A DNA stretch of 64,000 bases. Origin: Flavobacteriales bacterium (GTDB taxonomy: Bacteria > Bacteroidota > Bacteroidia > Flavobacteriales_C > GCA-002722245). How positions within the stretch are numbered: position 1 is the stretch's first letter; every line of letters begins with the position of its first letter. The position numbers and the translations under genes are program-made. Below are positions 1-64,000 of this stretch, piece by piece. A model generated the notes under the pieces. That model was not told the origin of the DNA. It saw only the letters and a list, made by a program, of their open reading frames with translations, and did not search any database. Where the stretch lies: contig JAHEZL010000003.1 in NCBI GenBank assembly GCA_023251095.1, positions 62,001 to 126,000 of the forward strand, written 5' to 3'.

Positions 1-1
1 T

Positions 2-145
2 TTGGCGGTAGCCATTGAAAAAGTGCTTTGTGATTCTGCGTTGCGGGAAAACATGATTGATAAGGGTTTTAACTATGCGCACAAAACCTTTAATGCTGAA
101 GTGCTGACGAAGAAGGTGATGGAGTGTTATAAAAAAGTAATTTGA
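2..145 (+). CDS. Glycosyltransferase family 4 C-terminus (partial)
   Basis: Open from the left edge to TGA at 143-145, giving the last 47 residues of a protein. The tail (AIEKVLCDSALRENMIDKG, then a helix ending ECYKKVI) looks like the C-terminal helix of GT-B glycosyltransferases of the GT4 class, where a final helix crosses back to the N-terminal domain. The donor-binding and catalytic regions lie outside the window, so the sugar cannot be inferred. It suggests that glycan genes also exist to the left. Confidence 0.55.
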   Translation: MAVAIEKVLCDSALRENMIDKGFNYAHKTFNAEVLTKKVMECYKKVI

Positions 146-158
146 TTTTCTCTCCGCT

Positions 159-334
159 CCGACAAGTTTAGCGAAGCGTAACTTGTTGGTTTTACAAGTG
201 TGCGTAGAAGCTTTCAGCTTCTTTCCTTCGCAGAAGGAACATAGCATACAATAGTTTTCTTGCAGAAAAAGGAAGTTGAAAACTTCCACATTGATTCGTT
301 ATTCCGCTAAGTTGCGCTTCGCTAAACTTAGCGG
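159..334. repeat. Palindromic multi-hairpin intergenic element, copy A
   Basis: A 176-base element filling most of the gap between two convergent genes. Outer hairpins are 159-189 (10-bp stem with one G-T pair) and 304-334 (perfect 10-bp stem CCGCTAAGTT/AACTTAGCGG). Both have an 11-base loop with the core TAGCGAAGCG, on the plus strand at the left and the minus strand at the right. Between them are three-base-loop hairpins at 207-221 (GAAGCT/AGCTTC), 223-239 (TTCCTTC/GAAGGAA) and 271-287 (GGAAGTT/AACTTCC), plus a weak TTTCT/AGAAA stem near 256-268. Loop triplets read GAA, TTC, GCA, TGC, GAA, TTC, so the whole element is an inverted repeat of hairpins. Copy B is at 49007-49228. GTAG at 204-207 abuts the first inner hairpin, as in REP elements. 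No coding potential is seen. Confidence 0.8.
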
Positions 335-350
335 GGCGGGCGATGGATAT

Positions 351-557
351 TTATTCTTCTAGTTTGAGTTTGAATACTTTATTTATTATCCATACGGGCA
401 CCCAAATACGCCAATAAGCAATACCTATTCCAATAGGTCCTTTATATCTAAGTCCAAGCAAAAATTTAAATACTTGTCTAGTTTTTTTAGGATTTAGTAT
501 TGCAATTAAAATAACAATCCCGAGAATAATTAAGGCTATCATGGCATCGGTTTTCAT
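351..557 (-). CDS. Small predicted membrane protein, unknown function
   Basis: A 68-residue protein starting at ATG (557). Residues about 5-22 are a strong hydrophobic helix (IALIILGIVILIAIL). A basic segment (NPKKTRQ) and an aromatic, basic C-terminal half (YWRIWVPVWIINKVF) follow. The pattern suggests a single-pass inner-membrane anchor with the tail lying on the cytoplasmic face. I do not recognise a family. It lies downstream of lpdA on the same strand but is separated from it by a strong terminator at 578-603, so it probably has its own promoter. Repeat copy A begins 17 bases beyond its stop. A spurious frame cannot be excluded, but the hydrophobic layout is gene-like. Confidence 0.55.
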   Translation of the reverse strand: MKTDAMIALIILGIVILIAILNPKKTRQVFKFLLGLRYKGPIGIGIAYWRIWVPVWIINKVFKLKLEE

Positions 558-577
558 CGGCGATATTTTTATATAAA

Positions 578-603
578 AAAGGGCGAATATTACTTCGCCC
601 TTT
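578..603 (-). terminator. Rho-independent terminator of lpdA
   Basis: A perfect 10-bp stem (AAAGGGCGAA, loop TATTAC, TTCGCCCTTT). On the minus strand it is followed by a run of T, directly after the lpdA stop at 627. Confidence 0.85.
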
Positions 604-626
604 AAAGATATTTGATAAAGTTGATT

Positions 627-2015
627 CTACAAATGTATCACCTCTCCATAAGCCACCGCAGTCGCTTCCATTATCGCTTCGCTCATCGTAGGATGTGGAT
701 GCACGGCTTTCAAAATCTCGTGACCAGTTGTCTCTAATTTTTTAGCAACAACAATTTCCGCGATCATTTCAGTAACGTTCAATCCAATCATGTGCGCTCC
801 TAACAATTCACCGTATTTAGCATCGTAAATCACTTTAATAAATCCGTCTTTCGCACCGGCAGCAGAAGCTTTTCCTGATGCACTGAAAGGGAATTTACCA
901 ACTTTGATTTCGTGACCTGCTTCCTTCGCTTTTTTCTCTGTTAAACCAACAGAAGCAATTTCAGGAGAGCAATATGTACAACCTGGAATGTTTGAATAAT
1001 CCAATGGTTCAGGATGGTGTCCTGCAATTTTTTCTACACAGATGATTCCTTCTGCAGAAGCTACGTGAGCTAAAGCTGCAGATGGAGTTACGTCGCCGAT
1101 CGCGAAGTAACCCGGCATATTGGTTTGGTAATATTCGTCAACTAAAATTCTTCCTTTGTCGGTAACGATACCTACTTCTTCCAAGCCTATGTTTTGAATG
1201 TTGGCTTCAATACCTACTGCAGATAAAACGATTTCAGCATCCAATACTTTGTCGCCGTCTTTTGTTTTGATAGTTACTTTACAATCTTTTCCTGAAGTAT
1301 CTACTTTCTCTACAGAAGCATTCGTCATTACATCAATGCCTTGTTTTTTGAACGATTTCTCCAAAGCTTGTGAAACGTCGATATCTTCCACCGGAACAAT
1401 GTTCGGAAGGAATTCCACTACAGTTACTTTAGTACCCATAGCGTTGTAGAAATAAGCAAATTCAACGCCTATTGCTCCTGAACCAACGATAACCATTGAT
1501 TTTGGTGCTTTAGGAAGAACTAATGCTTCGCGGTATCCTATGATTTTTTTTCCGTCTTGCGGTAAGTTCGGCAATTGACGGGAGCGTGCTCCTGTAGCGA
1601 TGATGATGCTTTTAGCGCTTACATCAGATTTTTTTCCGTCGGCAGCAGTTACTTCAACTACTTTTCCTGCTTTGATTTTTGCAGTTCCAGCAATGACTTC
1701 AATTTTATTTTTTTTCATCAGGAACTGAATCCCTTTGCTCATACCGTCGGCAACATCTCTGCTTCTTTTCACCACACCTTTAAAATCTACTTCAGCACCT
1801 TTAACAGTGATTCCATAATCGGCAGCGTGATTGATATATTCAAAAACGTTAGCGCTTTTAAGTAATGCTTTAGTAGGGATACATCCCCAGTTCAAGCAAA
1901 TACCGCCCAGTTCCGAACGTTCAACAATAGCAGTTTTTAATCCTAATTGAGATGCACGGATGGCTGCAACATATCCGCCGGGGCCGCTTCCTATAACGAT
2001 AAGATCGAAATTCAT
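627..2015 (-). CDS. lpdA: Dihydrolipoyl dehydrogenase (E3)
   Basis: A flavoprotein of 462 residues that reoxidises dihydrolipoamide in the 2-oxoacid dehydrogenase and glycine-cleavage complexes, passing electrons to NAD+. Visible features are the N-terminal FAD fold (GSGPGG, residues 9-14), the redox-active disulfide in GGICLNWGCIPTK (Cys40, Cys45), a second dinucleotide fold (VGSGAIGVEF), the FAIGDV segment of the second FAD contact, and the C-terminal HPHPTMSE motif with catalytic His441 and Glu446. Length and all key residues match the family. It is a single-gene unit with a strong terminator and is not beside E1 or E2 genes, which is common where E3 is shared between complexes. Confidence 0.97.
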   Translation of the reverse strand: MNFDLIVIGSGPGGYVAAIRASQLGLKTAIVERSELGGICLNWGCIPTKALLKSANVFEYINHAADYGITVKGAEVDFKGVVKRSRDVADGMSKGIQFLMKKNKIEVIAGTAKIKAGKVVEVTAADGKKSDVSAKSIIIATGARSRQLPNLPQDGKKIIGYREALVLPKAPKSMVIVGSGAIGVEFAYFYNAMGTKVTVVEFLPNIVPVEDIDVSQALEKSFKKQGIDVMTNASVEKVDTSGKDCKVTIKTKDGDKVLDAEIVLSAVGIEANIQNIGLEEVGIVTDKGRILVDEYYQTNMPGYFAIGDVTPSAALAHVASAEGIICVEKIAGHHPEPLDYSNIPGCTYCSPEIASVGLTEKKAKEAGHEIKVGKFPFSASGKASAAGAKDGFIKVIYDAKYGELLGAHMIGLNVTEMIAEIVVAKKLETTGHEILKAVHPHPTMSEAIMEATAVAYGEVIHL

Positions 2016-2152
2016 GAGGTATAATTTAAGTTATGTCGCGAAGATAATAAATTCAGACCTGAAAGTTTAAAGATCAGCCTTCAAAGTTTGTATCGCTTGC
2101 TATTTCTGCCTTTCGACTAATTTATTTAACTTGGCAAAACAAATTTCATCCA

Positions 2153-3883
2153 ATGAAAAACCAAGATAACAAAGTACTATATACCCTAAGTTCCTCCAAT
2201 CCCGACAGTCATTTCATTGAAATTGAAATGCGTTTGCAAAACAAGGAGGGAAGAGATTTAATGCAATTTTATTTGCCTGTGTGGCGCCCCGGTCGCTATG
2301 AATTGGCCGACTATGCCAAGAATATTCAAAGCATTCGTTTTTTCAGTGCCAGAGGGGCTGAATTGCCTTTTGAGAAAATAAGCAAAAGCTGTTGGGAAGT
2401 GGAAGCGCATGGAGTGGAAGAGGTGGTGGTGAAGTATACTTATTACGCCAATCAGCTGGATGCGGGAGCGGCTTATGTGGACAGTACTCAATTGTATGTT
2501 AATCCCGTGAATTGCTGCTTGTACACACTCGAACATTCTTACAACGCCATTGAACTCACCTTAAATATTCCTGCAAATTATATTGTTGCAACAGGTTTGC
2601 AAAAAGTGAAGAAAAATGTTTTTTCGGCCTTGAGTTTTGATCAGCTGGCCGACAGTCCTTTTATCGCCAGCGCTACTTTACAAAGCAAAAGCTATAAAGT
2701 TCGGGAAACTACTTTCAGCGTTTGGTTTCAGGGCGAATGCCAACCCGATTGGGAAAATGTGTTGAGTGATTTCAAAAAATTCACCAACGAGCAAATGCTG
2801 GTGTTTGGCGGATTTCCGGTGATAGAGTATCATTTCCTTTTTCAGATTTTACCCGTGAAAGCTTATCACGGAGTGGAGCATTGCACGTCTACTGTAATTG
2901 CATTGGGGCCCGGTTGCGATTTAATGAAAGGAAAACTTTACGAAAATTTCCTTGGCATTTCATCCCATGAACTTTTTCATGCATGGAATATTAAAGCGAT
3001 TCGTCCTTTGGAAATGTATCCTTACGATTTTCAACAAGAAAATTATTCACGTCTTGGTTATGTGTCCGAAGGAGTGACTACGTATTATGGTGATTTGATG
3101 CTGGTGCGCTCGGGTGTGATCAGCAACGATGATTATTTTAAATTGCTGAACCAAACTTTCGATAATCATTTTTACAATTACGGACGATTGAATCAATCGG
3201 TGGCCGACGCCTCTTTTGATACCTGGCTGGATGGCTACAGCAAAGGAATTCCAAACAGAAAGGTTTCTATTTATACCGAAGGAAGTTTGAACGCTCTGAT
3301 CTTCGATTTGCAAATCAGAAAATTGTCGGGAGGGAAAAGAAGTCTGGATTCAGTGATGAAAAAACTCTACAAAGATTTTGCTTTGGAGAATTGCGGATAC
3401 ACTGAAACGGATTTCAAAAAATTATTGACTGAAGCTGCCGGCAAGGACTTGTCGCAAATTTTCGAAAAATATACTTACGGCACCGAAGACTATTTTACTA
3501 AGCTCAACGAGTCGTTAAAATATGTGGGTTGTCATTTGAAAAGTATTGATAATACACAGCATTCAGCGTCTGTTTTCGGATTCAGAGTGGATGCCGATGC
3601 TAAAGTTGTAGATGTTGCACCGGCTTCTCCTGCTTATCTGGCAGGGATTACCCGCGGTGATGAAGTAGTGGGCGTTAACGGATTGGCCATTGAAAAAAAC
3701 AAAGCTGCCGATTGGATCACTTATTTTAATGACAACGTGAAAGTCACTTTCAAAAAAGACAATCGCCTAATGGATATTCTTTTGAAAGCCGGAAAAGAAA
3801 AATACTTCAGCGCTGCCCGAATTGAAAAAAGTAAAAGCATTTCAAAAGAGCAGGAAGAAGCGTTTAAAGAATGGTTGGGTTAG
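2153..3883 (+). CDS. M61 family metallopeptidase with PDZ domain
   Basis: A 576-residue protein of the M61 glycyl-aminopeptidase family. The zinc site is HELFHAWN (His272, Glu273, His276), with the third ligand in YVSEGVTTYY (Glu306). The N-terminal 160 residues form the beta-rich domain typical of M61, and residues about 480-555 look like a PDZ domain (ASPAYLAGITRGDEVVGVNG). No signal peptide is visible: the N-terminus MKNQDNKVLYTLSSSN is polar. A cytoplasmic location is therefore likely, unlike many exported relatives. The family cleaves N-terminal glycine or alanine from peptides; the substrate here is unknown. It is divergent from lpdA, and its stop overlaps the convergent ridA stop by 4 bases. 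Confidence 0.9.
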   Translation: MKNQDNKVLYTLSSSNPDSHFIEIEMRLQNKEGRDLMQFYLPVWRPGRYELADYAKNIQSIRFFSARGAELPFEKISKSCWEVEAHGVEEVVVKYTYYANQLDAGAAYVDSTQLYVNPVNCCLYTLEHSYNAIELTLNIPANYIVATGLQKVKKNVFSALSFDQLADSPFIASATLQSKSYKVRETTFSVWFQGECQPDWENVLSDFKKFTNEQMLVFGGFPVIEYHFLFQILPVKAYHGVEHCTSTVIALGPGCDLMKGKLYENFLGISSHELFHAWNIKAIRPLEMYPYDFQQENYSRLGYVSEGVTTYYGDLMLVRSGVISNDDYFKLLNQTFDNHFYNYGRLNQSVADASFDTWLDGYSKGIPNRKVSIYTEGSLNALIFDLQIRKLSGGKRSLDSVMKKLYKDFALENCGYTETDFKKLLTEAAGKDLSQIFEKYTYGTEDYFTKLNESLKYVGCHLKSIDNTQHSASVFGFRVDADAKVVDVAPASPAYLAGITRGDEVVGVNGLAIEKNKAADWITYFNDNVKVTFKKDNRLMDILLKAGKEKYFSAARIEKSKSISKEQEEAFKEWLG

Positions 3884-4263
3884 CAGTGCGCAATCACCGA
3901 AATCTCTACATTCACATCTTTAGGTAAACGTGATACTTCAACGGTTTCACGTGCAGGGAAATTATCCGTGAAATAAGAACCATACACTTCATTCACTTTC
4001 GCGAAGTTATTCATGTCGGAAAGGAAAATGGAAGTTTTCACAACGTTTGCAAAATCAACTCCCGCTTCTCTTAAAATTGAATCTAAATTGCACATTACCT
4101 GATGTGTTTCTTCTTCAATATTTTTTGCAATTATTGTAGACGTAACAGGGTCGATAGCGATTTGTCCGGAGATAAATAAAAGATTATTAACTTTGACCGC
4201 CTGATTATAAGGGCCAATTGGTGCCGGAGCATTTTTAGTGTTGATGATGGTTTTTGAGCTCAT
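3880..4263 (-). CDS. ridA: RidA family enamine/imine deaminase
   Basis: A 127-residue RidA/YjgF/UK114 protein. The family hydrolyses reactive 2-aminoacrylate and related enamines released by PLP enzymes such as threonine dehydratase, protecting other PLP enzymes. The substrate-binding arginine is in PARETVEV (Arg105). Other family hallmarks are APAPIGPYNQAV at the N-terminus, the FISGQIAIDP strand and the C-terminal VEISVIAHC. Full length for the family. It converges on the M61 gene with a 4-base overlap and is divergent from the cyclotransferase-like gene across 33 bases. Confidence 0.93.
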   Translation of the reverse strand: MSSKTIINTKNAPAPIGPYNQAVKVNNLLFISGQIAIDPVTSTIIAKNIEEETHQVMCNLDSILREAGVDFANVVKTSIFLSDMNNFAKVNEVYGSYFTDNFPARETVEVSRLPKDVNVEISVIAHC

Positions 4264-4296
4264 GTGAATTTATTTTACAGCGAATTTATAAATTAA

Positions 4297-4722
4297 ATGG
4301 AAGTAACTTATCTGAAATATTTCGCCTACGGTTCCAACATGGGTTTAGCGGCTCTGGACAGGATGGGGGTGCAATACAAAGATGTTCAGCCTGCTGTGCT
4401 TAAACACTGGGAGTTGGTTTTTAATATTCCTGAAAGTAAATATCCCGGATTTGGTTATGCCAATGTTTTGCAAAAAGAAAGTGCTGAAGTTAGAGGTTTG
4501 TTGATGGATCTTCATCCTGATTCTCTTACTGTTTTAGATGATTACGAAGTTTTCCCTTTAGATTATTTGAAAAAGAAAGTCAGCGTTGAATTGAAAAATG
4601 GCGAACAAAAAAATTGTTTTATTTACGTTGGAAATCCTTTAGTCACTTCAACTCCTTTAATGCCTATTCCCGAACATTGGGCCATTATTGATCATGCTCA
4701 TTTTGAAATGGAGTGTGCATAA
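4297..4722 (+). CDS. Gamma-glutamylcyclotransferase-like (AIG2/GGCT) protein
   Basis: A 141-residue protein with the GGCT-fold signature FAYGSNM (residues 9-15) and an acidic residue in the expected catalytic position (DDYEVFP, Glu84). Family members release 5-oxoproline from gamma-glutamyl amines or dipeptides, or act on glutathione-related compounds. This one has the length of the simple AIG2-like class, so the exact substrate is open. It starts at ATG 4297, is divergent from ridA, and ends 3 bases before the convergent lptD. Confidence 0.8.
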   Translation: MEVTYLKYFAYGSNMGLAALDRMGVQYKDVQPAVLKHWELVFNIPESKYPGFGYANVLQKESAEVRGLLMDLHPDSLTVLDDYEVFPLDYLKKKVSVELKNGEQKNCFIYVGNPLVTSTPLMPIPEHWAIIDHAHFEMECA

Positions 4723-4725
4723 TTT

Positions 4726-7215
4726 TTAAAACGAATTCCAAGCTTCCTGTTTATTATACTTAACGTCGCGCAGCAAAGAAGCTTTTGGAGACAGCGTAAA
4801 GGAATAACTTTGGTAAGGTCCGAAAGGCACCCAGATAAATCTCAAATCCCAGCAATGCAAGTCTCTTGTAATAGTTAAAGTAGTTAAGGACATTGCATTT
4901 TTCTGAATGTCGTAACCGGTGGTATATCCTATTCGCCATTTACTGGTGAGTTGTACCGATCCGCTGATTTGTACGGTTTGTATGATGCTTGGTGCTTTTC
5001 CGGGTTTGTTTTCTGTGTATCGGAAAGTGTAGTTGATGCTGGCATCGGCGGGGATGTTGATGAACAGAGGCTTGTCTTTTTTGGAAGAGCTCGCCAGTCG
5101 CAATGAGGCAGTTGCCGATCCTGTCACCAAATGCACCAATTGCTTGCTGGTAGAGTAGAGTAGGGTATCTACTTTGTTTCCAAGATAATTTGTTCTGTAA
5201 GGAGAAAGGGTACTGGTAATATTGATGTTGATGAGCTTGTTAAAGGCATCGGTACTGAAGAGCGCATTGAAATCACTCCATTTGAACTGAGTTGCTAAAA
5301 AGTTGTAAGATCCGGTGAGGCTAAGATTTTTAATCATACGGTCGGTGACAACAGTATCTTTGCCATTTATTTTTTTAAAGAATTTTCCGTCTAAACTATT
5401 CTCGATACTAAAATTCAATTGCGCTGTTTTTCCCGTTGAAGGCGCGCCGTACAATCCGTTTTGAAATCGGGAATAAGTGGTGTGGTATTTTGCAGCACTA
5501 TCGGCTGCTGCAATGTTCTGGATAATAGTAGGGTCTGTTATATCAATGCTTTTTGATGCTGTAATATTAGGTTTCATGGTCCATCTGGCAGTTTGCAGCC
5601 ACGGATTTTTGACCGGAGTGAAGATGGCAAAAATCTGAGTATTGACACCAATGCCTCCTACTTGTAAGCTGCGCACATCCGACAATTCGTTAATGGTAGT
5701 TTCTTCCACTCTATGGCCAACATAATGTTTTTCAATATGGTTTAAGTATGAATATTCAGTGTAGGTTAAACTCGGTAACGAAACATTGATGTATCTCATC
5801 GGTTTCCAGCTTTCTGAAACGCCAATGCTAACTGTGGTTCTCAATCCGTTTTGCATTTGATTGAGTTGATAGCCGTTAAAAAGTAAAGAATCTTTGGTGG
5901 CTATTTTATTGCCTATATCGAAATCGGCTTTGGCAGATAATCCTTTAAGGATGCCTAAATTTCTGAATCGTGAATTTTTGAAAGGCAGCCAGGGCTGCAT
6001 CCTTGCGGTGATGGAGGGCAATTGAATGGTGACGTCGTGGGTTAAAACATTTTGATTGTGGTTGAGTGCCGTTGTTAATCTCCAGGGGCCTACAATATTG
6101 GAAATAGAAACAGAAGAGTTATAGCTGTTGTTGAGCAATTGATTGGTTTGGTTGTTGGCAATCAAAGTATTTTGAAACGAAGTGCTGCTACCAAAATTAA
6201 TATTTCCTGTAAAGGTGAAATTGGGATTTGCTTTTCCGTCCTGACTATGCGCCCAGCTGAAAGAAAAATCTTTTTTCTTTACCGAATTGTATAAATCGGC
6301 ATCGCCGGTTTGTGTGTTGGTATAATTGAACTTAATGCCTCCCGAAAATTTATATCTCCATTTGTAGTTGAATTCATTTCTCACCGCCCAGCTGCCTTTA
6401 GAGTATATGTCGCCGCGCACAGTGTAGTTCACATAATCATTGATGGCCCAATGGAATCCGCCGTTGTTGAGAAAAAATCCCTGAGAGGGGTGTTCACCAT
6501 AACCGGGAATCAAAACTCCCGAAGTGTGTTTGGGGTTGTTCGGGAAAATTCCGAAAGGAAGAATGATAGGTGTTGGAATATCAAGGATGACGAGGTTCAG
6601 CGGACCCGTTACGATTTTATCGTCCTTTATCATTTTAATTTTGGTGGCATTGAAATAAAAATGCGGATGCGGTGCCGAGCAGGTGGAATATTTTCCGCCG
6701 CTGATGAAAACCTCATCGTTAGGCATTCTTTTGATGGCGTGACCGTGAATGTAGCCTTCGCCCTGTTGTGTTACCACATCAATAATTTTTCCTTTCTGGG
6801 ATTTAAAATTGTAGCTGATGCGGTTGGATTCGAAGGAAGTGCCTCCGTCGGAAAACAAAGATTTTTTGATGTAATTTCCACTTTCATCGCGTTGTCCGTA
6901 GGCATGCACTTCATTTTTCGCCATGTCGATTTCAATGTAATCGGCTTTTAAAGTCACGGTTCCGTATTCCACTACGGCATCCCCATAGAGATAAACGATG
7001 CGGGTGTCATTGTCGACGTCGAAAGAATCGGTGGCGGAATACTTTACATCATGGTCAAAACTCGACTTTGATTTTTTCAATACCATGCTGTTAGTATCTC
7101 TATTGGCATGAGGAAGGGAATCCCCTGTAAAATAAGGGGTAATGGCATGTAACACATTAGTAAATAATATGAAAAAAGCCAAAGCAATTAATATGCGGAA
7201 ACCTTTACTCTTCAA
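4726..7215 (-). CDS. lptD: LPS-assembly protein LptD (Bacteroidota type)
   Basis: An 829-residue outer-membrane protein. The N-terminus (RILIALAFFILFTNVLHA) is a signal peptide. Residues about 65-200 form an OstA/LptA-like periplasmic domain (VYLYGDAVVEYGTVTLKADY, then a repeat beginning FESNRISYNF). The rest is a long beta-barrel with alternating aromatic strands, preceded by the LptD-like plug and first-strand segment (PTPIILPFGIFPN). It would place LPS in the outer leaflet, consistent with kdsA in the same window. The start is TTG at 7215. The next in-frame ATG lies about 43 codons later and would remove the signal peptide, and a stop-free ATG upstream is not seen. It is divergent from the amidase gene. 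Confidence 0.88.
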   Translation of the reverse strand: MKSKGFRILIALAFFILFTNVLHAITPYFTGDSLPHANRDTNSMVLKKSKSSFDHDVKYSATDSFDVDNDTRIVYLYGDAVVEYGTVTLKADYIEIDMAKNEVHAYGQRDESGNYIKKSLFSDGGTSFESNRISYNFKSQKGKIIDVVTQQGEGYIHGHAIKRMPNDEVFISGGKYSTCSAPHPHFYFNATKIKMIKDDKIVTGPLNLVILDIPTPIILPFGIFPNNPKHTSGVLIPGYGEHPSQGFFLNNGGFHWAINDYVNYTVRGDIYSKGSWAVRNEFNYKWRYKFSGGIKFNYTNTQTGDADLYNSVKKKDFSFSWAHSQDGKANPNFTFTGNINFGSSTSFQNTLIANNQTNQLLNNSYNSSVSISNIVGPWRLTTALNHNQNVLTHDVTIQLPSITARMQPWLPFKNSRFRNLGILKGLSAKADFDIGNKIATKDSLLFNGYQLNQMQNGLRTTVSIGVSESWKPMRYINVSLPSLTYTEYSYLNHIEKHYVGHRVEETTINELSDVRSLQVGGIGVNTQIFAIFTPVKNPWLQTARWTMKPNITASKSIDITDPTIIQNIAAADSAAKYHTTYSRFQNGLYGAPSTGKTAQLNFSIENSLDGKFFKKINGKDTVVTDRMIKNLSLTGSYNFLATQFKWSDFNALFSTDAFNKLININITSTLSPYRTNYLGNKVDTLLYSTSKQLVHLVTGSATASLRLASSSKKDKPLFINIPADASINYTFRYTENKPGKAPSIIQTVQISGSVQLTSKWRIGYTTGYDIQKNAMSLTTLTITRDLHCWDLRFIWVPFGPYQSYSFTLSPKASLLRDVKYNKQEAWNSF

Positions 7216-7226
7216 TTCGTTAATAC

Positions 7227-7234
7227 TATTTTTG
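7227..7234 (+). promoter_or_regulatory. Putative -7 element for the amidase operon
   Basis: TATTTTTG matches the Bacteroidota -7 consensus TAnnTTTG, 47 bases upstream of the ATG at 7282. No TTG is found at the usual distance upstream, so this is only half a promoter signature. Confidence 0.4.
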
Positions 7235-7281
7235 CTTCAAGACGGTTATTATAGTGAAAAGCTGTCAAAGCTAAGGAAAAA

Positions 7282-8535
7282 ATGAAGTTTTCGATAAATA
7301 ATAAACAGTCAATTTTCCTCGGACAATTGTTGTTGTTGCTGTCTTTCTTGTTTTTCACAGGAAGCAGGAACCACGCGCCAATACAGGGTAACGGCTACCG
7401 CATCAAAACTGTTGTGATAGATGCCGGCCATGGAGGAACCGATCCCGGTTGTTTGGGAACCAAAATCAATGAAAAGGCCGTGGCATTGGGGATTGCGTTG
7501 AAATTAGGGAAATACATAGAAGAAAACTTTAAAGATGTTAAAGTCATTTACACACGATCAACCGACGTGTTTATTCCGTTGTATGAAAGGGCAAAAATTG
7601 CCAACGATGCCAAAGCGGATCTTTTCATAAGCATTCACGCCAATTCCAACGAATCAAAAACACCGTACGGAACTGAGACTTACGTAATGGGGGTGGAGAA
7701 ATACGTGGCCAATAATCTGGATATCGTGCAAAGGGAAAACTCGGTAATTTATTTGGAGAAGGATCACGAGAAGCATTATGAAACCATTGATGTGGACGAT
7801 CCTATTGTTGCCAAACTAACGGCTTCGGCTTTGCAAAAAGAAAAACAGGATCAGAGTTTAAATCTCGCGGGAAAGATTCAATACCAGTTTGAAACCCGTT
7901 TGAAATTGGTGAACCGCGGCATCAAGCAGCGCATTTTATTTGTGATGTACAAAACGTCTATGCCAAGCGTCTTGGTAGAAACAGGTTTTCTTTCCAATCT
8001 GGAAGATGAAAAATACCTGGCCACCGATAAAGGCCAGTCGTATATTGCTTCAGCCATCTATCGTGCTTTTAAAATGTACAAGATGCAGGCGGAAGGAAGT
8101 ACTACCTCCGAAATAAAAAGTGCCGAAGAGCATGATTATTCCACACAAACCAAGTTGATAGGATCTATGGATGAATCCCTAACGGCGCATGTTTCCAAAG
8201 ATACTGTTGCTGCTGTTGTAAAGGATACCGTTGTTAAAAAAGTGATCCCGATTCCCGCAGGTGAATCGGATTTGATTTTTAAGGTTCAGCTCACTTCTTC
8301 AAGTAAGAAAATTGAATTAACTTCACATAAATTTAAAGGTTTGGAAGCTCTGGAAGTTTATCAGAGTGACGGCACTTATAAATACGCTTTCGGAAAAGGC
8401 AAAACAATGGAGGAGGCAGTGAAGCTGCAAAAAAGAGCGAATGAAGCCGGATTTCCGGATGCCTTTGTAATCGCTTTCCATAAAGGAGAACGCATTTCAA
8501 TGAAGAGGGCAAGGGAGCTGCTTTTGGGAAAATAA
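7282..8535 (+). CDS. N-acetylmuramoyl-L-alanine amidase (Amidase_3), SPOR-like tail
   Basis: A 417-residue exported zinc amidase that cuts the bond between MurNAc and the stem peptide. The N-terminal hydrophobic stretch (residues 10-26) is a signal peptide or anchor. Zinc and catalytic motifs are VVIDAGHGGTDPG (His50), the following Glu64, SIHANSNES (His119), and VLVETGFLSN carrying the general-base Glu. After a linker rich in Ser, Thr and Val, residues about 325-415 resemble a SPOR-type peptidoglycan-binding domain (FKVQLTSSSKK, YKYAFGKGKTMEEA, AFVIAF). Such a domain would target the enzyme to denuded septal glycan. It heads a co-directional run with the MCE gene 23 bases downstream. Confidence 0.92.
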   Translation: MKFSINNKQSIFLGQLLLLLSFLFFTGSRNHAPIQGNGYRIKTVVIDAGHGGTDPGCLGTKINEKAVALGIALKLGKYIEENFKDVKVIYTRSTDVFIPLYERAKIANDAKADLFISIHANSNESKTPYGTETYVMGVEKYVANNLDIVQRENSVIYLEKDHEKHYETIDVDDPIVAKLTASALQKEKQDQSLNLAGKIQYQFETRLKLVNRGIKQRILFVMYKTSMPSVLVETGFLSNLEDEKYLATDKGQSYIASAIYRAFKMYKMQAEGSTTSEIKSAEEHDYSTQTKLIGSMDESLTAHVSKDTVAAVVKDTVVKKVIPIPAGESDLIFKVQLTSSSKKIELTSHKFKGLEALEVYQSDGTYKYAFGKGKTMEEAVKLQKRANEAGFPDAFVIAFHKGERISMKRARELLLGK

Positions 8536-8558
8536 GTTAACTTACAAAAAAATAAAAG

Positions 8559-9614
8559 GTGAAGAAAGAGCTAAAAATTGGAATCATTGTAGTTATTACC
8601 CTGGCTTGTGCCTATTGGGGTTTTACCTTTTTGAAAGGCTTCGACATGTTTTCGGAAGAGTCGGTTTATCACGCTAAATACGATAACATTCAGGGGCTGG
8701 AGGTTTCCAATCCGGTGAAATATCATGGATTGAAAGTCGGACAGGTAAGCGCTATCTCTCTTTCTCATGATAGCATTGGCGGAAATGGTGCAGTAGACGT
8801 TACTTTTATCATCAACAACAAAGACATTCATATTACAGATATGGCCATCGCCCGTATCATCAGTTCGGATTTATTGGGATCACGTGCCATAAACCTTGAG
8901 CGTCTTGATAGCGGAAATGTTGTGCAATCCGGAGCATACATTGCAGGCGGTGTGGAAAAGGATTTGCAAACGCAGGTGGCTGAAGAAATTTTGCCGTTGA
9001 AACAAAGCGCTCAAACCCTTATTAAAAGTGTAGAGCAATTGGTGGAGTCCTTTAAAGCCGTAATGAATGAGGATACTAAAAACAATTTGATTGAAGCTTT
9101 TGCTTCTATTCCAAACACCATTAAAAATATAGAGAATGCCACTAAAACCATTGATACCACTATCGAGGCTTCTGCAGATAAAATACGTGGTGTTTTGGCA
9201 AATGTTTATTCTATCAGCGCTAATCTTAGAGAAAGTAACGAGAAGATAAAATCCATTATTGATAACCTGAATGTTGTTACCGATTCATTGGCTAAAGCCA
9301 ATATCACCGAAACAATTATGCTGGTGAATAAAACAATGACTAAAACCAGTGATATTTTACAAAAAATTAATTCCGGACAAGGTACCATCGGTAAACTCAT
9401 CAACGATGATAAATTGTATCAGGAGCTGATTTTAACCGATGCGCGTTTGAATTTGCTCATCATGGATATTCAGGAAAATCCGCAACGATACATCAATCTT
9501 TCTCTGGTGGATTTTAGAAGTCACAAAGATAAATTCAAAGGTGATTCAGTTATCATTCAGCAATTGATTCAGCACGATACTACATTGTACAACAGGATGC
9601 TTCAAAAAAAATAA
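8559..9614 (+). CDS. MCE/MlaD family lipid-transport protein
   Basis: A 351-residue single-pass inner-membrane protein. The N-terminal helix (KIGIIVVITLACAYWGFTFL) is followed by an MCE domain at residues about 35-110 (VYHAKYDNIQGLEVSNPVKY, then VGQVSAISL). The remaining 230 residues are largely helical and probably coiled coil. MCE proteins form hexameric rings or tubes that bind phospholipid between the membranes. The start is GTG at 8559, since no ATG allows the anchor to be kept. Neighbouring lptD and amidase genes fit an envelope role. No Mla ATPase or permease gene is in the window. Confidence 0.9.
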   Translation: MKKELKIGIIVVITLACAYWGFTFLKGFDMFSEESVYHAKYDNIQGLEVSNPVKYHGLKVGQVSAISLSHDSIGGNGAVDVTFIINNKDIHITDMAIARIISSDLLGSRAINLERLDSGNVVQSGAYIAGGVEKDLQTQVAEEILPLKQSAQTLIKSVEQLVESFKAVMNEDTKNNLIEAFASIPNTIKNIENATKTIDTTIEASADKIRGVLANVYSISANLRESNEKIKSIIDNLNVVTDSLAKANITETIMLVNKTMTKTSDILQKINSGQGTIGKLINDDKLYQELILTDARLNLLIMDIQENPQRYINLSLVDFRSHKDKFKGDSVIIQQLIQHDTTLYNRMLQKK

Positions 9615-9620
9615 ACACTT

Positions 9621-10934
9621 ATGCAGTATTTACCAAATGTTTTGTTTGCAGTATTACTGGCTGTTACGGCAGTATTGTTTGCTAAACAGGCAAGCAAAAT
9701 CAGAAGAAATATTTTACTGGGTCGCGATTTAGACCGCAGCGACAATCCGAAACTGAGATGGAAAACCATGTTTATGGTAGCTCTCGGACAATCGAAAATG
9801 GTGAAAAGACCCGTTGCCGGTTTATTGCACATTGTGGTGTACGCAGGTTTTGTGATCATCAATATTGAAGTGATTGAAATATTAATCGACGGACTTTTCT
9901 CCACGCACAGAGTACTTTTATTTATGGGTGCATTTTATGATTTTCTGATTGGCTCTTTCGAAATCCTTGCCATATTGGTATTGGTAGCGTGTTTGATTTT
10001 TTTAATCAGAAGAAATGTTTTAAAAATCAAAAGATTCTGGAGTCGCGAAATGACTTCATGGCCGCGTTCTGATGCGAATTTGATTTTAATAACGGAGGTT
10101 CTTTTGATGTCGGCTTTTTTATTGATGAATGCCAGCGATTCTATTTTACAGGAAAGAATGGTGGAGCATTTTTCCAAAGCAGGAGCTTTTCCCATCTCCT
10201 CTTTCTTTGTGCCTTTGTTTGATGGAATGTCCACCGACTCCTTAATTTTTATGGAAAGATTTTGCTGGTGGTTTCACATCGTTGGAATTTTTGCTTTCAT
10301 TAATTATTTACCGATCTCGAAACACTTTCACATCATACTCGCTTTCCCGAATGTATATTATTCCAATCTGGAAAAATTAGGAAGATTCAGCAATATCGGA
10401 GCTGTTACCAATGAGGTGAAATTAATGATGGATCCTACGGCAACTCCTCCTCCGGCAGATGGTGCGCCGCAAACCTTTGGTGCAAAAGATATTCAGGATT
10501 TAACCTGGAAGAGCATTATGGACGGCTACACCTGTACAGAGTGTGGAAGATGTTCGGCTGTTTGTCCGGCCAACCAAACCGGAAAATTATTGTCGCCGCG
10601 AAAAATCATGATGGATGTTCGCGACAGGGCGGAAGAAGTCGGAAAAAATATTGATAAACACGGCAAGGATTTTAACGATGGAAAAATGTTGGTGAACGAT
10701 TATATCACTGCCGAAGAATTGTGGGCGTGTACAACTTGTAATGCCTGTACCGATGCTTGTCCGGTGAACAATGATCCACTCGCTGTAATCGTTGAATTGC
10801 GAAGATATCTGGTGATGGAAAAATCGGAAGCGCCAAAAGAACTCAACAACATGTTTACCAATATTGAGAACAACGGGGCACCTTGGCAGTTTCCAATGTC
10901 CGATCGTTTGAACTGGGCAAAAGAGGAACAATAA
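9621..10934 (+). CDS. Membrane 4Fe-4S protein, HdrC/NarI-like fusion
   Basis: A 437-residue redox protein. The N-terminal 245 residues hold about five or six transmembrane helices, with histidines spaced as possible haem ligands (for example His69, His217, His235). This resembles nitrate reductase gamma-type cytochrome domains. A cytoplasmic domain follows with two 4Fe-4S motifs: CTECGRCSAVC (Cys305, 308, 311, 315) and CTTCNACTDAC (Cys370, 373, 376, 380). With the CCG-domain protein encoded next it forms an HdrDE-like pair that could pass electrons between a soluble donor and the quinone pool. The natural donor is unknown. It is 6 bases after the MCE gene and 24 bases before its partner. Confidence 0.85.
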   Translation: MQYLPNVLFAVLLAVTAVLFAKQASKIRRNILLGRDLDRSDNPKLRWKTMFMVALGQSKMVKRPVAGLLHIVVYAGFVIINIEVIEILIDGLFSTHRVLLFMGAFYDFLIGSFEILAILVLVACLIFLIRRNVLKIKRFWSREMTSWPRSDANLILITEVLLMSAFLLMNASDSILQERMVEHFSKAGAFPISSFFVPLFDGMSTDSLIFMERFCWWFHIVGIFAFINYLPISKHFHIILAFPNVYYSNLEKLGRFSNIGAVTNEVKLMMDPTATPPPADGAPQTFGAKDIQDLTWKSIMDGYTCTECGRCSAVCPANQTGKLLSPRKIMMDVRDRAEEVGKNIDKHGKDFNDGKMLVNDYITAEELWACTTCNACTDACPVNNDPLAVIVELRRYLVMEKSEAPKELNNMFTNIENNGAPWQFPMSDRLNWAKEEQ

Positions 10935-10958
10935 TTCACAATCATTAAAGTATTTAAT

Positions 10959-11747
10959 ATGTCGCAACTTGTAGTTCCAACAATGGCCGAGATGACCGCC
11001 AAAGGCGAAACTCCCGAAGTTTTATTTTGGGTAGGATGCTCAGGAAGTTTTGATGACAGAGCGAAAAAAATTACGCGTACAATGGCTCAGTTGCTCACCA
11101 AGGCAAAAGTAAAATTTGCTGTTTTGGGAACAGAGGAAGCTTGTACGGGCGATCCGGCAAAGCGTGCAGGAAATGAGTTTTTATTTCAAATGCAGGCCTT
11201 CACCAACATACAGGTACTTAACGCCTACAATGTAAAAAAAGTGGTCACTACTTGTCCGCATTGCTTCAATACTTTAAAAAATGAATATCCTGAATTGGGT
11301 GGAAACTATGAAGTGATGCACCATACAGAACTTTTGCAAATATTGTTGAACGACGGAAGATTGAGTGTTGCAGGCGGAAAGTTCAAAGGCAAAAAAATTA
11401 CTTATCACGATGCCTGTTATTTAGGAAGAGCGAATGATGTGTATGAAGCACCAAGAGATTTAATTGCAAAATTGGATTCTGAATTTGTGGAGATGAAACG
11501 TTCACGCGCTAAGGGTTTATGCTGCGGTGCGGGTGGTGCACAAATGTGGAAAGAACCTGAAAAAGGAAACAAAGACATCAATATAGAAAGAACGGAAGAC
11601 GCTTTGGAAGTGAGTCCGGATATCATCGCAACAGGCTGTCCTTATTGTAATACTATGTTAACCGACGGTGTGAAAAATAAAAACAAAGAAGGTCAGGTTA
11701 AGGTTTTCGACCTTGCGGAATTGGTCGCGCAAGCTTCGGATTTATAG
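10959..11747 (+). CDS. CCG-domain Fe-S oxidoreductase subunit (HdrB-like)
   Basis: A 262-residue cytoplasmic protein with two cysteine-rich CCG domains, as in heterodisulfide reductase subunit B/D, GlpC and LutA. Visible motifs are VVTTCPHCFNTLKNEYPELG in the first half, YHDACYLGRANDVYEAPR, the GLCCGAGGAQMW centre, and a late ATGCPYCNTM. These cysteines bind a catalytic or electron-transfer cluster. It pairs with the membrane 4Fe-4S protein encoded 24 bases upstream. No heterodisulfide, lactate or glycerol-phosphate genes are adjacent, so a generic quinone-linked dehydrogenase module is the safest description. Confidence 0.87.
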   Translation: MSQLVVPTMAEMTAKGETPEVLFWVGCSGSFDDRAKKITRTMAQLLTKAKVKFAVLGTEEACTGDPAKRAGNEFLFQMQAFTNIQVLNAYNVKKVVTTCPHCFNTLKNEYPELGGNYEVMHHTELLQILLNDGRLSVAGGKFKGKKITYHDACYLGRANDVYEAPRDLIAKLDSEFVEMKRSRAKGLCCGAGGAQMWKEPEKGNKDINIERTEDALEVSPDIIATGCPYCNTMLTDGVKNKNKEGQVKVFDLAELVAQASDL

Positions 11748-11748
11748 C

Positions 11749-12546
11749 ATGGAAATTCTTGATGCATCCCTTTTTGAATCGCGTCCTTCCGACAAAAGTA
11801 CCGCTGATGTAAATCATTATGTCATCAGCGAAGGAGGATTTGATGCAATGAAAAAGGTGATTGTTAAAAAGCTAGTGACCAATTTAATCGTTATGACAAT
11901 TATTATCGTAACGGGAATTCAATTGATGTATTTTTTTAACGGACAAGAATTCGACCTGACTTTATTGCTCATTAATTTCATCTCTATTGCTGTAATAGGT
12001 GCAATTTCTACTTCTTTGAAAATTCGTAAACTGGCAAAAAAGAATATAGAAATTTATAGTAATTATGAGCTTCTGCTTACTTCTGATTCAATAGTCAGAG
12101 AAATAAAAGGATATCCATCCGTTAGCATTCCAATCCCTGAGATTAAAGACATCATTCTTCATAAAAATGGAAATTTAACGGTTCGTTCCAGGAGCTCCAT
12201 TCATGATGTAATAGGTATTCCTTTTCAAATAGAGAGATATGACGAATTGGAGGCAAAATTGAGCAGTATTATGCCAATGAATAAAAAATTCAAATTTATT
12301 AATCAGGAAATTTACAGAGTGCTTTTTATTATAGTGCTTGGGGGAACGATGCCTATCATATCTTTCTCAGAAAATCCAATCGTTTTAGTTTTTTGTGTTG
12401 TGCTTTTACTTTCCTTTAGTATATGGTCCTTCATCTTTGTTCGTAAAAGCAAAAATTTGGATGCAGCGGGTAGAAGAAAAAGTTATTTGTCTTACCTGGT
12501 GTTTTTAGTTTTTGTATTTTTAGCCATCTATAAGATATTCCAATGA
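11749..12546 (+). CDS. Hypothetical membrane protein
   Basis: 265 residues from the ATG at 11749, one base after the preceding stop; an earlier in-frame start would overlap the redox gene. Two transmembrane pairs are visible, at residues about 47-90 (VTNLIVMTIIIVTGIQLMYF; LLINFISIAVIGAIS) and about 195-260 (IYRVLFIIVLGGTMPIISF; IVLVFCVVLLLSFSIWSF; YLVFLVFVFLAI). A soluble beta-rich segment between them (SIVREIKGYPSVSIPIPEI) resembles a PH-like or bPH fold, but I cannot assign a family. It overlaps the next gene by 4 bases, so the two are probably translated together. Confidence 0.75.
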   Translation: MEILDASLFESRPSDKSTADVNHYVISEGGFDAMKKVIVKKLVTNLIVMTIIIVTGIQLMYFFNGQEFDLTLLLINFISIAVIGAISTSLKIRKLAKKNIEIYSNYELLLTSDSIVREIKGYPSVSIPIPEIKDIILHKNGNLTVRSRSSIHDVIGIPFQIERYDELEAKLSSIMPMNKKFKFINQEIYRVLFIIVLGGTMPIISFSENPIVLVFCVVLLLSFSIWSFIFVRKSKNLDAAGRRKSYLSYLVFLVFVFLAIYKIFQ

Positions 12547-13043
12547 AGTTTCAACCTCAAAATAATCTCCCTTTAAATTCTCGTGTTTGGATCTACCAAT
12601 CCAATAGAATTTTAAACAACGATGAAAGTGCAACAGCTCAGGACATCATCAATAATTTTTTGCCCAACTGGAAATCACATGGCAAAGAACTGCAAGCTGC
12701 CATTGAACTCTATCACAATTTGTTTATTGTAGTTTTCGCTAATGAATCTGCTGAAGCGCCGTCGGGTTGTTCCATTGATTCATCCGTTGGAATGATTAAA
12801 CAGATTCAGAGTGCATTGAATATTGATTTGTTTGACCGACTCACTATCTCATATGTGAAAGACGGACAAATTGCTTTGTGCAAATTATTTCAGTTTGAAG
12901 ACAAGTTAAAATCGGGTGAAGTAAACGCTGATACTTTGGTGTTTAATAATCTGGTGGATTCAAAAGAAAAATTGATGTCGTTGTGGTTGGTGCCTGTGAA
13001 AGAAAGCTGGCACAAACAATTACTGCCGACGATTCAGGCATAA
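12543..13043 (+). CDS. Conserved Bacteroidota protein of unknown function
   Basis: 166 residues, soluble, with no signal peptide or membrane segment. Motifs such as SRVWIYQSNR, FLPNWKSHGKELQA, LFIVVFANES and SGCSIDSSV are ones I recall from a small family widespread in Bacteroidota. That family is often labelled ABC transporter ATPase in databases, but no Walker A or signature motif is present, so the label should not be used. SGCSIDSSV could be a nucleophile or binding loop. The start ATG overlaps the previous stop (ATGA). Confidence 0.8.
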   Translation: MKFQPQNNLPLNSRVWIYQSNRILNNDESATAQDIINNFLPNWKSHGKELQAAIELYHNLFIVVFANESAEAPSGCSIDSSVGMIKQIQSALNIDLFDRLTISYVKDGQIALCKLFQFEDKLKSGEVNADTLVFNNLVDSKEKLMSLWLVPVKESWHKQLLPTIQA

Positions 13044-13044
13044 A

Positions 13045-15306
13045 TTATTTCTTCTTCTTCTTCTTCTTTGGATTTTTTCCACCCAACTGTAAAAAGTTGT
13101 AATATAAATTCGATTTCAATCTGTCGTGCGTATCCCTGGCCAGGATTTTATAAGAGTTATTGAAAATGATTTTCCCTTTTTCAATGTCGGCTACCAGCAT
13201 ATAGTGATAAGTGTAATAATCAGGTGTGAGTGCATCGGCAAGGAAAACTGGAGCCAGTGGCGGCATATAATAAGCGTACATGGCAAAGGTAAAAGGATCG
13301 GCCATTGCATCGGCCTGAGTGATGGCGAAAATGCTGTTCCAGGCCAGATAGCGGGTGTTGTGTTTTTGAAGCAGCAATTGTGTGAGCCGGTAATCGGTGC
13401 TGAGCATACTGTCGAGTCCCGCATGGATGTGCAACTCATTAATAAAGGCATTCAGTCGCGCTATCTCATTAAAAATACTCACTTGTTTTGTGTTGAGAAA
13501 TTTCGAATCCAGAAGCACTACATCCAGCTGCGCTTTTTTAGCAACCTCTTTAATCATGCTGCTATATTCTTTTCGTGCTTTTTCGGAATTTACGGGATCA
13601 AAATTGTTTTGGCCGAAAACATCGTTGATTTTGTAATAGGAGGGATCCACCATTACTAATTTTTGAATATACAGATGTCTAAAGGTGCGTGGATTGTACT
13701 GTTGGGAAAGATCTGTTGAATATTTTTTATAGATGGTGACATTGTCTTTGTGAAGGAGAGCGGCAAAGTAAGCTGCAGTAAAAATCTCTTCTTTAAATAA
13801 ATCAACAAAGGCATATTCAACAACAATGGCCGGTTTTTTCAAACTTTCTTCTTCTAATTTCGAGAGTCGTTTTTTAAATTTTCCATCGTCGGGAATTTCA
13901 GTGTTAACCGGAGTTTTGTGTAGAGTGTCAATATTATTTTTTTCTATGTTGCTGAAATCATTTCCGCTCGGATAATACAGTCGGATCAATTCATTGAGCA
14001 GTTCATCTGCTTTCTTTTTTATGTCTTCACGGTAAGTGTGTTTAAAATATTGTCGCCATAAAAATTCGCAGGCAATAACATTTAAATCGGCTTTGTTTAA
14101 GGATTGAATAAAGAAATGAATTTGTTGTGCTTCGCCTTCTACATTGATGTAGGAAGAAGTAACATCCGATAAAATTCCGGCATTGTTATACTTGCAAAGG
14201 AAGTACAAAGCATTGCCGATAGAAGCATATAAAAATTCACTCTCAGGATATTTTTGAAGCAAGGCATAAGCATTGTAAATGGCCATTTCATATTTCCTGT
14301 CGGCAATATAAATTGATGTCATTTCATAACGGGCGATATCGCGGATGAATTCAAATTTTGTTGCCGGATGAATAAAATCTCTTTTACCCGCATTATTGGC
14401 CAAAGTACTTCTGCTTAAAATATTGTCGCGTCGGGCAGAGACATTGGGATGAGTACCTGAAGGATTATCGTGAATCTGAATTTCATTTACTTTTTTTAGA
14501 AAATAATTAGAAGGAATAGTAAGATGCGGTGAATTGAAAAAAGCAGGATCAAAAGGAATTTGATTACCGGGGAGATAGGAATATTGTAAAATATCGAACA
14601 CACTGTTTACACCTGCCAAACTGTAATCGGATTGTTGCAGGATGGCCAATCCAACTTCATCTGCTTCCGTTTCAAATTCTTTGCTGTAATTTTCTCTTTT
14701 GAGAATGTTCTCCTGTTCTTTTGCAGTGCTGTAGCCTTTTCTGTCCCGACTGTTTTTTTCTTCTATGAATAAATTTAAAACGTGTTTCTTTTTGAAATGT
14801 GCCACTTCATGGGCGATGACAAAAGCGAGCTGGGCTTCTGTTTGCAATTGCGCAATAAGTCCCATGTTGATTAATATGATGCCTTCCGAGGTAGAGAAAG
14901 CATTGATGTACGGCGATTTCACTACAAAGAAATGCAGCTTGGATAAAGTCTCGAGATCGTTTTTCAGTAATTCTTTTGCTACAGAAGTGATGTAGTTGCT
15001 AATGCTGTCGTTAAACAAAACCGTTCCGCTCACCAGCAATTCTGAAATGGCATAACTGCTTTCAACTATAAATTTTTCTTTTGTTTTTTTTTCGCGCCAG
15101 CTGTCTTTTTTTGTGATTTCTTTTTTCTCTTCTTCTGAAATTCTTTTCTCAATATTTTTGACAATAACTTTTGGAATCTCCCCGTTGCATTCTATTTCCT
15201 GATAATGATTGAAATCAATAACCTGTGCAGAAAGGTTGGAGAAAAGCAGATAAACAATGGAAAAACAATAAAGCAGGCGATATTTTTTTGCGCAAAATTT
15301 TTCCAT
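13045..15306 (-). CDS. Exported M48 family metalloprotease
   Basis: 753 residues from the ATG at 15306. That start begins a good signal peptide (YRLLYCFSIVYLLFSNLSAQ), whereas an earlier in-frame start adds 17 residues ahead of it. The zinc site is VIAHEVAHFKKKH, with the third ligand in ETEADEVGL, as in M48 peptidases of the BepA/YfgC and Oma1 type. After the peptidase domain (about residues 70-310) come helical, TPR-like stretches (MTSIYIADRKYEMAIYNAYA), then a long unassigned region. The protein is probably periplasmic and could act in envelope quality control. The C-terminus ends in seven lysines encoded by an AAG repeat. Confidence 0.85.
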   Translation of the reverse strand: MEKFCAKKYRLLYCFSIVYLLFSNLSAQVIDFNHYQEIECNGEIPKVIVKNIEKRISEEEKKEITKKDSWREKKTKEKFIVESSYAISELLVSGTVLFNDSISNYITSVAKELLKNDLETLSKLHFFVVKSPYINAFSTSEGIILINMGLIAQLQTEAQLAFVIAHEVAHFKKKHVLNLFIEEKNSRDRKGYSTAKEQENILKRENYSKEFETEADEVGLAILQQSDYSLAGVNSVFDILQYSYLPGNQIPFDPAFFNSPHLTIPSNYFLKKVNEIQIHDNPSGTHPNVSARRDNILSRSTLANNAGKRDFIHPATKFEFIRDIARYEMTSIYIADRKYEMAIYNAYALLQKYPESEFLYASIGNALYFLCKYNNAGILSDVTSSYINVEGEAQQIHFFIQSLNKADLNVIACEFLWRQYFKHTYREDIKKKADELLNELIRLYYPSGNDFSNIEKNNIDTLHKTPVNTEIPDDGKFKKRLSKLEEESLKKPAIVVEYAFVDLFKEEIFTAAYFAALLHKDNVTIYKKYSTDLSQQYNPRTFRHLYIQKLVMVDPSYYKINDVFGQNNFDPVNSEKARKEYSSMIKEVAKKAQLDVVLLDSKFLNTKQVSIFNEIARLNAFINELHIHAGLDSMLSTDYRLTQLLLQKHNTRYLAWNSIFAITQADAMADPFTFAMYAYYMPPLAPVFLADALTPDYYTYHYMLVADIEKGKIIFNNSYKILARDTHDRLKSNLYYNFLQLGGKNPKKKKKKK

Positions 15307-15341
15307 AACTTTTCTTTCCACAATTAAAGATAAAGAAAACC

Positions 15342-15349
15342 TACATTTG
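15342..15349 (+). promoter_or_regulatory. Putative -7 element for the gene at 15373
   Basis: TACATTTG fits TAnnTTTG exactly and lies 24 bases before ATG 15373. It overlaps the in-frame ATG at 15349, which argues that this earlier ATG is not the start. No clear TTG is found at -33. Confidence 0.4.
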
Positions 15350-15372
15350 TGAGGCATTATAATGTTACAGCA

Positions 15373-16038
15373 ATGTTTATGCGCATTTATCTGTTTGTTT
15401 TGTTTTTTATTTCTGGCGTGACTTTGCAGTCGCAGGTGCCCGGTTATTTAGGAAAAAGAAACATTGTTTATGCCGGCGGAAGAATTGCGCTGATTCCTGC
15501 AGCTTCGTATTTACTGGATATGAGCGACAATGTAGCCACGCTTAACAAAACTTCTTTTTTCTGGTCTGCGGGAGTGAAGAGAGTCATCGGCCGGTCGGGA
15601 ACAATGGGTATCAGCGGTACTTATTATCAGGACAATGTTTTTGGCGCAAAGCAAGCCGACAGGATACCTTCTTTGTTTTCGGGTTTTGATGTGCTGGTTG
15701 ATTTCCGATCTTATTTTTATTCTTCTAAAGGTAGCATTGCGCCGGTTGGAAAGCACTTTCGATATAATATTATGTATTCTAATTATGCGCTGAATACCAT
15801 TGAAAATAAAATTCCTATCGGACAAGTAATGTTTCTCGGATTGGGTGTCGGCTTAGGGGATTCTCGTGTTTTTTATGATAAAATATGGGTGGATTACGGT
15901 TGGGAGCTCAACTGGATCATTAATGTTTATGATCAGCAGGACATGTTGAGCGGCTGGGATTATACCAAGCAGGTACAACACAATCTTCAAAATTCGTACG
16001 GTATTTATTTTAACCTCAATGTAGGTTATGTGTATTAA
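15373..16038 (+). CDS. Hypothetical exported protein, possibly outer membrane
   Basis: 221 residues from ATG 15373 (a second ATG lies two codons on). An N-terminal signal peptide is clear (MRIYLFVLFFISGVTLQSQ). The mature part alternates aromatic and polar residues in strands (GTMGISGTYYQDNVFG; VLVDFRSYFYSSKG; YGIYFNLNVGYVY) and ends in an aromatic residue. This suggests a small beta-barrel or beta-rich outer-membrane protein. No family is recognised. It is divergent from the M48 protease and converges on kdsA with a 4-base overlap. Confidence 0.7.
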   Translation: MFMRIYLFVLFFISGVTLQSQVPGYLGKRNIVYAGGRIALIPAASYLLDMSDNVATLNKTSFFWSAGVKRVIGRSGTMGISGTYYQDNVFGAKQADRIPSLFSGFDVLVDFRSYFYSSKGSIAPVGKHFRYNIMYSNYALNTIENKIPIGQVMFLGLGVGLGDSRVFYDKIWVDYGWELNWIINVYDQQDMLSGWDYTKQVQHNLQNSYGIYFNLNVGYVY

Positions 16039-16850
16039 ATGGCTTTTCTGATTTTTACCAGCTTAGTCAGCAAATCTTCCAGTAAATCCAGTTGAAGCAT
16101 ATTGGCGCCATCCGATTTTGCTTCGGAAGGTTTAGGATGTGTTTCGATGAAGATGCCATCTACACCCACTGCAATTCCTGCTTTGGCAATGGTTTCAATG
16201 AGTTGAGGTTTCCCTCCGGTAACACCTGAACTTTGATTGGGTTGTTGTAAAGAATGCGTAACATCCAATACTACCGGGTGTCCGAAACTTTGCATTTCAG
16301 GGATGTTGCGGTAATCCACTACTAAATCCTGGTAACCGAAAGTATTGCCACGTTCAGTGAACCATACTTTGTTGTTTCCGCTGTCAACTACTTTTTGCGC
16401 TGCGAATTTCATTGCGCCTGAATTCACAAACTGACCTTTTTTGATGTTCACCACTTTACCGGTTTGTGCGGCAGCAATCAATAAATCTGTTTGTCGGCAA
16501 AGAAAAGCAGGTATCTGTAAAACATCCACATATTCAGCAGCAATAGCAGCATCGGTAGTTTCGTGAATGTCGGTGATGGTAGGAACTTTATATGTTTCTG
16601 AAATTTTGCGTAAAATTTTCAAAGCTTCTTTATCACCTATGCCTGTAAAGGAGTCGGCTTTGGAGCGATTGGCTTTTTTGAAAGAACCTTTGAAGATATA
16701 AGGAATCTGAAGTTTATTGGTGATGCCCACAATTCTTTCGGCAATTTGCATGGCAATCTCTTCACCTTCAATGGCACAGGGGCCGGCAATAAGAAAGAAA
16801 TTGTTGCTTTCCGTATTCTTGATATTTGGCAGATAGGAGAGGTCGATCAT
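16035..16850 (-). CDS. kdsA: 3-deoxy-8-phosphooctulonate synthase (KDO-8-P synthase)
   Basis: A 271-residue TIM-barrel enzyme joining phosphoenolpyruvate and arabinose 5-phosphate to give KDO-8-phosphate for the LPS inner core. Motifs include FFLIAGPCAIEG at the N-terminus, FKGSFKKANRSK, SFTGIGDKEAL, the substrate loop VWFTERGNTFGYQDLVVDYR, DVTHSLQQPNQ and IETHPKPSEAKSDG. Length is typical. Its presence agrees with LptD and a KDO-containing LPS. Other kds or lpx genes are not adjacent. Confidence 0.96.
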   Translation of the reverse strand: MIDLSYLPNIKNTESNNFFLIAGPCAIEGEEIAMQIAERIVGITNKLQIPYIFKGSFKKANRSKADSFTGIGDKEALKILRKISETYKVPTITDIHETTDAAIAAEYVDVLQIPAFLCRQTDLLIAAAQTGKVVNIKKGQFVNSGAMKFAAQKVVDSGNNKVWFTERGNTFGYQDLVVDYRNIPEMQSFGHPVVLDVTHSLQQPNQSSGVTGGKPQLIETIAKAGIAVGVDGIFIETHPKPSEAKSDGANMLQLDLLEDLLTKLVKIRKAI

Positions 16851-16950
16851 GATTTGAAATTTGAGTAAAGGTAAAATTCTTTTTTGATCAAAAGAGGATA
16901 TGAATCATCTTCAGAACCGGGGATTTAAAAATATACAGATCTTTATTAAT

Positions 16951-16980
16951 TTGATTGTCATTTATAATTTCATACTTTCG
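16951..16980 (+). promoter_or_regulatory. Putative promoter of the glycan cluster
   Basis: TTG (16951-16953), 19 bases, then TACTTTCG (16973-16980), one mismatch from TAnnTTTG. It lies 28 bases before the ATG of the cupin gene at 17009 and has the spacing usual for the Bacteroidota primary sigma factor. Confidence 0.6.
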
Positions 16981-17008
16981 AAATGCATTATAAATAAAGC
17001 ATTTCCTG

Positions 17009-17470
17009 ATGATTCAACACATTCTTCATAAAGATATTTTATACGCGATTATTGTAAGAAGGAATTTTAAAAAGGAAGGAATAGAGTTTTTTACGCCCAA
17101 CGAATTTTCTCAACAACTTGGTTATATGAGTCGCCCCCAAGGCTATATTGTTGAGCCTCATTTGCATTTGAGAGCCGTTAAGGAAATTTTTTATACGCAA
17201 GAAGTTTTATTGATCCGTTCGGGTAAATTAAGAGTTGATTTTTATAATAACGAAATGGAATATTTTGCCAGTGAAGTACTAGCTGAAGGCGATATTATAA
17301 TGCTTGCCCAAGGAGGGCATGGTTTTGAAATGTTGGAGCCTACAGAAATAATTGAAATCAAGCAAGGCCCATTCAACGCCGATTTGGATAAGAAGAGCTT
17401 TACTATGGATAGAGACAAAGAAATTAAAATGTATGGTGAATGGGGAAGAACCCGAAACTTTGAAGGATGA
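17009..17470 (+). CDS. Cupin-domain protein of a glycan cluster
   Basis: A 153-residue single-cupin protein. Metal-binding-type residues are in PHLHLRAVKEIFYTQE and the second motif GGHGFEML. Small cupins of this kind are common at the head of polysaccharide clusters, where relatives act as sugar epimerases or isomerases, but this one does not show the HxHK-type motif I would expect of FdtA/QdtA ketoisomerases. It overlaps the methyltransferase gene by 4 bases, so the two probably act on the same nucleotide sugar or glycan. The exact activity is unknown. Confidence 0.75.
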   Translation: MIQHILHKDILYAIIVRRNFKKEGIEFFTPNEFSQQLGYMSRPQGYIVEPHLHLRAVKEIFYTQEVLLIRSGKLRVDFYNNEMEYFASEVLAEGDIIMLAQGGHGFEMLEPTEIIEIKQGPFNADLDKKSFTMDRDKEIKMYGEWGRTRNFEG

Positions 17471-18225
17471 ACTATTTCGCGAAATATTCAAATTATTATA
17501 ATCTCTTACATCAGAATAAGGATTACAGGGCTGAAGTGGAATATGTAATTTCCTTATTCAGGGAATACTCGTCAATTCCGGTGAAATCGGTTTTGGATAT
17601 TGGCTGCGGCACCGGAGTGCATGATGGGTTTTTTAATGAAGCAGGGCTGGAAATAAAAGGAATTGATCTTTCGGAAAGCATGATTTCCATTGCTAAAGAG
17701 CACTATGGTGAATTGAAAAATATTTCTTTTGAAGAGGGTGATTCTAAATTTTTTAAGCTTTCTCAAAAATTTGATTCAGTGGTTTCTTTGTTTCATGTAA
17801 TGTCTTACAATACTAAAAATGAAGATTTATTAAGCACGTTTAAAAATGTATACAGTCATTTAAAAGAGGGCGGAATTTTTGTTTTTGATTTTTGGTATGG
17901 ACCGGGAGTGCTTCAGGATTTACCATCTGCACGGGAGAAGGTGATGGAGGACGATAAAGTTCATGTTTTAAGAAAAACACATTCGCTCACTCATTTTCAT
18001 GAAAATATAGTGGATGTTAATTTTAATGTGCGTGTTACTTCCAAAATAGGAGATTCAGCCTACACAATAGATGAATTGCATAAAGTAAGGTATTTGTTTT
18101 ATCCCGAACTGCAGCATTTTTTAAGCGAAGCCGGATTTAAAACAACTAAACTTTTAAAATGGATGAGTAAGGATGAGCAGCCTGGAAATCAGGATTGGTA
18201 TGCTTTAGTAGTCGCTCAGAAATAA
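17467..18225 (+). CDS. SAM-dependent methyltransferase, amino-sugar type
   Basis: A 252-residue class I methyltransferase. The SAM-binding motif I is VLDIGCGTGVHDGFF (residues about 39-53), followed by the acidic motif IKGIDLSESMI. The N-terminus (FAKYSNYYNLLHQNKDYRAE) and overall length resemble the N-methyltransferases of 3-amino-3,6-dideoxy sugars (TylM1/DesVI group). It is a paralog of the enzyme encoded at 26546. The start ATG overlaps the cupin stop. It ends a two-gene unit and converges on glycosyltransferases of the opposite strand 7 bases away. Confidence 0.8.
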   Translation: MNYFAKYSNYYNLLHQNKDYRAEVEYVISLFREYSSIPVKSVLDIGCGTGVHDGFFNEAGLEIKGIDLSESMISIAKEHYGELKNISFEEGDSKFFKLSQKFDSVVSLFHVMSYNTKNEDLLSTFKNVYSHLKEGGIFVFDFWYGPGVLQDLPSAREKVMEDDKVHVLRKTHSLTHFHENIVDVNFNVRVTSKIGDSAYTIDELHKVRYLFYPELQHFLSEAGFKTTKLLKWMSKDEQPGNQDWYALVVAQK

Positions 18226-18232
18226 GAGTTGG

Positions 18233-19165
18233 CTAATTTTGAGGGAGTTTCCCCGTGAAAATTAAAAACAGTTTTTCTCTAATCCGTTGAAAAATTCCTG
18301 CTTTATTGTTTTTAAAAAATCGAATAAGTTCTTTTTTAGCTGTTTTGTTTTCCTCAACGTTTTGTTTTACAAGCTTTATTTTTCGAAGATTTATCTTGGT
18401 GTCCAATCCCATGCTTCCATTCTTGAAATGAGTTCCTGAACCATCAAACCCAATGTTTTCAACCATGTTTGAATTGGAATAGAGGATTAAACCATTGTTC
18501 ACTACAATTGAAGCAAACCATTTGATGTCCCAGGTATCCATTTTGCCATCAACATTTGCTTTTAGCTGATGCCAGTAATCAGGTTCAGCATTGTCTAGGG
18601 TGAGTCGGTTGTAAGCATTTTTTTTAATGATCTCATCCATTATTTCAGCCGGATCACGAATGAGTTTATCCCATCGGTCTTTCCATGTTGCCCAGCCCCA
18701 GGTATTGGCTACACTTAAAAAAAAGCTGGGAGGTAAGTCGGTAGTTTTTATTTTAAAAAGGCAGCCTGATATATGAAAAACATTTTTTTCATTTTCATAC
18801 ATGTTTAACGCGTCATTCATGAATTCCAGAAAATTTGGAGAAACCAAAATATCTTCTTCTAAAACAATCGCTTTTCCATAAGTGTTCATTACTTCCGTAA
18901 TGCCATCAAAAAAAGCATTGTTTAAGCCTTTGTTGGTGTCGGAAATCACCAGTTTAACGTTTTTGCACCATTGTTTACTCAGTACTAATTCTCTTAATAA
19001 TTTTATGTTGGCAACGTCGGTGCTATTCTCAGGGTATTTGGGTCCGTCGGAATATACAATTAAGTCGCTTTGATTTGCTAAAGAATTTTTTTCAATCGCC
19101 TCTAGTGTTTGTCGGAGGTAATCTACCCGTTTATAGGCCATAATGACAATTGGAGCAGGCTTCAT
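18233..19165 (-). CDS. GT-A glycosyltransferase, paralog 1
   Basis: 310 residues from ATG 19165. A TTG start at 19234 would add 23 residues and overlap the previous gene, but the two paralogs (19231-20127 and 61950-62888) both begin right at the conserved APIVI..YKR segment, so 19165 is preferred. Motifs are PAPIVIMAYKRVDYLRQTLE, the acidic metal site VLEEDILVSPNFLEFM (DXD-like), and NTWGWATWKDRW, followed by WDIKWFAS and ENIGFDGSGTH. The arrangement resembles GT13-like or GT2-like GT-A enzymes. Donor and acceptor are unknown. It follows its paralog on the minus strand with a 65-base gap. Confidence 0.82.
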   Translation of the reverse strand: MKPAPIVIMAYKRVDYLRQTLEAIEKNSLANQSDLIVYSDGPKYPENSTDVANIKLLRELVLSKQWCKNVKLVISDTNKGLNNAFFDGITEVMNTYGKAIVLEEDILVSPNFLEFMNDALNMYENEKNVFHISGCLFKIKTTDLPPSFFLSVANTWGWATWKDRWDKLIRDPAEIMDEIIKKNAYNRLTLDNAEPDYWHQLKANVDGKMDTWDIKWFASIVVNNGLILYSNSNMVENIGFDGSGTHFKNGSMGLDTKINLRKIKLVKQNVEENKTAKKELIRFFKNNKAGIFQRIREKLFLIFTGKLPQN

Positions 19166-19230
19166 CGGAATTTTTGAATTATTTTTTTTGACATGGTCAA
19201 TAGTTGTAAAAACGCATTTCTGCTCCTTAA

Positions 19231-20127
19231 TCAATCTATTTTCAGCCGTCTTTTTATTCTGTGTAAAAGAGTAGGATTAAAATTTCTTCTATAAAAATCT
19301 TCAAATAAGCGATGTGCTTTTTTACTTTCCTTAACCTCTATTTTCTCCATTGTTATGGGTTGATCATATAGGTCCACATGAAAGATGGTGGTTTCCTTAC
19401 AATGCGTTCCTGAATTGTCGTGACCAATATTTTGAACCAGTGATTTTCCGGGGAAGAGGGTTAGTTTATTGTACAAAATTGCTTGCGCATAAATGATAAT
19501 ATCCCAGGCAGGAGTTTCTTTTTTTAATTGATCTTCCATCATCTCTGAATAGGGATAAGCTCCGTTGAAATTCATTTTATCAATGAGTTTTTCTTTTTTG
19601 AGATCTGCCATTATTTTTTTTCCGTCAGAATGGTATAAATCCCACGATCTTTTCCATGTTCCCCATCCCCAGGTGTCTGTTCCTTGCAAGAAAAAACTAT
19701 CAGGTAATTTGCCTTTAACCGGATAAACGTATCCCGACACGAAGCCTACCTTTTCCTCATTTTCGTAATAATGAAGGCCGTCATTGATGAATTTTAAAAA
19801 GTATTTTGAAGTAACAATATCGTCTTCCAAAACGATGACCTTCCCATATTTATTAATGATTTCCCCTACACCATGCATAATGGATTGACTCAAACCGAAG
19901 TTCTTTTCACGCTCACAAACTTGAATTTTTTTAAACCCGGTAACGCCTTTCAGGTATTGACGAACAGCTTTTACGGCCTCTTCATCTTCCTTTGTTTTTG
20001 CTCCGTCAGAATATATGTAAACGTGACTCTCGGATGCCAGAGTGTTGCTTTTTAAAGCCTCTATGGTTTGTTGTAAATGAAAAAGTCTTTTGTATGGGAA
20101 AATTACTATGGGAGCTAATTCGGGCAT
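19231..20127 (-). CDS. GT-A glycosyltransferase, paralog 2
   Basis: A 298-residue paralog of the enzymes at 18233 and 61950. It has the N-terminal PELAPIVIFPYKRLFHLQQT, the metal site VLEDDIVTSKYFLKFI, TDTWGWGTWKRSWDL in place of WGWATW, and QNIGHDNSGTHC near the C-terminus. No membrane segment is present, so it is a cytoplasmic or peripheral transferase. It starts at ATG 20127 and shares a 235-base divergent region with the methyltransferase at 20363. The cluster thus has a two-gene minus-strand unit set between two plus-strand units. Confidence 0.83.
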   Translation of the reverse strand: MPELAPIVIFPYKRLFHLQQTIEALKSNTLASESHVYIYSDGAKTKEDEEAVKAVRQYLKGVTGFKKIQVCEREKNFGLSQSIMHGVGEIINKYGKVIVLEDDIVTSKYFLKFINDGLHYYENEEKVGFVSGYVYPVKGKLPDSFFLQGTDTWGWGTWKRSWDLYHSDGKKIMADLKKEKLIDKMNFNGAYPYSEMMEDQLKKETPAWDIIIYAQAILYNKLTLFPGKSLVQNIGHDNSGTHCKETTIFHVDLYDQPITMEKIEVKESKKAHRLFEDFYRRNFNPTLLHRIKRRLKID

Positions 20128-20292
20128 GATTCGGATTTATTATTTTGAAATATTTAATGCTTTAATTTCATTTGTGTTATGAGAAGCTATGTGGTTATTA
20201 TGCTTTATAACATTGATTTTTAAAGAGTTATAAAATATTTCATAGAAGAATGTTTTTTATATAATGAAGTCGCCAAATTAATAATTCTTTCA

Positions 20293-20321
20293 TTGATGTT
20301 GCGAAATATTTTCGATATTTG
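20293..20321 (+). promoter_or_regulatory. Possible promoter of the main glycan operon
   Basis: TTG (20293-20295), 18 bases, GATATTTG (20314-20321), one mismatch from TAnnTTTG, 41 bases before ATG 20363. The rest of the 235-base gap is AT-rich with no other structure that I can support. Confidence 0.4.
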
Positions 20322-20362
20322 CGCATGAATTTTTTTTCTAAAAACTTATTTAACGTTTTACT

Positions 20363-21055
20363 ATGAGGGAATTTATTAAATCGTTGATTCCGCCGATAGT
20401 AATCAAGGCATTAAGAAAAGTAATGCCGGCTAATAATTCCGACCAAATTTTATTGACTTTGGAAGATCAGAACAAGGGTCAGTATTGGGGGGATCTTGCT
20501 GATTTGCTGGAAACATGGGGTGATGATCATGTTTGGAATGAAATCCAAATGTTTTTATACGATAAAAAAGGTAAAGTACTCGATATCGCATGCGGTACAG
20601 GAGCTACGATGCAAAGACTTTCTGCATTTCCTGCTTTGGAACTTTATGGTGTTGACAATTCAAAAGAATTGATTGATAAGTGCAGATTGAAAGGTTTTGA
20701 TGATCAGTATCTTAACACTCAGGATGTTTTGCGAAAATTGAATTATGAGGATAATTTTTTCGATTATTCTTATTCCATAGGCTTGCTGCATTATATTAAA
20801 AAAGAGGAGTTGAGTAACTTTGTGAATGAACTTCACCGCATTACTCGGGTGGCATCGTTTCATAAATTACCAATGTCTTTACATGATACCGATCAGGAAG
20901 AGGTTACTACCTGGCAAAAATACATCAACAATTCAAGTGTATGGTGGGCCAATGAATTGAAGAAAAAATTCACTAGAGTCGAGGTCATAAAATCAGGATG
21001 GAAAGACAATGATTATGCCTTGTCCAAGGGGGTGTGGTTGGTTTGTATTAAGTAG
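20363..21055 (+). CDS. SAM-dependent methyltransferase
   Basis: A 230-residue class I methyltransferase. Motif I is VLDIACGTGATMQRL (residues about 72-86), followed by LYGVDNSKELIDKC and the later acidic NFFDYSYSIGLLHYI. The first 30 residues (FIKSLIPPIVIKALRKVM) are amphipathic and may touch the membrane. It is the first gene of the main plus-strand glycan run, 8 bases before the aminotransferase gene. The C-terminal part lacks the signature of any sugar O- or N-methyltransferase I know, so the acceptor is open. Confidence 0.78.
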   Translation: MREFIKSLIPPIVIKALRKVMPANNSDQILLTLEDQNKGQYWGDLADLLETWGDDHVWNEIQMFLYDKKGKVLDIACGTGATMQRLSAFPALELYGVDNSKELIDKCRLKGFDDQYLNTQDVLRKLNYEDNFFDYSYSIGLLHYIKKEELSNFVNELHRITRVASFHKLPMSLHDTDQEEVTTWQKYINNSSVWWANELKKKFTRVEVIKSGWKDNDYALSKGVWLVCIK

Positions 21056-21063
21056 TATAAGAG

Positions 21064-22338
21064 ATGCTCAAAAAAATATACGGTGATATAAAATCCTTTC
21101 TTCTTTTTTTTCCCCGTTTGTCATTACTTTTTGAAAAAACACAAAATTACCTTCTTCGCCGTCGGAACAATCAGGTACCACATGTTGCCTCCAACGAATT
21201 AAAAAGAGTTGCTGAAGTATTGGTGTCACCGGGCTGGAATATGAATTATGGTAAAGGCCTGATGCATGAAAAGCTGGAAGAAGAATTTGCAGCTTACGTA
21301 GGTACAAATTATGCTGTAGCTGTTAATACAGGAGGAATGGCTTTGCAAATGTCGCTCCGAGCCCTGGGCGTAAAGCCCGGAGATGAAGTGTTGCATCAGG
21401 TAGATACGTGCATGGCCAATCCTTTTGCTGTAATGAATGCTTTCGCAACGCCAATTCTTACCGATATTTCAGGAGATACTTTCATGATGGATTTTAACGA
21501 TGCTGAAAAAAGTATATCAAAAAACACCAAGGTCATCATGCCAATACACATGTGGGGAAATCCTTGCAATATGGATAAGGTACAGGAATTGGCGGATAAA
21601 CATAAATTGCATGTTATAGAAGATTCCTGTTTGTCGCTGGGTGCTGCCTGGAAAGGTAAAAAAACCGGATCCATGGGTAATGTCGGAGTTTTTTCTTTGG
21701 GTTGTATTAAACCGATACAAGCCGGAGAAGGTGGTGTCATTACCACAAATGATGCTGCTTTAGCCAAGGAATTGCGAACTTTACGCTCATGGGGGGAAAT
21801 GACGGCTGAATACGGTGTAAGAGATCATAAAGAACTTGCCTGGAATGGTCGTATGTCGGAAATAGTTGCTGCTGTTGGTTTAGAGCAATTGCGCGGTTAT
21901 AGTGCTCAGCTGGAGAAAAAAATGGAAGCGCTTGAATTATTTAAATCATATCTTACACAAAGAGAGGGAATTCAAATTGTTGATGCAGGTGTAAACGGGG
22001 TGTCTTCTTATGGTCAGGTGGTGTTGAAATTAAATGCTCCGGCTTTGGGTTTATCTAAAAAGGAGTTGATGCACAGCATGACAGAAAATGGTGTTATTCA
22101 TTGGCATGCCAACTTTGAACCGGTAAATCAACTGCAGTTTTTTACTCAGGGAAATTGGAAAAAATGGATAACAGCAGGTGATTTACAAAAGGCAGAAAGT
22201 AATTTCACCAGAAAATTTTCCAATTCAGAACGCGTGTACGCGGAAGAAGGATTGGGCTTAAACAACAGTCATTTTCTTTCTAAAAAAGAAGTGAATGAAT
22301 TAATATTGAAGATGGATAAAATATTAAAGAAAAAATGA
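21064..22338 (+). CDS. DegT/DnrJ/EryC1-type PLP aminotransferase
   Basis: A 424-residue fold-type I aminotransferase that normally aminates a keto-sugar nucleotide using glutamate. The PLP lysine is Lys216 in GVFSLGCIKPIQAGEGG, and the PLP-ring contact is in HVIEDSCLSLGA. It has an extra N-terminal 45 residues compared with the usual family length, and the substrate loop NGRMSEIVAAVGLEQL is kept. It overlaps the next glycosyltransferase by 4 bases. A second, more typical DegT enzyme is at 25446, so two amination steps or two amino sugars are implied. Confidence 0.87.
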   Translation: MLKKIYGDIKSFLLFFPRLSLLFEKTQNYLLRRRNNQVPHVASNELKRVAEVLVSPGWNMNYGKGLMHEKLEEEFAAYVGTNYAVAVNTGGMALQMSLRALGVKPGDEVLHQVDTCMANPFAVMNAFATPILTDISGDTFMMDFNDAEKSISKNTKVIMPIHMWGNPCNMDKVQELADKHKLHVIEDSCLSLGAAWKGKKTGSMGNVGVFSLGCIKPIQAGEGGVITTNDAALAKELRTLRSWGEMTAEYGVRDHKELAWNGRMSEIVAAVGLEQLRGYSAQLEKKMEALELFKSYLTQREGIQIVDAGVNGVSSYGQVVLKLNAPALGLSKKELMHSMTENGVIHWHANFEPVNQLQFFTQGNWKKWITAGDLQKAESNFTRKFSNSERVYAEEGLGLNNSHFLSKKEVNELILKMDKILKKK

Positions 22339-23519
22339 GAATAGGACTCAATTGCATAGATGTTAATCCGGATTATGTTGGCGGTGTAAATACTTATGTG
22401 TTGGGTATTGTTACGGGATTACATCAGTTAAAGAATAACCATTCTTTGCAAATATATGTCACTTCTTTAAACAGGCATGTTTTTCAAAATTTTGAAGAAA
22501 AAGGCCGCGTAGAGCTTTTTGAATTTCCGGTTCCTTTAAAAGCAAGAAATCTGAGCTGGAAGGCTTTTAGGGTAGGTATTCCATTTTTGTATGAATGGGT
22601 AGTTGATTTTTCTTATGCTAAAATTCGTTCGGTAATTGAGAAAAATTCAGATGTTATATATACACCTACTTCCAATTCACTATATTACAAAAGCAATATT
22701 CCCTCTGTACTTTCAATGCACGATATACAACACGATCATTTTCCTGAATTTTTTTCCGAACTGGAATTAAAACGCAGAAAAATGACCTATCACTCCAGTG
22801 CAAAACACGCTCATTATCTTCAGGCAAGCAGTCGCTATATCAAAGAGGATTTCATGAGTCATTTTAGTTTTTTAAAAGCCGATCAAATTTTTGTAATATC
22901 AGAAGGGGTAAACAACGATATTTTTAAAACTACCGTTATCGACACCTCTGTTTTGGATAAATATAAAATCCCGAAAAAATATCTTTTCTATCCGGCTCAA
23001 TTGTGGCATCATAAAAACCATTTGCATTTGTTAAATGCATTGATAAAGGTGAAGGAAAAAACCGGAATATCATTTCCATTGGTGTTAACAGGCCAGAAGT
23101 TTTCTGCTTCGGAGCAAATTTTTAAATACATAGAAGATAACAAACTCACTGATGTTTTATACTTAGGGAAAGTTCCTCTTCAAGATCTGATTTCAATATA
23201 TCACAACGCAACAATAGTTGTTACTACCAGTTTGCACGAATCCAGTTCTCTTCCCATATTTGAAGCAGCGGCCTCAGGTACTGCTATCGTAGCGTCCAAC
23301 ATCCCTCCAAATGTGGAAACAGCAGAACATTTATCAATTAATATATTTGAAAGAGATAGTGTTGATTCTTTGGCTGAAACTTTAGTTAAAGTATGGAACG
23401 ATGAAGAATTGAGAAAAGAACAGATCAGTCATAATTTGAAAACAATTGATATTTATTCATGGAAAAATATTGCTTTGCAATATGTTTCTGCTTTTGAAAA
23501 AATTTATAAAACCCTTTAG
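22335..23519 (+). CDS. Glycosyltransferase family 4
   Basis: A 394-residue GT-B enzyme. The N-terminal domain begins RIGLNCIDVNPDYVGGVNTY. The C-terminal donor domain has FYPAQLWHHKNHLHLLNAL, VLTGQKFS, LYLGKVPLQDLISIYHNA and SSSLPIFEAAASGTAIVAS, which carries the E-x7-E-like catalytic and donor motif. It resembles the enzyme at 27307, which has the same PAQ-W-HKNH segment, so the two are likely paralogs with different acceptors. Overlapping start (ATGA) with the aminotransferase. Confidence 0.88.
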   Translation: MRIGLNCIDVNPDYVGGVNTYVLGIVTGLHQLKNNHSLQIYVTSLNRHVFQNFEEKGRVELFEFPVPLKARNLSWKAFRVGIPFLYEWVVDFSYAKIRSVIEKNSDVIYTPTSNSLYYKSNIPSVLSMHDIQHDHFPEFFSELELKRRKMTYHSSAKHAHYLQASSRYIKEDFMSHFSFLKADQIFVISEGVNNDIFKTTVIDTSVLDKYKIPKKYLFYPAQLWHHKNHLHLLNALIKVKEKTGISFPLVLTGQKFSASEQIFKYIEDNKLTDVLYLGKVPLQDLISIYHNATIVVTTSLHESSSLPIFEAAASGTAIVASNIPPNVETAEHLSINIFERDSVDSLAETLVKVWNDEELRKEQISHNLKTIDIYSWKNIALQYVSAFEKIYKTL

Positions 23520-23534
23520 CTTTTTAAATTCAAC

Positions 23535-24488
23535 TTGCTTAAAATCTCTATCATAACACCATCCTTTAATCAAGGGCAATATATAGAAGATACAATTCTC
23601 TCTGTGCTAGGGCAGGATTATAGTAATTTGGAATACCTTATAATGGATGGCGGAAGCAAGGATCAAACCCTTGATGTTATTAAAAAGTATGAAGATAAAA
23701 TCACCTATTGGGAAAGTAAAAAAGATAAAGGGCAGTCGCACGCGATCAATAAAGGATTGAGTAAAGCTACAGGGGATATCGTTGCATGGTTGAACAGTGA
23801 CGACATGTATACCGATAATGCCTTGAAGAGAGTAGCCAATATTTTTCTCAAAAATCCCGAAGTAGATATTGTTTACGGCAACGTATGGCAATGTTATCCG
23901 AAAGAAACAGAAAAACACATCAACAAAAAGTTTAATCCTAAGCATTTCCTAACAGGAGTGAATATGCATCAGCCTTCTGTTTTCTGGCGAAGAAAATTGC
24001 ATGATACAATAGGTTTTTTGGATGAAGAGCTCTATTACACTATGGATTATGATTTATGGCTGCGCTTGTTTTACAATTACAAATCCTATAAAACCGAGAC
24101 TATACTTAGTAAATTCCGTTGTCATGAGGAAGCGAAAACCAGTAACAATCCGAAAGGAATTTATATGGATTACAGAAAATGTATTTCCCGCTTTTTCCGT
24201 TCTGCCCAATTTGATGAATACCTTCCTGTTTTGAGAATGCTGAAGATTTATGATCATTCGGATAAACAGATATATAAGATGTCGCATCAGTTTACGGATA
24301 AAGCAAAAAAGGAAATTATTGATGAATACATCTTCAATTGTGCTATACAGGAATATTCCTTCGGAAATATTGCTGCAACCAACAAAATTTTGAATTACTG
24401 TCTGACTACCACTTATAAAAAACAAGCCCGTCGTTTCATGCTTAAAAATAATTTAGGTGTCAGAAAGATGATTAACCTCTTTAAATAA
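23535..24488 (+). CDS. Glycosyltransferase family 2
   Basis: A 317-residue GT-A enzyme. It has KISIITPSFNQGQYIEDT, LEYLIMDGGSKDQTLDVI, the DXD-type AWLNSDDMYTDNAL, and MHQPSVFWRRKL with YYTMDYDLWLRL. The start is TTG at 23535, because the conserved first beta-strand begins at the third residue and the next ATG lies well inside the fold. It shares the last base of its stop with the start of the next GT2 gene. The sugar is unknown. Confidence 0.87.
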   Translation: MLKISIITPSFNQGQYIEDTILSVLGQDYSNLEYLIMDGGSKDQTLDVIKKYEDKITYWESKKDKGQSHAINKGLSKATGDIVAWLNSDDMYTDNALKRVANIFLKNPEVDIVYGNVWQCYPKETEKHINKKFNPKHFLTGVNMHQPSVFWRRKLHDTIGFLDEELYYTMDYDLWLRLFYNYKSYKTETILSKFRCHEEAKTSNNPKGIYMDYRKCISRFFRSAQFDEYLPVLRMLKIYDHSDKQIYKMSHQFTDKAKKEIIDEYIFNCAIQEYSFGNIAATNKILNYCLTTTYKKQARRFMLKNNLGVRKMINLFK

Positions 24489-25405
24489 TGAATGAAAGTA
24501 TTTTTTTTACAGTTGTAATCCCTACCTATAATCGCGGAAAATTAATCATTGATACTCTGGAGACTGTATTGAATCAGAGTTATCGTAATTACGAAGTAAT
24601 TGTAGTTGATAATTGTTCTACCGATGATACCGACATGATTTTACAACCTTATATAGAAAAGGGATTGATTCGATATATCAAACACGATAAAAATTACGAG
24701 AGGGCCAAATCCAGAAATACAGGAATGCAAAACGCTAAAGGTGATTTTTTAACCTTATTGGATTCCGATGATTATATGTACGTTAATTGTTTGAAAGATG
24801 CTGCGGAATACGCTGTGCAGAATCCGGAAATTAAAGTTTTTCAAAACATGTACGAGTTGGTGAATGAGAAAAAGGAAAAAATATATTCCTATACTTTCCC
24901 TTCTCTTGAGAACCAGTATAAATCTTTGTCGAGTGGTAATTTTATGGCTTGTATAGGCGGATTTATACACAAAGATGTGTATGATAAAATTCAGTTTGAT
25001 ACCACTCGTGAATTAACCGGCTCCGAAGATTATGAATATTGGTTCCGGGTTTTTGCAAAGCATAAGGTGGGAAGAATCAATAAAGTGAATTCGGGAGTTT
25101 TGCAGCATGAAGGTCGATCAGTTAATTTTGATACTTTCGATTTAATGATCAAACACAAGGATTATATTGTGGCTATGATTCGCCGACATTCTTCGGTTAA
25201 AGAAAAATTTGAAAAATATATTCCGCGTTTTGAAGCTTCGTTTCTTATTTATGCGGCGATTAAATCCAATCAGGCCGGATTGTTTAAAAAATCACGACAG
25301 TTGTTGCGTATGGCTTTAAAAGCCGATGCGTCAGTATTGTTTACGAAACGTTTTGTCAGAGTATATCAAATTGCCTTATTCAAAAATAAAATATTTAAGT
25401 CTTGA
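24488..25405 (+). CDS. Glycosyltransferase family 2
   Basis: A 305-residue GT-A enzyme. Key segments are FTVVIPTYNRGKLIIDTLET, VIVVDNCSTDDTDMIL, the nucleotide and metal site LTLLDSDDYMYVNCL, and GSEDYEYWFRVF, which supplies the likely ED catalytic residues. No membrane helices are present. The TAATG junction with the preceding gene implies coupled translation. It is followed by a 40-base gap before the second DegT aminotransferase. Confidence 0.88.
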   Translation: MNESIFFTVVIPTYNRGKLIIDTLETVLNQSYRNYEVIVVDNCSTDDTDMILQPYIEKGLIRYIKHDKNYERAKSRNTGMQNAKGDFLTLLDSDDYMYVNCLKDAAEYAVQNPEIKVFQNMYELVNEKKEKIYSYTFPSLENQYKSLSSGNFMACIGGFIHKDVYDKIQFDTTRELTGSEDYEYWFRVFAKHKVGRINKVNSGVLQHEGRSVNFDTFDLMIKHKDYIVAMIRRHSSVKEKFEKYIPRFEASFLIYAAIKSNQAGLFKKSRQLLRMALKADASVLFTKRFVRVYQIALFKNKIFKS

Positions 25406-25445
25406 TTTTTGTGTATTTTAGGAGATCAAAATTTCAATTAAAACC

Positions 25446-26549
25446 ATGATCCCTGTATTTGAACCGCAATATGATGACAAAGAAATTAACCTTGTCGTTG
25501 CTGCATTAAAAGCGGGAGAAATTTCAGGTACGTTTGGAAAATACATTGAGGAATTTGAAAATCTTTTTGCTCAATATTCGGGTTGTAAATATGGTGTTGC
25601 AGTAAGCAATGGAACCACTGCTTTACACATGGCTGTAGCTGCATTGGAAATTCAAAGAGGAGATGAAATTCTGGTAAGTGCCAGTACCAATATTGCTTCG
25701 GCATTGTGCGTTTATCATAATCAGGGAATTACCGTGCCGATTGATTCTGAACCGGAAACATGGAACCTCGATATTTCACTGATAGAAAAATTAATTACTC
25801 CCAAAACAAAAGCTATTATTCCTGTGCATTTGTTCGGTCATCCTGTGCAAATGAATGACCTGATGAAAATAGCTGCTAAACATAAAATAGCTGTTATTGA
25901 AGATGCGGCCGAAGCACATGGTGCTTTGTGCGACGGGCAGAAAGTAGGAAGTTTTGGAGATATGAATTGCTTTAGTTTTTACGCTAATAAAATCATTACA
26001 ACCGGTGAAGGAGGGATGATCACTACAAATAATTCGGAGCTCGCAGAAAAATTAAGATCATTAAGAAATCTCGGTTTCGCAAAACCAAGGTTTTTACATA
26101 AAGTACCTGCATTTAATTTCCGTATGACAGGTATGCAGGCTGCATTTGGTGTTGGCCAGATGAGTAAAATAGATCAGGTGATTGATCAAAAAAGAATATT
26201 GGCACAATGGTATACTCATGAACTGGAAAGCATCAATGCATTACAATTACCGATAGAGAAATCATGGGCTAAAAATGTATACTGGATGTATGGCGTTAAA
26301 CTGAAAAAAGAATTCGGTTTTAACCGTGATAAATTAATGCAGGACCTCCTGGCGGAGGGAATAGATACGCGAACTTTTTTCTGTCCGATGAGCCGGCAAC
26401 CTTTCCTTTACGAACAAAAAGATTTTCGTGGTACGACTCCTGTGGCGGATGATTTGTGGGAAAACGGATTTTACTTACCTTCTTCTATTATTTTAACTCA
26501 AAAAGAGGTGCAATTTATTGGCGCTGCTTTAAAAAAGTTATTGGCATGA
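25446..26549 (+). CDS. DegT/DnrJ/EryC1-type PLP aminotransferase
   Basis: A 367-residue sugar aminotransferase of standard length. The PLP lysine is Lys182 in CFSFYANKIITTGEGG, and the acidic PLP contact is in AVIEDAAEAHGA. Substrate-side motifs are VSNGTTALHMAVAAL, FNFRMTGMQAAFG and STNIASAL. It resembles perosamine-type and PglE/PseC-type enzymes that aminate a 4- or 3-keto sugar nucleotide. It overlaps by 4 bases a TylM1/DesVI-like methyltransferase, which would suit methylation of the new amine. Confidence 0.9.
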   Translation: MIPVFEPQYDDKEINLVVAALKAGEISGTFGKYIEEFENLFAQYSGCKYGVAVSNGTTALHMAVAALEIQRGDEILVSASTNIASALCVYHNQGITVPIDSEPETWNLDISLIEKLITPKTKAIIPVHLFGHPVQMNDLMKIAAKHKIAVIEDAAEAHGALCDGQKVGSFGDMNCFSFYANKIITTGEGGMITTNNSELAEKLRSLRNLGFAKPRFLHKVPAFNFRMTGMQAAFGVGQMSKIDQVIDQKRILAQWYTHELESINALQLPIEKSWAKNVYWMYGVKLKKEFGFNRDKLMQDLLAEGIDTRTFFCPMSRQPFLYEQKDFRGTTPVADDLWENGFYLPSSIILTQKEVQFIGAALKKLLA

Positions 26550-27310
26550 GCTCATACATAGGCAAGCATGCTGAGTTATACGATTTGTTTTATTCTTCTA
26601 AAGATTATCAAAAGGAAGCGCTCTTCATTCATCAATGTATTCAAAAAGCAGGAATTCAATCTGCTGAGATTTTAGAATTGGCTTGTGGTACAGGAAACCA
26701 TGCTTTGCAATTGGAAAAGCTGGGATATAGTTTACTTAGCACCGATTATTCTGCCGATATGCTGAAAGTCGCCCAGTCAAAAAACACCGGAAAAAACATT
26801 CGTTTCCAATGGATGGACATAACGGATTTTAATCTAGGAAGCAAAAAATATAAAGTGATTGTTTGTCTTTTCGATTCTATCGGCTATGTGCAAAGCAATG
26901 AAAATATCATAAAGGTATTCAGCTCTGTAGCCGCTCATCTTGAAGAGGGTGGTATTTTTATTTTTGAATTCTGGAACGGTGGTGCTTTTATGAGAAACTA
27001 CGAAGCTTCCCGCGTTAGGAAATGGAACAGAGGAGAAGAAGAAATAGTGCGGCTTTCCGAAACTGAAATCGATTATGTTCATCAATTGGGGAAAGTGAAC
27101 TATACTATTTCTACCTTTGACAAGGGGAAAGAAATTTCGGTGCTGCAGGAACAACAAATCAATCGTTTTTTCTTTATTCAGGAAATGAAAAATTTATTGA
27201 ATTCGGGAGGTTTAACTCCGCTTCAGTTTACCAATGGTTATGAAGAAGACTTCAATATCGATTTTAATTCGTGGCATACGGTGGGTGTAGCAAAAAAAAC
27301 AAGGAAATGA
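26546..27310 (+). CDS. SAM-dependent methyltransferase, amino-sugar type
   Basis: 254 residues from ATG 26546 (ATGA overlap with the aminotransferase stop). The N-terminal KHAELYDLFYSSKDYQKEA, motif I ILELACGTGNHALQLEKLG and motif II LLSTDYSADML match the pattern of dTDP-3-amino-3,6-dideoxyhexose N,N-dimethyltransferases (TylM1/DesVI group). It is a paralog of the product of 17467. Placement directly after a sugar aminotransferase supports N-methylation of an amino sugar. The assignment is by motif resemblance only. Confidence 0.82.
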   Translation: MSSYIGKHAELYDLFYSSKDYQKEALFIHQCIQKAGIQSAEILELACGTGNHALQLEKLGYSLLSTDYSADMLKVAQSKNTGKNIRFQWMDITDFNLGSKKYKVIVCLFDSIGYVQSNENIIKVFSSVAAHLEEGGIFIFEFWNGGAFMRNYEASRVRKWNRGEEEIVRLSETEIDYVHQLGKVNYTISTFDKGKEISVLQEQQINRFFFIQEMKNLLNSGGLTPLQFTNGYEEDFNIDFNSWHTVGVAKKTRK

Positions 27311-28473
27311 GAATAGGTGTTTTTATAGGAAATATTCCGAAAGAAGAGGGTGGGGGCCATACTTTTCAGGACAGTGTTTTGAGTACTATTCACTTTCAAT
27401 CGGCTCCCGATCGCCAATTCACTATTTTTCATTTCGGAAAAATCAAAAAGAAATCTGCGGCTGCCAATATCTCTTATCACGAATTACAACCCAACAGTTT
27501 GCCTGTTAAAATATTTTCCAAGCTTAAAAAATTCAGAAATCCGTCACTCATCAACACGCCTCTTGAAAAGGCCTGCGTTGCACTGGATATCGATATTGTT
27601 TGGTTTCCTTCTTATTATTATGAAGAAACCAGCAAGCCTTTTATTTATACCATCTGGGATTTGCAACATCGCCTGCAACCTATGTTTCCCGAGCTGATTG
27701 AAGAAAATAAAATAGCCACCAGAGACGCTTATTTGCGAACTATTTTAACTAAGGCGGCTTATGTTTTAACCGGTGCTGAACGGGGCAGAAGTGAGATCGT
27801 TACTTTTTACAATGTTCACCCTGAAAGAATAGTTTTATTGCCGCATCCAACTCCTTTATATGTGTATGATACCAAAGCGGTATATGATCTTCCGGGAGTG
27901 AATTACGACGAGCCTTTTGTGTTTTTTCCGGCTCAGTTCTGGGCACATAAAAACCACATTACGCTGCTGTTGGCTTTGAAATTAATGTTAGAAAAGCAGG
28001 GCGCCAAAAAAACGCCTAAACTGTATTTGGCAGGGTCTGAAAAAAACACGAAAAACCATATCACTGCTAAAATCAAAGAACTGGGCCTTACGGATCAAGT
28101 GAAAATTCTTGGTTTTATCAGCAACGAGCAATTGGTTGGTATGTATAAAAAAGCTTCAGCTTTGGTGTATCCAACTTTGTTCGGTCCCGAAAACCTTCCG
28201 CCTTTGGAAGCCTTTGCTCTGGATTGTCCGGTGATTACTTCCGATGTTCCCGGCTCAGAGGAGCAATATCGTGATGCGGCGTTGGTTTTTAAACGTTTTG
28301 ATCACGTTGATCTGGCGGAGAAAATCACACTTTTGCTCAGCGACAATGCTTTGCGTGCCGATCTGCTGATTAAAGGCAAAAAAATAGCTGAAGAATATTC
28401 TCTTCAGAATTATCAGCATAAAATGGAGGGAATCTTTAACGACTTCGCTCTTTACCTTCGTTGCTGGAAATAA
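27307..28473 (+). CDS. Glycosyltransferase family 4
   Basis: 388 residues from ATG 27307, which overlaps the previous stop by 4 bases. GT-B layout: MRIGVFIGNIPKEEGGGHTF at the N-terminus, TIWDLQHRLQPMFPE, then the donor domain FFPAQFWAHKNHITLLLAL, LYLAGSEKN, ILGFISNEQLVGMYKKA and FGPENLPPLEAFALDCPVI. The segment around WDLQHR resembles mannosyl- and rhamnosyl-type transferases (WbdA/WbaZ-like). It closes the tightly overlapped operon; a new promoter element follows. Confidence 0.88.
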   Translation: MRIGVFIGNIPKEEGGGHTFQDSVLSTIHFQSAPDRQFTIFHFGKIKKKSAAANISYHELQPNSLPVKIFSKLKKFRNPSLINTPLEKACVALDIDIVWFPSYYYEETSKPFIYTIWDLQHRLQPMFPELIEENKIATRDAYLRTILTKAAYVLTGAERGRSEIVTFYNVHPERIVLLPHPTPLYVYDTKAVYDLPGVNYDEPFVFFPAQFWAHKNHITLLLALKLMLEKQGAKKTPKLYLAGSEKNTKNHITAKIKELGLTDQVKILGFISNEQLVGMYKKASALVYPTLFGPENLPPLEAFALDCPVITSDVPGSEEQYRDAALVFKRFDHVDLAEKITLLLSDNALRADLLIKGKKIAEEYSLQNYQHKMEGIFNDFALYLRCWK

Positions 28474-28504
28474 AATTTCCTGAAACTAAAGCCAATTTTT
28501 CTGT

Positions 28505-28512
28505 TATATTTG
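28505..28512 (+). promoter_or_regulatory. -7 element for the dehydratase/nucleotidyltransferase/asnB unit
   Basis: TATATTTG is a perfect match to TAnnTTTG, 26 bases before ATG 28539, in the only gap above 60 bases within this part of the cluster. The -33 TTG is not evident. Confidence 0.5.
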
Positions 28513-28538
28513 TCTTTCTGAAATCAAAAAGATAATTG

Positions 28539-29492
28539 ATGCAAACAGTACTAATAACAGGCGGTGCAGGGTATTTAGGCAAACAACTCGGACTCAAGCT
28601 GAAAGACAGATACAATGTGATACTCGGTTCCCGCAACAACGGAAACAATCAATTGGCTCAAACTTTAACTGGATGTGAAACCATCCCTTTGGATATTGTG
28701 AATTACGACAGTCTTTTAGATGCCTACAACCGTTACAAACCTGAAATCATCATTCACGCAGCAGCTACAAAATTTGTAGACATTTCGGAAAAAAATCCGA
28801 TGGAATGCATTGATGTGAATGTGTTGGGCTCTCAAAACGTAGCTCGTTTGGCCATTGATAAAGGAGTAAAAATAGTAGTGGGTGTATCAACCGATAAAAC
28901 TGCACCTCCCGTTGGAAATATATACGGTCATTCCAAAGCCATGATGGAGCGTTTGTTCTGTACCTTGGACAATCCGAAAGGTACCCGTTTTGTTTGTACC
29001 CGTTTTGGAAATATAGCCTGGTCAACAGGATCGGTTTTCCCTTTGTGGAAAAGAATGATGGCTTCCAAAGGCATCATCGAAACTACCGGTCCGCACATGA
29101 GAAGATTTATTTTCTCAGTAGGTGAGGCCGCTGATCTGGTGATTCGCGCTATGGAAAAAACAGATGATTTAGGAGGGAAAATTCTTTCACTGAAAATGAA
29201 ATCCGCACAGATGGAAGATATCCTTAAGGTGTGGACGAAACATCTCGGCGGAGAATATAAAAAAATTGGTGAGCGTCCCGGTGATAAACTGGATGAGCAT
29301 TTAATAGGGGAAATAGAATGTGTGCATACCATTGAAAAAGAAATTGATGGTATTCCGCATTACATCATCGATTTCAAACAAAAATTTGAAAATCATGTTC
29401 CCGAGTATGTATCGAGTGAAAATGCTCCGCGCTTAAGCGAAAAAGAAATTCTGGATATTATTTCTAATCCTCCTTCCTTTGTAACGCTATGA
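28539..29492 (+). CDS. CapD/PseB-like nucleotide-sugar dehydratase/epimerase
   Basis: 317 residues from ATG 28539. Extended-SDR features are the NAD fold TVLITGGAGYLGKQLG, IIHAAATKFVDISEKNPMEC, the catalytic VGVSTDKT and YGHSKAMMERLF (Tyr and Lys of YxxxK), and TRFGNIAWSTGSVFPLW. The sequence is closest in pattern to the C-terminal domain of CapD/FlaA1 4,6-dehydratases and to PseB. Such enzymes make 4-keto-6-deoxy sugars, which the two DegT enzymes could then aminate. It is the first gene of a three-gene unit with the nucleotidyltransferase (4-base overlap) and asnB-like gene. Confidence 0.85.
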   Translation: MQTVLITGGAGYLGKQLGLKLKDRYNVILGSRNNGNNQLAQTLTGCETIPLDIVNYDSLLDAYNRYKPEIIIHAAATKFVDISEKNPMECIDVNVLGSQNVARLAIDKGVKIVVGVSTDKTAPPVGNIYGHSKAMMERLFCTLDNPKGTRFVCTRFGNIAWSTGSVFPLWKRMMASKGIIETTGPHMRRFIFSVGEAADLVIRAMEKTDDLGGKILSLKMKSAQMEDILKVWTKHLGGEYKKIGERPGDKLDEHLIGEIECVHTIEKEIDGIPHYIIDFKQKFENHVPEYVSSENAPRLSEKEILDIISNPPSFVTL

Positions 29493-30163
29493 TTATTGAA
29501 CATGCACTCATAATGGCGGCGGGAAGAGGGATGCGGATGATGCCTTTTACAGAGAACATGCCTAAAGCTATGGCTCCTCTGGCAGGAACTACTTTGATTG
29601 CCAATGGCATCGATAAAATTTCAAAAAGAATTCCCAATATTCATATTACCGTGGGCTACAAAGGTTCTATGCTGGCTCAGCATGTGATTGAACACAATGT
29701 GAGTTCTGTCATCAATACTGAAGGGAAAGACAATTCGTGGTGGATTTACAACTCATTGATGAAAAATGTAGATGCGCCGATTTATGTGCTCACCTGCGAC
29801 AATGTGATAGAACTGGATTTTGAACTCCTGGAAAAAGATTACGTTAAGGCCGGTAAGCCTGCCTGTATGGTGATTCCGGTGAAACCTATTGAAGGATTGG
29901 ATGGTGATTATATTTTCCACGACAATCAAAAAATACTGGAACTGTCGAGAACCAAAAAATCTGAAATGTACTGTTCAGGCATCCAGATTCTCAATCCGAA
30001 AAAAATCAATGATCTTACCGAAAAGGCTGATAATTTCTACAATGTTTGGATGCAATTGATTGAACAAGGTCAGCTGTATTGCTCCAACATTTATCCGAAA
30101 CAATGGTACGCTGTAGATACAGTATTGCAATTGGATGCCATCAATAAAATAACCCGAGGTTGA
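29489..30163 (+). CDS. Sugar-phosphate nucleotidyltransferase
   Basis: A 224-residue nucleotidyltransferase. Signature AGRGMRMMPFTENMPKAMAP holds the NTP-binding G-x-G-x-R and the catalytic Lys. VLTCDNVIELDF supplies a metal aspartate, and SGIQILNP and WYAVDT resemble the sugar-binding and second metal sites. It is shorter than RmlA and nearer to GmhD/HddC or choline-phosphate type enzymes. It would activate a sugar 1-phosphate (or similar) for the neighbouring transferases. Overlaps the dehydratase by 4 bases and is followed by asnB after 1 base. Confidence 0.85.
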   Translation: MIIEHALIMAAGRGMRMMPFTENMPKAMAPLAGTTLIANGIDKISKRIPNIHITVGYKGSMLAQHVIEHNVSSVINTEGKDNSWWIYNSLMKNVDAPIYVLTCDNVIELDFELLEKDYVKAGKPACMVIPVKPIEGLDGDYIFHDNQKILELSRTKKSEMYCSGIQILNPKKINDLTEKADNFYNVWMQLIEQGQLYCSNIYPKQWYAVDTVLQLDAINKITRG

Positions 30164-30164
30164 T

Positions 30165-32009
30165 ATGTGCGGAATAGCCGGATTTTACTCTACTCATAAT
30201 GTTTTCAGTGCAGAGGAATTGCCGGCAATGGCCCAATCGATGGCCCATCGCGGCCCCGATGCGGAAGGTGTTTTTTCTCATGGATGTGTTGGTTTGGCTC
30301 ATCGCCGTTTAAGTATTGTGGATCTGAACGAACGTTCCAATCAGCCCATGACTTCTAAGGACGGGAATTTTGTTATTTCTTATAACGGTGAAGTGTACAA
30401 TTTTCAGGAGCTGGCACTCAAACATTCGTTGACCCTGCGAACGCATTCCGACACCGAAGTTATTCTGGAGTTATTTGCTAAAATCGGTCCGGCCTGCGTG
30501 GAAGAATTCAATGGGATGTTTGCCATTGCTATATATGATAAAAAGGCAGAGGCGCTTCATGTTTTCCGCGACAGGATGGGAATAAAACCCATTTATTATT
30601 TTCACGACGGACAAAATTTTGCCTTTGCTTCCGATATTAAAACGCTTTTCCAACTCAGTTTTATAAAACAACAAAGAGCTACGGATCTCAACTCGGTACA
30701 AGAGTTTTTGTATGTTGGTTATGTTCCACATCCCAACACCATTTATCAAAATATTTACAAGTTTGAAACGGGGCACCGTGCTAAAATAACCAAAAACGGA
30801 CTTCGCTTTTTTTCTTACTGGAATCTGGAAAGTAAAGTGAAATCAAGCACTGTGAAGGATGAGGGGCAAGCCAAAGAACACTTAAAATCATTGATAGAAG
30901 CTTCTGTGAAACGCCGCTTGATTTCTGATGTTCCCTTCGGTACCTTTTTAAGTGGAGGAATCGATTCCAGTTTGGTAACAGCTGTGGCTCAAAGTTTAAG
31001 ATCTGATAAAATCAATACTTTTTCCATCGGCTTTAAGGAAAGTAAATTCAATGAAGCCGAACATGCGAAAGCGGTGGCCAATCATTTGGGTACCAATCAT
31101 CATGAATTTATTGTGTCGAAAAGTGATGCTTTGGATCTTTTTCCGGAAATCACTTCTACTTATGATGAGCCTTTTGCCGATTGCTCCAGCATACCAACAA
31201 TGCTGGTTTCTAAGTTGGCACGAAAGCATGTGAAAATGACTTTGTCGGGAGATGGCGGTGATGAACAGTTTTTAGGTTATGGTTTTTATACCTGGGCCAA
31301 TCGTTTGGATAATCCATTAATTAAGGCTTCTCGTTTTGCATTGCCGCATATATTAAATTTAATGGGCAACCGCTATCAGCGGGCAGCCCACCTTTTTGCT
31401 TATCCGCCAGGTAAAAAGAAGAGTCATATTTTTTCACAGGAGCAGTATTATTTTTCATTGAAGGAAATGGATAGTTTACTTCTTCCATGGCTCAATAGGG
31501 ATGTTCGTATGAATGAAAACAATTCATTTGTGCGGCAAATGGGTTCTGCCGAAGAGCAGGCTTTTTTCGATTTGAAATATTATTTGCCTGATGATCTGCT
31601 GGTAAAAGTGGATAAGGCTTCCATGAAATACGGACTCGAGGCGCGTACTCCTTTGTTGGATCATACCATAGTGGAATATTCTCTAAATATTGATGAAAAT
31701 TTAAAAATCAAAGAAGGTATTCCTAAATATCTTTTGAAAGAAGTGTTGTATGATTATGTTCCCCGCCAGATGTTTGATCGTCCGAAATGGGGTTTTGGTA
31801 TTCCATTGAGTGATTGGTTAAAAACCGAACTGCGCGATTTGCTTAATTTTTATACTTCTAAAGATATTATTGAATCAGCTTGTTTACTCGATTATAAAAA
31901 AGTAACGGAATTGAAAGACCAGTATCTCGGCGGGAAAGATTATTTGTATAACCGTGTTTGGGCGATAGTGGTTTTGCATAGTTGGTTTCAGCACAACAAA
32001 ACGTTATAA
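30165..32009 (+). CDS. asnB: Asparagine synthase-type glutamine amidotransferase
   Basis: A 614-residue protein with an N-terminal class II glutaminase (Cys2 in MCGIAGFYS, then AHRGPDAEG, HRRLSIVDL, YNGEVYNF, SDTEVIL) and a C-terminal synthetase domain (FLSGGIDSSLVTA pyrophosphate loop near residue 265, SGDGGDEQFLGY, KVDKASMKYGLEARTPLLDH). All residues for the ammonia tunnel and ATP site appear intact. In a glycan operon, homologs (WbpS-like) convert a uronic acid to a uronamide, so this copy may modify a sugar rather than make free asparagine. The context favours that, but the sequence does not decide. Confidence 0.9.
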   Translation: MCGIAGFYSTHNVFSAEELPAMAQSMAHRGPDAEGVFSHGCVGLAHRRLSIVDLNERSNQPMTSKDGNFVISYNGEVYNFQELALKHSLTLRTHSDTEVILELFAKIGPACVEEFNGMFAIAIYDKKAEALHVFRDRMGIKPIYYFHDGQNFAFASDIKTLFQLSFIKQQRATDLNSVQEFLYVGYVPHPNTIYQNIYKFETGHRAKITKNGLRFFSYWNLESKVKSSTVKDEGQAKEHLKSLIEASVKRRLISDVPFGTFLSGGIDSSLVTAVAQSLRSDKINTFSIGFKESKFNEAEHAKAVANHLGTNHHEFIVSKSDALDLFPEITSTYDEPFADCSSIPTMLVSKLARKHVKMTLSGDGGDEQFLGYGFYTWANRLDNPLIKASRFALPHILNLMGNRYQRAAHLFAYPPGKKKSHIFSQEQYYFSLKEMDSLLLPWLNRDVRMNENNSFVRQMGSAEEQAFFDLKYYLPDDLLVKVDKASMKYGLEARTPLLDHTIVEYSLNIDENLKIKEGIPKYLLKEVLYDYVPRQMFDRPKWGFGIPLSDWLKTELRDLLNFYTSKDIIESACLLDYKKVTELKDQYLGGKDYLYNRVWAIVVLHSWFQHNKTL

Positions 32010-32021
32010 GAAAAACAGCTT

Positions 32022-32279
32022 TTATTTTTTTAAATAATTCTCCAATTCATTTTCGCTGATATTCAGTACAATTTTTTTAAAAGGACTACTTAAGCCTTTC
32101 TCAATTTGTATATCACTTTTCCGGATTTTAAATTCTTTGGATAGAAATTTTATCAGATAGTCATTGGCCGCACCATCAATAGGTTTTTCCTTTATCTTGA
32201 TGATCCATTGCTGTTCATCATCCACAATGATTTCATCTTTGAAGGAACCGGGTTTTACTTTTATATTAAGGACGATCAT
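32022..32279 (-). CDS. DUF167 / YggU family protein
   Basis: An 85-residue YggU-type protein. It has the family core IKVKPGSFKDEI, WIIKIKEKPIDGAANDYLIKFL and the helix SKEFKIRKSDIQIEKG. Biochemical role unknown in the family. Small, soluble and full length. It converges on asnB with a 12-base gap and is divergent from the membrane gene at 32346. Confidence 0.85.
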   Translation of the reverse strand: MIVLNIKVKPGSFKDEIIVDDEQQWIIKIKEKPIDGAANDYLIKFLSKEFKIRKSDIQIEKGLSSPFKKIVLNISENELENYLKK

Positions 32280-32345
32280 AATCTGTGAGTCTTTGTCAAA
32301 AGTAGATTTATATTTTGTTAGATTTACTTCAAATCTACAGCATCC

Positions 32346-33011
32346 ATGGAACTACCTGTTTATGTCTCTGTTGTTTTTATATTAACAACTATAGCAACCC
32401 TTTATTTTTTGTATAAAGCATCCAATAATTCAAAAATGCTTTTGTTGATTTGCTCCTTGTGGATATTGGTGCAGGGAGTAATCGCTTACACCGGTTTTTA
32501 TACCGTGATCAATACGCTCCCGCCTCGTTTCGCTCTTTTAATTTTACCTGCTTTTGTGCTTATTGCGGTTCTATTCAACACAGTAAAAGGAAAATCTTTC
32601 ATTGATACTTTCGATCAGAAATGGCTTACTTATCTTCATGTAGTAAGAGTTCCTGTAGAGCTGGTTTTATTCTGGCTGTATGCAGCGAAGTACGTTCCGG
32701 AACTCATGACCTTTGAAGGAAGAAATTTCGATATTCTATCAGGTTTAAGTGCTCCTGTCATTGCCTATCTTGCGTTCAATAAAAATCTGAATCGTAAAAT
32801 TTTATTGTTCTGGAATTTTATCTGTTTGGCATTGCTCTTCAATATAGTGATCAACGCTATTCTTGCTGCACCGTCGGCGTTTCAAATGCAGGCCTTTGAT
32901 CAACCCAACGTTGGCGTATTTTATTTTCCTTTTGTGTGGTTGCCTTGTTTTATTGTTCCTGTGGTTTTATTTTCGCATCTTGCATGCATCCGTCAAATAA
33001 TTAAAAAATGA
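32346..33011 (+). CDS. Hypothetical polytopic membrane protein
   Basis: 221 residues with about six transmembrane helices. Examples are LPVYVSVVFILTTIATLYFL, MLLLICSLWILVQGVIAY, FALLILPAFVLIAVLF, LFWNFICLALLFNIVINAI and a final WLPCFIVPVVLFSHLACI. Family not recognised. It overlaps the DoxX/YkgB-like gene by 4 bases, so a joint role in the membrane is likely. No signal or soluble domain is seen. Confidence 0.75.
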   Translation: MELPVYVSVVFILTTIATLYFLYKASNNSKMLLLICSLWILVQGVIAYTGFYTVINTLPPRFALLILPAFVLIAVLFNTVKGKSFIDTFDQKWLTYLHVVRVPVELVLFWLYAAKYVPELMTFEGRNFDILSGLSAPVIAYLAFNKNLNRKILLFWNFICLALLFNIVINAILAAPSAFQMQAFDQPNVGVFYFPFVWLPCFIVPVVLFSHLACIRQIIKK

Positions 33012-33424
33012 GAGATTTAGGTGTTAATATTTCGAGAATAGGAGTGGGAATTGTCTTACTGGCTATTGGGTTGTATAAGTTTACGTCAAAGGAAGCAGAA
33101 GCCATTTTCGCGGATGCTTCTAACAGTCCGATTTTATCCTGGCTATACAAATTAGGCTCTCATCAGTTTGTTTCCAATATGATAGGGGCAATGGAAATTT
33201 TAATTGCCTTGTTGATTTTCTTCGGATTTAAAAATCAAAAAGCAGCCTTGATGGGCGGTATTTTAGGGACCTGTACTTTTTTAGTGACCCTAAGTTTTTT
33301 CTTTACTTCTCCTTCGGAAGATGTTTTTACAATGGTGGATTGGTGCCCGACACCCAATGGCTTTATCTTAAAAGACATCGTTTTTCTTGGGGTATGTTTA
33401 CAACTCTCCATAGAAAATTGGTAA
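33008..33424 (+). CDS. DUF417/YkgB-like (DoxX superfamily) membrane protein
   Basis: 138 residues with four helices. The N-terminal ISRIGVGIVLLAIGLYKFTSKEAEAI, the SPILSWLYKLG loop, GAMEILIALLIFFGF and the conserved TPNGFILKDIVFLG match the YkgB/DUF417 family related to DoxX. Members are small inner-membrane proteins linked to redox stress, but their reaction is not settled. It is translationally coupled to the upstream membrane gene and ends 18 bases before the rpsU promoter. Confidence 0.8.
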   Translation: MRDLGVNISRIGVGIVLLAIGLYKFTSKEAEAIFADASNSPILSWLYKLGSHQFVSNMIGAMEILIALLIFFGFKNQKAALMGGILGTCTFLVTLSFFFTSPSEDVFTMVDWCPTPNGFILKDIVFLGVCLQLSIENW

Positions 33425-33442
33425 AAACTTTTACAAAAGCAT

Positions 33443-33472
33443 TTGTTCCTGTAAAATCAATTCCTATATTTG
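33443..33472 (+). promoter_or_regulatory. Promoter of rpsU
   Basis: TTG (33443-33445), 19 bases, TATATTTG (33465-33472), an exact fit to the Bacteroidota consensus, 23 bases before the rpsU ATG. Confidence 0.75.
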
Positions 33473-33495
33473 CAACCCATTTGAAATTTAATAAT

Positions 33496-33693
33496 ATGCT
33501 AGTTATTCAGGTAAAAGAAGGAGACAACATTGAGAGAGCTCTTAAAAAGTACAAGAGAAAATTCGAAAAAACTAAAGTTTTAAGAGAACTTCGTAACCGT
33601 CAGGCTTTCACTAAACCTTCTGTTATCAACAGAGAGGCGAACAAAAAAGCTGTTTACGTAGAAGGATTAAGAAGAGCAGAGAACGAGGCTTAG
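33496..33693 (+). CDS. rpsU: 30S ribosomal protein S21
   Basis: 65 residues from ATG 33496; an in-frame extension to 33340 would run through the promoter and the preceding gene and is rejected. The sequence MLVIQVKEGDNIERALKKYK, the basic helix KFEKTKVLRELRNRQAF and the conserved VINREANKKA are typical of S21, which sits near the 3' end of 16S rRNA and helps initiation. In many Bacteroidota S21 is part of the ribosome platform that hides the anti-Shine-Dalgarno. It is a single gene with its own promoter. Confidence 0.96.
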   Translation: MLVIQVKEGDNIERALKKYKRKFEKTKVLRELRNRQAFTKPSVINREANKKAVYVEGLRRAENEA

Positions 33694-33793
33694 TCCTTTT
33701 TCTTTTCCTATATATTGAATAGGAAGAAGTTTTTAACGTTTTAATCGGGTCAACCGGTGAAGACTTTAAAAATTTCTTCCTATTTTAGTTTGT

Positions 33794-34669
33794 ATGCACC
33801 TCGAAAACTTCCTCCAGTACTTAGCCATTGAAAAAAGGTATTCCGAACATACCGTTCTGGCTTACAAACACGATATTGAAAGTTTTCTCGAATACATGAA
33901 AAGCGGTTATGAGCTGGAAGACATCGCGGCCGTAAATTCCCTGATGGTGCGCGCCTGGATAGTGGAACTGGTGGAAAAGGGATTGCAGGCAAAATCGGTT
34001 CACCGAAAAATTTCCGCATTAAAATCATTTTACAAATTCCTTTTAAAAACCGGAGATGTTAAGGCTTCTCCGGCGAATGGCGTTGTTTTACCTAAACTTA
34101 AAAAACTGTTGCCCACTTTCGTTGAAGAAAGTAAAATGAATATTCTGCTGGATCAGGTTGATTTTCAAACCGAAGATTTTTCGGGTAAAAGAGATAAACT
34201 TATTTTGGAATTATTGTATTGTACCGGAATGAGGCTTTCCGAACTGCTCAATCTTACGCTTGCTAATGTGGATCTGAGGGATAACGCGATTCGTGTTTTA
34301 GGAAAAGGAAGAAAAGAAAGAATTATTCCAATAAGTTTATCAACATCGGCAACAATCAAGGAATATTTAGCGTACAGAATATCAAGTGAAGAGAATTATC
34401 TTTTCCTTACCGATAAAGGTGAACAATTGTACGAGCAATTTGTTTACCGCACAGTAAAAAAATATTTAAGTCAGATCACTACACAAGAAAAAAAGAGTCC
34501 ACACGTTCTTCGACATAGTTTCGCAACGCATATGCTCAACAATGGAGCAGACCTCAATGCGATAAAAGAATTATTGGGTCACGCCAGTTTGGCGGCCACG
34601 CAAGTGTACACCCACAATTCAATTGAGAAATTAAAAAAAGTGTATAACCAGGCTCATCCAAGAGCTTAA
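33794..34669 (+). CDS. Tyrosine recombinase XerC/XerD
   Basis: A 291-residue site-specific recombinase that resolves chromosome dimers at dif. The N-terminal SAM-like DNA-binding domain (residues 1-85: FLQYLAIEKRYSEHTVLAY) is followed by the catalytic domain. Catalytic residues are visible as Arg in CTGMRLSELL, Lys in LGKGRKERIIP, HVLRHSFATHM (His-x-x-Arg), GHASLAATQ (His) and the nucleophile Tyr in VYTH. Its place between rpsU and hpf, with no mobile-element genes nearby, marks it as the housekeeping enzyme rather than an integrase. Whether it is the XerC or XerD type cannot be told here. Confidence 0.93.
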   Translation: MHLENFLQYLAIEKRYSEHTVLAYKHDIESFLEYMKSGYELEDIAAVNSLMVRAWIVELVEKGLQAKSVHRKISALKSFYKFLLKTGDVKASPANGVVLPKLKKLLPTFVEESKMNILLDQVDFQTEDFSGKRDKLILELLYCTGMRLSELLNLTLANVDLRDNAIRVLGKGRKERIIPISLSTSATIKEYLAYRISSEENYLFLTDKGEQLYEQFVYRTVKKYLSQITTQEKKSPHVLRHSFATHMLNNGADLNAIKELLGHASLAATQVYTHNSIEKLKKVYNQAHPRA

Positions 34670-34681
34670 AAACAAATTTTT

Positions 34682-35005
34682 ATGAAAGTCAGATTTAAAG
34701 CCGTGCACTTCAGTGCAGATCAAAAACTACTTAGTTTCATTGAATCAAAATTACAAAAGCTTGGAACTTTCTATGGTCGCATTATAGATGGAGAGGTCTT
34801 TTTAAGATTGGATAAGTCGGAAGACACGCAAAATAAAACAGTGGAAATCAAATTAAATGCTCCCGGAAAAGAACTCTTTGCCAAAAAGAAATCAAAAACT
34901 TTTGAAGAAGCTGCTGATGCTGTAGTGGAAGCTTTAAAAAAGCAAATCAGCAAACACAAAACAAAAGAAGGGGCATTGAATCAAGCCCAATTGTCTGAAT
35001 TATAA
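34682..35005 (+). CDS. hpf: Ribosome hibernation-promoting factor (short HPF)
   Basis: A 107-residue protein of the HPF/RaiA family. It binds the 30S decoding centre and stabilises inactive ribosomes in slow growth. Features are the beta-alpha fold VRFKAVHFSADQKLLSFIESK, a DGEVFLRL strand, KTVEIKLNAPGKELFAKKK and EAADAVVEALKKQISKHK. It lacks the C-terminal dimerisation domain of long HPF, so it is the short type. Located 12 bases after the recombinase gene, ahead of a strong terminator and the tRNA-tuf operon. Confidence 0.92.
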   Translation: MKVRFKAVHFSADQKLLSFIESKLQKLGTFYGRIIDGEVFLRLDKSEDTQNKTVEIKLNAPGKELFAKKKSKTFEEAADAVVEALKKQISKHKTKEGALNQAQLSEL

Positions 35006-35054
35006 GGAGTTTACTTAATCGGTAATTTTACCGATTATAGCTTGCTGAGAATCA

Positions 35055-35088
35055 ATCGGAGTCGTGAAAACGACTCCGATTTTTTTTT
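35055..35088 (+). terminator. Terminator after hpf
   Basis: Stem ATCGGAGTCG, loop TGAAAA, CGACTCCGAT, followed by eight T. A second, weaker hairpin without T-run (TAATCGGTA/TACCGATTA, 35016-35037) lies just upstream, giving two stem-loops in tandem before the tRNA operon. Confidence 0.88.
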
Positions 35089-35113
35089 CAAAAAAAACTT
35101 TACAGTATTGTTG

Positions 35114-35143
35114 TTGGGAATTAAAAAAGTTTATCTACATTTG
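35114..35143 (+). promoter_or_regulatory. Promoter of the tRNA-tuf operon
   Basis: TTG (35114-35116), 19 bases, TACATTTG (35136-35143): an exact Bacteroidota-type promoter, 51 bases before the first tRNA and right after the hpf terminator. Confidence 0.75.
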
Positions 35144-35194
35144 CAATCCCTAAATTATAGGGCAATTTTATGCGTTCATTTTAAGATGAGATTT

Positions 35195-35268
35195 GCCGGT
35201 GTAGCTCAGTTGGCCAGAGCAGCTGATTTGTAATCAGCTGGTCGGGGGTTCGAATCCCTCCACCGGCT
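35195..35268 (+). tRNA. tRNA-Thr (TGT)
   Basis: 74 bases. Acceptor stem GCCGGTG/CACCGGC with discriminator T; anticodon stem GCTGA/TCAGC with loop TTTGTAA gives anticodon TGT. T arm GGGGGTTCGAATCCCTC. CCA is not encoded. First of four clustered tRNAs in the order Thr-Tyr-Gly-Thr before tuf, as also found in E. coli. Confidence 0.95.
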
Positions 35269-35344
35269 CTGTAGATACTGGGTTATAGGAATTTTTAATT
35301 TCTTTAAAACCGGATTAGTTCTTTTAGATATTGATAAAAAAGCT

Positions 35345-35426
35345 GGGGAGATACTCAAGTGGCTAACGAGGGCAGACTGTAAATCTGCTGACTACGTCTT
35401 CGTAGGTTCGAATCCTGCTCTCCCCA
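35345..35426 (+). tRNA. tRNA-Tyr (GTA)
   Basis: 82 bases, class II with a long variable arm (GACTACGTCTTCGTAG). Acceptor GGGGAGA/TCTCCCC with discriminator A; anticodon loop CTGTAAA gives GTA. CCA is not encoded. Confidence 0.95.
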
Positions 35427-35503
35427 CTTAACTTTGGTTCAAGTGGTGATGAAGAGCAGGTCAAACCTGAAAGATTGAGTATTGAACCAGAATAAAAGCA
35501 AAA

Positions 35504-35576
35504 GCGGGAGTAGCTCAGTTGGTAGAGCATCAGCCTTCCAAGCTGAGGGTCGAGAGTTCGAGCCTCTTCTCCCGCT
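35504..35576 (+). tRNA. tRNA-Gly (TCC)
   Basis: 73 bases. Acceptor GCGGGAG/CTCCCGC with discriminator T; anticodon stem TCAGC/GCTGA with loop CTTCCAA gives TCC. CCA is not encoded. Confidence 0.95.
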
Positions 35577-35593
35577 CTTTTTTCGGCTGTTAA

Positions 35594-35665
<72 letters not shown>

Positions 35666-35724
35666 CAGATATAGCATTTTATAAAGTAGTAATAATTATT
35701 AATTAAAAATTAAACAGAAAAGTC

Positions 35725-36912
35725 ATGGCTAAGGAAAATTTTAACAGAGCGAAGCCACACGTTAACATTGGTACAATTGGTCACGTTGACCACGGCAAAA
35801 CAACGTTAACTGCAGCTATCACTAACGTACTTGCTGGAATGGGTCTTGCCCAAATCAGAAATTTCGATTCTATCGATAACGCTCCTGAAGAAAAGGAGAG
35901 AGGTATCACAATCAATACTTCACACGTTGAGTATGAAACTGTCGCAAGACATTACGCTCACGTTGACTGTCCTGGTCACGCTGACTACGTTAAAAACATG
36001 GTTACCGGTGCTGCCCAAATGGACGGTGCTATCCTTGTAGTAGCTGCTACTGACGGACCAATGCCACAAACTCGCGAGCACATTCTTTTGGCTCGTCAGG
36101 TAGGTGTACCTAAAATCGTTGTTTTCATGAACAAAGTGGACATGGTAGATGACGCTGAATTATTAGAATTAGTTGAAATTGAAATCAGAGAATTACTCTC
36201 TTTTTACGGTTTTGATGGTGAAAACATTTCAGTTATTCAAGGTTCTGCACTAGGTGCATTGAACGGCGAAGAGAAATGGGTGAACAAAGTGAAAGACTTA
36301 ATGAATGCAGTTGATGCAGACATTCCGGTTCCTCCGAGAGAAGTTGACAAACCATTTTTGATGCCGGTTGAGGACGTGTTCTCAATCACAGGACGTGGTA
36401 CTGTTGCTACTGGTAGAATTGAAACTGGTGTTATCAAAGTTGGTGACGAGGTTGAAATCACAGGTTTGCAAGAAGGTAAAAAAATGTCAACGATCACTGG
36501 TATCGAGATGTTTAGAAAATTATTGGATAGAGGTGAAGCTGGTGACAACGCTGGTCTGCTTTTAAGAGGTATCGACAAAGAAGATATCAAAAGAGGTATG
36601 GTTATCGCGAAACCGGGATCTATCGCTCCTCACAAAAAATTCAAAGCTGAAGTTTACGTTTTGAAAAAAGAAGAAGGTGGACGTCACACTCCATTTCATA
36701 ACAAATACAGACCACAGTTCTACTTAAGAACTACTGACATGACTGGAGAGATCCACTTGCCGGAAGGTCGTGAGATGGTTATGCCAGGTGACAACGTTAC
36801 AATTACTGTTGATTTGATCATGCCTGTAGCCTTGAACAAAGGTTTACGTTTCGCGATCAGAGAAGGTGGTAGAACAGTTGGTGCTGGTCAAGTATTGGAG
36901 ATTTTAGATTAA
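35725..36912 (+). CDS. tuf: Elongation factor Tu
   Basis: A 395-residue GTPase that delivers aminoacyl-tRNA to the ribosome. G1 is [10 protein letters not shown], the switch region has [14 protein letters not shown]3 is [12 protein letters not shown], and G4 is NKVDMVDD. Domains II and III are intact ([46 protein letters not shown]). Only one tuf copy is in the window. It sits in the conserved tRNA-tuf-secE-nusG order and ends at a terminator-like hairpin (36936). Confidence 0.98.
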
Positions 36913-36935
36913 TAAATAGACTTTTCAATAGGGTG

Positions 36936-36966
36936 AAGGTATCCTGCTTAATGCGGGATACCTTTT
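36936..36966 (+). terminator. Terminator after tuf
   Basis: A 12-bp stem AAGGTATCCTGC, loop TTAAT, GCGGGATACCTT with one G-T pair, followed by TT only. The short U-run suggests partial termination, leaving some read-through into tRNA-Trp and secE. Confidence 0.7.
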
Positions 36967-36998
36967 GCTCCCTAAAAAAGTTAAGTCTTTTTTAACAA

Positions 36999-37071
36999 AC
37001 GGGAGTAGCTCAATTGGCAGAGCGTAGGTCTCCAAAACCTGAGGTTGTGAGTTCGATTCTCCCCTCCCGTG
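36999..37071 (+). tRNA. tRNA-Trp (CCA)
   Basis: 73 bases. Acceptor ACGGGAG/CTCCCGT with discriminator G; anticodon stem TAGGT/ACCTG with loop CTCCAAA gives anticodon CCA. The bases after the discriminator read CA, so a full 3' CCA is not encoded. Located between tuf and secE, an arrangement common in many bacteria. Confidence 0.95.
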
Positions 37072-37092
37072 CAGAGATTGAAAAAATGAGAT

Positions 37093-37281
37093 ATGAAAGC
37101 AATAACATATTTGAAAGACATATATAACGAGTTAGTTTACAAGGTTTCCTGGCCAACGTGGAAGGAAGTTCAAAGTAGCGCACTCCTTGTTTTAGTAGGA
37201 GTAGTTATTTTTTCTTTACTCATTTTTGGAATGGATTTATCATTAAACGCTCTTATGGAATTCATCTACGGATGGAATTAA
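37093..37281 (+). CDS. secE: Protein translocase subunit SecE
   Basis: 62 residues with one transmembrane helix (SALLVLVGVVIFSLLIFGMD), preceded by the conserved amphipathic segment YNELVYKVSWPTWKEVQ. This is the short single-helix SecE form. It clamps SecY in the Sec translocon. It comes 21 bases after tRNA-Trp and 10 bases before nusG. Confidence 0.96.
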   Translation: MKAITYLKDIYNELVYKVSWPTWKEVQSSALLVLVGVVIFSLLIFGMDLSLNALMEFIYGWN

Positions 37282-37291
37282 TTTGGTTACT

Positions 37292-37855
37292 ATGGCAGAG
37301 GCAAAGACAAATAGCGAGTTAGTTTTGAAATGGTACGTTGTCCGTACGATCAGCGGGAAGGAAAAGAAGGTGAGAGATTATATCGAGAACGAGATCAAAA
37401 CTTTAGGTTTGGGTGAATATGTAAAACAGATTCTTATCCCAACCGAAAAAGTTTACCAGATCAGAAAAGGTAAAAAAATCAGCAAAGAAAGAAATTTCTT
37501 TCCGGGTTATATCTTGGTAGAGGCAACTCTTTCAGGTGAAGTACCTCACGCTATTAAAAATGTTACCGGTGTAATCGGTTTCTTAGGAGATAAAAACGGA
37601 AACCCTGTTCCTTTAAGAACATCTGAAGTAAACAGGATTTTAGGTAAAGTAGATGAACTGGCTGAAAGCAACGAGGAAATCAACATTCCTTTCATCGTTG
37701 GTGAAACGGTTAAAGTTATTGACGGACCATTCAACAGTTTCTCCGGTGTGATCGAAGAAATTAATGAAGAAAAGAAAAAGCTGAAAGTAATGGTGAAAAT
37801 TTTCGGAAGAAAAACACCATTGGAATTGAGCTTCATGCAAGTAGAAAAAGAATAA
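37292..37855 (+). CDS. nusG: Transcription termination/antitermination protein NusG
   Basis: 187 residues from ATG 37292; a TTG three codons earlier is in frame but less likely. The NGN domain (KWYVVRTISGKEKKVRDYIE; RNFFPGYILVEATL; VTGVIGFLG) binds RNA polymerase. The C-terminal KOW domain (VGETVKVIDGPFNSFSGVIE) contacts Rho or ribosomal S10. It is between secE and rplK as in most bacteria. Confidence 0.96.
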   Translation: MAEAKTNSELVLKWYVVRTISGKEKKVRDYIENEIKTLGLGEYVKQILIPTEKVYQIRKGKKISKERNFFPGYILVEATLSGEVPHAIKNVTGVIGFLGDKNGNPVPLRTSEVNRILGKVDELAESNEEINIPFIVGETVKVIDGPFNSFSGVIEEINEEKKKLKVMVKIFGRKTPLELSFMQVEKE

Positions 37856-37877
37856 TAGATTATAAAAACAGATCAAG

Positions 37878-38321
37878 ATGGCAAAGGAAATTACAGCTAT
37901 TGTTAAGTTACAGGTAAGAGGTGGAGCAGCAAATCCTGCGCCTCCGATCGGTCCTGCTTTAGGTGCGAAAGGTGTTAATATCATGGAGTTCTGCAAACAA
38001 TTCAATGCAAGAACACAAGATAAAGCAGGAAAACTGTTACCTACTTTAATCACTGTTTATTCAGATCGTTCGTTTGATTTCATCATCAAACAACCTCCTG
38101 TATCTGCACAGTTATTTGAAGTAACAAAGGTAAAAGGTGGATCAGCTCAACCGAACCGCGTTAAAGTTGGTAAAGTAAACTGGAAACAAATAGAAGATAT
38201 CGCTAAAGATAAAATGGTCGACATGAACTGTTTTACTTTAGAGTCAGCCATGAAAATGGTTGCTGGAACAGCAAGAAGTATGGGCTTAACCGTTGAAGGT
38301 GAAGCTCCATTTAATAAGTAA
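37878..38321 (+). CDS. rplK: 50S ribosomal protein L11
   Basis: 147 residues. It has the N-terminal switch segment [20 protein letters not shown], the [10 protein letters not shown] helix and the C-terminal rRNA-binding domain ([32 protein letters not shown]). It binds the 23S GTPase-centre RNA with the L10 stalk. Part of the rplKAJL run, 22 bases after nusG. Confidence 0.97.
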
Positions 38322-38344
38322 ACAATTAATAATAGTTTGTATTT

Positions 38345-39040
38345 ATGGCAAAGTTGACGAAAAATCAAAAAGCTTCCGTTGCGAAGCTCGATGCTACTAA
38401 ATTCTACTCTTTAGCAGAAGCTGCTAAATTAGTAAAGGAGATCACTTTCACGAAGTTTGATGCTTCTGTGGATTTGAATATCCGTTTAGGAGTTGACCCT
38501 CGTAAAGCAAACCAAATGGTTAGGGGCGTAGTTGCTCTTCCTCACGGAACAGGAAAAACTGTAAAGGTACTAGTTATCTGTACACCTGATAAAGTGAAAG
38601 AAGCGTTGGATGCGGGTGCTGATTATGCTGGTTTGGACGAGTACATCGAAAAAATTAAAGGTGGATGGACTGATATCGATGTGATTATCACCATGCCTTC
38701 TGTAATGGGTAAAGTTGGTGCTTTGGGTAGAGTGCTCGGACCTCGCGGTTTGATGCCAAATCCAAAAGCAGGAACAGTTACTATGGAAATCGGTAAAGCG
38801 GTTACGGATATCAAAGCTGGTAAAATCGACTTCAAAGTTGACAAAACCGGAATTATCCATGCTTCTATCGGTAAAGTTTCTTTTGACGCTAGCAAGATTG
38901 AGGATAACGCAAAAGAGTTATTGTCAACTATCGTGAAATTGAAACCTTCTTCTGCGAAAGGGATTTACCTGAAAAGTGTAACTATCTCAAGTACCATGAG
39001 TGCGGGAGTGAAATTGGAGACTAGTGCTTTTATGAACTAG
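38345..39040 (+). CDS. rplA: 50S ribosomal protein L1
   Basis: 231 residues. It includes [56 protein letters not shown] and [17 protein letters not shown]1 binds the mobile L1 stalk of 23S rRNA and in many bacteria represses its own operon by binding the mRNA leader. No leader mimic was resolved here by eye. Confidence 0.97.
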
Positions 39041-39088
39041 TCAATTAAAAATGTCTGTTACGTGCTGCTTCATATAAATTAAAAATTC

Positions 39089-39616
39089 ATGACAAGAGAA
39101 GAAAAAAATCAGGTAATTGATGATCTGAAAGCGGATTTGGAAAAAGGTTCCAATTTCTATCTAACAGATATCTCTGCGATGACGGTAGAAGATACCAACA
39201 ACCTAAGAAGACTCTTTCATGCTGAAGGTGTAAGAATTACAGTGGTTAAAAATGCCTTGCTTAAAAAAGCAATGGAAAGAACTGAGGGAAGAAATTTCTC
39301 TGAGTTGATTGGAACCCTGAAAGGATCAACATCTATTCTGTATACTGAATCCGGATCTATGCCGGCTAAAGTAATACAGGCGTATAGAAAGAAAAACAAA
39401 TCTCAAAAACCACTTGTTAAAGCTGCGTTCATTGAAGAATGTGCTTACATCGGTGATCAATTGGATGTACTTGCTTCCATCAAGTCTAAAAATGATCTTA
39501 TCGCTGATGTTATTGCATTACTTCAGTCACCATCCAAAAATGTTATTGGAGCTTTACAATCCGGAGGCGGAAAGATTGCAGGTATTGTTAAAACATTATC
39601 GGAGAGACCCGAATAG
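39089..39616 (+). CDS. rplJ: 50S ribosomal protein L10
   Basis: 175 residues. It has MTREEKNQVIDDLKADLEKG, the RNA-binding core NLRRLFHAEGVRITVVKNAL with LLKKAMERTEG, and the C-terminal helix that holds L7/L12 dimers (SPSKNVIGALQSGGGKIAGI). It forms the base of the ribosomal stalk. It follows rplA after 48 bases and precedes rplL. Confidence 0.95.
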   Translation: MTREEKNQVIDDLKADLEKGSNFYLTDISAMTVEDTNNLRRLFHAEGVRITVVKNALLKKAMERTEGRNFSELIGTLKGSTSILYTESGSMPAKVIQAYRKKNKSQKPLVKAAFIEECAYIGDQLDVLASIKSKNDLIADVIALLQSPSKNVIGALQSGGGKIAGIVKTLSERPE

Positions 39617-39663
39617 TAAAAAGTTAAAAATTAAAGTAGTATTCAAATTTAAAATCAATAGAC

Positions 39664-40032
39664 ATGGCAGATTTAAAAGAGTTCGCAGAAAAATTAGTGA
39701 ACCTAACAGTGAAAGAAGTAAATGAGCTCGCTAAAATTTTGAAAGACGAGTATGGTATCGAACCTGCTGCAGCTGCTGCTGTAGCTGTAGCTGCTGCTCC
39801 GGCAGAAGCTGCTGCTGAAAAATCAACATTTGATGTGATTTTGAAATCAGGTGGTGCTGCTAAATTAGCAGTAGTTAAATTGGTGAAAGAAGTAACTGGT
39901 CTTGGCTTGAAAGAAGCTAAAGATTTAGTTGACCAAGCTCCTAAGCCAGTTAAAGAAGGAATTAGCAAAGCAGATGCTGAAGCTCTTAAGGCTCAATTAG
40001 TTGAGGCTGGTGCTGAAGTAGAGTTGAAATAA
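39664..40032 (+). CDS. rplL: 50S ribosomal protein L7/L12
   Basis: 122 residues. The N-terminal dimerisation helices ([20 protein letters not shown]) are followed by an alanine-rich hinge (residues about 36-55) and the C-terminal factor-binding domain ([40 protein letters not shown]). It recruits translational GTPases. A hairpin follows in the gap before rpoB. Confidence 0.97.
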
Positions 40033-40052
40033 TTTTCACTCAACTTAAACTT

Positions 40053-40096
40053 AAAGGTTTAGACCGTCCCAATTGCGGGACAGGTCTAAACCCTTT
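40053..40096 (+). promoter_or_regulatory. Hairpin between rplL and rpoB
   Basis: A strong stem: GGTTTAGACC pairs with GGTCTAAACC, extended inward by GTCCC/GGGAC with one bulged A, loop AATTGC, and outward by AAA/TTT after a one-base offset. No U-run follows (CTTTGTGC). It is therefore probably an attenuator or an RNA-processing site that separates ribosomal-protein from polymerase expression, rather than a full terminator. Confidence 0.7.
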
Positions 40097-40143
40097 GTGC
40101 TATGTGAACGTTCTCCTATTATTAACCTTTAACACCTAGATCA

Positions 40144-43100
40144 TTGGCAACAAAAGCACTTTCGGAAAGATATAGCTTCGCCTCAGGCAAGCGCCCGGAA
40201 TATCCTGATTTCTTGGATATTCAACTAGAGTCATTTAGAAACTTTTTTCAATTGGAGACTACTCCTGAGAACCGTGAGAACGAAGGTTTGTTCAAGGTGT
40301 TCAGCGAAAATTTTCCAATTTCTGACTCCAGAAATCAATTTGTATTGGAATTCCTGGATTATTTTATTGATCCACCAAGATATACTCTAGAAGAATGTAT
40401 TGAAAGAGGTTTGACTTACAGTTTACCTTTGAAAGCAAAACTGAAACTCTACTGTACTGACGCAGAGCACGAAGATTTTGAAACCATCGTACAAGATGTT
40501 TATTTGGGTACTATCCCCTACATGACTCCAAAAGGTACCTTTATCATTAATGGTGCTGAAAGAGTTGTGGTTTCTCAGTTACACAGATCTCCGGGTGTGT
40601 TTTTCGGCCAAAGCCGTCACGCCAACGGAACGAAATTGTATTCTGCGAGAATTATTCCTTTTAAAGGATCATGGATCGAGTTTGCTACCGACATCAACAA
40701 TGTGATGTACGCTTACATCGACCGTAAAAAGAAATTACCGGTTACCACTTTATTAAGAGCTATCGGTTACGAAAGTGACCGTGATATTTTGGAGATTTTC
40801 AACCTGGCCGATGAGGTGAAAGTTAACAAAGCCAATCTTAAAAAAGTTGTTGGTCGCAAATTAGCTGCGAGAATCCTCAGATCATGGGTGGAGGATTTCG
40901 TAGATGAGGACACCGGCGAGGTTGTTTCTATCGAAAGAAATGAAATCATCATCGACCGAGAAACTGTTCTGTTAGATGAGCACATTGATCAAATCGTTGA
41001 TTCAGGATCTAAATCTGTTTTGTTCCACAAACAGGATTCTTCTGTGATCGATTTCGAGATCATTTACAATACTTTACAAAAAGATACATCCAACTCTGAG
41101 AAAGAGGCTGCTGAACAAATCTACCGCGTGTTGAGAAACGCTGAACCGCCAGATTTGGAAACTGCACGTGGAGTAATCGACAAATTATTCTTCTCAGATA
41201 CAAGATATGACTTAGGAGAAGTAGGTCGTTACAGAATCAATAAAAAATTGGGTCTGAACATCCCTTCTGATACTAAAGTTTTAACAAAAGAAGATATCAT
41301 CGCTATCATCAAGTACTTGATCCAATTGATCAATGCTAAAACGGATATTGATGATATTGACCACTTATCTAACCGTCGTGTTAGAACAGTAGGTGAGCAA
41401 TTGTACGCTCAGTTTGGTGTTGGTTTGGCTAGAATGGCCAGAACAATTCGTGAAAGAATGAACGTTCGTGACAATGAGGTGTTTACTGCAACTGACTTGA
41501 TCAATGCAAAAACATTATCATCTGTTATCAACTCTTTCTTCGGAACCAATCAGCTTTCTCAGTTCATGGATCAAACCAACCCGCTTTCTGAAATTACGCA
41601 CAAGCGTCGTTTGTCAGCACTCGGGCCAGGTGGTTTATCAAGAGAGAGAGCAGGTTTCGAGGTGCGTGACGTTCACTTTACGCATTACGGACGTTTGTGT
41701 ACCATTGAAACTCCTGAGGGTCCGAACATTGGTTTGATTTCTTCATTGTGCGTTTACGCGAAAATCAACCGTTTAGGTTTCATCGAAACTCCTTACAGAG
41801 TAGTAGAGAAAGGAAAAGTTAAAATTGACGAGTTCAAATACTATAGCGCTGAAGAAGAAGAAGGAAAATTCATTGTTCAGGCAACTGAAGCAGTGGATGG
41901 AAAAGGAGTTCTAGCTGGTAAAGTAGTTAAATCACGTTTGGATGCGGATTATCCGGTAGTTCCACCTGCACAGGTGCAATTGATGGACATCGCTCCTAAC
42001 CAGATTGCTTCTATCGCGGCTTCTTTGATTCCGTTCCTGGAGCATGATGATGCGAACAGAGCCCTGATGGGATCTAACATGATGCGTCAGGCTGTACCGT
42101 TGATCCAACCACAGGCTCCAATTGTTGGAACCGGTTTGGAAAAAGATGTAGCTAAAGATTCACGTACATTGATCAACGCTGAAGGTAATGGTGTTGTGGA
42201 GTATGTTGATGCTGACGAAATCAGAGTTAGATACAGCAGAACTGATGATGAGAAATTAGTAAGTTTCGAAGAAGATTTGAAAATTTACAAACTCACTAAA
42301 TTCAAGAAAACCAACCAGAGTACATGTATCAATCTTCGCCCTATCGTAAGAAAAGGAGATAAAGTTACTAAAGGACAGGTAATGTCTGAAGGTTATGCTA
42401 CTGAAGCAGGGGAACTTGCCTTAGGTATCAACTTAAAAGTAGCTTTCATGCCTTGGAAAGGGTACAACTTTGAGGATGCGATCGTTATTTCTGAAAGAGT
42501 TGTAAGAGAAGATTTATATACTTCAGTTCACGTGGAAGAGTTTGTAATGCATGTTCGTGATACCAAACGTGGTATGGAAGAACTCACCGCAGATATTCCT
42601 AACGTAAGTGAAGAAGCTACTAAAGATTTGGACGAAAGCGGTATGATCCGTGTTGGAGCGCATATCAAAGAAGGAGATATCCTTATTGGTAAAATCACTC
42701 CAAAAGGGGAAACCGATCCAACTCCTGAAGAAAAATTATTGCGTGCTATCTTCGGTGACAAAGCCGGAGACGTGAAGGATGCTTCTTTGAAAGTTCCACC
42801 ATCCATGACGGGTGTTGTTATCGACAAAAAACTATTCTCTCGTGCTGTTAAAGACAGAAAAGCGCGTGCTGAAGAAAAAGCAGTATTGACTAAAGTAGAC
42901 GAAGAGCACAGAAAGAAATTGATGGAGCTTAAAGGTATCTTCTTTGAAAAATTATTGAAACTGGTTGAAGGCAAAGCTTCTCAAGGGGTTTTCAATAACT
43001 ACAAAGAGGAAATCGTTCCGAAAGGAAGCAAGTTTACCAAAAAAGTTATTGCTGACATCGACTATGATGTAATCAATCCATTGGATTGGACAACGGATAA

Positions 43101-43947
43101 AAAATCTAACGATTTAATTAAACGTTTGATCCACAACTTCAATATCCAGTCAAGTGATATCCTAGGTTTCTACAAACGTAAGAAGTTTACCATCACTGTT
43201 GGTGATGAGCTTCCTGCTGGTATCATGCAGCTTGCTAAAGTTTACGTTGCACAAAAACGTAAATTGAAAGTGGGTGATAAAATGGCGGGTCGTCACGGAA
43301 ATAAAGGTATCGTTGCACGTATCGTAAGAGACGAGGACATGCCTTTCTTGGAAGACGGAACACCGGTGGATATCGTGTTGAACCCTTTAGGGGTACCTTC
43401 AAGGATGAACTTGGGTCAGATCTATGAAACGGTTCTTGCATGGGCGGGTCAGAAATTAGGAATGAAGTTCGCAACGCCGATTTTCGACGGTGCTTCTACT
43501 GCACAAATTGATGAGTACACTCAAAAAGCAGGAATTCCATTGAATGGTGAGACTTACCTTCACGACGGAGGAACAGGTGAGCGTTTTGATAAACCGGCTA
43601 CTGTTGGTATTATCTACATGCTTAAACTCGGCCACATGGTTGACGACAAAATGCATGCAAGGTCTATCGGACCATACTCACTTATTACTCAACAGCCACT
43701 TGGAGGTAAAGCTCAATTTGGAGGTCAGCGTTTTGGAGAGATGGAGGTTTGGGCCCTTGAAGCGTTTGGTGCTGCTAACTTGTTGCAGGAAATACTTACA
43801 GTTAAATCGGATGACGTTGTGGGTAGAGCGAAAGCTTACGAAGCAATTGTTAAAGGTGAACCAATGCCAGAACCGGGAATCCCTGAATCATTCAACGTAT
43901 TGTTGCATGAGTTGAGAGGTCTGTGTTTGAACATGACAATGGATTAA
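40144..43947 (+). CDS. rpoB: RNA polymerase beta subunit
   Basis: 1267 residues. Family landmarks are [16 protein letters not shown] near the N-terminus, the rifampicin-pocket region [20 protein letters not shown] with [12 protein letters not shown] (key Asp, His and Ser unchanged from sensitive enzymes), [39 protein letters not shown] and the C-terminal [18 protein letters not shown]. The start codon is TTG at 40144: the reading frame has a stop at 40123 and no ATG between, while the encoded [16 protein letters not shown] matches the N-terminus of relatives. The 111-base gap from rplL holds a hairpin. Confidence 0.98.
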
Positions 43948-43996
43948 CCATTACCGAGTTGAGCTAACAAATTGTTGAATTTTATAACTTACATAC

Positions 43997-46900
43997 ATGG
44001 CGTTTAGAAAAAATATCAAGGTTGCACCAAAGTTTAATAAGATAACTATTAGCCTTGCTTCACCTGAGATGATTCTTGAAAGATCAAGCGGGGAAGTTCT
44101 TAAACCGGAGACGATCAACTATCGTACTTACAAACCGGAGAGAGATGGTTTATTTTGCGAGAGAATTTTCGGTCCGGTAAAAGACTGGGAGTGTCATTGC
44201 GGTAAATACAAAAGAATCCGATACAAAGGAATCGTTTGCGACCGTTGCGGTGTTGAAGTAACTGAGAAAAAAGTACGTAGAGAGAGAATGGGTCACATCC
44301 AATTGGTTGTACCTGTTGCTCACATCTGGTATTTCCGTTCATTGCCGAATAAAATCGGATACTTATTAGGTTTCCCTACTAAGAAACTCGACATGGTGAT
44401 TTACTATGAGAGATATGTGGTAGTAAACCCGGGATCTGCAACTAATAAAGCTGGTGAAGCTTTACAGGTAATGGATTTCTTAACTGAAGAGGAATATCTG
44501 GATATCCTGGATGCTCTTCCTAAAGAAAATGCATATCTGGATAACGCTGATCCAAACAAGTTTGTAGCCATGATGGGTGCTGACGCTTTGTTTGAATTGT
44601 TGAAACGTTTGGATCTGGATGCTCAGTCTTATGACCTGCGTCACAGAGCCGACACTGAAACTTCACAACAAAGAAAAAATGAAGCTTTGAAACGACTACA
44701 GGTTGTTGAGGCTTTCCGTTCAGCTAACAAAAATATTGAAAACCGTCCTGAATGGATGATTGTTAAAGTAGTTCCGGTTATTCCTCCTGAATTGAGACCA
44801 TTGGTGCCTTTGGATGGTGGCCGTTTTGCTACTTCGGATTTAAATGACCTTTACAGAAGGGTGATTATCCGTAACAATCGTTTGAAAAGATTGATTGAGA
44901 TCAAAGCTCCTGAAGTAATCTTACGTAACGAAAAACGTATGTTGCAAGAGGCTGTTGACTCTTTGTTCGACAACTCCAGAAAAGCCAATGCGGTAAAAAC
45001 TGAGGCGAACAGAGCGTTGAAATCTTTGTCTGATAGCTTAAAAGGTAAGTCCGGACGTTTCCGTCAGAACTTATTAGGTAAAAGGGTTGACTACTCTGCG
45101 CGTTCGGTAATTATCGTTGGTCCTACCTTGAAATTGCACGAGTGCGGATTGCCAAAAGATATGGCAGCTGAGTTATACAAACCGTTCATCATCCGCAAGA
45201 TGATTGAAAGAGGTATTGTGAAAACAGTTAAATCTGCTAAGAAAATTGTTGACAGAAAAGATGCAGTAGTTTGGGATATTCTGGAGAATGTATTGAAAGG
45301 ACATCCTATCTTATTGAACCGTGCCCCGACACTCCATAGAATGGGTATCCAGGCTTTTCAACCGAAATTGATTGAAGGTAAAGCGATTCAATTGCACCCC
45401 TTAGTGTGTACGGCATTCAACGCCGACTTCGACGGTGACCAGATGGCGGTGCATTTACCTTTGGGTAATGCGGCTATTCTGGAAGCGCAAATGTTGATGC
45501 TTGCTTCTCATAACATCTTGAACCCTGCGAATGGTGAGCCTATCACGGTTCCATCTCAGGACATGGTGTTAGGGTTGTACTACATCTCTAAAGGAAGAAA
45601 ATCAACAGGTAAAAAAGATATCGTTAAAGGTGAAGGCTTAACTTTCTACGGTGCGGAAGAAGTAATCATTGCTTACAATGAAGGCAGTGTTAACTTACAC
45701 GCTCACATTAAAGTGAAAGCTACCGTTAGAAAAGGTGATACTTTAGTAGAAGAAATTATTGAAACTACTGTTGGTCGCGTTATTTTCAACGAAATGGTTC
45801 CTAAAGAAGTAGGATTCATCAACAAACTTTTGACTAAAAAGGATTTACGATTAATCATCTCTCACGTTTTGAAAATCACGGGAATGGCTAAAACTGCCGA
45901 TTTCTTGGATCAAATCAAAAACTTAGGATTCTACCACGCTTTCAAAGGTGGATTGTCCTTCCGTTTGAGCGACGTTGTTATTCCTGCTGAAAAAGAAGTT
46001 TTAGTTAAAAAAGCTGCTGAACAAGTAGAAGATATTCAGAACAACTATAACCTTGGTTTCATTACTAATAATGAGCGTTACAATCAGGTTATTGATATCT
46101 GGGGTAGAACAAATACAAAATTGACAAGTCACTTAATGGATCAGTTGAAAAACGACCAACATGGCTTCAACTCTGTATTCATGATGTTCGACTCAGGTGC
46201 AAGGGGTTCTAAAGAGCAGATCCGTCAGCTCTCAGGTATGAGGGGTTTGATGGCGAAGCCACAAAAATCAGGAGCTACGTCTCAGTCTATTATTGAAAAC
46301 CCGATCTTATCTAACTTTAAAGAAGGTCTTTCGATTTTGGAGTATTTCATCTCTACTCACGGTGCTCGTAAAGGTTTGGCCGATACCGCTTTGAAAACTG
46401 CGGATGCGGGTTACTTAACAAGAAGATTAGTTGACGTTGCGCAAGACGTAATCATCAACGAAGAAGATTGTGGTACTTTGAGAGGTTTGGAAATGACCGC
46501 TCTTAAAAATGACGACGAAGTTGTTGAGTCATTACAAAGCAGAATTTTGGGTAGAACATCAGTTCATGATGTATTCCATCCTCAAACAGGTGAATTGATC
46601 GTTCTTTCAGGAGACGAAATCAATGAAACTGCTGCTGAAACAATACAAGGTTCTCCAATTGAAATGGTGGAAATCCGTTCGGTACTTACTTGCGAAAGCG
46701 AGCGTGGTGCTTGTGCTAAATGCTACGGAAGAAACCTTGCCAAAGGCAAAAAAGTTCAAATGGGAGAAGCTGTTGGTGTGATCGCTGCACAGTCCATCGG
46801 TGAGCCGGGTACTCAGTTAACATTGAGAACCTTTCACGTTGGGGGTACTGCATCAACCATTACAACTGATTCTAAAAACGTAGTTAAATACGATGGTATT

Positions 46901-48301
46901 TTAGAGATCGACGAGTTAAGAACAGTAATCAGCAAAGACGACGCAGGTGTTGAAAATGAGATGGTGATCGGACGTTCTGCTGAGATGAGAGTTGTTGACG
47001 AGAAAACTAAAATTATATTGACCACTAACCTTGTTCCTTACGGTGCTAAGATGTTTATCAAGCCCGGTAAGAAAGTTAAAAAAGGTGACGTTGTTTGCGA
47101 ATGGGATCCATACAATGCGATCATCATTTCTGAATCTGAAGGTAAAATCCAGTTCGAGAATATCGACGAAGGTGTTACTTACAGAATCGAGGCCGATGAG
47201 CAAACAGGATTCGAAGAAAAAGTTATCGTAGAAAGCAGAGATAAAAAACGTAACCCTGCTATCCACGTATTGAAAGGAAAAGACATTATCAAAACTTACA
47301 ACTTGCCGGTTGGTGCTCATATCAACGTTGAAGAAGGCGCTAAAATCAAGCCGGGAGATATCTTGGCGAAGATTCCACGTGCTGCAGGTAAAGGTGGTGA
47401 CATTACTGGAGGTTTGCCAAGGGTAACTGAGTTATTTGAGGCTCGTAACCCATCAAATCCTGCTGTTGTTGCTGAGGTAGATGGTATCGTTTCTTTCGGT
47501 AAAATCAAAAGAGGTAACAGAGAGATCATCGTGGAGGCTAAAACCGGCCAGGTGAAAAAATACTTAGTTCCTTTGTCTAAACACATTCTGGTACAAGAGA
47601 ACGACTACGTGAAAGCGGGTATGGCTCTTTCCGAAGGTGCAATCACTCCGGGTGATATCTTAAGAATTAAAGGACCTACTCAAGTTCAGGAGTATTTGGT
47701 AAATGAGATTCAAGAGGTTTACCGTATGCAGGGTGTGGCGATCAACGATAAACACTTCGAGGTAATCGTTCGTCAGATGATGCGTAAAGTGGAGATTGTT
47801 GATCCGGGAGATACTAAATTCTTAGAAAAAGAAATTGTAAATAAACTGGATTTCAATAAAGAAAACGACTGGGTATTTGCTAAAATGATTGTGATGGATG
47901 CTGGTGAATCTGATATGTTGAAAGCCGGACAAGTTATCTCTGCAAGAAAATTGCGTGATGAAAACTCTAAGCTGAAACGTTTGGATAAAAAACTGGCTAC
48001 AGCAAGAGAAGCAGTTGCTGCTACCTCTAACACAATTTTGCAAGGTATCACCAGAGCTTCTCTTCAAACGAAATCATTTATCTCTGCTGCATCGTTCCAG
48101 GAAACTACAAAAGTACTGAACGAAGCTGCTGTAAGCGGTAAAGTAGATTACTTAGAAGGATTGAAAGAAAACGTTATCGTTGGACATAAAATTCCTGCAG
48201 GAACCGGTATGAGATCTTATGATCACATCGTAGTTGGTTCTCAGGAAGATTACAGAGATATCGTTGAATCAAAAATTAAAAAAGAGGCAGAACCTGCATA
48301 G
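43997..48301 (+). CDS. rpoC: RNA polymerase beta' subunit
   Basis: 1434 residues. The N-terminal zinc site is [20 protein letters not shown]. The absolutely conserved Mg-binding loop is [15 protein letters not shown], the bridge helix and trigger-loop region carry [19 protein letters not shown], and the second zinc site is [19 protein letters not shown]. The C-terminus contains [20 protein letters not shown], and [20 protein letters not shown], as in other Bacteroidota. It starts 49 bases after rpoB, so the pair is co-transcribed. Ten bases later comes the DUF3467 gene. Confidence 0.98.
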
Positions 48302-48310
48302 TTTATAAGT

Positions 48311-48625
48311 ATGGCAGAGGAAAGCAAGAATAATCAGCTGAACATTGAGCTGAATGAGCAAATCGCCGAAGGCGAATACTCAAATCTTGCTATCATTACG
48401 CACTCTACATCTGAATTTGTTTTGGATTTTATCAGGGTTATGCCTGGTGTTCCGAAAGCAAAAGTAAAAAGCAGAGTAGTGATGACGCCTCAGCATGCTA
48501 AAAGATTAATGAAGGCTTTGGCTGATAATATTTCGAAGTTTGAGTCGGTTAACGGACCAATAAAAGATGTAGAGGGAGCGATTAATATCCCGCTGAATTT
48601 TGGAGGACCAACGGCGATGGCTTAG
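48311..48625 (+). CDS. DUF3467 family protein
   Basis: 104 residues, a single small domain of alternating strands (GEYSNLAIITHSTSEFVLDF, FIRVMPGVPKAKVKSRVVMT, HAKRLMKALADNISKFE). The family is widespread and in Bacteroidota typically directly follows rpoC, suggesting co-expression with RNA polymerase. Its function is not known. It is the last gene before a strong terminator. Confidence 0.85.
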   Translation: MAEESKNNQLNIELNEQIAEGEYSNLAIITHSTSEFVLDFIRVMPGVPKAKVKSRVVMTPQHAKRLMKALADNISKFESVNGPIKDVEGAINIPLNFGGPTAMA

Positions 48626-48642
48626 AAGAATAAATGAAAAGA

Positions 48643-48674
48643 AAAGGGCGGTAAGAAATTACCGTCCTTTTTTT
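48643..48674 (+). terminator. Terminator of the rpoBC operon
   Basis: Stem AAAGGGCGGTAA, loop GAAA, TTACCGTCCTTT with one G-T pair, continued by a run of T to 48674. Confidence 0.88.
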
Positions 48675-48711
48675 GCGCTTTTACTTTTCCGTCCACACTG
48701 TCATTGCGATC

Positions 48712-48975
48712 TTAAATTTCTCTGGAAGAGACTTTCCATTTTTTTAGTTCTTGGCAAAATTCATTTAAGGGAAATTCTTTTGGAGGAATTGATTCCGTAA
48801 CAATATAGTAAGCGATCTCAACCATCTCTCTGTTTTTATTAATGACCACGGAATAAATATTATATATAAACTCCTTATTAAGTACATTTCTATCCTCAAT
48901 AAAATCTATTAACTCCTTAATTCTTTTTTCTGCACCTTCTTCCTGTAAAAAGTCCTTGATAGTTATTTCATACAT
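48712..48975 (-). CDS. Hypothetical small protein
   Basis: 87 residues from ATG 48975, acidic and helical at the N-terminus (FLQEEGAEKRIKELIDFIED), then a strand-rich middle (EFIYNIYSVVINKNREMVEI). No signal peptide or membrane segment. No family is recognised. It is a lone minus-strand gene between the rpoBC terminator and repeat copy B, a typical site for accessory small genes. It may be a structural or immunity-type small protein, but nothing in the sequence shows this. Confidence 0.5.
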   Translation of the reverse strand: MYEITIKDFLQEEGAEKRIKELIDFIEDRNVLNKEFIYNIYSVVINKNREMVEIAYYIVTESIPPKEFPLNEFCQELKKWKVSSREI

Positions 48976-49006
48976 GTTTTTCTGATTTGGTTTTTCCTCC
49001 GCGCTT

Positions 49007-49228
49007 CACCAAGTTTTAGCGCAGCGTAACTTGGTGGCTTTACGAAAATACTTAGAAGTTTTCAACTTCTTTTTTTCAGGAGGAAAAACATTTTTATTTT
49101 TTTTATTGTGGGGGTCTTTTTGATGGGAATTGTATTTAATACGAGTGTTTTTTCTGCGGAAAAAAGAAGCTGAAAGCTTCTACGTACATTAGTCATTTCG
49201 CAAAGTTCGCTTCGCTAAACTTTGCGAA
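49007..49228. repeat. Palindromic multi-hairpin intergenic element, copy B
   Basis: A 222-base element in the 339-base gap 48976-49314; the gap holds no gene. Outer hairpins are 49007-49036 (9-bp stem CACCAAGTT/AACTTGGTG, 12-base loop with TAGCGCAGCG) and 49197-49228 (perfect 11-bp stem TTCGCAAAGTT/AACTTTGCGAA, loop complement TAGCGAAGCG). Inner three-base-loop hairpins are 49054-49070 (AGAAGTT/AACTTCT) and 49165-49181 (AGAAGCT/AGCTTCT), with a T-rich/A-rich stem TTTTTC/GAAAAA around 49150-49165. Its inner hairpins match copy A best in reverse orientation. GTAG on the minus strand (CTAC, 49180-49183) abuts the hairpin, as in copy A. Confidence 0.8.
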
Positions 49229-49251
49229 GCGGCGGTTGGGAGAATAAAACA

Positions 49252-49285
49252 AAAACCCCCGCAACACTTAAGTTGCGGGGGTTTT
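49252..49285 (-). terminator. Terminator of the receptor/T9SS operon
   Basis: A perfect 14-bp stem AAAACCCCCGCAAC/GTTGCGGGGGTTTT with a 6-base loop, T-rich on the minus-strand exit. It lies 29 bases beyond the T9SS protein stop at 49315. Confidence 0.92.
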
Positions 49286-49314
49286 AATAAAAACAAACGT
49301 CCCTCTTTGCTTAC

Positions 49315-51855
49315 TTACTCCACAATCATTTTTACTATTTTCTGAGTGTTCTCAGAAGTAATTGATGTGAAATAAATACCTGAACGTAAGTTTGAAGTAT
49401 TCAATGTTAATTTAGTTGTTCCAACACTCACTTCACCTTGGTAAACAGAGGCTACCAATTGACCAGTGATGTCGTAAACATTTACTGAGATATTGTGAGA
49501 TTCAGTCATGTTCAATTCGAAAGTAGCTTGCTCATTTACCGGGTTAGGGTAGATAGAAAGGCTTCCTCCTTTAATTTCAGCAATACCAACATTGATAGTA
49601 TCCATCAAAGTCACCATGTCGGAACATGTTCCTTTAGATGCTGTTAATGTGATGGTATATTTTCCGTTTGTTGCATAAGCATGAACAGGAGTTGTAGCGG
49701 CAGAACTTTCGAAATCTCCGAACTCCCATTTGTAACTTGTAGCACCTGTAGAAGAGTTAGAGAAAGTAAGTACATTTCCTGATTTTGAAACAATCGCTGC
49801 AGCAGCAACCGGAACAGTTCCTACGGTGATAACAACATCGGCAGATTGACCAACACCGGCGCAAGCATCTGTATTAGTAGTAGTAACATTATAAGTTCCG
49901 CTTGTTTTAACAGTGATGCTTTTTGTTGTACCTGCACTGTTTGCCCATTGGTAAGAATCGGCAGTAGATGAAGTTAATACCACTGAATCTCCTTCGCAGA
50001 AGGAAAGAGCACCTGAAACACTTACTGTTGGTAGCGGAGCGCTGCTCACACTAACTACAGTTGCAGCAGATGTAGCAACACAAGTGTTGTTGTCGGTAAC
50101 CGTTACTGTATAAGATCCTGTTGATGAAACAGTGATACTATCTGCAGTTGCAGTTGTTGACCAAACATTTCCTGTTGCAGAACTTGATTTCAAAACCACT
50201 GAGCTACCAGTACACAATGAAGTAGAACCTTTAGCAGTAATAGTAACAACCGGCAAAGCATTGATGGTTACAGTAACAGCTGTTCTTGCACTTTCGCCAC
50301 CATAAACTTCAGATTGACTAACATAGTAAGTAGTTACACCAACTGTAGCTGTAGAAGGCGTTGGAGCAGTCATGCTTCCTGTTCCGCCTGTTGCAGCAGT
50401 GTACCACCACAATGTGTTTCCTGAAGCAGCAGTTGCTGTTAAAGCACTTGCAGTTGCACCTTTGCAATAAGCAACATTAGAAGCAGTCGGAGCTTTCAAT
50501 ACGAAAGGATCCATCATTATATCTGTAAAATCAGCACCTGTTAAAGCGATAGAACCTACAGCCGGACGGTAGTCAGGAGCAGTATAATTGTATGGAGTGG
50601 TTAAGATGTTAGCAGAAGAAACCAATGAATCGTTTTTGCTTGTTGCAGCAAACCAAGCATCCATTCCGGAGAAAGGAAAACCTGAAGTTGTTTCCAATAC
50701 GTGTCCTGTTGAATTACCGGCAACGATGTTATTTTTAAATTTCAAACTACCCGCTTGAGCCAAAGCAACACAAAGAGAACCATCAATATGAACTCCGTTT
50801 TTGTGGTCCATGAAAATAGAATTGTAAATTTTCAAAGCAGAATTTCTTCTGATACGTGCACCTCTTCTGTATCCGGCAGCAATGGTAGAAGAAGTATTTC
50901 CTCTGTATGGCCCGATCAAAGTAATGTTTGAAAATATAGCAGATGTTTGAGGTGTAGCGGTAGATCCGCTTGCATCATTGTCCGACTCAAATCCTTCTGA
51001 TGTAGAAACCGCAGGAGCATCAGCAATGTTCGGGTCACGAACCGACAATGCAAATTGTACTTTTCCGCCGAAACCGAAATCGGTATCAAAATCATCATCT
51101 AAGTTTCTGTATGACACTAAATATTTACAAGTCACTTTTCCACCGAACCATTCGAAAGCATCATCATTTGAAAAGGATACTTGTATGTGATCGATCGTTG
51201 TTCCGCTACCTACTGAACCAAAAGTTAAACCGTTGATTTCTTTATTCGGTTGGTAAACATAACCTCCCCATTCAATACGAACATAACTCAAAACACCTGA
51301 GTTATCAGCATCATCAGGACTCAATCCTCCTCCAAACTGAGTTTCAGGAGTTGCAGCCAATCCTTCGATGTTTGCAATTCCGCCTGTTTGGTTGTTGCTT
51401 GCTTTTCCCATCAAAATAATTCCGCCCCAGTCGCCTTGTGCACGAGATCCTGCAGCCTGATTAGAAGTAAAAACAATAGGTTGAGCAGCAGTTCCTTTTG
51501 CCATTATTTTTGCTCCCTGACAAATAAATAAACCTGCTCCGGTAGAAGCTTTATTTCCTTGAATTACAGTACCCGGTTGAATAGTTAAGGTAGCGCCGTT
51601 TTTAACATAAATTTGTCCCGACAAAATATATGTTTTGTTGGCAGTCCATGTTGTATTAGTAGTGATGCTGGTTTTAACAGTATCTGTTGCATTAGCATAC
51701 ACAGTATTTTGCGGATCCCAGTTGGTCCAGTTGTCGGTCCACATAGCAACATTTGGTTCGAAAGCACCACGATAAGTGGTAGGCACAAAAAAGGATTGTG
51801 CCATAGCAAGGTTGCACAGGAATGCAAACAGTGCTGTTTGGTAAATTTTTTTCAT
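49315..51855 (-). CDS. Secreted beta-helix-like protein with T9SS sorting domain
   Basis: 846 residues from ATG 51855, where a signal peptide begins (MKKIYQTALFAFLCNLAMAQ); an upstream in-frame start adds a polar leader and is rejected. Residues about 60-430 look like a right-handed beta-helix or parallel-beta domain (VKNGATLTIQPGTVIQG, GDWGGIILMGKAS, then acidic YRNLDDDFDTDFGFGG, possibly metal binding). Ig-like repeats with paired Cys (SLCTGSSVVLKSS; FCEGDSVVLTSS) follow, then a PKD domain (SYKWEFGDFESSAATTPVHA). The type IX sorting domain closes it (LSIYPNPVNEQATFELN to KIVKMIVE). Homologs are sometimes named multidrug transporter, which the domains do not support. Located 139 bases downstream of the TonB receptor; likely its surface partner. 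Confidence 0.87.
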   Translation of the reverse strand: MKKIYQTALFAFLCNLAMAQSFFVPTTYRGAFEPNVAMWTDNWTNWDPQNTVYANATDTVKTSITTNTTWTANKTYILSGQIYVKNGATLTIQPGTVIQGNKASTGAGLFICQGAKIMAKGTAAQPIVFTSNQAAGSRAQGDWGGIILMGKASNNQTGGIANIEGLAATPETQFGGGLSPDDADNSGVLSYVRIEWGGYVYQPNKEINGLTFGSVGSGTTIDHIQVSFSNDDAFEWFGGKVTCKYLVSYRNLDDDFDTDFGFGGKVQFALSVRDPNIADAPAVSTSEGFESDNDASGSTATPQTSAIFSNITLIGPYRGNTSSTIAAGYRRGARIRRNSALKIYNSIFMDHKNGVHIDGSLCVALAQAGSLKFKNNIVAGNSTGHVLETTSGFPFSGMDAWFAATSKNDSLVSSANILTTPYNYTAPDYRPAVGSIALTGADFTDIMMDPFVLKAPTASNVAYCKGATASALTATAASGNTLWWYTAATGGTGSMTAPTPSTATVGVTTYYVSQSEVYGGESARTAVTVTINALPVVTITAKGSTSLCTGSSVVLKSSSATGNVWSTTATADSITVSSTGSYTVTVTDNNTCVATSAATVVSVSSAPLPTVSVSGALSFCEGDSVVLTSSTADSYQWANSAGTTKSITVKTSGTYNVTTTNTDACAGVGQSADVVITVGTVPVAAAAIVSKSGNVLTFSNSSTGATSYKWEFGDFESSAATTPVHAYATNGKYTITLTASKGTCSDMVTLMDTINVGIAEIKGGSLSIYPNPVNEQATFELNMTESHNISVNVYDITGQLVASVYQGEVSVGTTKLTLNTSNLRSGIYFTSITSENTQKIVKMIVE

Positions 51856-51994
51856 CGAGTTTTTAGTTTTTAAGTTCATAAGCCAAAGATCAACTCTCAA
51901 TCTTAGCGCATCATTAAGTGGGGATTACCTTTATCTTATGAATTCCTTAAAAAAAGTAACACGAAGGTTACGAAGAACTAACAATTAGTTAATG

Positions 51995-54922
51995 TTAGAA
52001 TTTGAGTGTAGCCGATAAAGAATATGTGCTTCCGAATTTGGTTGACCAAATCAGGTCATCTTCATTAGCGTTGTAATCGTTTTTATTTTTCGCATCACCG
52101 GTAAGAATGGTATTGAAAAAATTTCCGTTTGTGGTAACGATATCTCTGTTTTGATAAAAGATTTGTCTTTGCGCCAAAAGATTAGAGATATTGAATTTTA
52201 AATCCAGTCTTTTTTTCCACAGCGATTTAGTCACCTGAAGATCAATAAAATTTCTGCCGTTTTCCCAGATGTTAGGTTCGTTAACATTTCCAACAATATA
52301 AATACGCGGAGCTACTGTATTGTAGCTGAATGAAACCGATAATCCTCTAGCGGTATCCACGTATTGAATTCCTGAATTCAATACAAATGGCGACTGTCCT
52401 TGTAAAGGGCGGGTTGCATCCTGACTGCCCAAAATACTTGTCACATCTACCACTGAACGGATGATGGCCAAATTGGTAAATACAGTAAGGCTGTTTAATA
52501 ATTTTATAGAATCCGTTTTAAATATAGTAGAAAGCAATAAGCGCAATTCTATTTCAACACCGTAATTAGAAGCTTTTGGAACATTTCTAAAAGAGATTTC
52601 GTTCGTCACGTCGGCTCTTGAAATTTGTTCAATAGGATCAATAAATTCTTTGTAGAATCCTGAAACAGAAAACACTTGTCCTTTTCCGGGATACATTTCA
52701 TAGCGCACATCTGCATTGTGAATTTTTGCTCTTCTTAAAGAGTCATTTCCTGTGATCACAAATTGCGTATTGAAATCATAAAAAGCGAAAGGAGCAAGCT
52801 CGCGATATTCCGGACGATTGAGCGTTTGAGAATAACTTACTCTGATGTTTTGTTTTTTGTTGAGCGCATAAATGTAGTTGGCCGACGGTAAAACATCAAC
52901 GGTAGAAACATTGATGCTTAAGTTACTTTTGTCGGATTTTAAAGCATGCAATTGTTGTGTGAAACTCTCTACTCTTGCTCCCCAAACCAGTCGTGATTTT
53001 TTATATTTATTATCCAGCATTGCATACGCTGCAAATAAAGAGGAGTTGGCAGTATAGGCATCTGTGTATTTTGTGCCGTCGGTTAATTTAAATCCGCCAA
53101 CACCAGGATTTATTAATCCCATATTTTCGTTGCTGAAAATATGATCATTGTTTAAATACAATAGCGAATCATTAAAAGAAACGTTGCCCCCTACTTTTGC
53201 ATATTTGGTATAACCCAATTGTCGGGCAAAAAATGAACGGTCGCGACTTTGAAAAAACACACCTGCTTTTATTTCATTAGTGGAGTTTTCACCAATCTTA
53301 AAGGATCGTGATGCATCGGCTTTAAAGCTGTAACTGTTTTCTTTGTTTTCCGAAAAAAACATTCCGCCGCCATAATCCGGACCAACATTCGAACTTCCTA
53401 TACTTGCCGTATATACTGTGTCTGATGGATTAGGGTCATTGGGATCATTGATGTTTTTCATGCGGGTGTATATATTCCTTCTTAAGTTAGGAATGCTTCT
53501 TTCGATATTACTTAAGGAACCCACCCAGTTGATGCGTGTTTTGTATTTCGACAAATAATGTTCTCCGATCAATTGTCCCGAATAAATTTTATTGCTTGTG
53601 AACCAATTGGCATTCGATTGTAATAAAGTAGGATTGGCTTCTAAAGGATTGATTTCACCATTTCTGGCGATGACCCTATTGTCGGAATTTATACTCAATA
53701 TGTTTTTAAAACTTAACATATTATTTCTGTTCATTTTCACGGAGAAGTTCACCAGCGCTCCGGCCAGAACCTGTTCGGAATATATTTTATCCAGATAATC
53801 AAAATCCAGCTGAGAAGCAGTAGTATTATTTGCTCCGTTGCCCGTCCAACCTTTACGGATGGTTTCATTGTAATTGCTGGTTTTGTTATAAGTGAGGGCC
53901 AAGATCACACCGAAAGGTTTTCCTGCAACGGTGTCGCTGAATCCTAAAGAATACTGAAGATTGTAGTTGGGAGAAAATGTTTTGTTGCTTAAGCTCCAGT
54001 CAACATTTGTTTTTTTTGCCAGTGCAGCTTGTTCATTAATAGTGATAGGAAAGTGGTCTTTGTCGGGAATAACACTTGGCATCGCTCTGCTGCCGTCATC
54101 CACACCTAACCAATCCCATTTCCCACCTTTATAAGTCACCTGATTATTTCCTGTTGTAATAGAGTTGTATCCTCCGCTTATAGAGAAGGATTGGAAATTC
54201 TGATCGGGAATATTTTTAGTAGTGATTTGAATAATTCCTCCTGCAAACTCAGCGGGCAAGTCGGGGGTGGCAGTTTTGGTAATTACTAAATTGTCCAGCA
54301 TGTTGGAAGGGAAAATATCAAAAGCAAAAGCTTTTCTGTCGGATTCGGAACTAGGCAAAGGTGCGCCGTTAATATAAGCTGCATTGTATCTGTCGTTCAA
54401 ACCTCTGATGATCACAAATTTATTGTCCTGAATACTTGCGCCACTTACTTTTTTAATCACATCACCGGTATTTCTGGTAGGAGCTAATTTTATTTGCTCC
54501 CCTGAGATTCCGTCGGATACGGTTGCACTTTTTGATTGCGCAACAATTAAAGCATCGCTGGATTCCTGTTTTGGTTTTCTTTTTATTTTAATGGCTTCGG
54601 TTTTAATCAAAGCGCGTTGAAGCGTAATATCAAGGTGAGTGGGTTCGCTTGCTTTTACAATTACTTCTTCAATTGTTTTTGAAGCATACAAAGCAGCATT
54701 ACAAATTAATTTATAAGTTCCGGGTTGAATGTTGTGGATATTAAAAAATCCATCGAGGTCGGTTACTCCAACAATATTTGAGCTGTCGATACGCACACTT
54801 ACTTCCGGAAGCGGAGCTCCTGTTTCGGCATCTATCACCTTTCCTTTTATGCTGGAACTTTGAGAGAATAGCGCTGTGGTCAGCATAATCACTGTAAGCG
54901 TAAAGAGTAATTTCAATTTCAT
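51995..54922 (-). CDS. TonB-dependent outer-membrane receptor
   Basis: A 975-residue receptor. After a signal peptide (LKLLFTLTVIMLTTALFSQ) comes a carboxypeptidase-regulatory-like domain (residues about 22-110: IKGKVIDAETGAPLPEVSVR). A plug domain follows (GISGEQIKLAPTRNTGDVIK, RGLNDRYNAAYINGAPLPSS), then a 22-strand-type barrel ending SLSATLKF. It would import a ligand using TonB energy. It is not accompanied by a SusD lipoprotein, so it is not a canonical Sus pair. The downstream T9SS protein and the divergent response regulator gene suggest a regulated nutrient-uptake operon. Ligand unknown; phosphate or organophosphate is a guess based only on the PhoB-like regulator. Confidence 0.9.
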   Translation of the reverse strand: MKLKLLFTLTVIMLTTALFSQSSSIKGKVIDAETGAPLPEVSVRIDSSNIVGVTDLDGFFNIHNIQPGTYKLICNAALYASKTIEEVIVKASEPTHLDITLQRALIKTEAIKIKRKPKQESSDALIVAQSKSATVSDGISGEQIKLAPTRNTGDVIKKVSGASIQDNKFVIIRGLNDRYNAAYINGAPLPSSESDRKAFAFDIFPSNMLDNLVITKTATPDLPAEFAGGIIQITTKNIPDQNFQSFSISGGYNSITTGNNQVTYKGGKWDWLGVDDGSRAMPSVIPDKDHFPITINEQAALAKKTNVDWSLSNKTFSPNYNLQYSLGFSDTVAGKPFGVILALTYNKTSNYNETIRKGWTGNGANNTTASQLDFDYLDKIYSEQVLAGALVNFSVKMNRNNMLSFKNILSINSDNRVIARNGEINPLEANPTLLQSNANWFTSNKIYSGQLIGEHYLSKYKTRINWVGSLSNIERSIPNLRRNIYTRMKNINDPNDPNPSDTVYTASIGSSNVGPDYGGGMFFSENKENSYSFKADASRSFKIGENSTNEIKAGVFFQSRDRSFFARQLGYTKYAKVGGNVSFNDSLLYLNNDHIFSNENMGLINPGVGGFKLTDGTKYTDAYTANSSLFAAYAMLDNKYKKSRLVWGARVESFTQQLHALKSDKSNLSINVSTVDVLPSANYIYALNKKQNIRVSYSQTLNRPEYRELAPFAFYDFNTQFVITGNDSLRRAKIHNADVRYEMYPGKGQVFSVSGFYKEFIDPIEQISRADVTNEISFRNVPKASNYGVEIELRLLLSTIFKTDSIKLLNSLTVFTNLAIIRSVVDVTSILGSQDATRPLQGQSPFVLNSGIQYVDTARGLSVSFSYNTVAPRIYIVGNVNEPNIWENGRNFIDLQVTKSLWKKRLDLKFNISNLLAQRQIFYQNRDIVTTNGNFFNTILTGDAKNKNDYNANEDDLIWSTKFGSTYSLSATLKF

Positions 54923-54943
54923 TGTAAGTCTTTTTTATTGAGC

Positions 54944-54999
54944 ACAAAGTAATGTGTGGAAGGTCAATTCATTATTACTTCAATGTTATGGTAGTGTTA
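54944..54999 (-). promoter_or_regulatory. Candidate promoter/operator of the TonB-receptor operon
   Basis: On the minus strand, three TAAY boxes (TAAC, TAAC, TAAT) begin at exact 11-base steps, and a degenerate TGAC is the fourth (plus-strand 54996-54999, 54985-54988, 54974-54977, 54963-54966). Ten bases beyond the last box lies TTACTTTG (54945-54952), one mismatch from TAnnTTTG. It ends 22 bases before the receptor ATG at 54922. The layout copies that upstream of the response regulator gene. Confidence 0.55.
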
Positions 55000-55037
55000 A
55001 CAAAGCGATCTCTTGTAGCGCAAGGCAGAACAGCAGT

Positions 55038-55093
55038 TTAATGTTTCCTTAATATTAAGCTAACTCAGGGCTAATTGTACTGGCGTAGATTTG
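55038..55093 (+). promoter_or_regulatory. Candidate promoter/operator of the response-regulator gene
   Basis: Four boxes TTAAT, TTAAT, CTAAC, CTAAT start at 55038, 55049, 55060 and 55071, exactly 11 bases apart. Ten bases after the last comes TAGATTTG (55086-55093), a perfect -7 element. No TTG is found at -33, which fits an activator-dependent promoter in which the boxes take the place of the -33 element. ATG is at 55110. Confidence 0.6.
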
Positions 55094-55109
55094 GACAAAG
55101 TAAAAAACC

Positions 55110-55802
55110 ATGAGTAAAATCAAGATACTGATAGTCGACGATGATCCGGATATTTTAGAGTTCGTGGGTTATAATCTTTCCAAAGAAGGTTTTACTGTAC
55201 ATAAGTATTCTGATGCGCAAAGCGCGATGGAAGCCTGCAAAATTATTATTCCCGATTTACTCATATTGGATATTATGTTGCCGGATATGGACGGTATTGA
55301 ACTCTGTTATAAATTAAGAAATGATATAGGTTTAAAAGATTCGCTCATTGTTTTTTTAACTGCGCGTGGTGAAGATTATACGCTGATAGCCGGATTGAAT
55401 GCAGGCGCTGATGATTTCATTAAAAAACCAATTCAACCGAGGGTATTGATTTCAAAAGTTCATTCTTTATTAAAGAGAATGAAAAAAGAGCCGCTGTCTT
55501 CTCCATCGGAAATCACTTCAACAATGAAAGGTATTACGATAGACAAATCGAAATACGTGGTGTATAAAAATGAAGAGAAATTTTATTTTCCGAAGAAAGA
55601 ATTTGAATTGTTGTTGTTACTCACTTCAGTTCCCGAACGAGTTTTCACGCGCGAAGAAATATACAGTAAGGTTTGGGGCCAGCATTTAATTGTTGGTGAC
55701 AGAACGATAGATGTGCACATCAGAAAATTGCGTGAAAAACTGGGCGATGATTATATTCAAACCGTGAAAGGGGTGGGATATAGATTCAGTCCGAATGACT
55801 AA
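55110..55802 (+). CDS. OmpR/PhoB family response regulator
   Basis: A 230-residue two-component regulator. The receiver domain has the acidic pocket (Asp10-Asp12), phospho-acceptor Asp54 in LLILDIMLPDMDG, the conserved Thr in FLTARGEDY and Lys in FIKKPIQP. The C-terminal winged helix (FYFPKKEFELLLLL; RVFTREEIYSKVWG; RTIDVHIRKLREKLGDDYIQ; VGYRFSPND) has the PhoB/OmpR recognition helix. Such proteins bind direct repeats with 11-base spacing, and boxes of that spacing precede this gene and the divergent receptor gene. No histidine kinase gene is adjacent: ddl converges with a 4-base overlap. The kinase must lie elsewhere. Confidence 0.93.
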   Translation: MSKIKILIVDDDPDILEFVGYNLSKEGFTVHKYSDAQSAMEACKIIIPDLLILDIMLPDMDGIELCYKLRNDIGLKDSLIVFLTARGEDYTLIAGLNAGADDFIKKPIQPRVLISKVHSLLKRMKKEPLSSPSEITSTMKGITIDKSKYVVYKNEEKFYFPKKEFELLLLLTSVPERVFTREEIYSKVWGQHLIVGDRTIDVHIRKLREKLGDDYIQTVKGVGYRFSPND

Positions 55803-56758
55803 CCCTCAATAATTTTCACCAGCAAATCTTTAAACGAAATTCCCACTGCTTTTGCTTGTTGCGGCAAAATGCTTTTGGCACTCATCCCGGGAATAGTATT
55901 TACTTCAATCAAATAAAAGTCATTTCCTTTCAGGATAAAATCAATGCGGGATACATTTCTGCAGCGCACTATTTTAAAAGCTTTTTCAGCAATGGATTGA
56001 CATTCTTTGGTGAGTTCCGCGCTCAAATTAGCCGGAGTTTCTTCTGCAGCGCCATCATCACCGTATTTATCGGCAAAGTCGAAAAACTCATGTTTGGGTT
56101 TTACTTCAGTGAGTGGAAGTGCTTTAATGGTGCCGTCGAAGCCCATCACACCGCAGGTGAATTCACGTCCCTGAATAAACTCCTCTACTATAATTTCATC
56201 GTCGTGTTTGAAAGCTTCTTTGAGTGCATTTTCCAGTTCCTCAATATTTTTTACTTTAAAAGTACCAACGCTTGATCCGCCGTTGTTGGGTTTTACAAAG
56301 CAGGGGAAAGATGCTTTGGGCTGATAGTCGGAAGATTTATCTCCGCGGTAAACCACAAACGAAGGAGCGGTGCGTATTCCGGCCTGACTCAAAAATCTAG
56401 TCGTCCAGTTTTTGTTCATCGTTAATGCCGAAGTCAATACTCCGCTGGAAGTATAAGGCAATCCTATCAATTCAAAATATCCGCCCAGCACACCATTTTC
56501 TCCCGGTGCGCCATGGATCAAATTCAAGGCTTTGCTGAAAGTGATTTTTTTACCGTCGATAGTTATTGAAAAGTCGTTTTTATCTACTGCGTATTCTTTG
56601 CCGTCGGCAGCAACATGACACCATTTTTCTTTAGAAATTTTTACTGGAAAGATGTTGTAGTCGGATCCTTCCAAAGCTATTTTAGCCTGATTGGCACTTT
56701 TTTCCGAAATCTCTGCTTCTTTACTGAATCCGCCAAATACAAGGGCAATGTTTTTCAT
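55799..56758 (-). CDS. ddl: D-alanine--D-alanine ligase
   Basis: 319 residues from ATG 56758 (an in-frame ATG 13 codons earlier adds a hydrophobic leader not seen in this cytosolic enzyme). It has the N-terminal KNIALVFGGFSKEAEIS (Glu ligand), HGAPGENGVLGGYFELIGLP, the ATP-grasp core FPCFVKPNNGGSSVGTFKV, EEFIQGREFTCGVMGF and the metal and phosphate motif FYLIEVNTIPGMSAKS. It makes the D-Ala-D-Ala of peptidoglycan precursors. It converges with the response regulator gene and is divergent from the PASTA gene. Confidence 0.95.
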   Translation of the reverse strand: MKNIALVFGGFSKEAEISEKSANQAKIALEGSDYNIFPVKISKEKWCHVAADGKEYAVDKNDFSITIDGKKITFSKALNLIHGAPGENGVLGGYFELIGLPYTSSGVLTSALTMNKNWTTRFLSQAGIRTAPSFVVYRGDKSSDYQPKASFPCFVKPNNGGSSVGTFKVKNIEELENALKEAFKHDDEIIVEEFIQGREFTCGVMGFDGTIKALPLTEVKPKHEFFDFADKYGDDGAAEETPANLSAELTKECQSIAEKAFKIVRCRNVSRIDFILKGNDFYLIEVNTIPGMSAKSILPQQAKAVGISFKDLLVKIIEG

Positions 56759-56881
56759 ATATAGATAATTATAAAGTAAAAATAAAGGAATATTCATTTT
56801 AAAAAAGACCTCCCTTGCAGATATAATTTAGATCGGGTTGTTTATAACTATAGATTGTGGTACAACGATTTTCAATTTTAA

Positions 56882-56912
56882 TTGGGATTTAATGCCGAAT
56901 CATGTAAGTTTG
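56882..56912 (+). promoter_or_regulatory. Promoter of the PASTA gene
   Basis: TTG (56882-56884), 20 bases, TAAGTTTG (56905-56912), an exact -7 match, 17 bases before ATG 56930. Confidence 0.65.
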
Positions 56913-56929
56913 TTTGCTAATCAGTGTCT

Positions 56930-57736
56930 ATGTCTTTTTTTAAATTTATTTTCAGTAAGGTATTTTTCCTCAACCTCTTGATTGCTTTGCTAATCACGGC
57001 AGGTTTACTTTATTTGGTAGTTTCTTATCTGGATAATTTTACCAATCACGGAGAGCAGGTCGAAGTTCCAAATGTAATAGGCAAAAAAACGGAAGATTTA
57101 GATTCAGCTTTGGTGGATAAAGGCTTTGAATACGTGATTATTGATTCCATTTTCGATCGTAAAAAACCAAAAGGAGTAGTGGTGGATCAATCACCGTCGC
57201 CTGAGTATTTTGTGAAAGAAGGAAGAAAATTATACTTAACCATCAACGCCCGAACCACTAAAAAAATATTGATTAAAGAGGAGATGACGGATTTGTCGAT
57301 GAAGGATGCCATGGAAAGATTGCAATCGTATGGCGTTAGAGTGAATGTTTTATGGAAAAGCAGTACTCCTGCCGGAGTGGTATTAAATGTTTCCTACCGC
57401 GGAGCGAAAATTGTTCCGGGTCAAACTTTAATCAACGATGGCGACGTGGTAGATATCACGGTTTCCAAAGGAGCAAGTTCTTCTACTTATTTTAGTGATT
57501 ATCTTGGTTTGTCTTTAAAAGATGCCATCAGCAAAGTACAATCCAGTGCGTTGATTCCGGTGCCAATGCAAGTAGGTAAAAATTTGTGTAAAACAGAAGC
57601 CGATAGCCTATCGGCGATTGTCATCCGCCAACGTCCGGCTTACGAGCAAGGCATGAAATTGAAGGTAGGAGCACCAATTCAGTTGTATTTCACTTGTGAT
57701 ACCTCTTATCATGAACCGGCAACAATACTAGATTAA
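56930..57736 (+). CDS. PASTA-domain membrane protein
   Basis: 268 residues from ATG 56930 (a GTG two codons earlier is also in frame). The N-terminal transmembrane helix (FFLNLLIALLITAGLLYLVV) anchors an outside part made of three PASTA repeats. The repeats begin VEVPNVIGKKTEDLDSALVD, EEMTDLSMKDAMERLQSYG and SDYLGLSLKDAISKV, each with the DQSPSP or RQRPAY type turn. PASTA domains bind muropeptides or peptidoglycan. No kinase or penicillin-binding domain is attached, so it is a stand-alone sensor or scaffold. It fits next to ddl. Confidence 0.88.
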   Translation: MSFFKFIFSKVFFLNLLIALLITAGLLYLVVSYLDNFTNHGEQVEVPNVIGKKTEDLDSALVDKGFEYVIIDSIFDRKKPKGVVVDQSPSPEYFVKEGRKLYLTINARTTKKILIKEEMTDLSMKDAMERLQSYGVRVNVLWKSSTPAGVVLNVSYRGAKIVPGQTLINDGDVVDITVSKGASSSTYFSDYLGLSLKDAISKVQSSALIPVPMQVGKNLCKTEADSLSAIVIRQRPAYEQGMKLKVGAPIQLYFTCDTSYHEPATILD

Positions 57737-57777
57737 TTCATTTTGCGTTCACACAGTATCTTCATTAAATTTATAAG

Positions 57778-59952
57778 ATGCGACTAATTTTACTCAGCAT
57801 TCTCTTTTTTATTACTGTGTTGGCTCAGGGCCAGGAAGTGGTAAGGGGCTTGTCGGGAAACCCCGCATTGTCAAATGCTGTGAATCCGCTTCAGGCCGGA
57901 CCAAGTGTGGGTGTTTTTACCAAGTATGTTTATACCATTAACAAAATTACCCTTCCTTTTATTGATGATTTCTCTTCCAACAACATTAAAGTTTACAGTA
58001 CAGATACAGCAGGAAAAGTAACCAGTGTTGTTGATCAGTATGACTTTTCAATAGGAGGATCTTATCCTGATACAGTGAATTATTCTTTGGACACTACCTG
58101 GCAATATGCTTCCGATAGCACAAAAATTGCTGCAAACACAAGCTTTCAAATTATAAGATATGAAGCCGCAACGTATCCCGCTAAAATAAAGGATACCCTT
58201 AATGCATGGCCCGCTTATGAAATTTATGGAACGGATACCGTAAAGCTCACCAAACTAAAACTGACCAACAGCAAAAATATTTTTTATCTGCTCAAAGATG
58301 ACGCTTCCCTGTGGACAGGCAGAGGGGCTTTTATCAATTCGAATTATCCTGTCAGTCCGCCTACCATTGGAGTGGCAACCTTTGATGCAATCAATGCCAA
58401 TGGGAAAATTTATAATAATGCAGGAGTGTCGGCGTACACGGCCGATTCTCTGGTGTCGAAACCAATAGATATTTCCGCGCTCGGTGTTGCCGATAGTTTG
58501 TATCTGAGTTTTTACCTGGAATCGAAAGGTTATGGAGATGAGCCTGAATCCTCTGATTCATTGGTATTGCAGTTTTTAGACAGTACCGGAATATGGCATT
58601 CTGTATGGAACACTTCAGTAGAAGAAAGCTGGCCTGTCGACAGTTTTTTTAAATTTTATGTAAAGATTTCTTTCTCCAAATTTTTTCATAAAAACTTTCA
58701 ATTTAAATTTTTCAATTTCGCTACTATCGATGGTTTCGGCACCGATATAGGCAACAGAGATCAATGGCATTTGGATTATGTGGTTTTGGATAAAAACCGC
58801 ACGGCCAACGATACTTATATTTCCGATGCTGCTTTTGTGTATCCTCCGCAAACTATAGTGAATGGGTATTATTCAGTGCCATGGAAGCATTTTAAATCGG
58901 CAGGAAATTTAATGACTCCTTCGTCGCAGGGTGTGATCAGAAATATTTCCGCTTTCCCCGCTTCTGCAAATTTTGCTGTGCAAATTAAAGAGGAAAGTTC
59001 TTCTTTGTATAATTCGGCACTCACTCAAAACGCCAGTATTCCTGCGGGATTGACGCATTCATTTAATGAAAATTACGGAAGCTTTGTGTACACTTCTGCT
59101 GAAAACGATACAGCAGTTTTTGATGTCCAATATGCCTTAAATACCACTCTGGCCAATAACTTCACAGGAAATGACACTGTTGTTTTCAAGCAGGAACTGT
59201 CGAATTTTTACGCTTATGACGATGGTTCGGTAGAGGCCGGTTATGGTTTTTACAATGCAGGAGTGGAGTTTGCTTATAAATTACCGGTGCTGCAAAGCAA
59301 AGGCGATAGTTTACGCGGTGTAAAAATTTATTTCAATGAAGTGTTGGGTGCTGCCAATTATCAAATTCCTTTTAACATCAGAGTATGGGCCTACAACAAT
59401 GGAAAACCGGGCTTACTGATGTATGAGAACAGTGTGGATTATCCGGATAGCACTAACGGCATCAATCGTTTTTTATATTACCCATTGGATAAACCTGTGT
59501 TTGTAAAAGACACCATTTTCATCGGGTTTAAGCAAACCACCAATGAATACATCAATATCGGTTTGGATTTCAATACGCCAAATCCTTCTAAAATGTATTA
59601 TTACAGCACCACCGCCAGCAGCTGGAAAGTGTCGGCGGTAAAGGGAAGTGTGATGCTGCGTCCTGTGATGTCAGAGTCGGTTGTTATTCCGTCGGAAGTT
59701 AAAACGGAAGAGAATTTTCAAGCGGTACAACTATTTCCTAATCCTGCTTCCTCCAATGTTTTTATAGTGAGCAACGACAAAATACAGGTTTCATTAATGG
59801 ATATGGAAGGACGCGAACTCACTAATCAATCCTTCAGTGAAGGGATGAATCCTCTTTCTCTTTCCGGATTAAGTGAAGGATTGTATCTCGTAAAAATCAT
59901 TCATCCGGAGATTAATCAAAGCGAATTCCGTAAGCTCATTGTGCAATGGTAG
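57778..59952 (+). CDS. T9SS-secreted protein with C-terminal sorting domain
   Basis: 724 residues. A signal peptide (LILLSILFFITVLAQGQ) is followed by a long beta-rich extracellular part with no catalytic family that I recognise. The C-terminal 75 residues are a type A sorting domain (VQLFPNPASSNVFIVS, GLYLVKIIHPE, FRKLIVQW). Segments such as YLSFYLESKGYGDEPESSD and QWHLDYVVLDKNRT resemble lectin-like or MAM-like jelly-roll folds often seen in T9SS gliding or adhesion proteins. Start ATG 57778. It overlaps the RluD-type gene by 7 bases, so the two are probably co-transcribed. Confidence 0.85.
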   Translation: MRLILLSILFFITVLAQGQEVVRGLSGNPALSNAVNPLQAGPSVGVFTKYVYTINKITLPFIDDFSSNNIKVYSTDTAGKVTSVVDQYDFSIGGSYPDTVNYSLDTTWQYASDSTKIAANTSFQIIRYEAATYPAKIKDTLNAWPAYEIYGTDTVKLTKLKLTNSKNIFYLLKDDASLWTGRGAFINSNYPVSPPTIGVATFDAINANGKIYNNAGVSAYTADSLVSKPIDISALGVADSLYLSFYLESKGYGDEPESSDSLVLQFLDSTGIWHSVWNTSVEESWPVDSFFKFYVKISFSKFFHKNFQFKFFNFATIDGFGTDIGNRDQWHLDYVVLDKNRTANDTYISDAAFVYPPQTIVNGYYSVPWKHFKSAGNLMTPSSQGVIRNISAFPASANFAVQIKEESSSLYNSALTQNASIPAGLTHSFNENYGSFVYTSAENDTAVFDVQYALNTTLANNFTGNDTVVFKQELSNFYAYDDGSVEAGYGFYNAGVEFAYKLPVLQSKGDSLRGVKIYFNEVLGAANYQIPFNIRVWAYNNGKPGLLMYENSVDYPDSTNGINRFLYYPLDKPVFVKDTIFIGFKQTTNEYINIGLDFNTPNPSKMYYYSTTASSWKVSAVKGSVMLRPVMSESVVIPSEVKTEENFQAVQLFPNPASSNVFIVSNDKIQVSLMDMEGRELTNQSFSEGMNPLSLSGLSEGLYLVKIIHPEINQSEFRKLIVQW

Positions 59953-60986
59953 AAGATCCCGAAGATGATAGGCCCGACGAGTTATTTGAGCATCATAAAA
60001 TAATTGCCGATAAAGGACAACAATTGCTGAGAGTAGATAAGTTTCTGCTCAACCGTTTAGAAAATACCTCCCGTACTAAAATTCAAAATGCTGCCGAAGC
60101 CGGAAGTATTGTGGTGAACGGCAAAGCTGTAAAATCCAATTACAGAGTAAAACCTTTTGATGAAGTATCGGTGGTGTTACCTTATCCTCCGCGGGAAATT
60201 GAACTGATTGCTGAAAATATTCCCATTGAAATATTGTACGAAGATGAAGATCTGGCGGTAGTCAACAAAAACGCAGGATTGGTGGTTCATCCAGGTTATG
60301 GCAATTATACCGGCACTTTGGTGAATGCCATGCTGTATCATTTTAATGAATTGGGAAAAAGTTCCGACAATGAAATCCGTCCGGGATTGGTGCATCGACT
60401 GGATAAACTTACCAGCGGAGTGATGGTGATAGCAAAAACCGATTTTGCACTTACTCATTTATCTAAACAGTTTTTCGACAGATCCATTGAGCGCCGTTAC
60501 CGCGCTTTGGTTTGGGGAGATGTAAAAGAGGATGAAGGAACCATCACCGGTAATGTAGGCCGCAGTCATAAAGACAGAAAAGTAATGGCCGTTTATCCTC
60601 CCGATAGCGAAGAAGGAAAACATGCAGTAACACATTATAAAGTACTGGAACGCTTTGGTTATGTTACTCTCGTGGAATGTAAGCTGGAAACAGGAAGAAC
60701 CCATCAGATCCGCGTTCATTTCCAGCACATCGGTCATCCTTTGTTTAACGATCCTGAATACGGTGGCAATAGAATTTTAAAAGGCGTAAACTTCAATAAA
60801 TACAAGCAATTTGTAGAAAATTGTTTCGAGTTGATTCCGGGTCAGGCCCTGCATGCTCAAACACTTGGTTTTCTGCATCCAACCAAAAAGACTTTTCTTA
60901 ACTTTAGTGCCGATATGCCGGAAGGCTATCAAAGTATTTTAGAGAGGTGGAGAAATTATTCAGTTCATATTAATAAAGGATTATGA
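59946..60986 (+). CDS. rluD: RluA/RluD family 23S rRNA pseudouridine synthase
   Basis: 346 residues. The N-terminal S4 RNA-binding domain spans residues about 28-80 (RVDKFLLNRLENTSRTKIQN). The catalytic domain holds the conserved GLVHRLDKLTSGVMVIAK, with nucleophile Asp153 in the HRLD motif, then RRYRALVWG, TLVECKLETGRTHQIRVHF and GQALHAQTLGF. It converts uridines of 23S rRNA helix 69 or similar sites to pseudouridine. Family assignment is firm; the precise RluD target is assumed. It follows the PASTA and T9SS genes and overlaps the methyltransferase gene by 4 bases. Confidence 0.92.
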   Translation: MVEDPEDDRPDELFEHHKIIADKGQQLLRVDKFLLNRLENTSRTKIQNAAEAGSIVVNGKAVKSNYRVKPFDEVSVVLPYPPREIELIAENIPIEILYEDEDLAVVNKNAGLVVHPGYGNYTGTLVNAMLYHFNELGKSSDNEIRPGLVHRLDKLTSGVMVIAKTDFALTHLSKQFFDRSIERRYRALVWGDVKEDEGTITGNVGRSHKDRKVMAVYPPDSEEGKHAVTHYKVLERFGYVTLVECKLETGRTHQIRVHFQHIGHPLFNDPEYGGNRILKGVNFNKYKQFVENCFELIPGQALHAQTLGFLHPTKKTFLNFSADMPEGYQSILERWRNYSVHINKGL

Positions 60987-61936
60987 GTTTTGAAAGCAGT
61001 TATGATTTACATGAGAAAAACTCATGGAACAGTACGGGAGAAAATGATATAGAGCAAAAAATACTTGCATGGAAAAGAAGAGATACTGCAGATTATTGGC
61101 GACATGCACGAAAATACAGTAATCTGGATGCGCTCATTAAAAACGATCCGAAAGCAAAGTGGCTTACACAGGGAGATGGTCGTTATGGTTCTGATGCTCG
61201 TTTTTTAGAAGAAAATAAAATAGATGTTTTGGCCGGAGATATCAGTACTGAACTTTTACAAAAAGCCAAAGAGTCGGGTTACATCACAAAATATGAAAAA
61301 TCAAATGCAGAGAAATTGCATTATGCCGATAATTCCTTCGACTATGTTTTATGTAAAGAAAGTTACCATCATTTCCCGCGGCCCATGGTGGCTTTGGCCG
61401 AAATGTTAAGAGTGGCCAAAAAAGCGGTATTGCTTATTGAACCGCAGGATCAGGATATTATTACCCGTGAAAGAATCAGAAAATATCCGCCGAAGGATTT
61501 GTTGTGGCGTGCTTTTGTAAATTATGTAAGAGTAAAATTATTGGGAAAATCTCCCATCGCCATTATCGGAGAGGTGAGCAAAGAGGATTTTGAACCCGCT
61601 TATGAAGATATAGGAAACTATGTTTATGAAATTTCAAAACCCGAATTACTTAAAGTGTGTTACGGTCAGAATTTTGATGCTATAGCCTTTAAAGAAATGA
61701 ATGATCATTACATTAAGGGTGGAGAATATGAATTGGCCAACGAAACATCGCCATTGTTTACTTCTTTGAAAAAAGAAATTGATGAAATGAATGAGCGCTG
61801 TGAAAAAGGAATGCAGAATTACGATTATCTGGTGGCCTTTCTGTTTAAAAAAATGCCCGAAAATAATTTGATAGAAGATTTAAAAAAAGGAGGTTTCGAA
61901 TTTAAGAAACTCACTAAAAATCCTCATTGGAAATAA
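60983..61936 (+). CDS. SAM-dependent methyltransferase
   Basis: A 317-residue class I methyltransferase. The SAM-binding part is LTQGDGRYGSDARFLEENKI (a non-canonical glycine loop), DVLAGDISTELLQKAKESG and NSFDYVLCKESYHHFPRPMV, followed by the strand KKAVLLIEPQDQ. The first 60 residues and the last 120 are extra to the Methyltransf_11 core. It is not close to the amino-sugar types at 17467 and 26546. Overlapping the rRNA enzyme and preceding a glycosyltransferase, it could belong to either context; the glycan side seems more likely. Confidence 0.8.
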   Translation: MSFESSYDLHEKNSWNSTGENDIEQKILAWKRRDTADYWRHARKYSNLDALIKNDPKAKWLTQGDGRYGSDARFLEENKIDVLAGDISTELLQKAKESGYITKYEKSNAEKLHYADNSFDYVLCKESYHHFPRPMVALAEMLRVAKKAVLLIEPQDQDIITRERIRKYPPKDLLWRAFVNYVRVKLLGKSPIAIIGEVSKEDFEPAYEDIGNYVYEISKPELLKVCYGQNFDAIAFKEMNDHYIKGGEYELANETSPLFTSLKKEIDEMNERCEKGMQNYDYLVAFLFKKMPENNLIEDLKKGGFEFKKLTKNPHWK

Positions 61937-61949
61937 AGTCTCTTTTAAA

Positions 61950-62888
61950 ATGACTGCACTTGCCCCGGTATTATTATTTGTATATCATCGCCTGGACCAT
62001 ACTATACAAACAGTGGAGGCATTGAAGAAAAACTATCTTGTAGCCGATAGTCAATTAATAGTTTATTCCGATGCTCCTTCTAAAACAGAACATGAAGCAG
62101 GAGTAAAAGAAGTACGGAATTTCCTCACTACCATCAGTGGATTTAAAAACGTGAAAATTATATCACAATCCGAAAACAAAGGTTTAGCCCGATCAATTGT
62201 AGAGGGAGTCACTGAACAAGTTGAAATTTATGGAAAGGTCATTGTGCTGGAAGATGATTTAATTACTTCGCCTTATTTTTTGCAGTATATGAATGCTGCG
62301 TTAGTACTGTACCAAGATGATCTGCAAGTGATGCAGGTTTCGGGCTACACTTGGCCACTAAAGAAAAGATCAGTAAATACTTGCTTTTTGCAATTTGCTT
62401 CCTCATGGGGTTGGGCAACTTGGAGCAGAGCATGGAAGCACTTGAGCATGGATACTGACGTTCATATTGAAAAAATAACTAAAAGGAATGCGATTACTCA
62501 TTTTAATTTTGACAATGGAATGGGGTTTTTCGAGCATTTGTTGCTTAATAAAGCAGGTACCATGAATACCTGGGCCGTGAAGTGGTATGCCAGTATGTTT
62601 TTACAGGACGGACTCTGTTTATTTCCCGATAAAACTTTGGTGAAAAACATTGGCCATGATGGCAGTGGAGAAAACAGTAAACGCAATAAACTTTTTATAG
62701 ATCAAGAGGTTTGCAATAAACAAATTTCTGTGCGTAGAATAGCCGTTAAAGAAGATAAGGCTACTAGGAATCTTGTTTCGTCTTTTTTTAAATTAATGAA
62801 TGGAACTCCCTCGTCGGGTCAGGTTTTACGGAATAAAATCCGAGATAAAATCAAATATGAATACAGGAAAATTATTGGTAAAAAATAG
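61950..62888 (+). CDS. GT-A glycosyltransferase, paralog 3
   Basis: A 312-residue paralog of the pair at 18233 and 19231. It has LAPVLLFVYHRLDHTIQTVE, the metal site VLEDDLITSPYFLQYM, ASSWGWATWSRAWKHL, WAVKWYASMFLQDG and KNIGHDGSGENSK. It starts at the ATG, so the aligned N-terminus supports the start chosen for paralog 1. It stands apart from the main cluster, with a methyltransferase before it and an FkbM-type gene converging on it. Substrate unknown. Confidence 0.83.
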   Translation: MTALAPVLLFVYHRLDHTIQTVEALKKNYLVADSQLIVYSDAPSKTEHEAGVKEVRNFLTTISGFKNVKIISQSENKGLARSIVEGVTEQVEIYGKVIVLEDDLITSPYFLQYMNAALVLYQDDLQVMQVSGYTWPLKKRSVNTCFLQFASSWGWATWSRAWKHLSMDTDVHIEKITKRNAITHFNFDNGMGFFEHLLLNKAGTMNTWAVKWYASMFLQDGLCLFPDKTLVKNIGHDGSGENSKRNKLFIDQEVCNKQISVRRIAVKEDKATRNLVSSFFKLMNGTPSSGQVLRNKIRDKIKYEYRKIIGKK

Positions 62889-62909
62889 AAGGTCAGAATC
62901 TTATTTCTT

Positions 62910-63641
62910 TTACCAGGATTTGCTTGTTCTCAAAACACCATTGCTTTTCACAAATACAGCATCAAATTGTCCCAATGCTGAATCACTTGGTCTTCTTTGA
63001 AAGCCCGCGAAATCATATAAACTGTATCCTTTTTCATGCATGAATTGGATGACTTTTATGAATTCAGGCATTCCCGGATGTAGATCAAATTCAAAAAGAT
63101 TACACTCAATGATGAAAATTTCTGTTTTCCCGAAAATTTTATCGGCGCCACCTAAAACTTCAAGTTCAAAGCCTTGCACATCAATTTTAACCAAATCAGG
63201 TACAGGGATTTTGTTTTCAGATATCAGATGATTAATGGAGGTGATGGTGAGTGTTTCAGTTCCTTTGGATATGCCAACAGGTACGTCTTTTCCTAAAAAA
63301 GTAGACCCTTCGAGGTCGCCGAATTTAGTAATGTTTCGTGTTTCATTATTTGAACCTAATCCTACTGAAAAGTATTGATCAGAAGGGAAGTCGGCGCAAT
63401 GTTTTTTTAAGAAGGGTTCCATTTCAGGAAGAGGATCGAAAAGATGACAGGCAGCAGAAGGGAAATATGTTTTTAAGTCTCTCGACCATTTTCCTTTGTG
63501 GGCACCTATATCCAATACATTTTTTATTGTTACCGGTTTAGTCGTTAGAAATTTCATAAACCCATCCATCAGCCACTGACAGGATGCTTCGTAGTAGATG
63601 TTTTTAAAACTGTTTTTTTTATTTTTTTCGGTAAGAAACAT
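62910..63641 (-). CDS. FkbM family methyltransferase
   Basis: 243 residues. Motif I is VLDIGAHKGKWSRDL (residues about 41-55), followed by CHLFDPLPEMEPFL and the FkbM signature DLVKIDVQGFELEVLGGAD. The family methylates hydroxyls of sugars or polyketides. The N-terminus begins MFLTEKNKKNSFKNIYYEA with no signal. It converges on the glycosyltransferase at 61950 (21-base gap), which suggests a small glycan-modification group continuing the theme of the main cluster. Confidence 0.87.
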   Translation of the reverse strand: MFLTEKNKKNSFKNIYYEASCQWLMDGFMKFLTTKPVTIKNVLDIGAHKGKWSRDLKTYFPSAACHLFDPLPEMEPFLKKHCADFPSDQYFSVGLGSNNETRNITKFGDLEGSTFLGKDVPVGISKGTETLTITSINHLISENKIPVPDLVKIDVQGFELEVLGGADKIFGKTEIFIIECNLFEFDLHPGMPEFIKVIQFMHEKGYSLYDFAGFQRRPSDSALGQFDAVFVKSNGVLRTSKSW

Positions 63642-63728
63642 ACACGGTCTATTAGTATTATGGTCTGCTATCGTTATTTAAGGACAACGAATTTATATAA
63701 AAAATTATAAAGATAGGGTACCCTTAGC

Positions 63729-64000
63729 TTAAGTCTTTCTTTTCTTTTTCTTAGCTGCCGGAAACAATACATTGTTCAAAATGAGGCGGTAGCCCGGTGA
63801 ATTGGGGTGTAATTTTAAATCGGTAGGAGGATCACCAACATGATGCGTGTGATCTTCGGGATCGTGGCCGCCATAGAAGGTCCAGGTGCCATTGCCAAAT
63901 TCTCCGTGAATGTATTTTGCCGAATTTAAAGAAGGTGTTTCTCCCATCACCAAAACGTCGGAGCGTAAATATTCTTTGCGGAAGGAAGTGGTTTGTCCCA
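63729..64000 (-). CDS. Conserved Bacteroidota protein, C-terminal part
   Basis: The last 90 residues of a gene that continues beyond the right edge; the frame is open to 64000. Conserved-looking segments are VMGETPSLNSAKYIHGEFGN, GTWTFYGGHDPEDHTHHVG, DPPTDLKLHPNSPGYRLIL and a basic end FPAAKKKKRKT. I recall similar tails in a Bacteroidota family that databases sometimes call asparagine synthetase B, but no synthetase domain is visible here, so I do not adopt the name. GGHDPEDHTHH could be a metal site. Confidence 0.6.
   Translation of the reverse strand, partial: GQTTSFRKEYLRSDVLVMGETPSLNSAKYIHGEFGNGTWTFYGGHDPEDHTHHVGDPPTDLKLHPNSPGYRLILNNVLFPAAKKKKRKT

Follow-up and report, generated by a model that had tools for sequence, protein, structure and literature searches.

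The genes of a PhoB-like response regulator and of a TonB-dependent receptor diverge from each other in this Flavobacteriales genome, and mirror-image sets of short boxes stand in front of them with an 11-base step, which raises the question of which protein reads these boxes, which genes it controls and which signal it follows. The window analysed here is the whole stretch of 64,000 nucleotides around this region. The regulator gene (55110-55802, + strand) encodes an orphan PhoB-like regulator of the OmpR family (230 aa; Pfam PF00072 and PF00486). On the - strand lie the receptor gene (51995-54922; 975 aa; PF13715/PF13620, PF07715, PF14905) and, downstream of it, the gene of a large T9SS-sorted surface protein (49315-51855; Por_Secre_tail, PKD, Ig_7). 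The start of the latter is placed at ATG 51855 (MKKIYQTALFAF...), a start codon that is followed by a good signal peptide and agrees with the array described below; the ORF list starts it at TTG 51900, within its promoter. We consider it very probable that three arrays of the window are Pho boxes, through which a PhoB-family regulator would control its own gene as well as those of the receptor and the surface protein. Their sequence, phasing, conservation and distribution and the identity of the recognition helices are observed directly; binding, activation and the phosphate signal are inferred from the ranks of the arrays with a held-out profile, the step-11 phasing, the distance to the -7 element, the enrichment before receptor and surface-protein genes, the identical recognition helices and the literature on relatives.

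The boxes described in the first-pass annotation, with their 11-base step and the 10-base gap to a -7 element, can be read directly on both strands. The regulator array is composed of TTAAT (55038-55042), TTAAT (55049-55053), CTAAC (55060-55064) and CTAAT (55071-55075) on the + strand, and the -7 element TAGATTTG (55086-55093) follows 10 bases past box 4. On the - strand, the receptor array (54963-55000) is composed of TTAAC (55000-54996), ATAAC (54989-54985), GTAAT (54978-54974) and TTGAC (54967-54963), the last being the degenerate fourth box already pointed out, and TTACTTTG (54952-54945) lies again 10 bases past box 4. As had also been claimed, TTG at the -33 distance is absent from the regulator and receptor promoters. 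The same geometry is found on the - strand before the surface-protein gene, with ATAAG (51939-51935), GTAAT (51928-51924), TTAAT (51917-51913) and CTAAG (51906-51902) spanning 51902-51939 and the -7 element GATCTTTG at 51891-51884, 10 bases past box 4. Both TTACTTTG and GATCTTTG have one mismatch to TAnnTTTG, and the pattern scan counted 3 mismatches in the surface-protein array. A phased array with its -7 element is therefore located between the receptor and surface-protein genes (51884-51939, - strand), where the supposed receptor operon probably has an internal promoter. The earlier idea of one regulator acting on itself and on the receptor operon holds for the shared arrays, but it overlooked this third array; a second PhoB may moreover share the sites. 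An inverted-repeat reading of the boxes was rejected: CTTAATATTAAG is palindromic in the regulator promoter, but the regulator paralogue on C16 has CTTAATGCTAAG there, with the direct repeat kept.

With a G+C content of 38.6% and frequent TTAA words, such repeats could in principle be chance products of AT-rich promoter DNA. In the whole 64-kb window, TAAY triples at step 11 occur only at the regulator and receptor arrays, and none was found at steps 9, 10, 12 or 13. A profile of 62 columns was built from 26 PhoB-like regulator promoters, all of them outside the window's genome. The three best of 127,878 window positions were, in this order, the arrays of the regulator (40.0), the receptor (23.6) and the surface protein (22.0), the fourth-best position reaching 8.6 and the maximum over 60 dinucleotide-shuffled windows 17.1. 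The genome (3.59 Mb) was scanned with patterns and with sequence-only covariance models. One of these models, R2, made from 33 arrays with none from the window's genome, placed the regulator array first (E 2.2e-6), the receptor array second (E 6.1e-6), the array of the C16 paralogue third (E 1.4e-5) and the surface-protein array fourth (E 0.0018). The following matches, at C14:68686 (0.0026), before a porin O/P gene on C34 (0.009) and before an ExbB/TolQ gene on C35 (0.014), are candidates only; the recall of R2 in this genome is modest and, past the top six or seven, matches blend with chance. The uniqueness of step 11, the held-out profile and genome ranks, the shuffled windows and the preservation of the arrays in orthologues and in the paralogue rule out chance repeats, a reading to which we give next to no weight.

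Loss of the phasing in orthologous regions, which would have argued against a common operator, was looked for, and the phasing is kept. Between the window and its closest relative (G003), both arrays and their -7 elements are conserved and the spacer between the arrays has diverged. Eight orthologue and paralogue promoters from two genera retain the regulator array in the same register, and in G001-G004 arrays precede the regulator, the receptor and the surface protein, even with altered gene order. Outside the family, pairs of TTAAY at step 11 were found in 23 of 61 upstream regions of PhoB-like regulators (0.6 expected from shuffles) and pairs at step 22 in 7 (0.5 expected); on the opposite strand of the same regions, 15 have TTAAY pairs, in agreement with divergent promoters. 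Exact TAnnTTTG elements near box pairs lie at a gap of 10, 21, 22 or 32 in 16 of 19 cases, and at 10 modulo 11 in 15 of 21 independent loci. From the sequences compared, the 11-base phasing is class-wide. The phylogenetic footprints, this phasing, the phase-locked -7 distance and the PhoB-like domain all favour the initial view of OmpR/PhoB-type tandem boxes in the -35 place, common to the regulator and the receptor, as a predicted operator.

In 108 profile-selected arrays, TAA is present in box 1 of 78, box 2 of 104, box 3 of 94 and box 4 of 38; such counts lean towards the profile that selected the set, a bias from which the pair-based tests are free. Conservation is highest in boxes 2 and 3 and lowest in the promoter-nearest box 4, which is often degenerate, and TTG at the -33 distance occurs in 13 of the 108. 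The repeat unit is TTAAYnTTnnn, in place of the NTRAY-N6 consensus proposed at first. The Bacteroidota -7 element spans -12 to -5 (PMC9723704), and with the -7 so placed box 4 falls at about -27 to -23 and box 3 at about -38 to -34. Boxes 3 and 4 thereby occupy the same positions as the E. coli Pho box, and two more units lie further upstream. As in Pho boxes, at least two direct repeats with an 11-base period stand in a fixed helical phase to the promoter core and replace the -35/-33.

The E. coli Pho box consists of 11-base head-to-tail repeats, the last conserved block ending 10 bases before the -10 hexamer (PMC1906773, PMC4415409). The window arrays have the same period and the same 10-base gap, and the DNA-binding domain belongs to the same family, whereas the repeat is CTGTCAT in E. 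coli and TTAAYnTTnnn here, the arrays of the window type have usually three or four units, and the promoter element is the Bacteroidota -7 TAnnTTTG instead of a -10. Arrays of this type further differ from E. coli in that their proximal unit is often weak, a feature unexplained in the set of 108 arrays. The Pho boxes of the cyanobacterial SphR consist of at least three 8-base boxes in tandem, separated by linkers of 3 bases and with the consensus CTTAACCT (PMC1906773). The box is nearly identical to ours and the period identical, but the arrays described here belong to another phylum and promoter, are phase-locked to TAnnTTTG and stand mainly before TonB receptors and T9SS surface proteins. 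PhoB of B. fragilis binds the pst promoter (PMC3547664). Pho-type sites are so far poorly defined in Bacteroidota, and the predicted sites combine E. coli geometry, a cyanobacteria-like consensus and the Bacteroidota -7; no Bacteroidota Pho-box definition with geometry was found in the open-access literature, which is not proof of priority.

To describe which genes the arrays precede, 80 loci from named records, found via the surface protein, were used, an array being counted from a score of at least 15. Of 69 receptor genes, 41 were preceded by such an array (Fisher 4e-31), as were 33 of 80 surface-protein genes (2e-20), both compared with 15 of 491 other genes. The surface-protein family adjoins TonB receptors in 71 of the 80 loci. 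Equally phased boxes at unrelated promoters, the other observation that could have weakened the proposal, are thus rare, and among the 15 other genes several are phosphorus genes (PlcP-type metallophosphoesterases and a DUF47/PhoU-like gene). In relatives, arrays are found before porin O/P, pstS, PlcP-like and MauG-like genes and before TonB receptors. This place before pst and other phosphorus genes, expected of Pho boxes, is seen in part in the window's own genome: the genome search gave a candidate array before porin O/P, and pstS has two boxes only, with a poor -7. The model scan of Chitinophaga arvensicola and Fluviicola chungangensis added a PhoB-like regulator, a MauG-like peroxidase and more genes of TonB receptors or Oar-like proteins. 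Since C. arvensicola has these arrays and one PhoB-like gene, the arrays do not need the orphan. The PlcP-type metallophosphoesterase genes (lipid remodelling) preceded by arrays in Chitinophaga are located at L212 3442-4272, L226 3391-4221 and L227 3380-4210.

The regulator of the window has a receiver, an OmpR-type winged helix and the PhoB recognition helix, with the phospho-acceptor Asp and the DNA-binding domain intact, and the nearest solved relative (PDB) of this domain is E. coli PhoB. The best NCBIfam model is PhoB TIGR02154, with 200 bits for a cut-off of 296; with NF053854 the score is 192 bits for a cut-off of 270. A second copy on C34, 58% identical, adjoins a PhoR-like kinase, PstS, PstCAB, PhoU and a Na/Pi cotransporter; this canonical copy is likewise below both cut-offs (215 and 208 bits), so that they cannot tell PhoB from non-PhoB here. 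NCBIfam names were therefore set aside as proof of PhoB, and the window regulator is called PhoB-like because it misses the equivalog cut-off. The link to phoR and pst, which sit with the C34 copy, is absent for the window regulator, and no kinase gene adjoins it at the locus. A third copy on C16, 81% identical to that of the window, has the same array and adjoins another TonB receptor and surface protein. In the tree, the copies of the window and of C16 group with those of seven related genomes in one clade (100/99) apart from the phoR-pst-linked copies, which makes the window regulator, by its tree position, an old orphan paralogue of PhoB; in two genera, members of this clade have kept receptor and surface-protein genes as neighbours. 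The recognition helix GDRTIDVHIRKLREKLG is letter-identical in the orphan and the canonical PhoB, which may on this ground share sites. The three other OmpR-type regulators encoded in the genome were rejected as binders, since their recognition helices differ and their genes lack upstream arrays.

The identity of the helices leaves two PhoB copies to be considered. The arrays could be Pho boxes for which the canonical PhoB matters, the orphan being a target or modulator and not an activator. The lack of an adjoining kinase gene speaks for this, as do the identical helices and the single-PhoB genomes (Chitinophaga, Rufibacter), in which receptor and surface-protein genes are preceded by arrays of the same kind. 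We nevertheless hold it to be rather unlikely, because the orphan clade is old, monophyletic and faithful to its two neighbours, the orphan promoter has the strongest array of the genome, and the orphan retains an intact phospho-acceptor Asp and DNA-binding domain. Alternatively, and with less than an even chance, the orphan could be a dedicated self-activating amplifier: the general PhoB would start the orphan, which would then drive outer-membrane phosphorus scavenging through the four-unit arrays in its own promoter. Two genera of this family have kept the clade of this putative amplifier, whose members invariably adjoin a TonB receptor and a surface protein. Such a system would act as a sharp and history-dependent switch, distinct from the response of pst.

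The same boxes could also serve an orphan placed outside the Pho system and following another signal (another nutrient or envelope stress), as the missing kinase neighbour and a receptor whose cargo is not known would allow. In Riemerella anatipestifer, PhoP is induced by phosphate starvation, the most conserved nucleotides of its DAP-seq sites are TTTAACA, and it binds its own promoter and that of a TonB receptor (accessible part of PMC9603813). The same part of that report describes a very wide target set, which is in favour of another signal, and likens the motif to that of ArcA; unlike the arrays here, the sites are given there with neither an 11-base array geometry nor a -7 spacing. Against another signal, the arrays of relatives precede porin O/P, pstS, PlcP-like and MauG-like genes, and in Flavobacterium johnsoniae a homologous cluster of PhoBR, a TonB receptor and a lipoprotein is strongly induced by Pi depletion and not by N or Fe depletion, PlcP and a MauG-like protein being Pi-induced too (PMC8115612). 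We consequently judge a non-phosphate signal improbable. The F. johnsoniae cluster (Fjoh_0545-0546) resembles the window in its grouping of phoB with the genes of a TonB receptor and of a large surface protein, and the window receptor has the same Pfam make-up as the Pi-inducible Fjoh_0545. That the window surface protein is homologous to the Flavobacterium lipoprotein FII is concluded from gene context and not from comparing the sequences. The two loci differ in that phoR adjoins phoB in F. johnsoniae, whereas the window PhoB is an orphan and the second PhoB is elsewhere with phoR-pst; the binding site of that cluster is not given in PMC8115612.

Under the Pho-box reading that we prefer, the PhoB-family regulator would be phosphorylated under phosphate scarcity and would bind head to tail on the 11-base units TTAAYnTTnnn, on one face of the DNA. 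The last bound unit, 10 bases before the -7 TAnnTTTG, would replace the missing -33 contact and recruit RNA polymerase. The orphan paralogue would in this way activate itself together with the divergent TonB receptor and the surface protein, and the locus would constitute an outer-membrane phosphorus-scavenging unit with positive feedback. Against this reading, the canonical phoB has no array on its own strand. Sharing of these sites by the two PhoB copies, which we infer, would be a clean example of a master regulator that was duplicated and still uses the DNA sites of its parent. The combination of TTAAYnTTnnn, the 11-base step and 10 + 11n bases to TAnnTTTG provides a usable rule for predicting phosphate regulons in Bacteroidota, the dominant phylum of many soils, guts and waters, and it suggests a role in phosphorus scavenging for uncharacterised TonB receptors and T9SS proteins.

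Several observations accompany these results. The surface protein is possibly a beta-helix; its AlphaFold2 model has low confidence (mean pLDDT 52.8) and Foldseek matched only small Ig-like and T9SS C-terminal domains with it, so this fold stays a guess. The C16 system (L003 7245-8015, 10218-13289 and 15810-17627) has a perfect regulator array and a related surface protein with a weaker array (15.4). At C34:38248-38302 (- strand), a four-box array (25.5) precedes the gene of a 221-aa exported protein with no Pfam or NCBIfam match. The match at C14:68686 (- strand) is a four-box array (27.0) before the gene of a sensor-like membrane protein; the gene of a SixA-type histidine phosphatase diverges from it. 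The array-like match on C35 (3086-3140, + strand) stands before an ExbB/TolQ/MotA proton-channel gene, whose product is possibly the energy supply for the TonB receptors.
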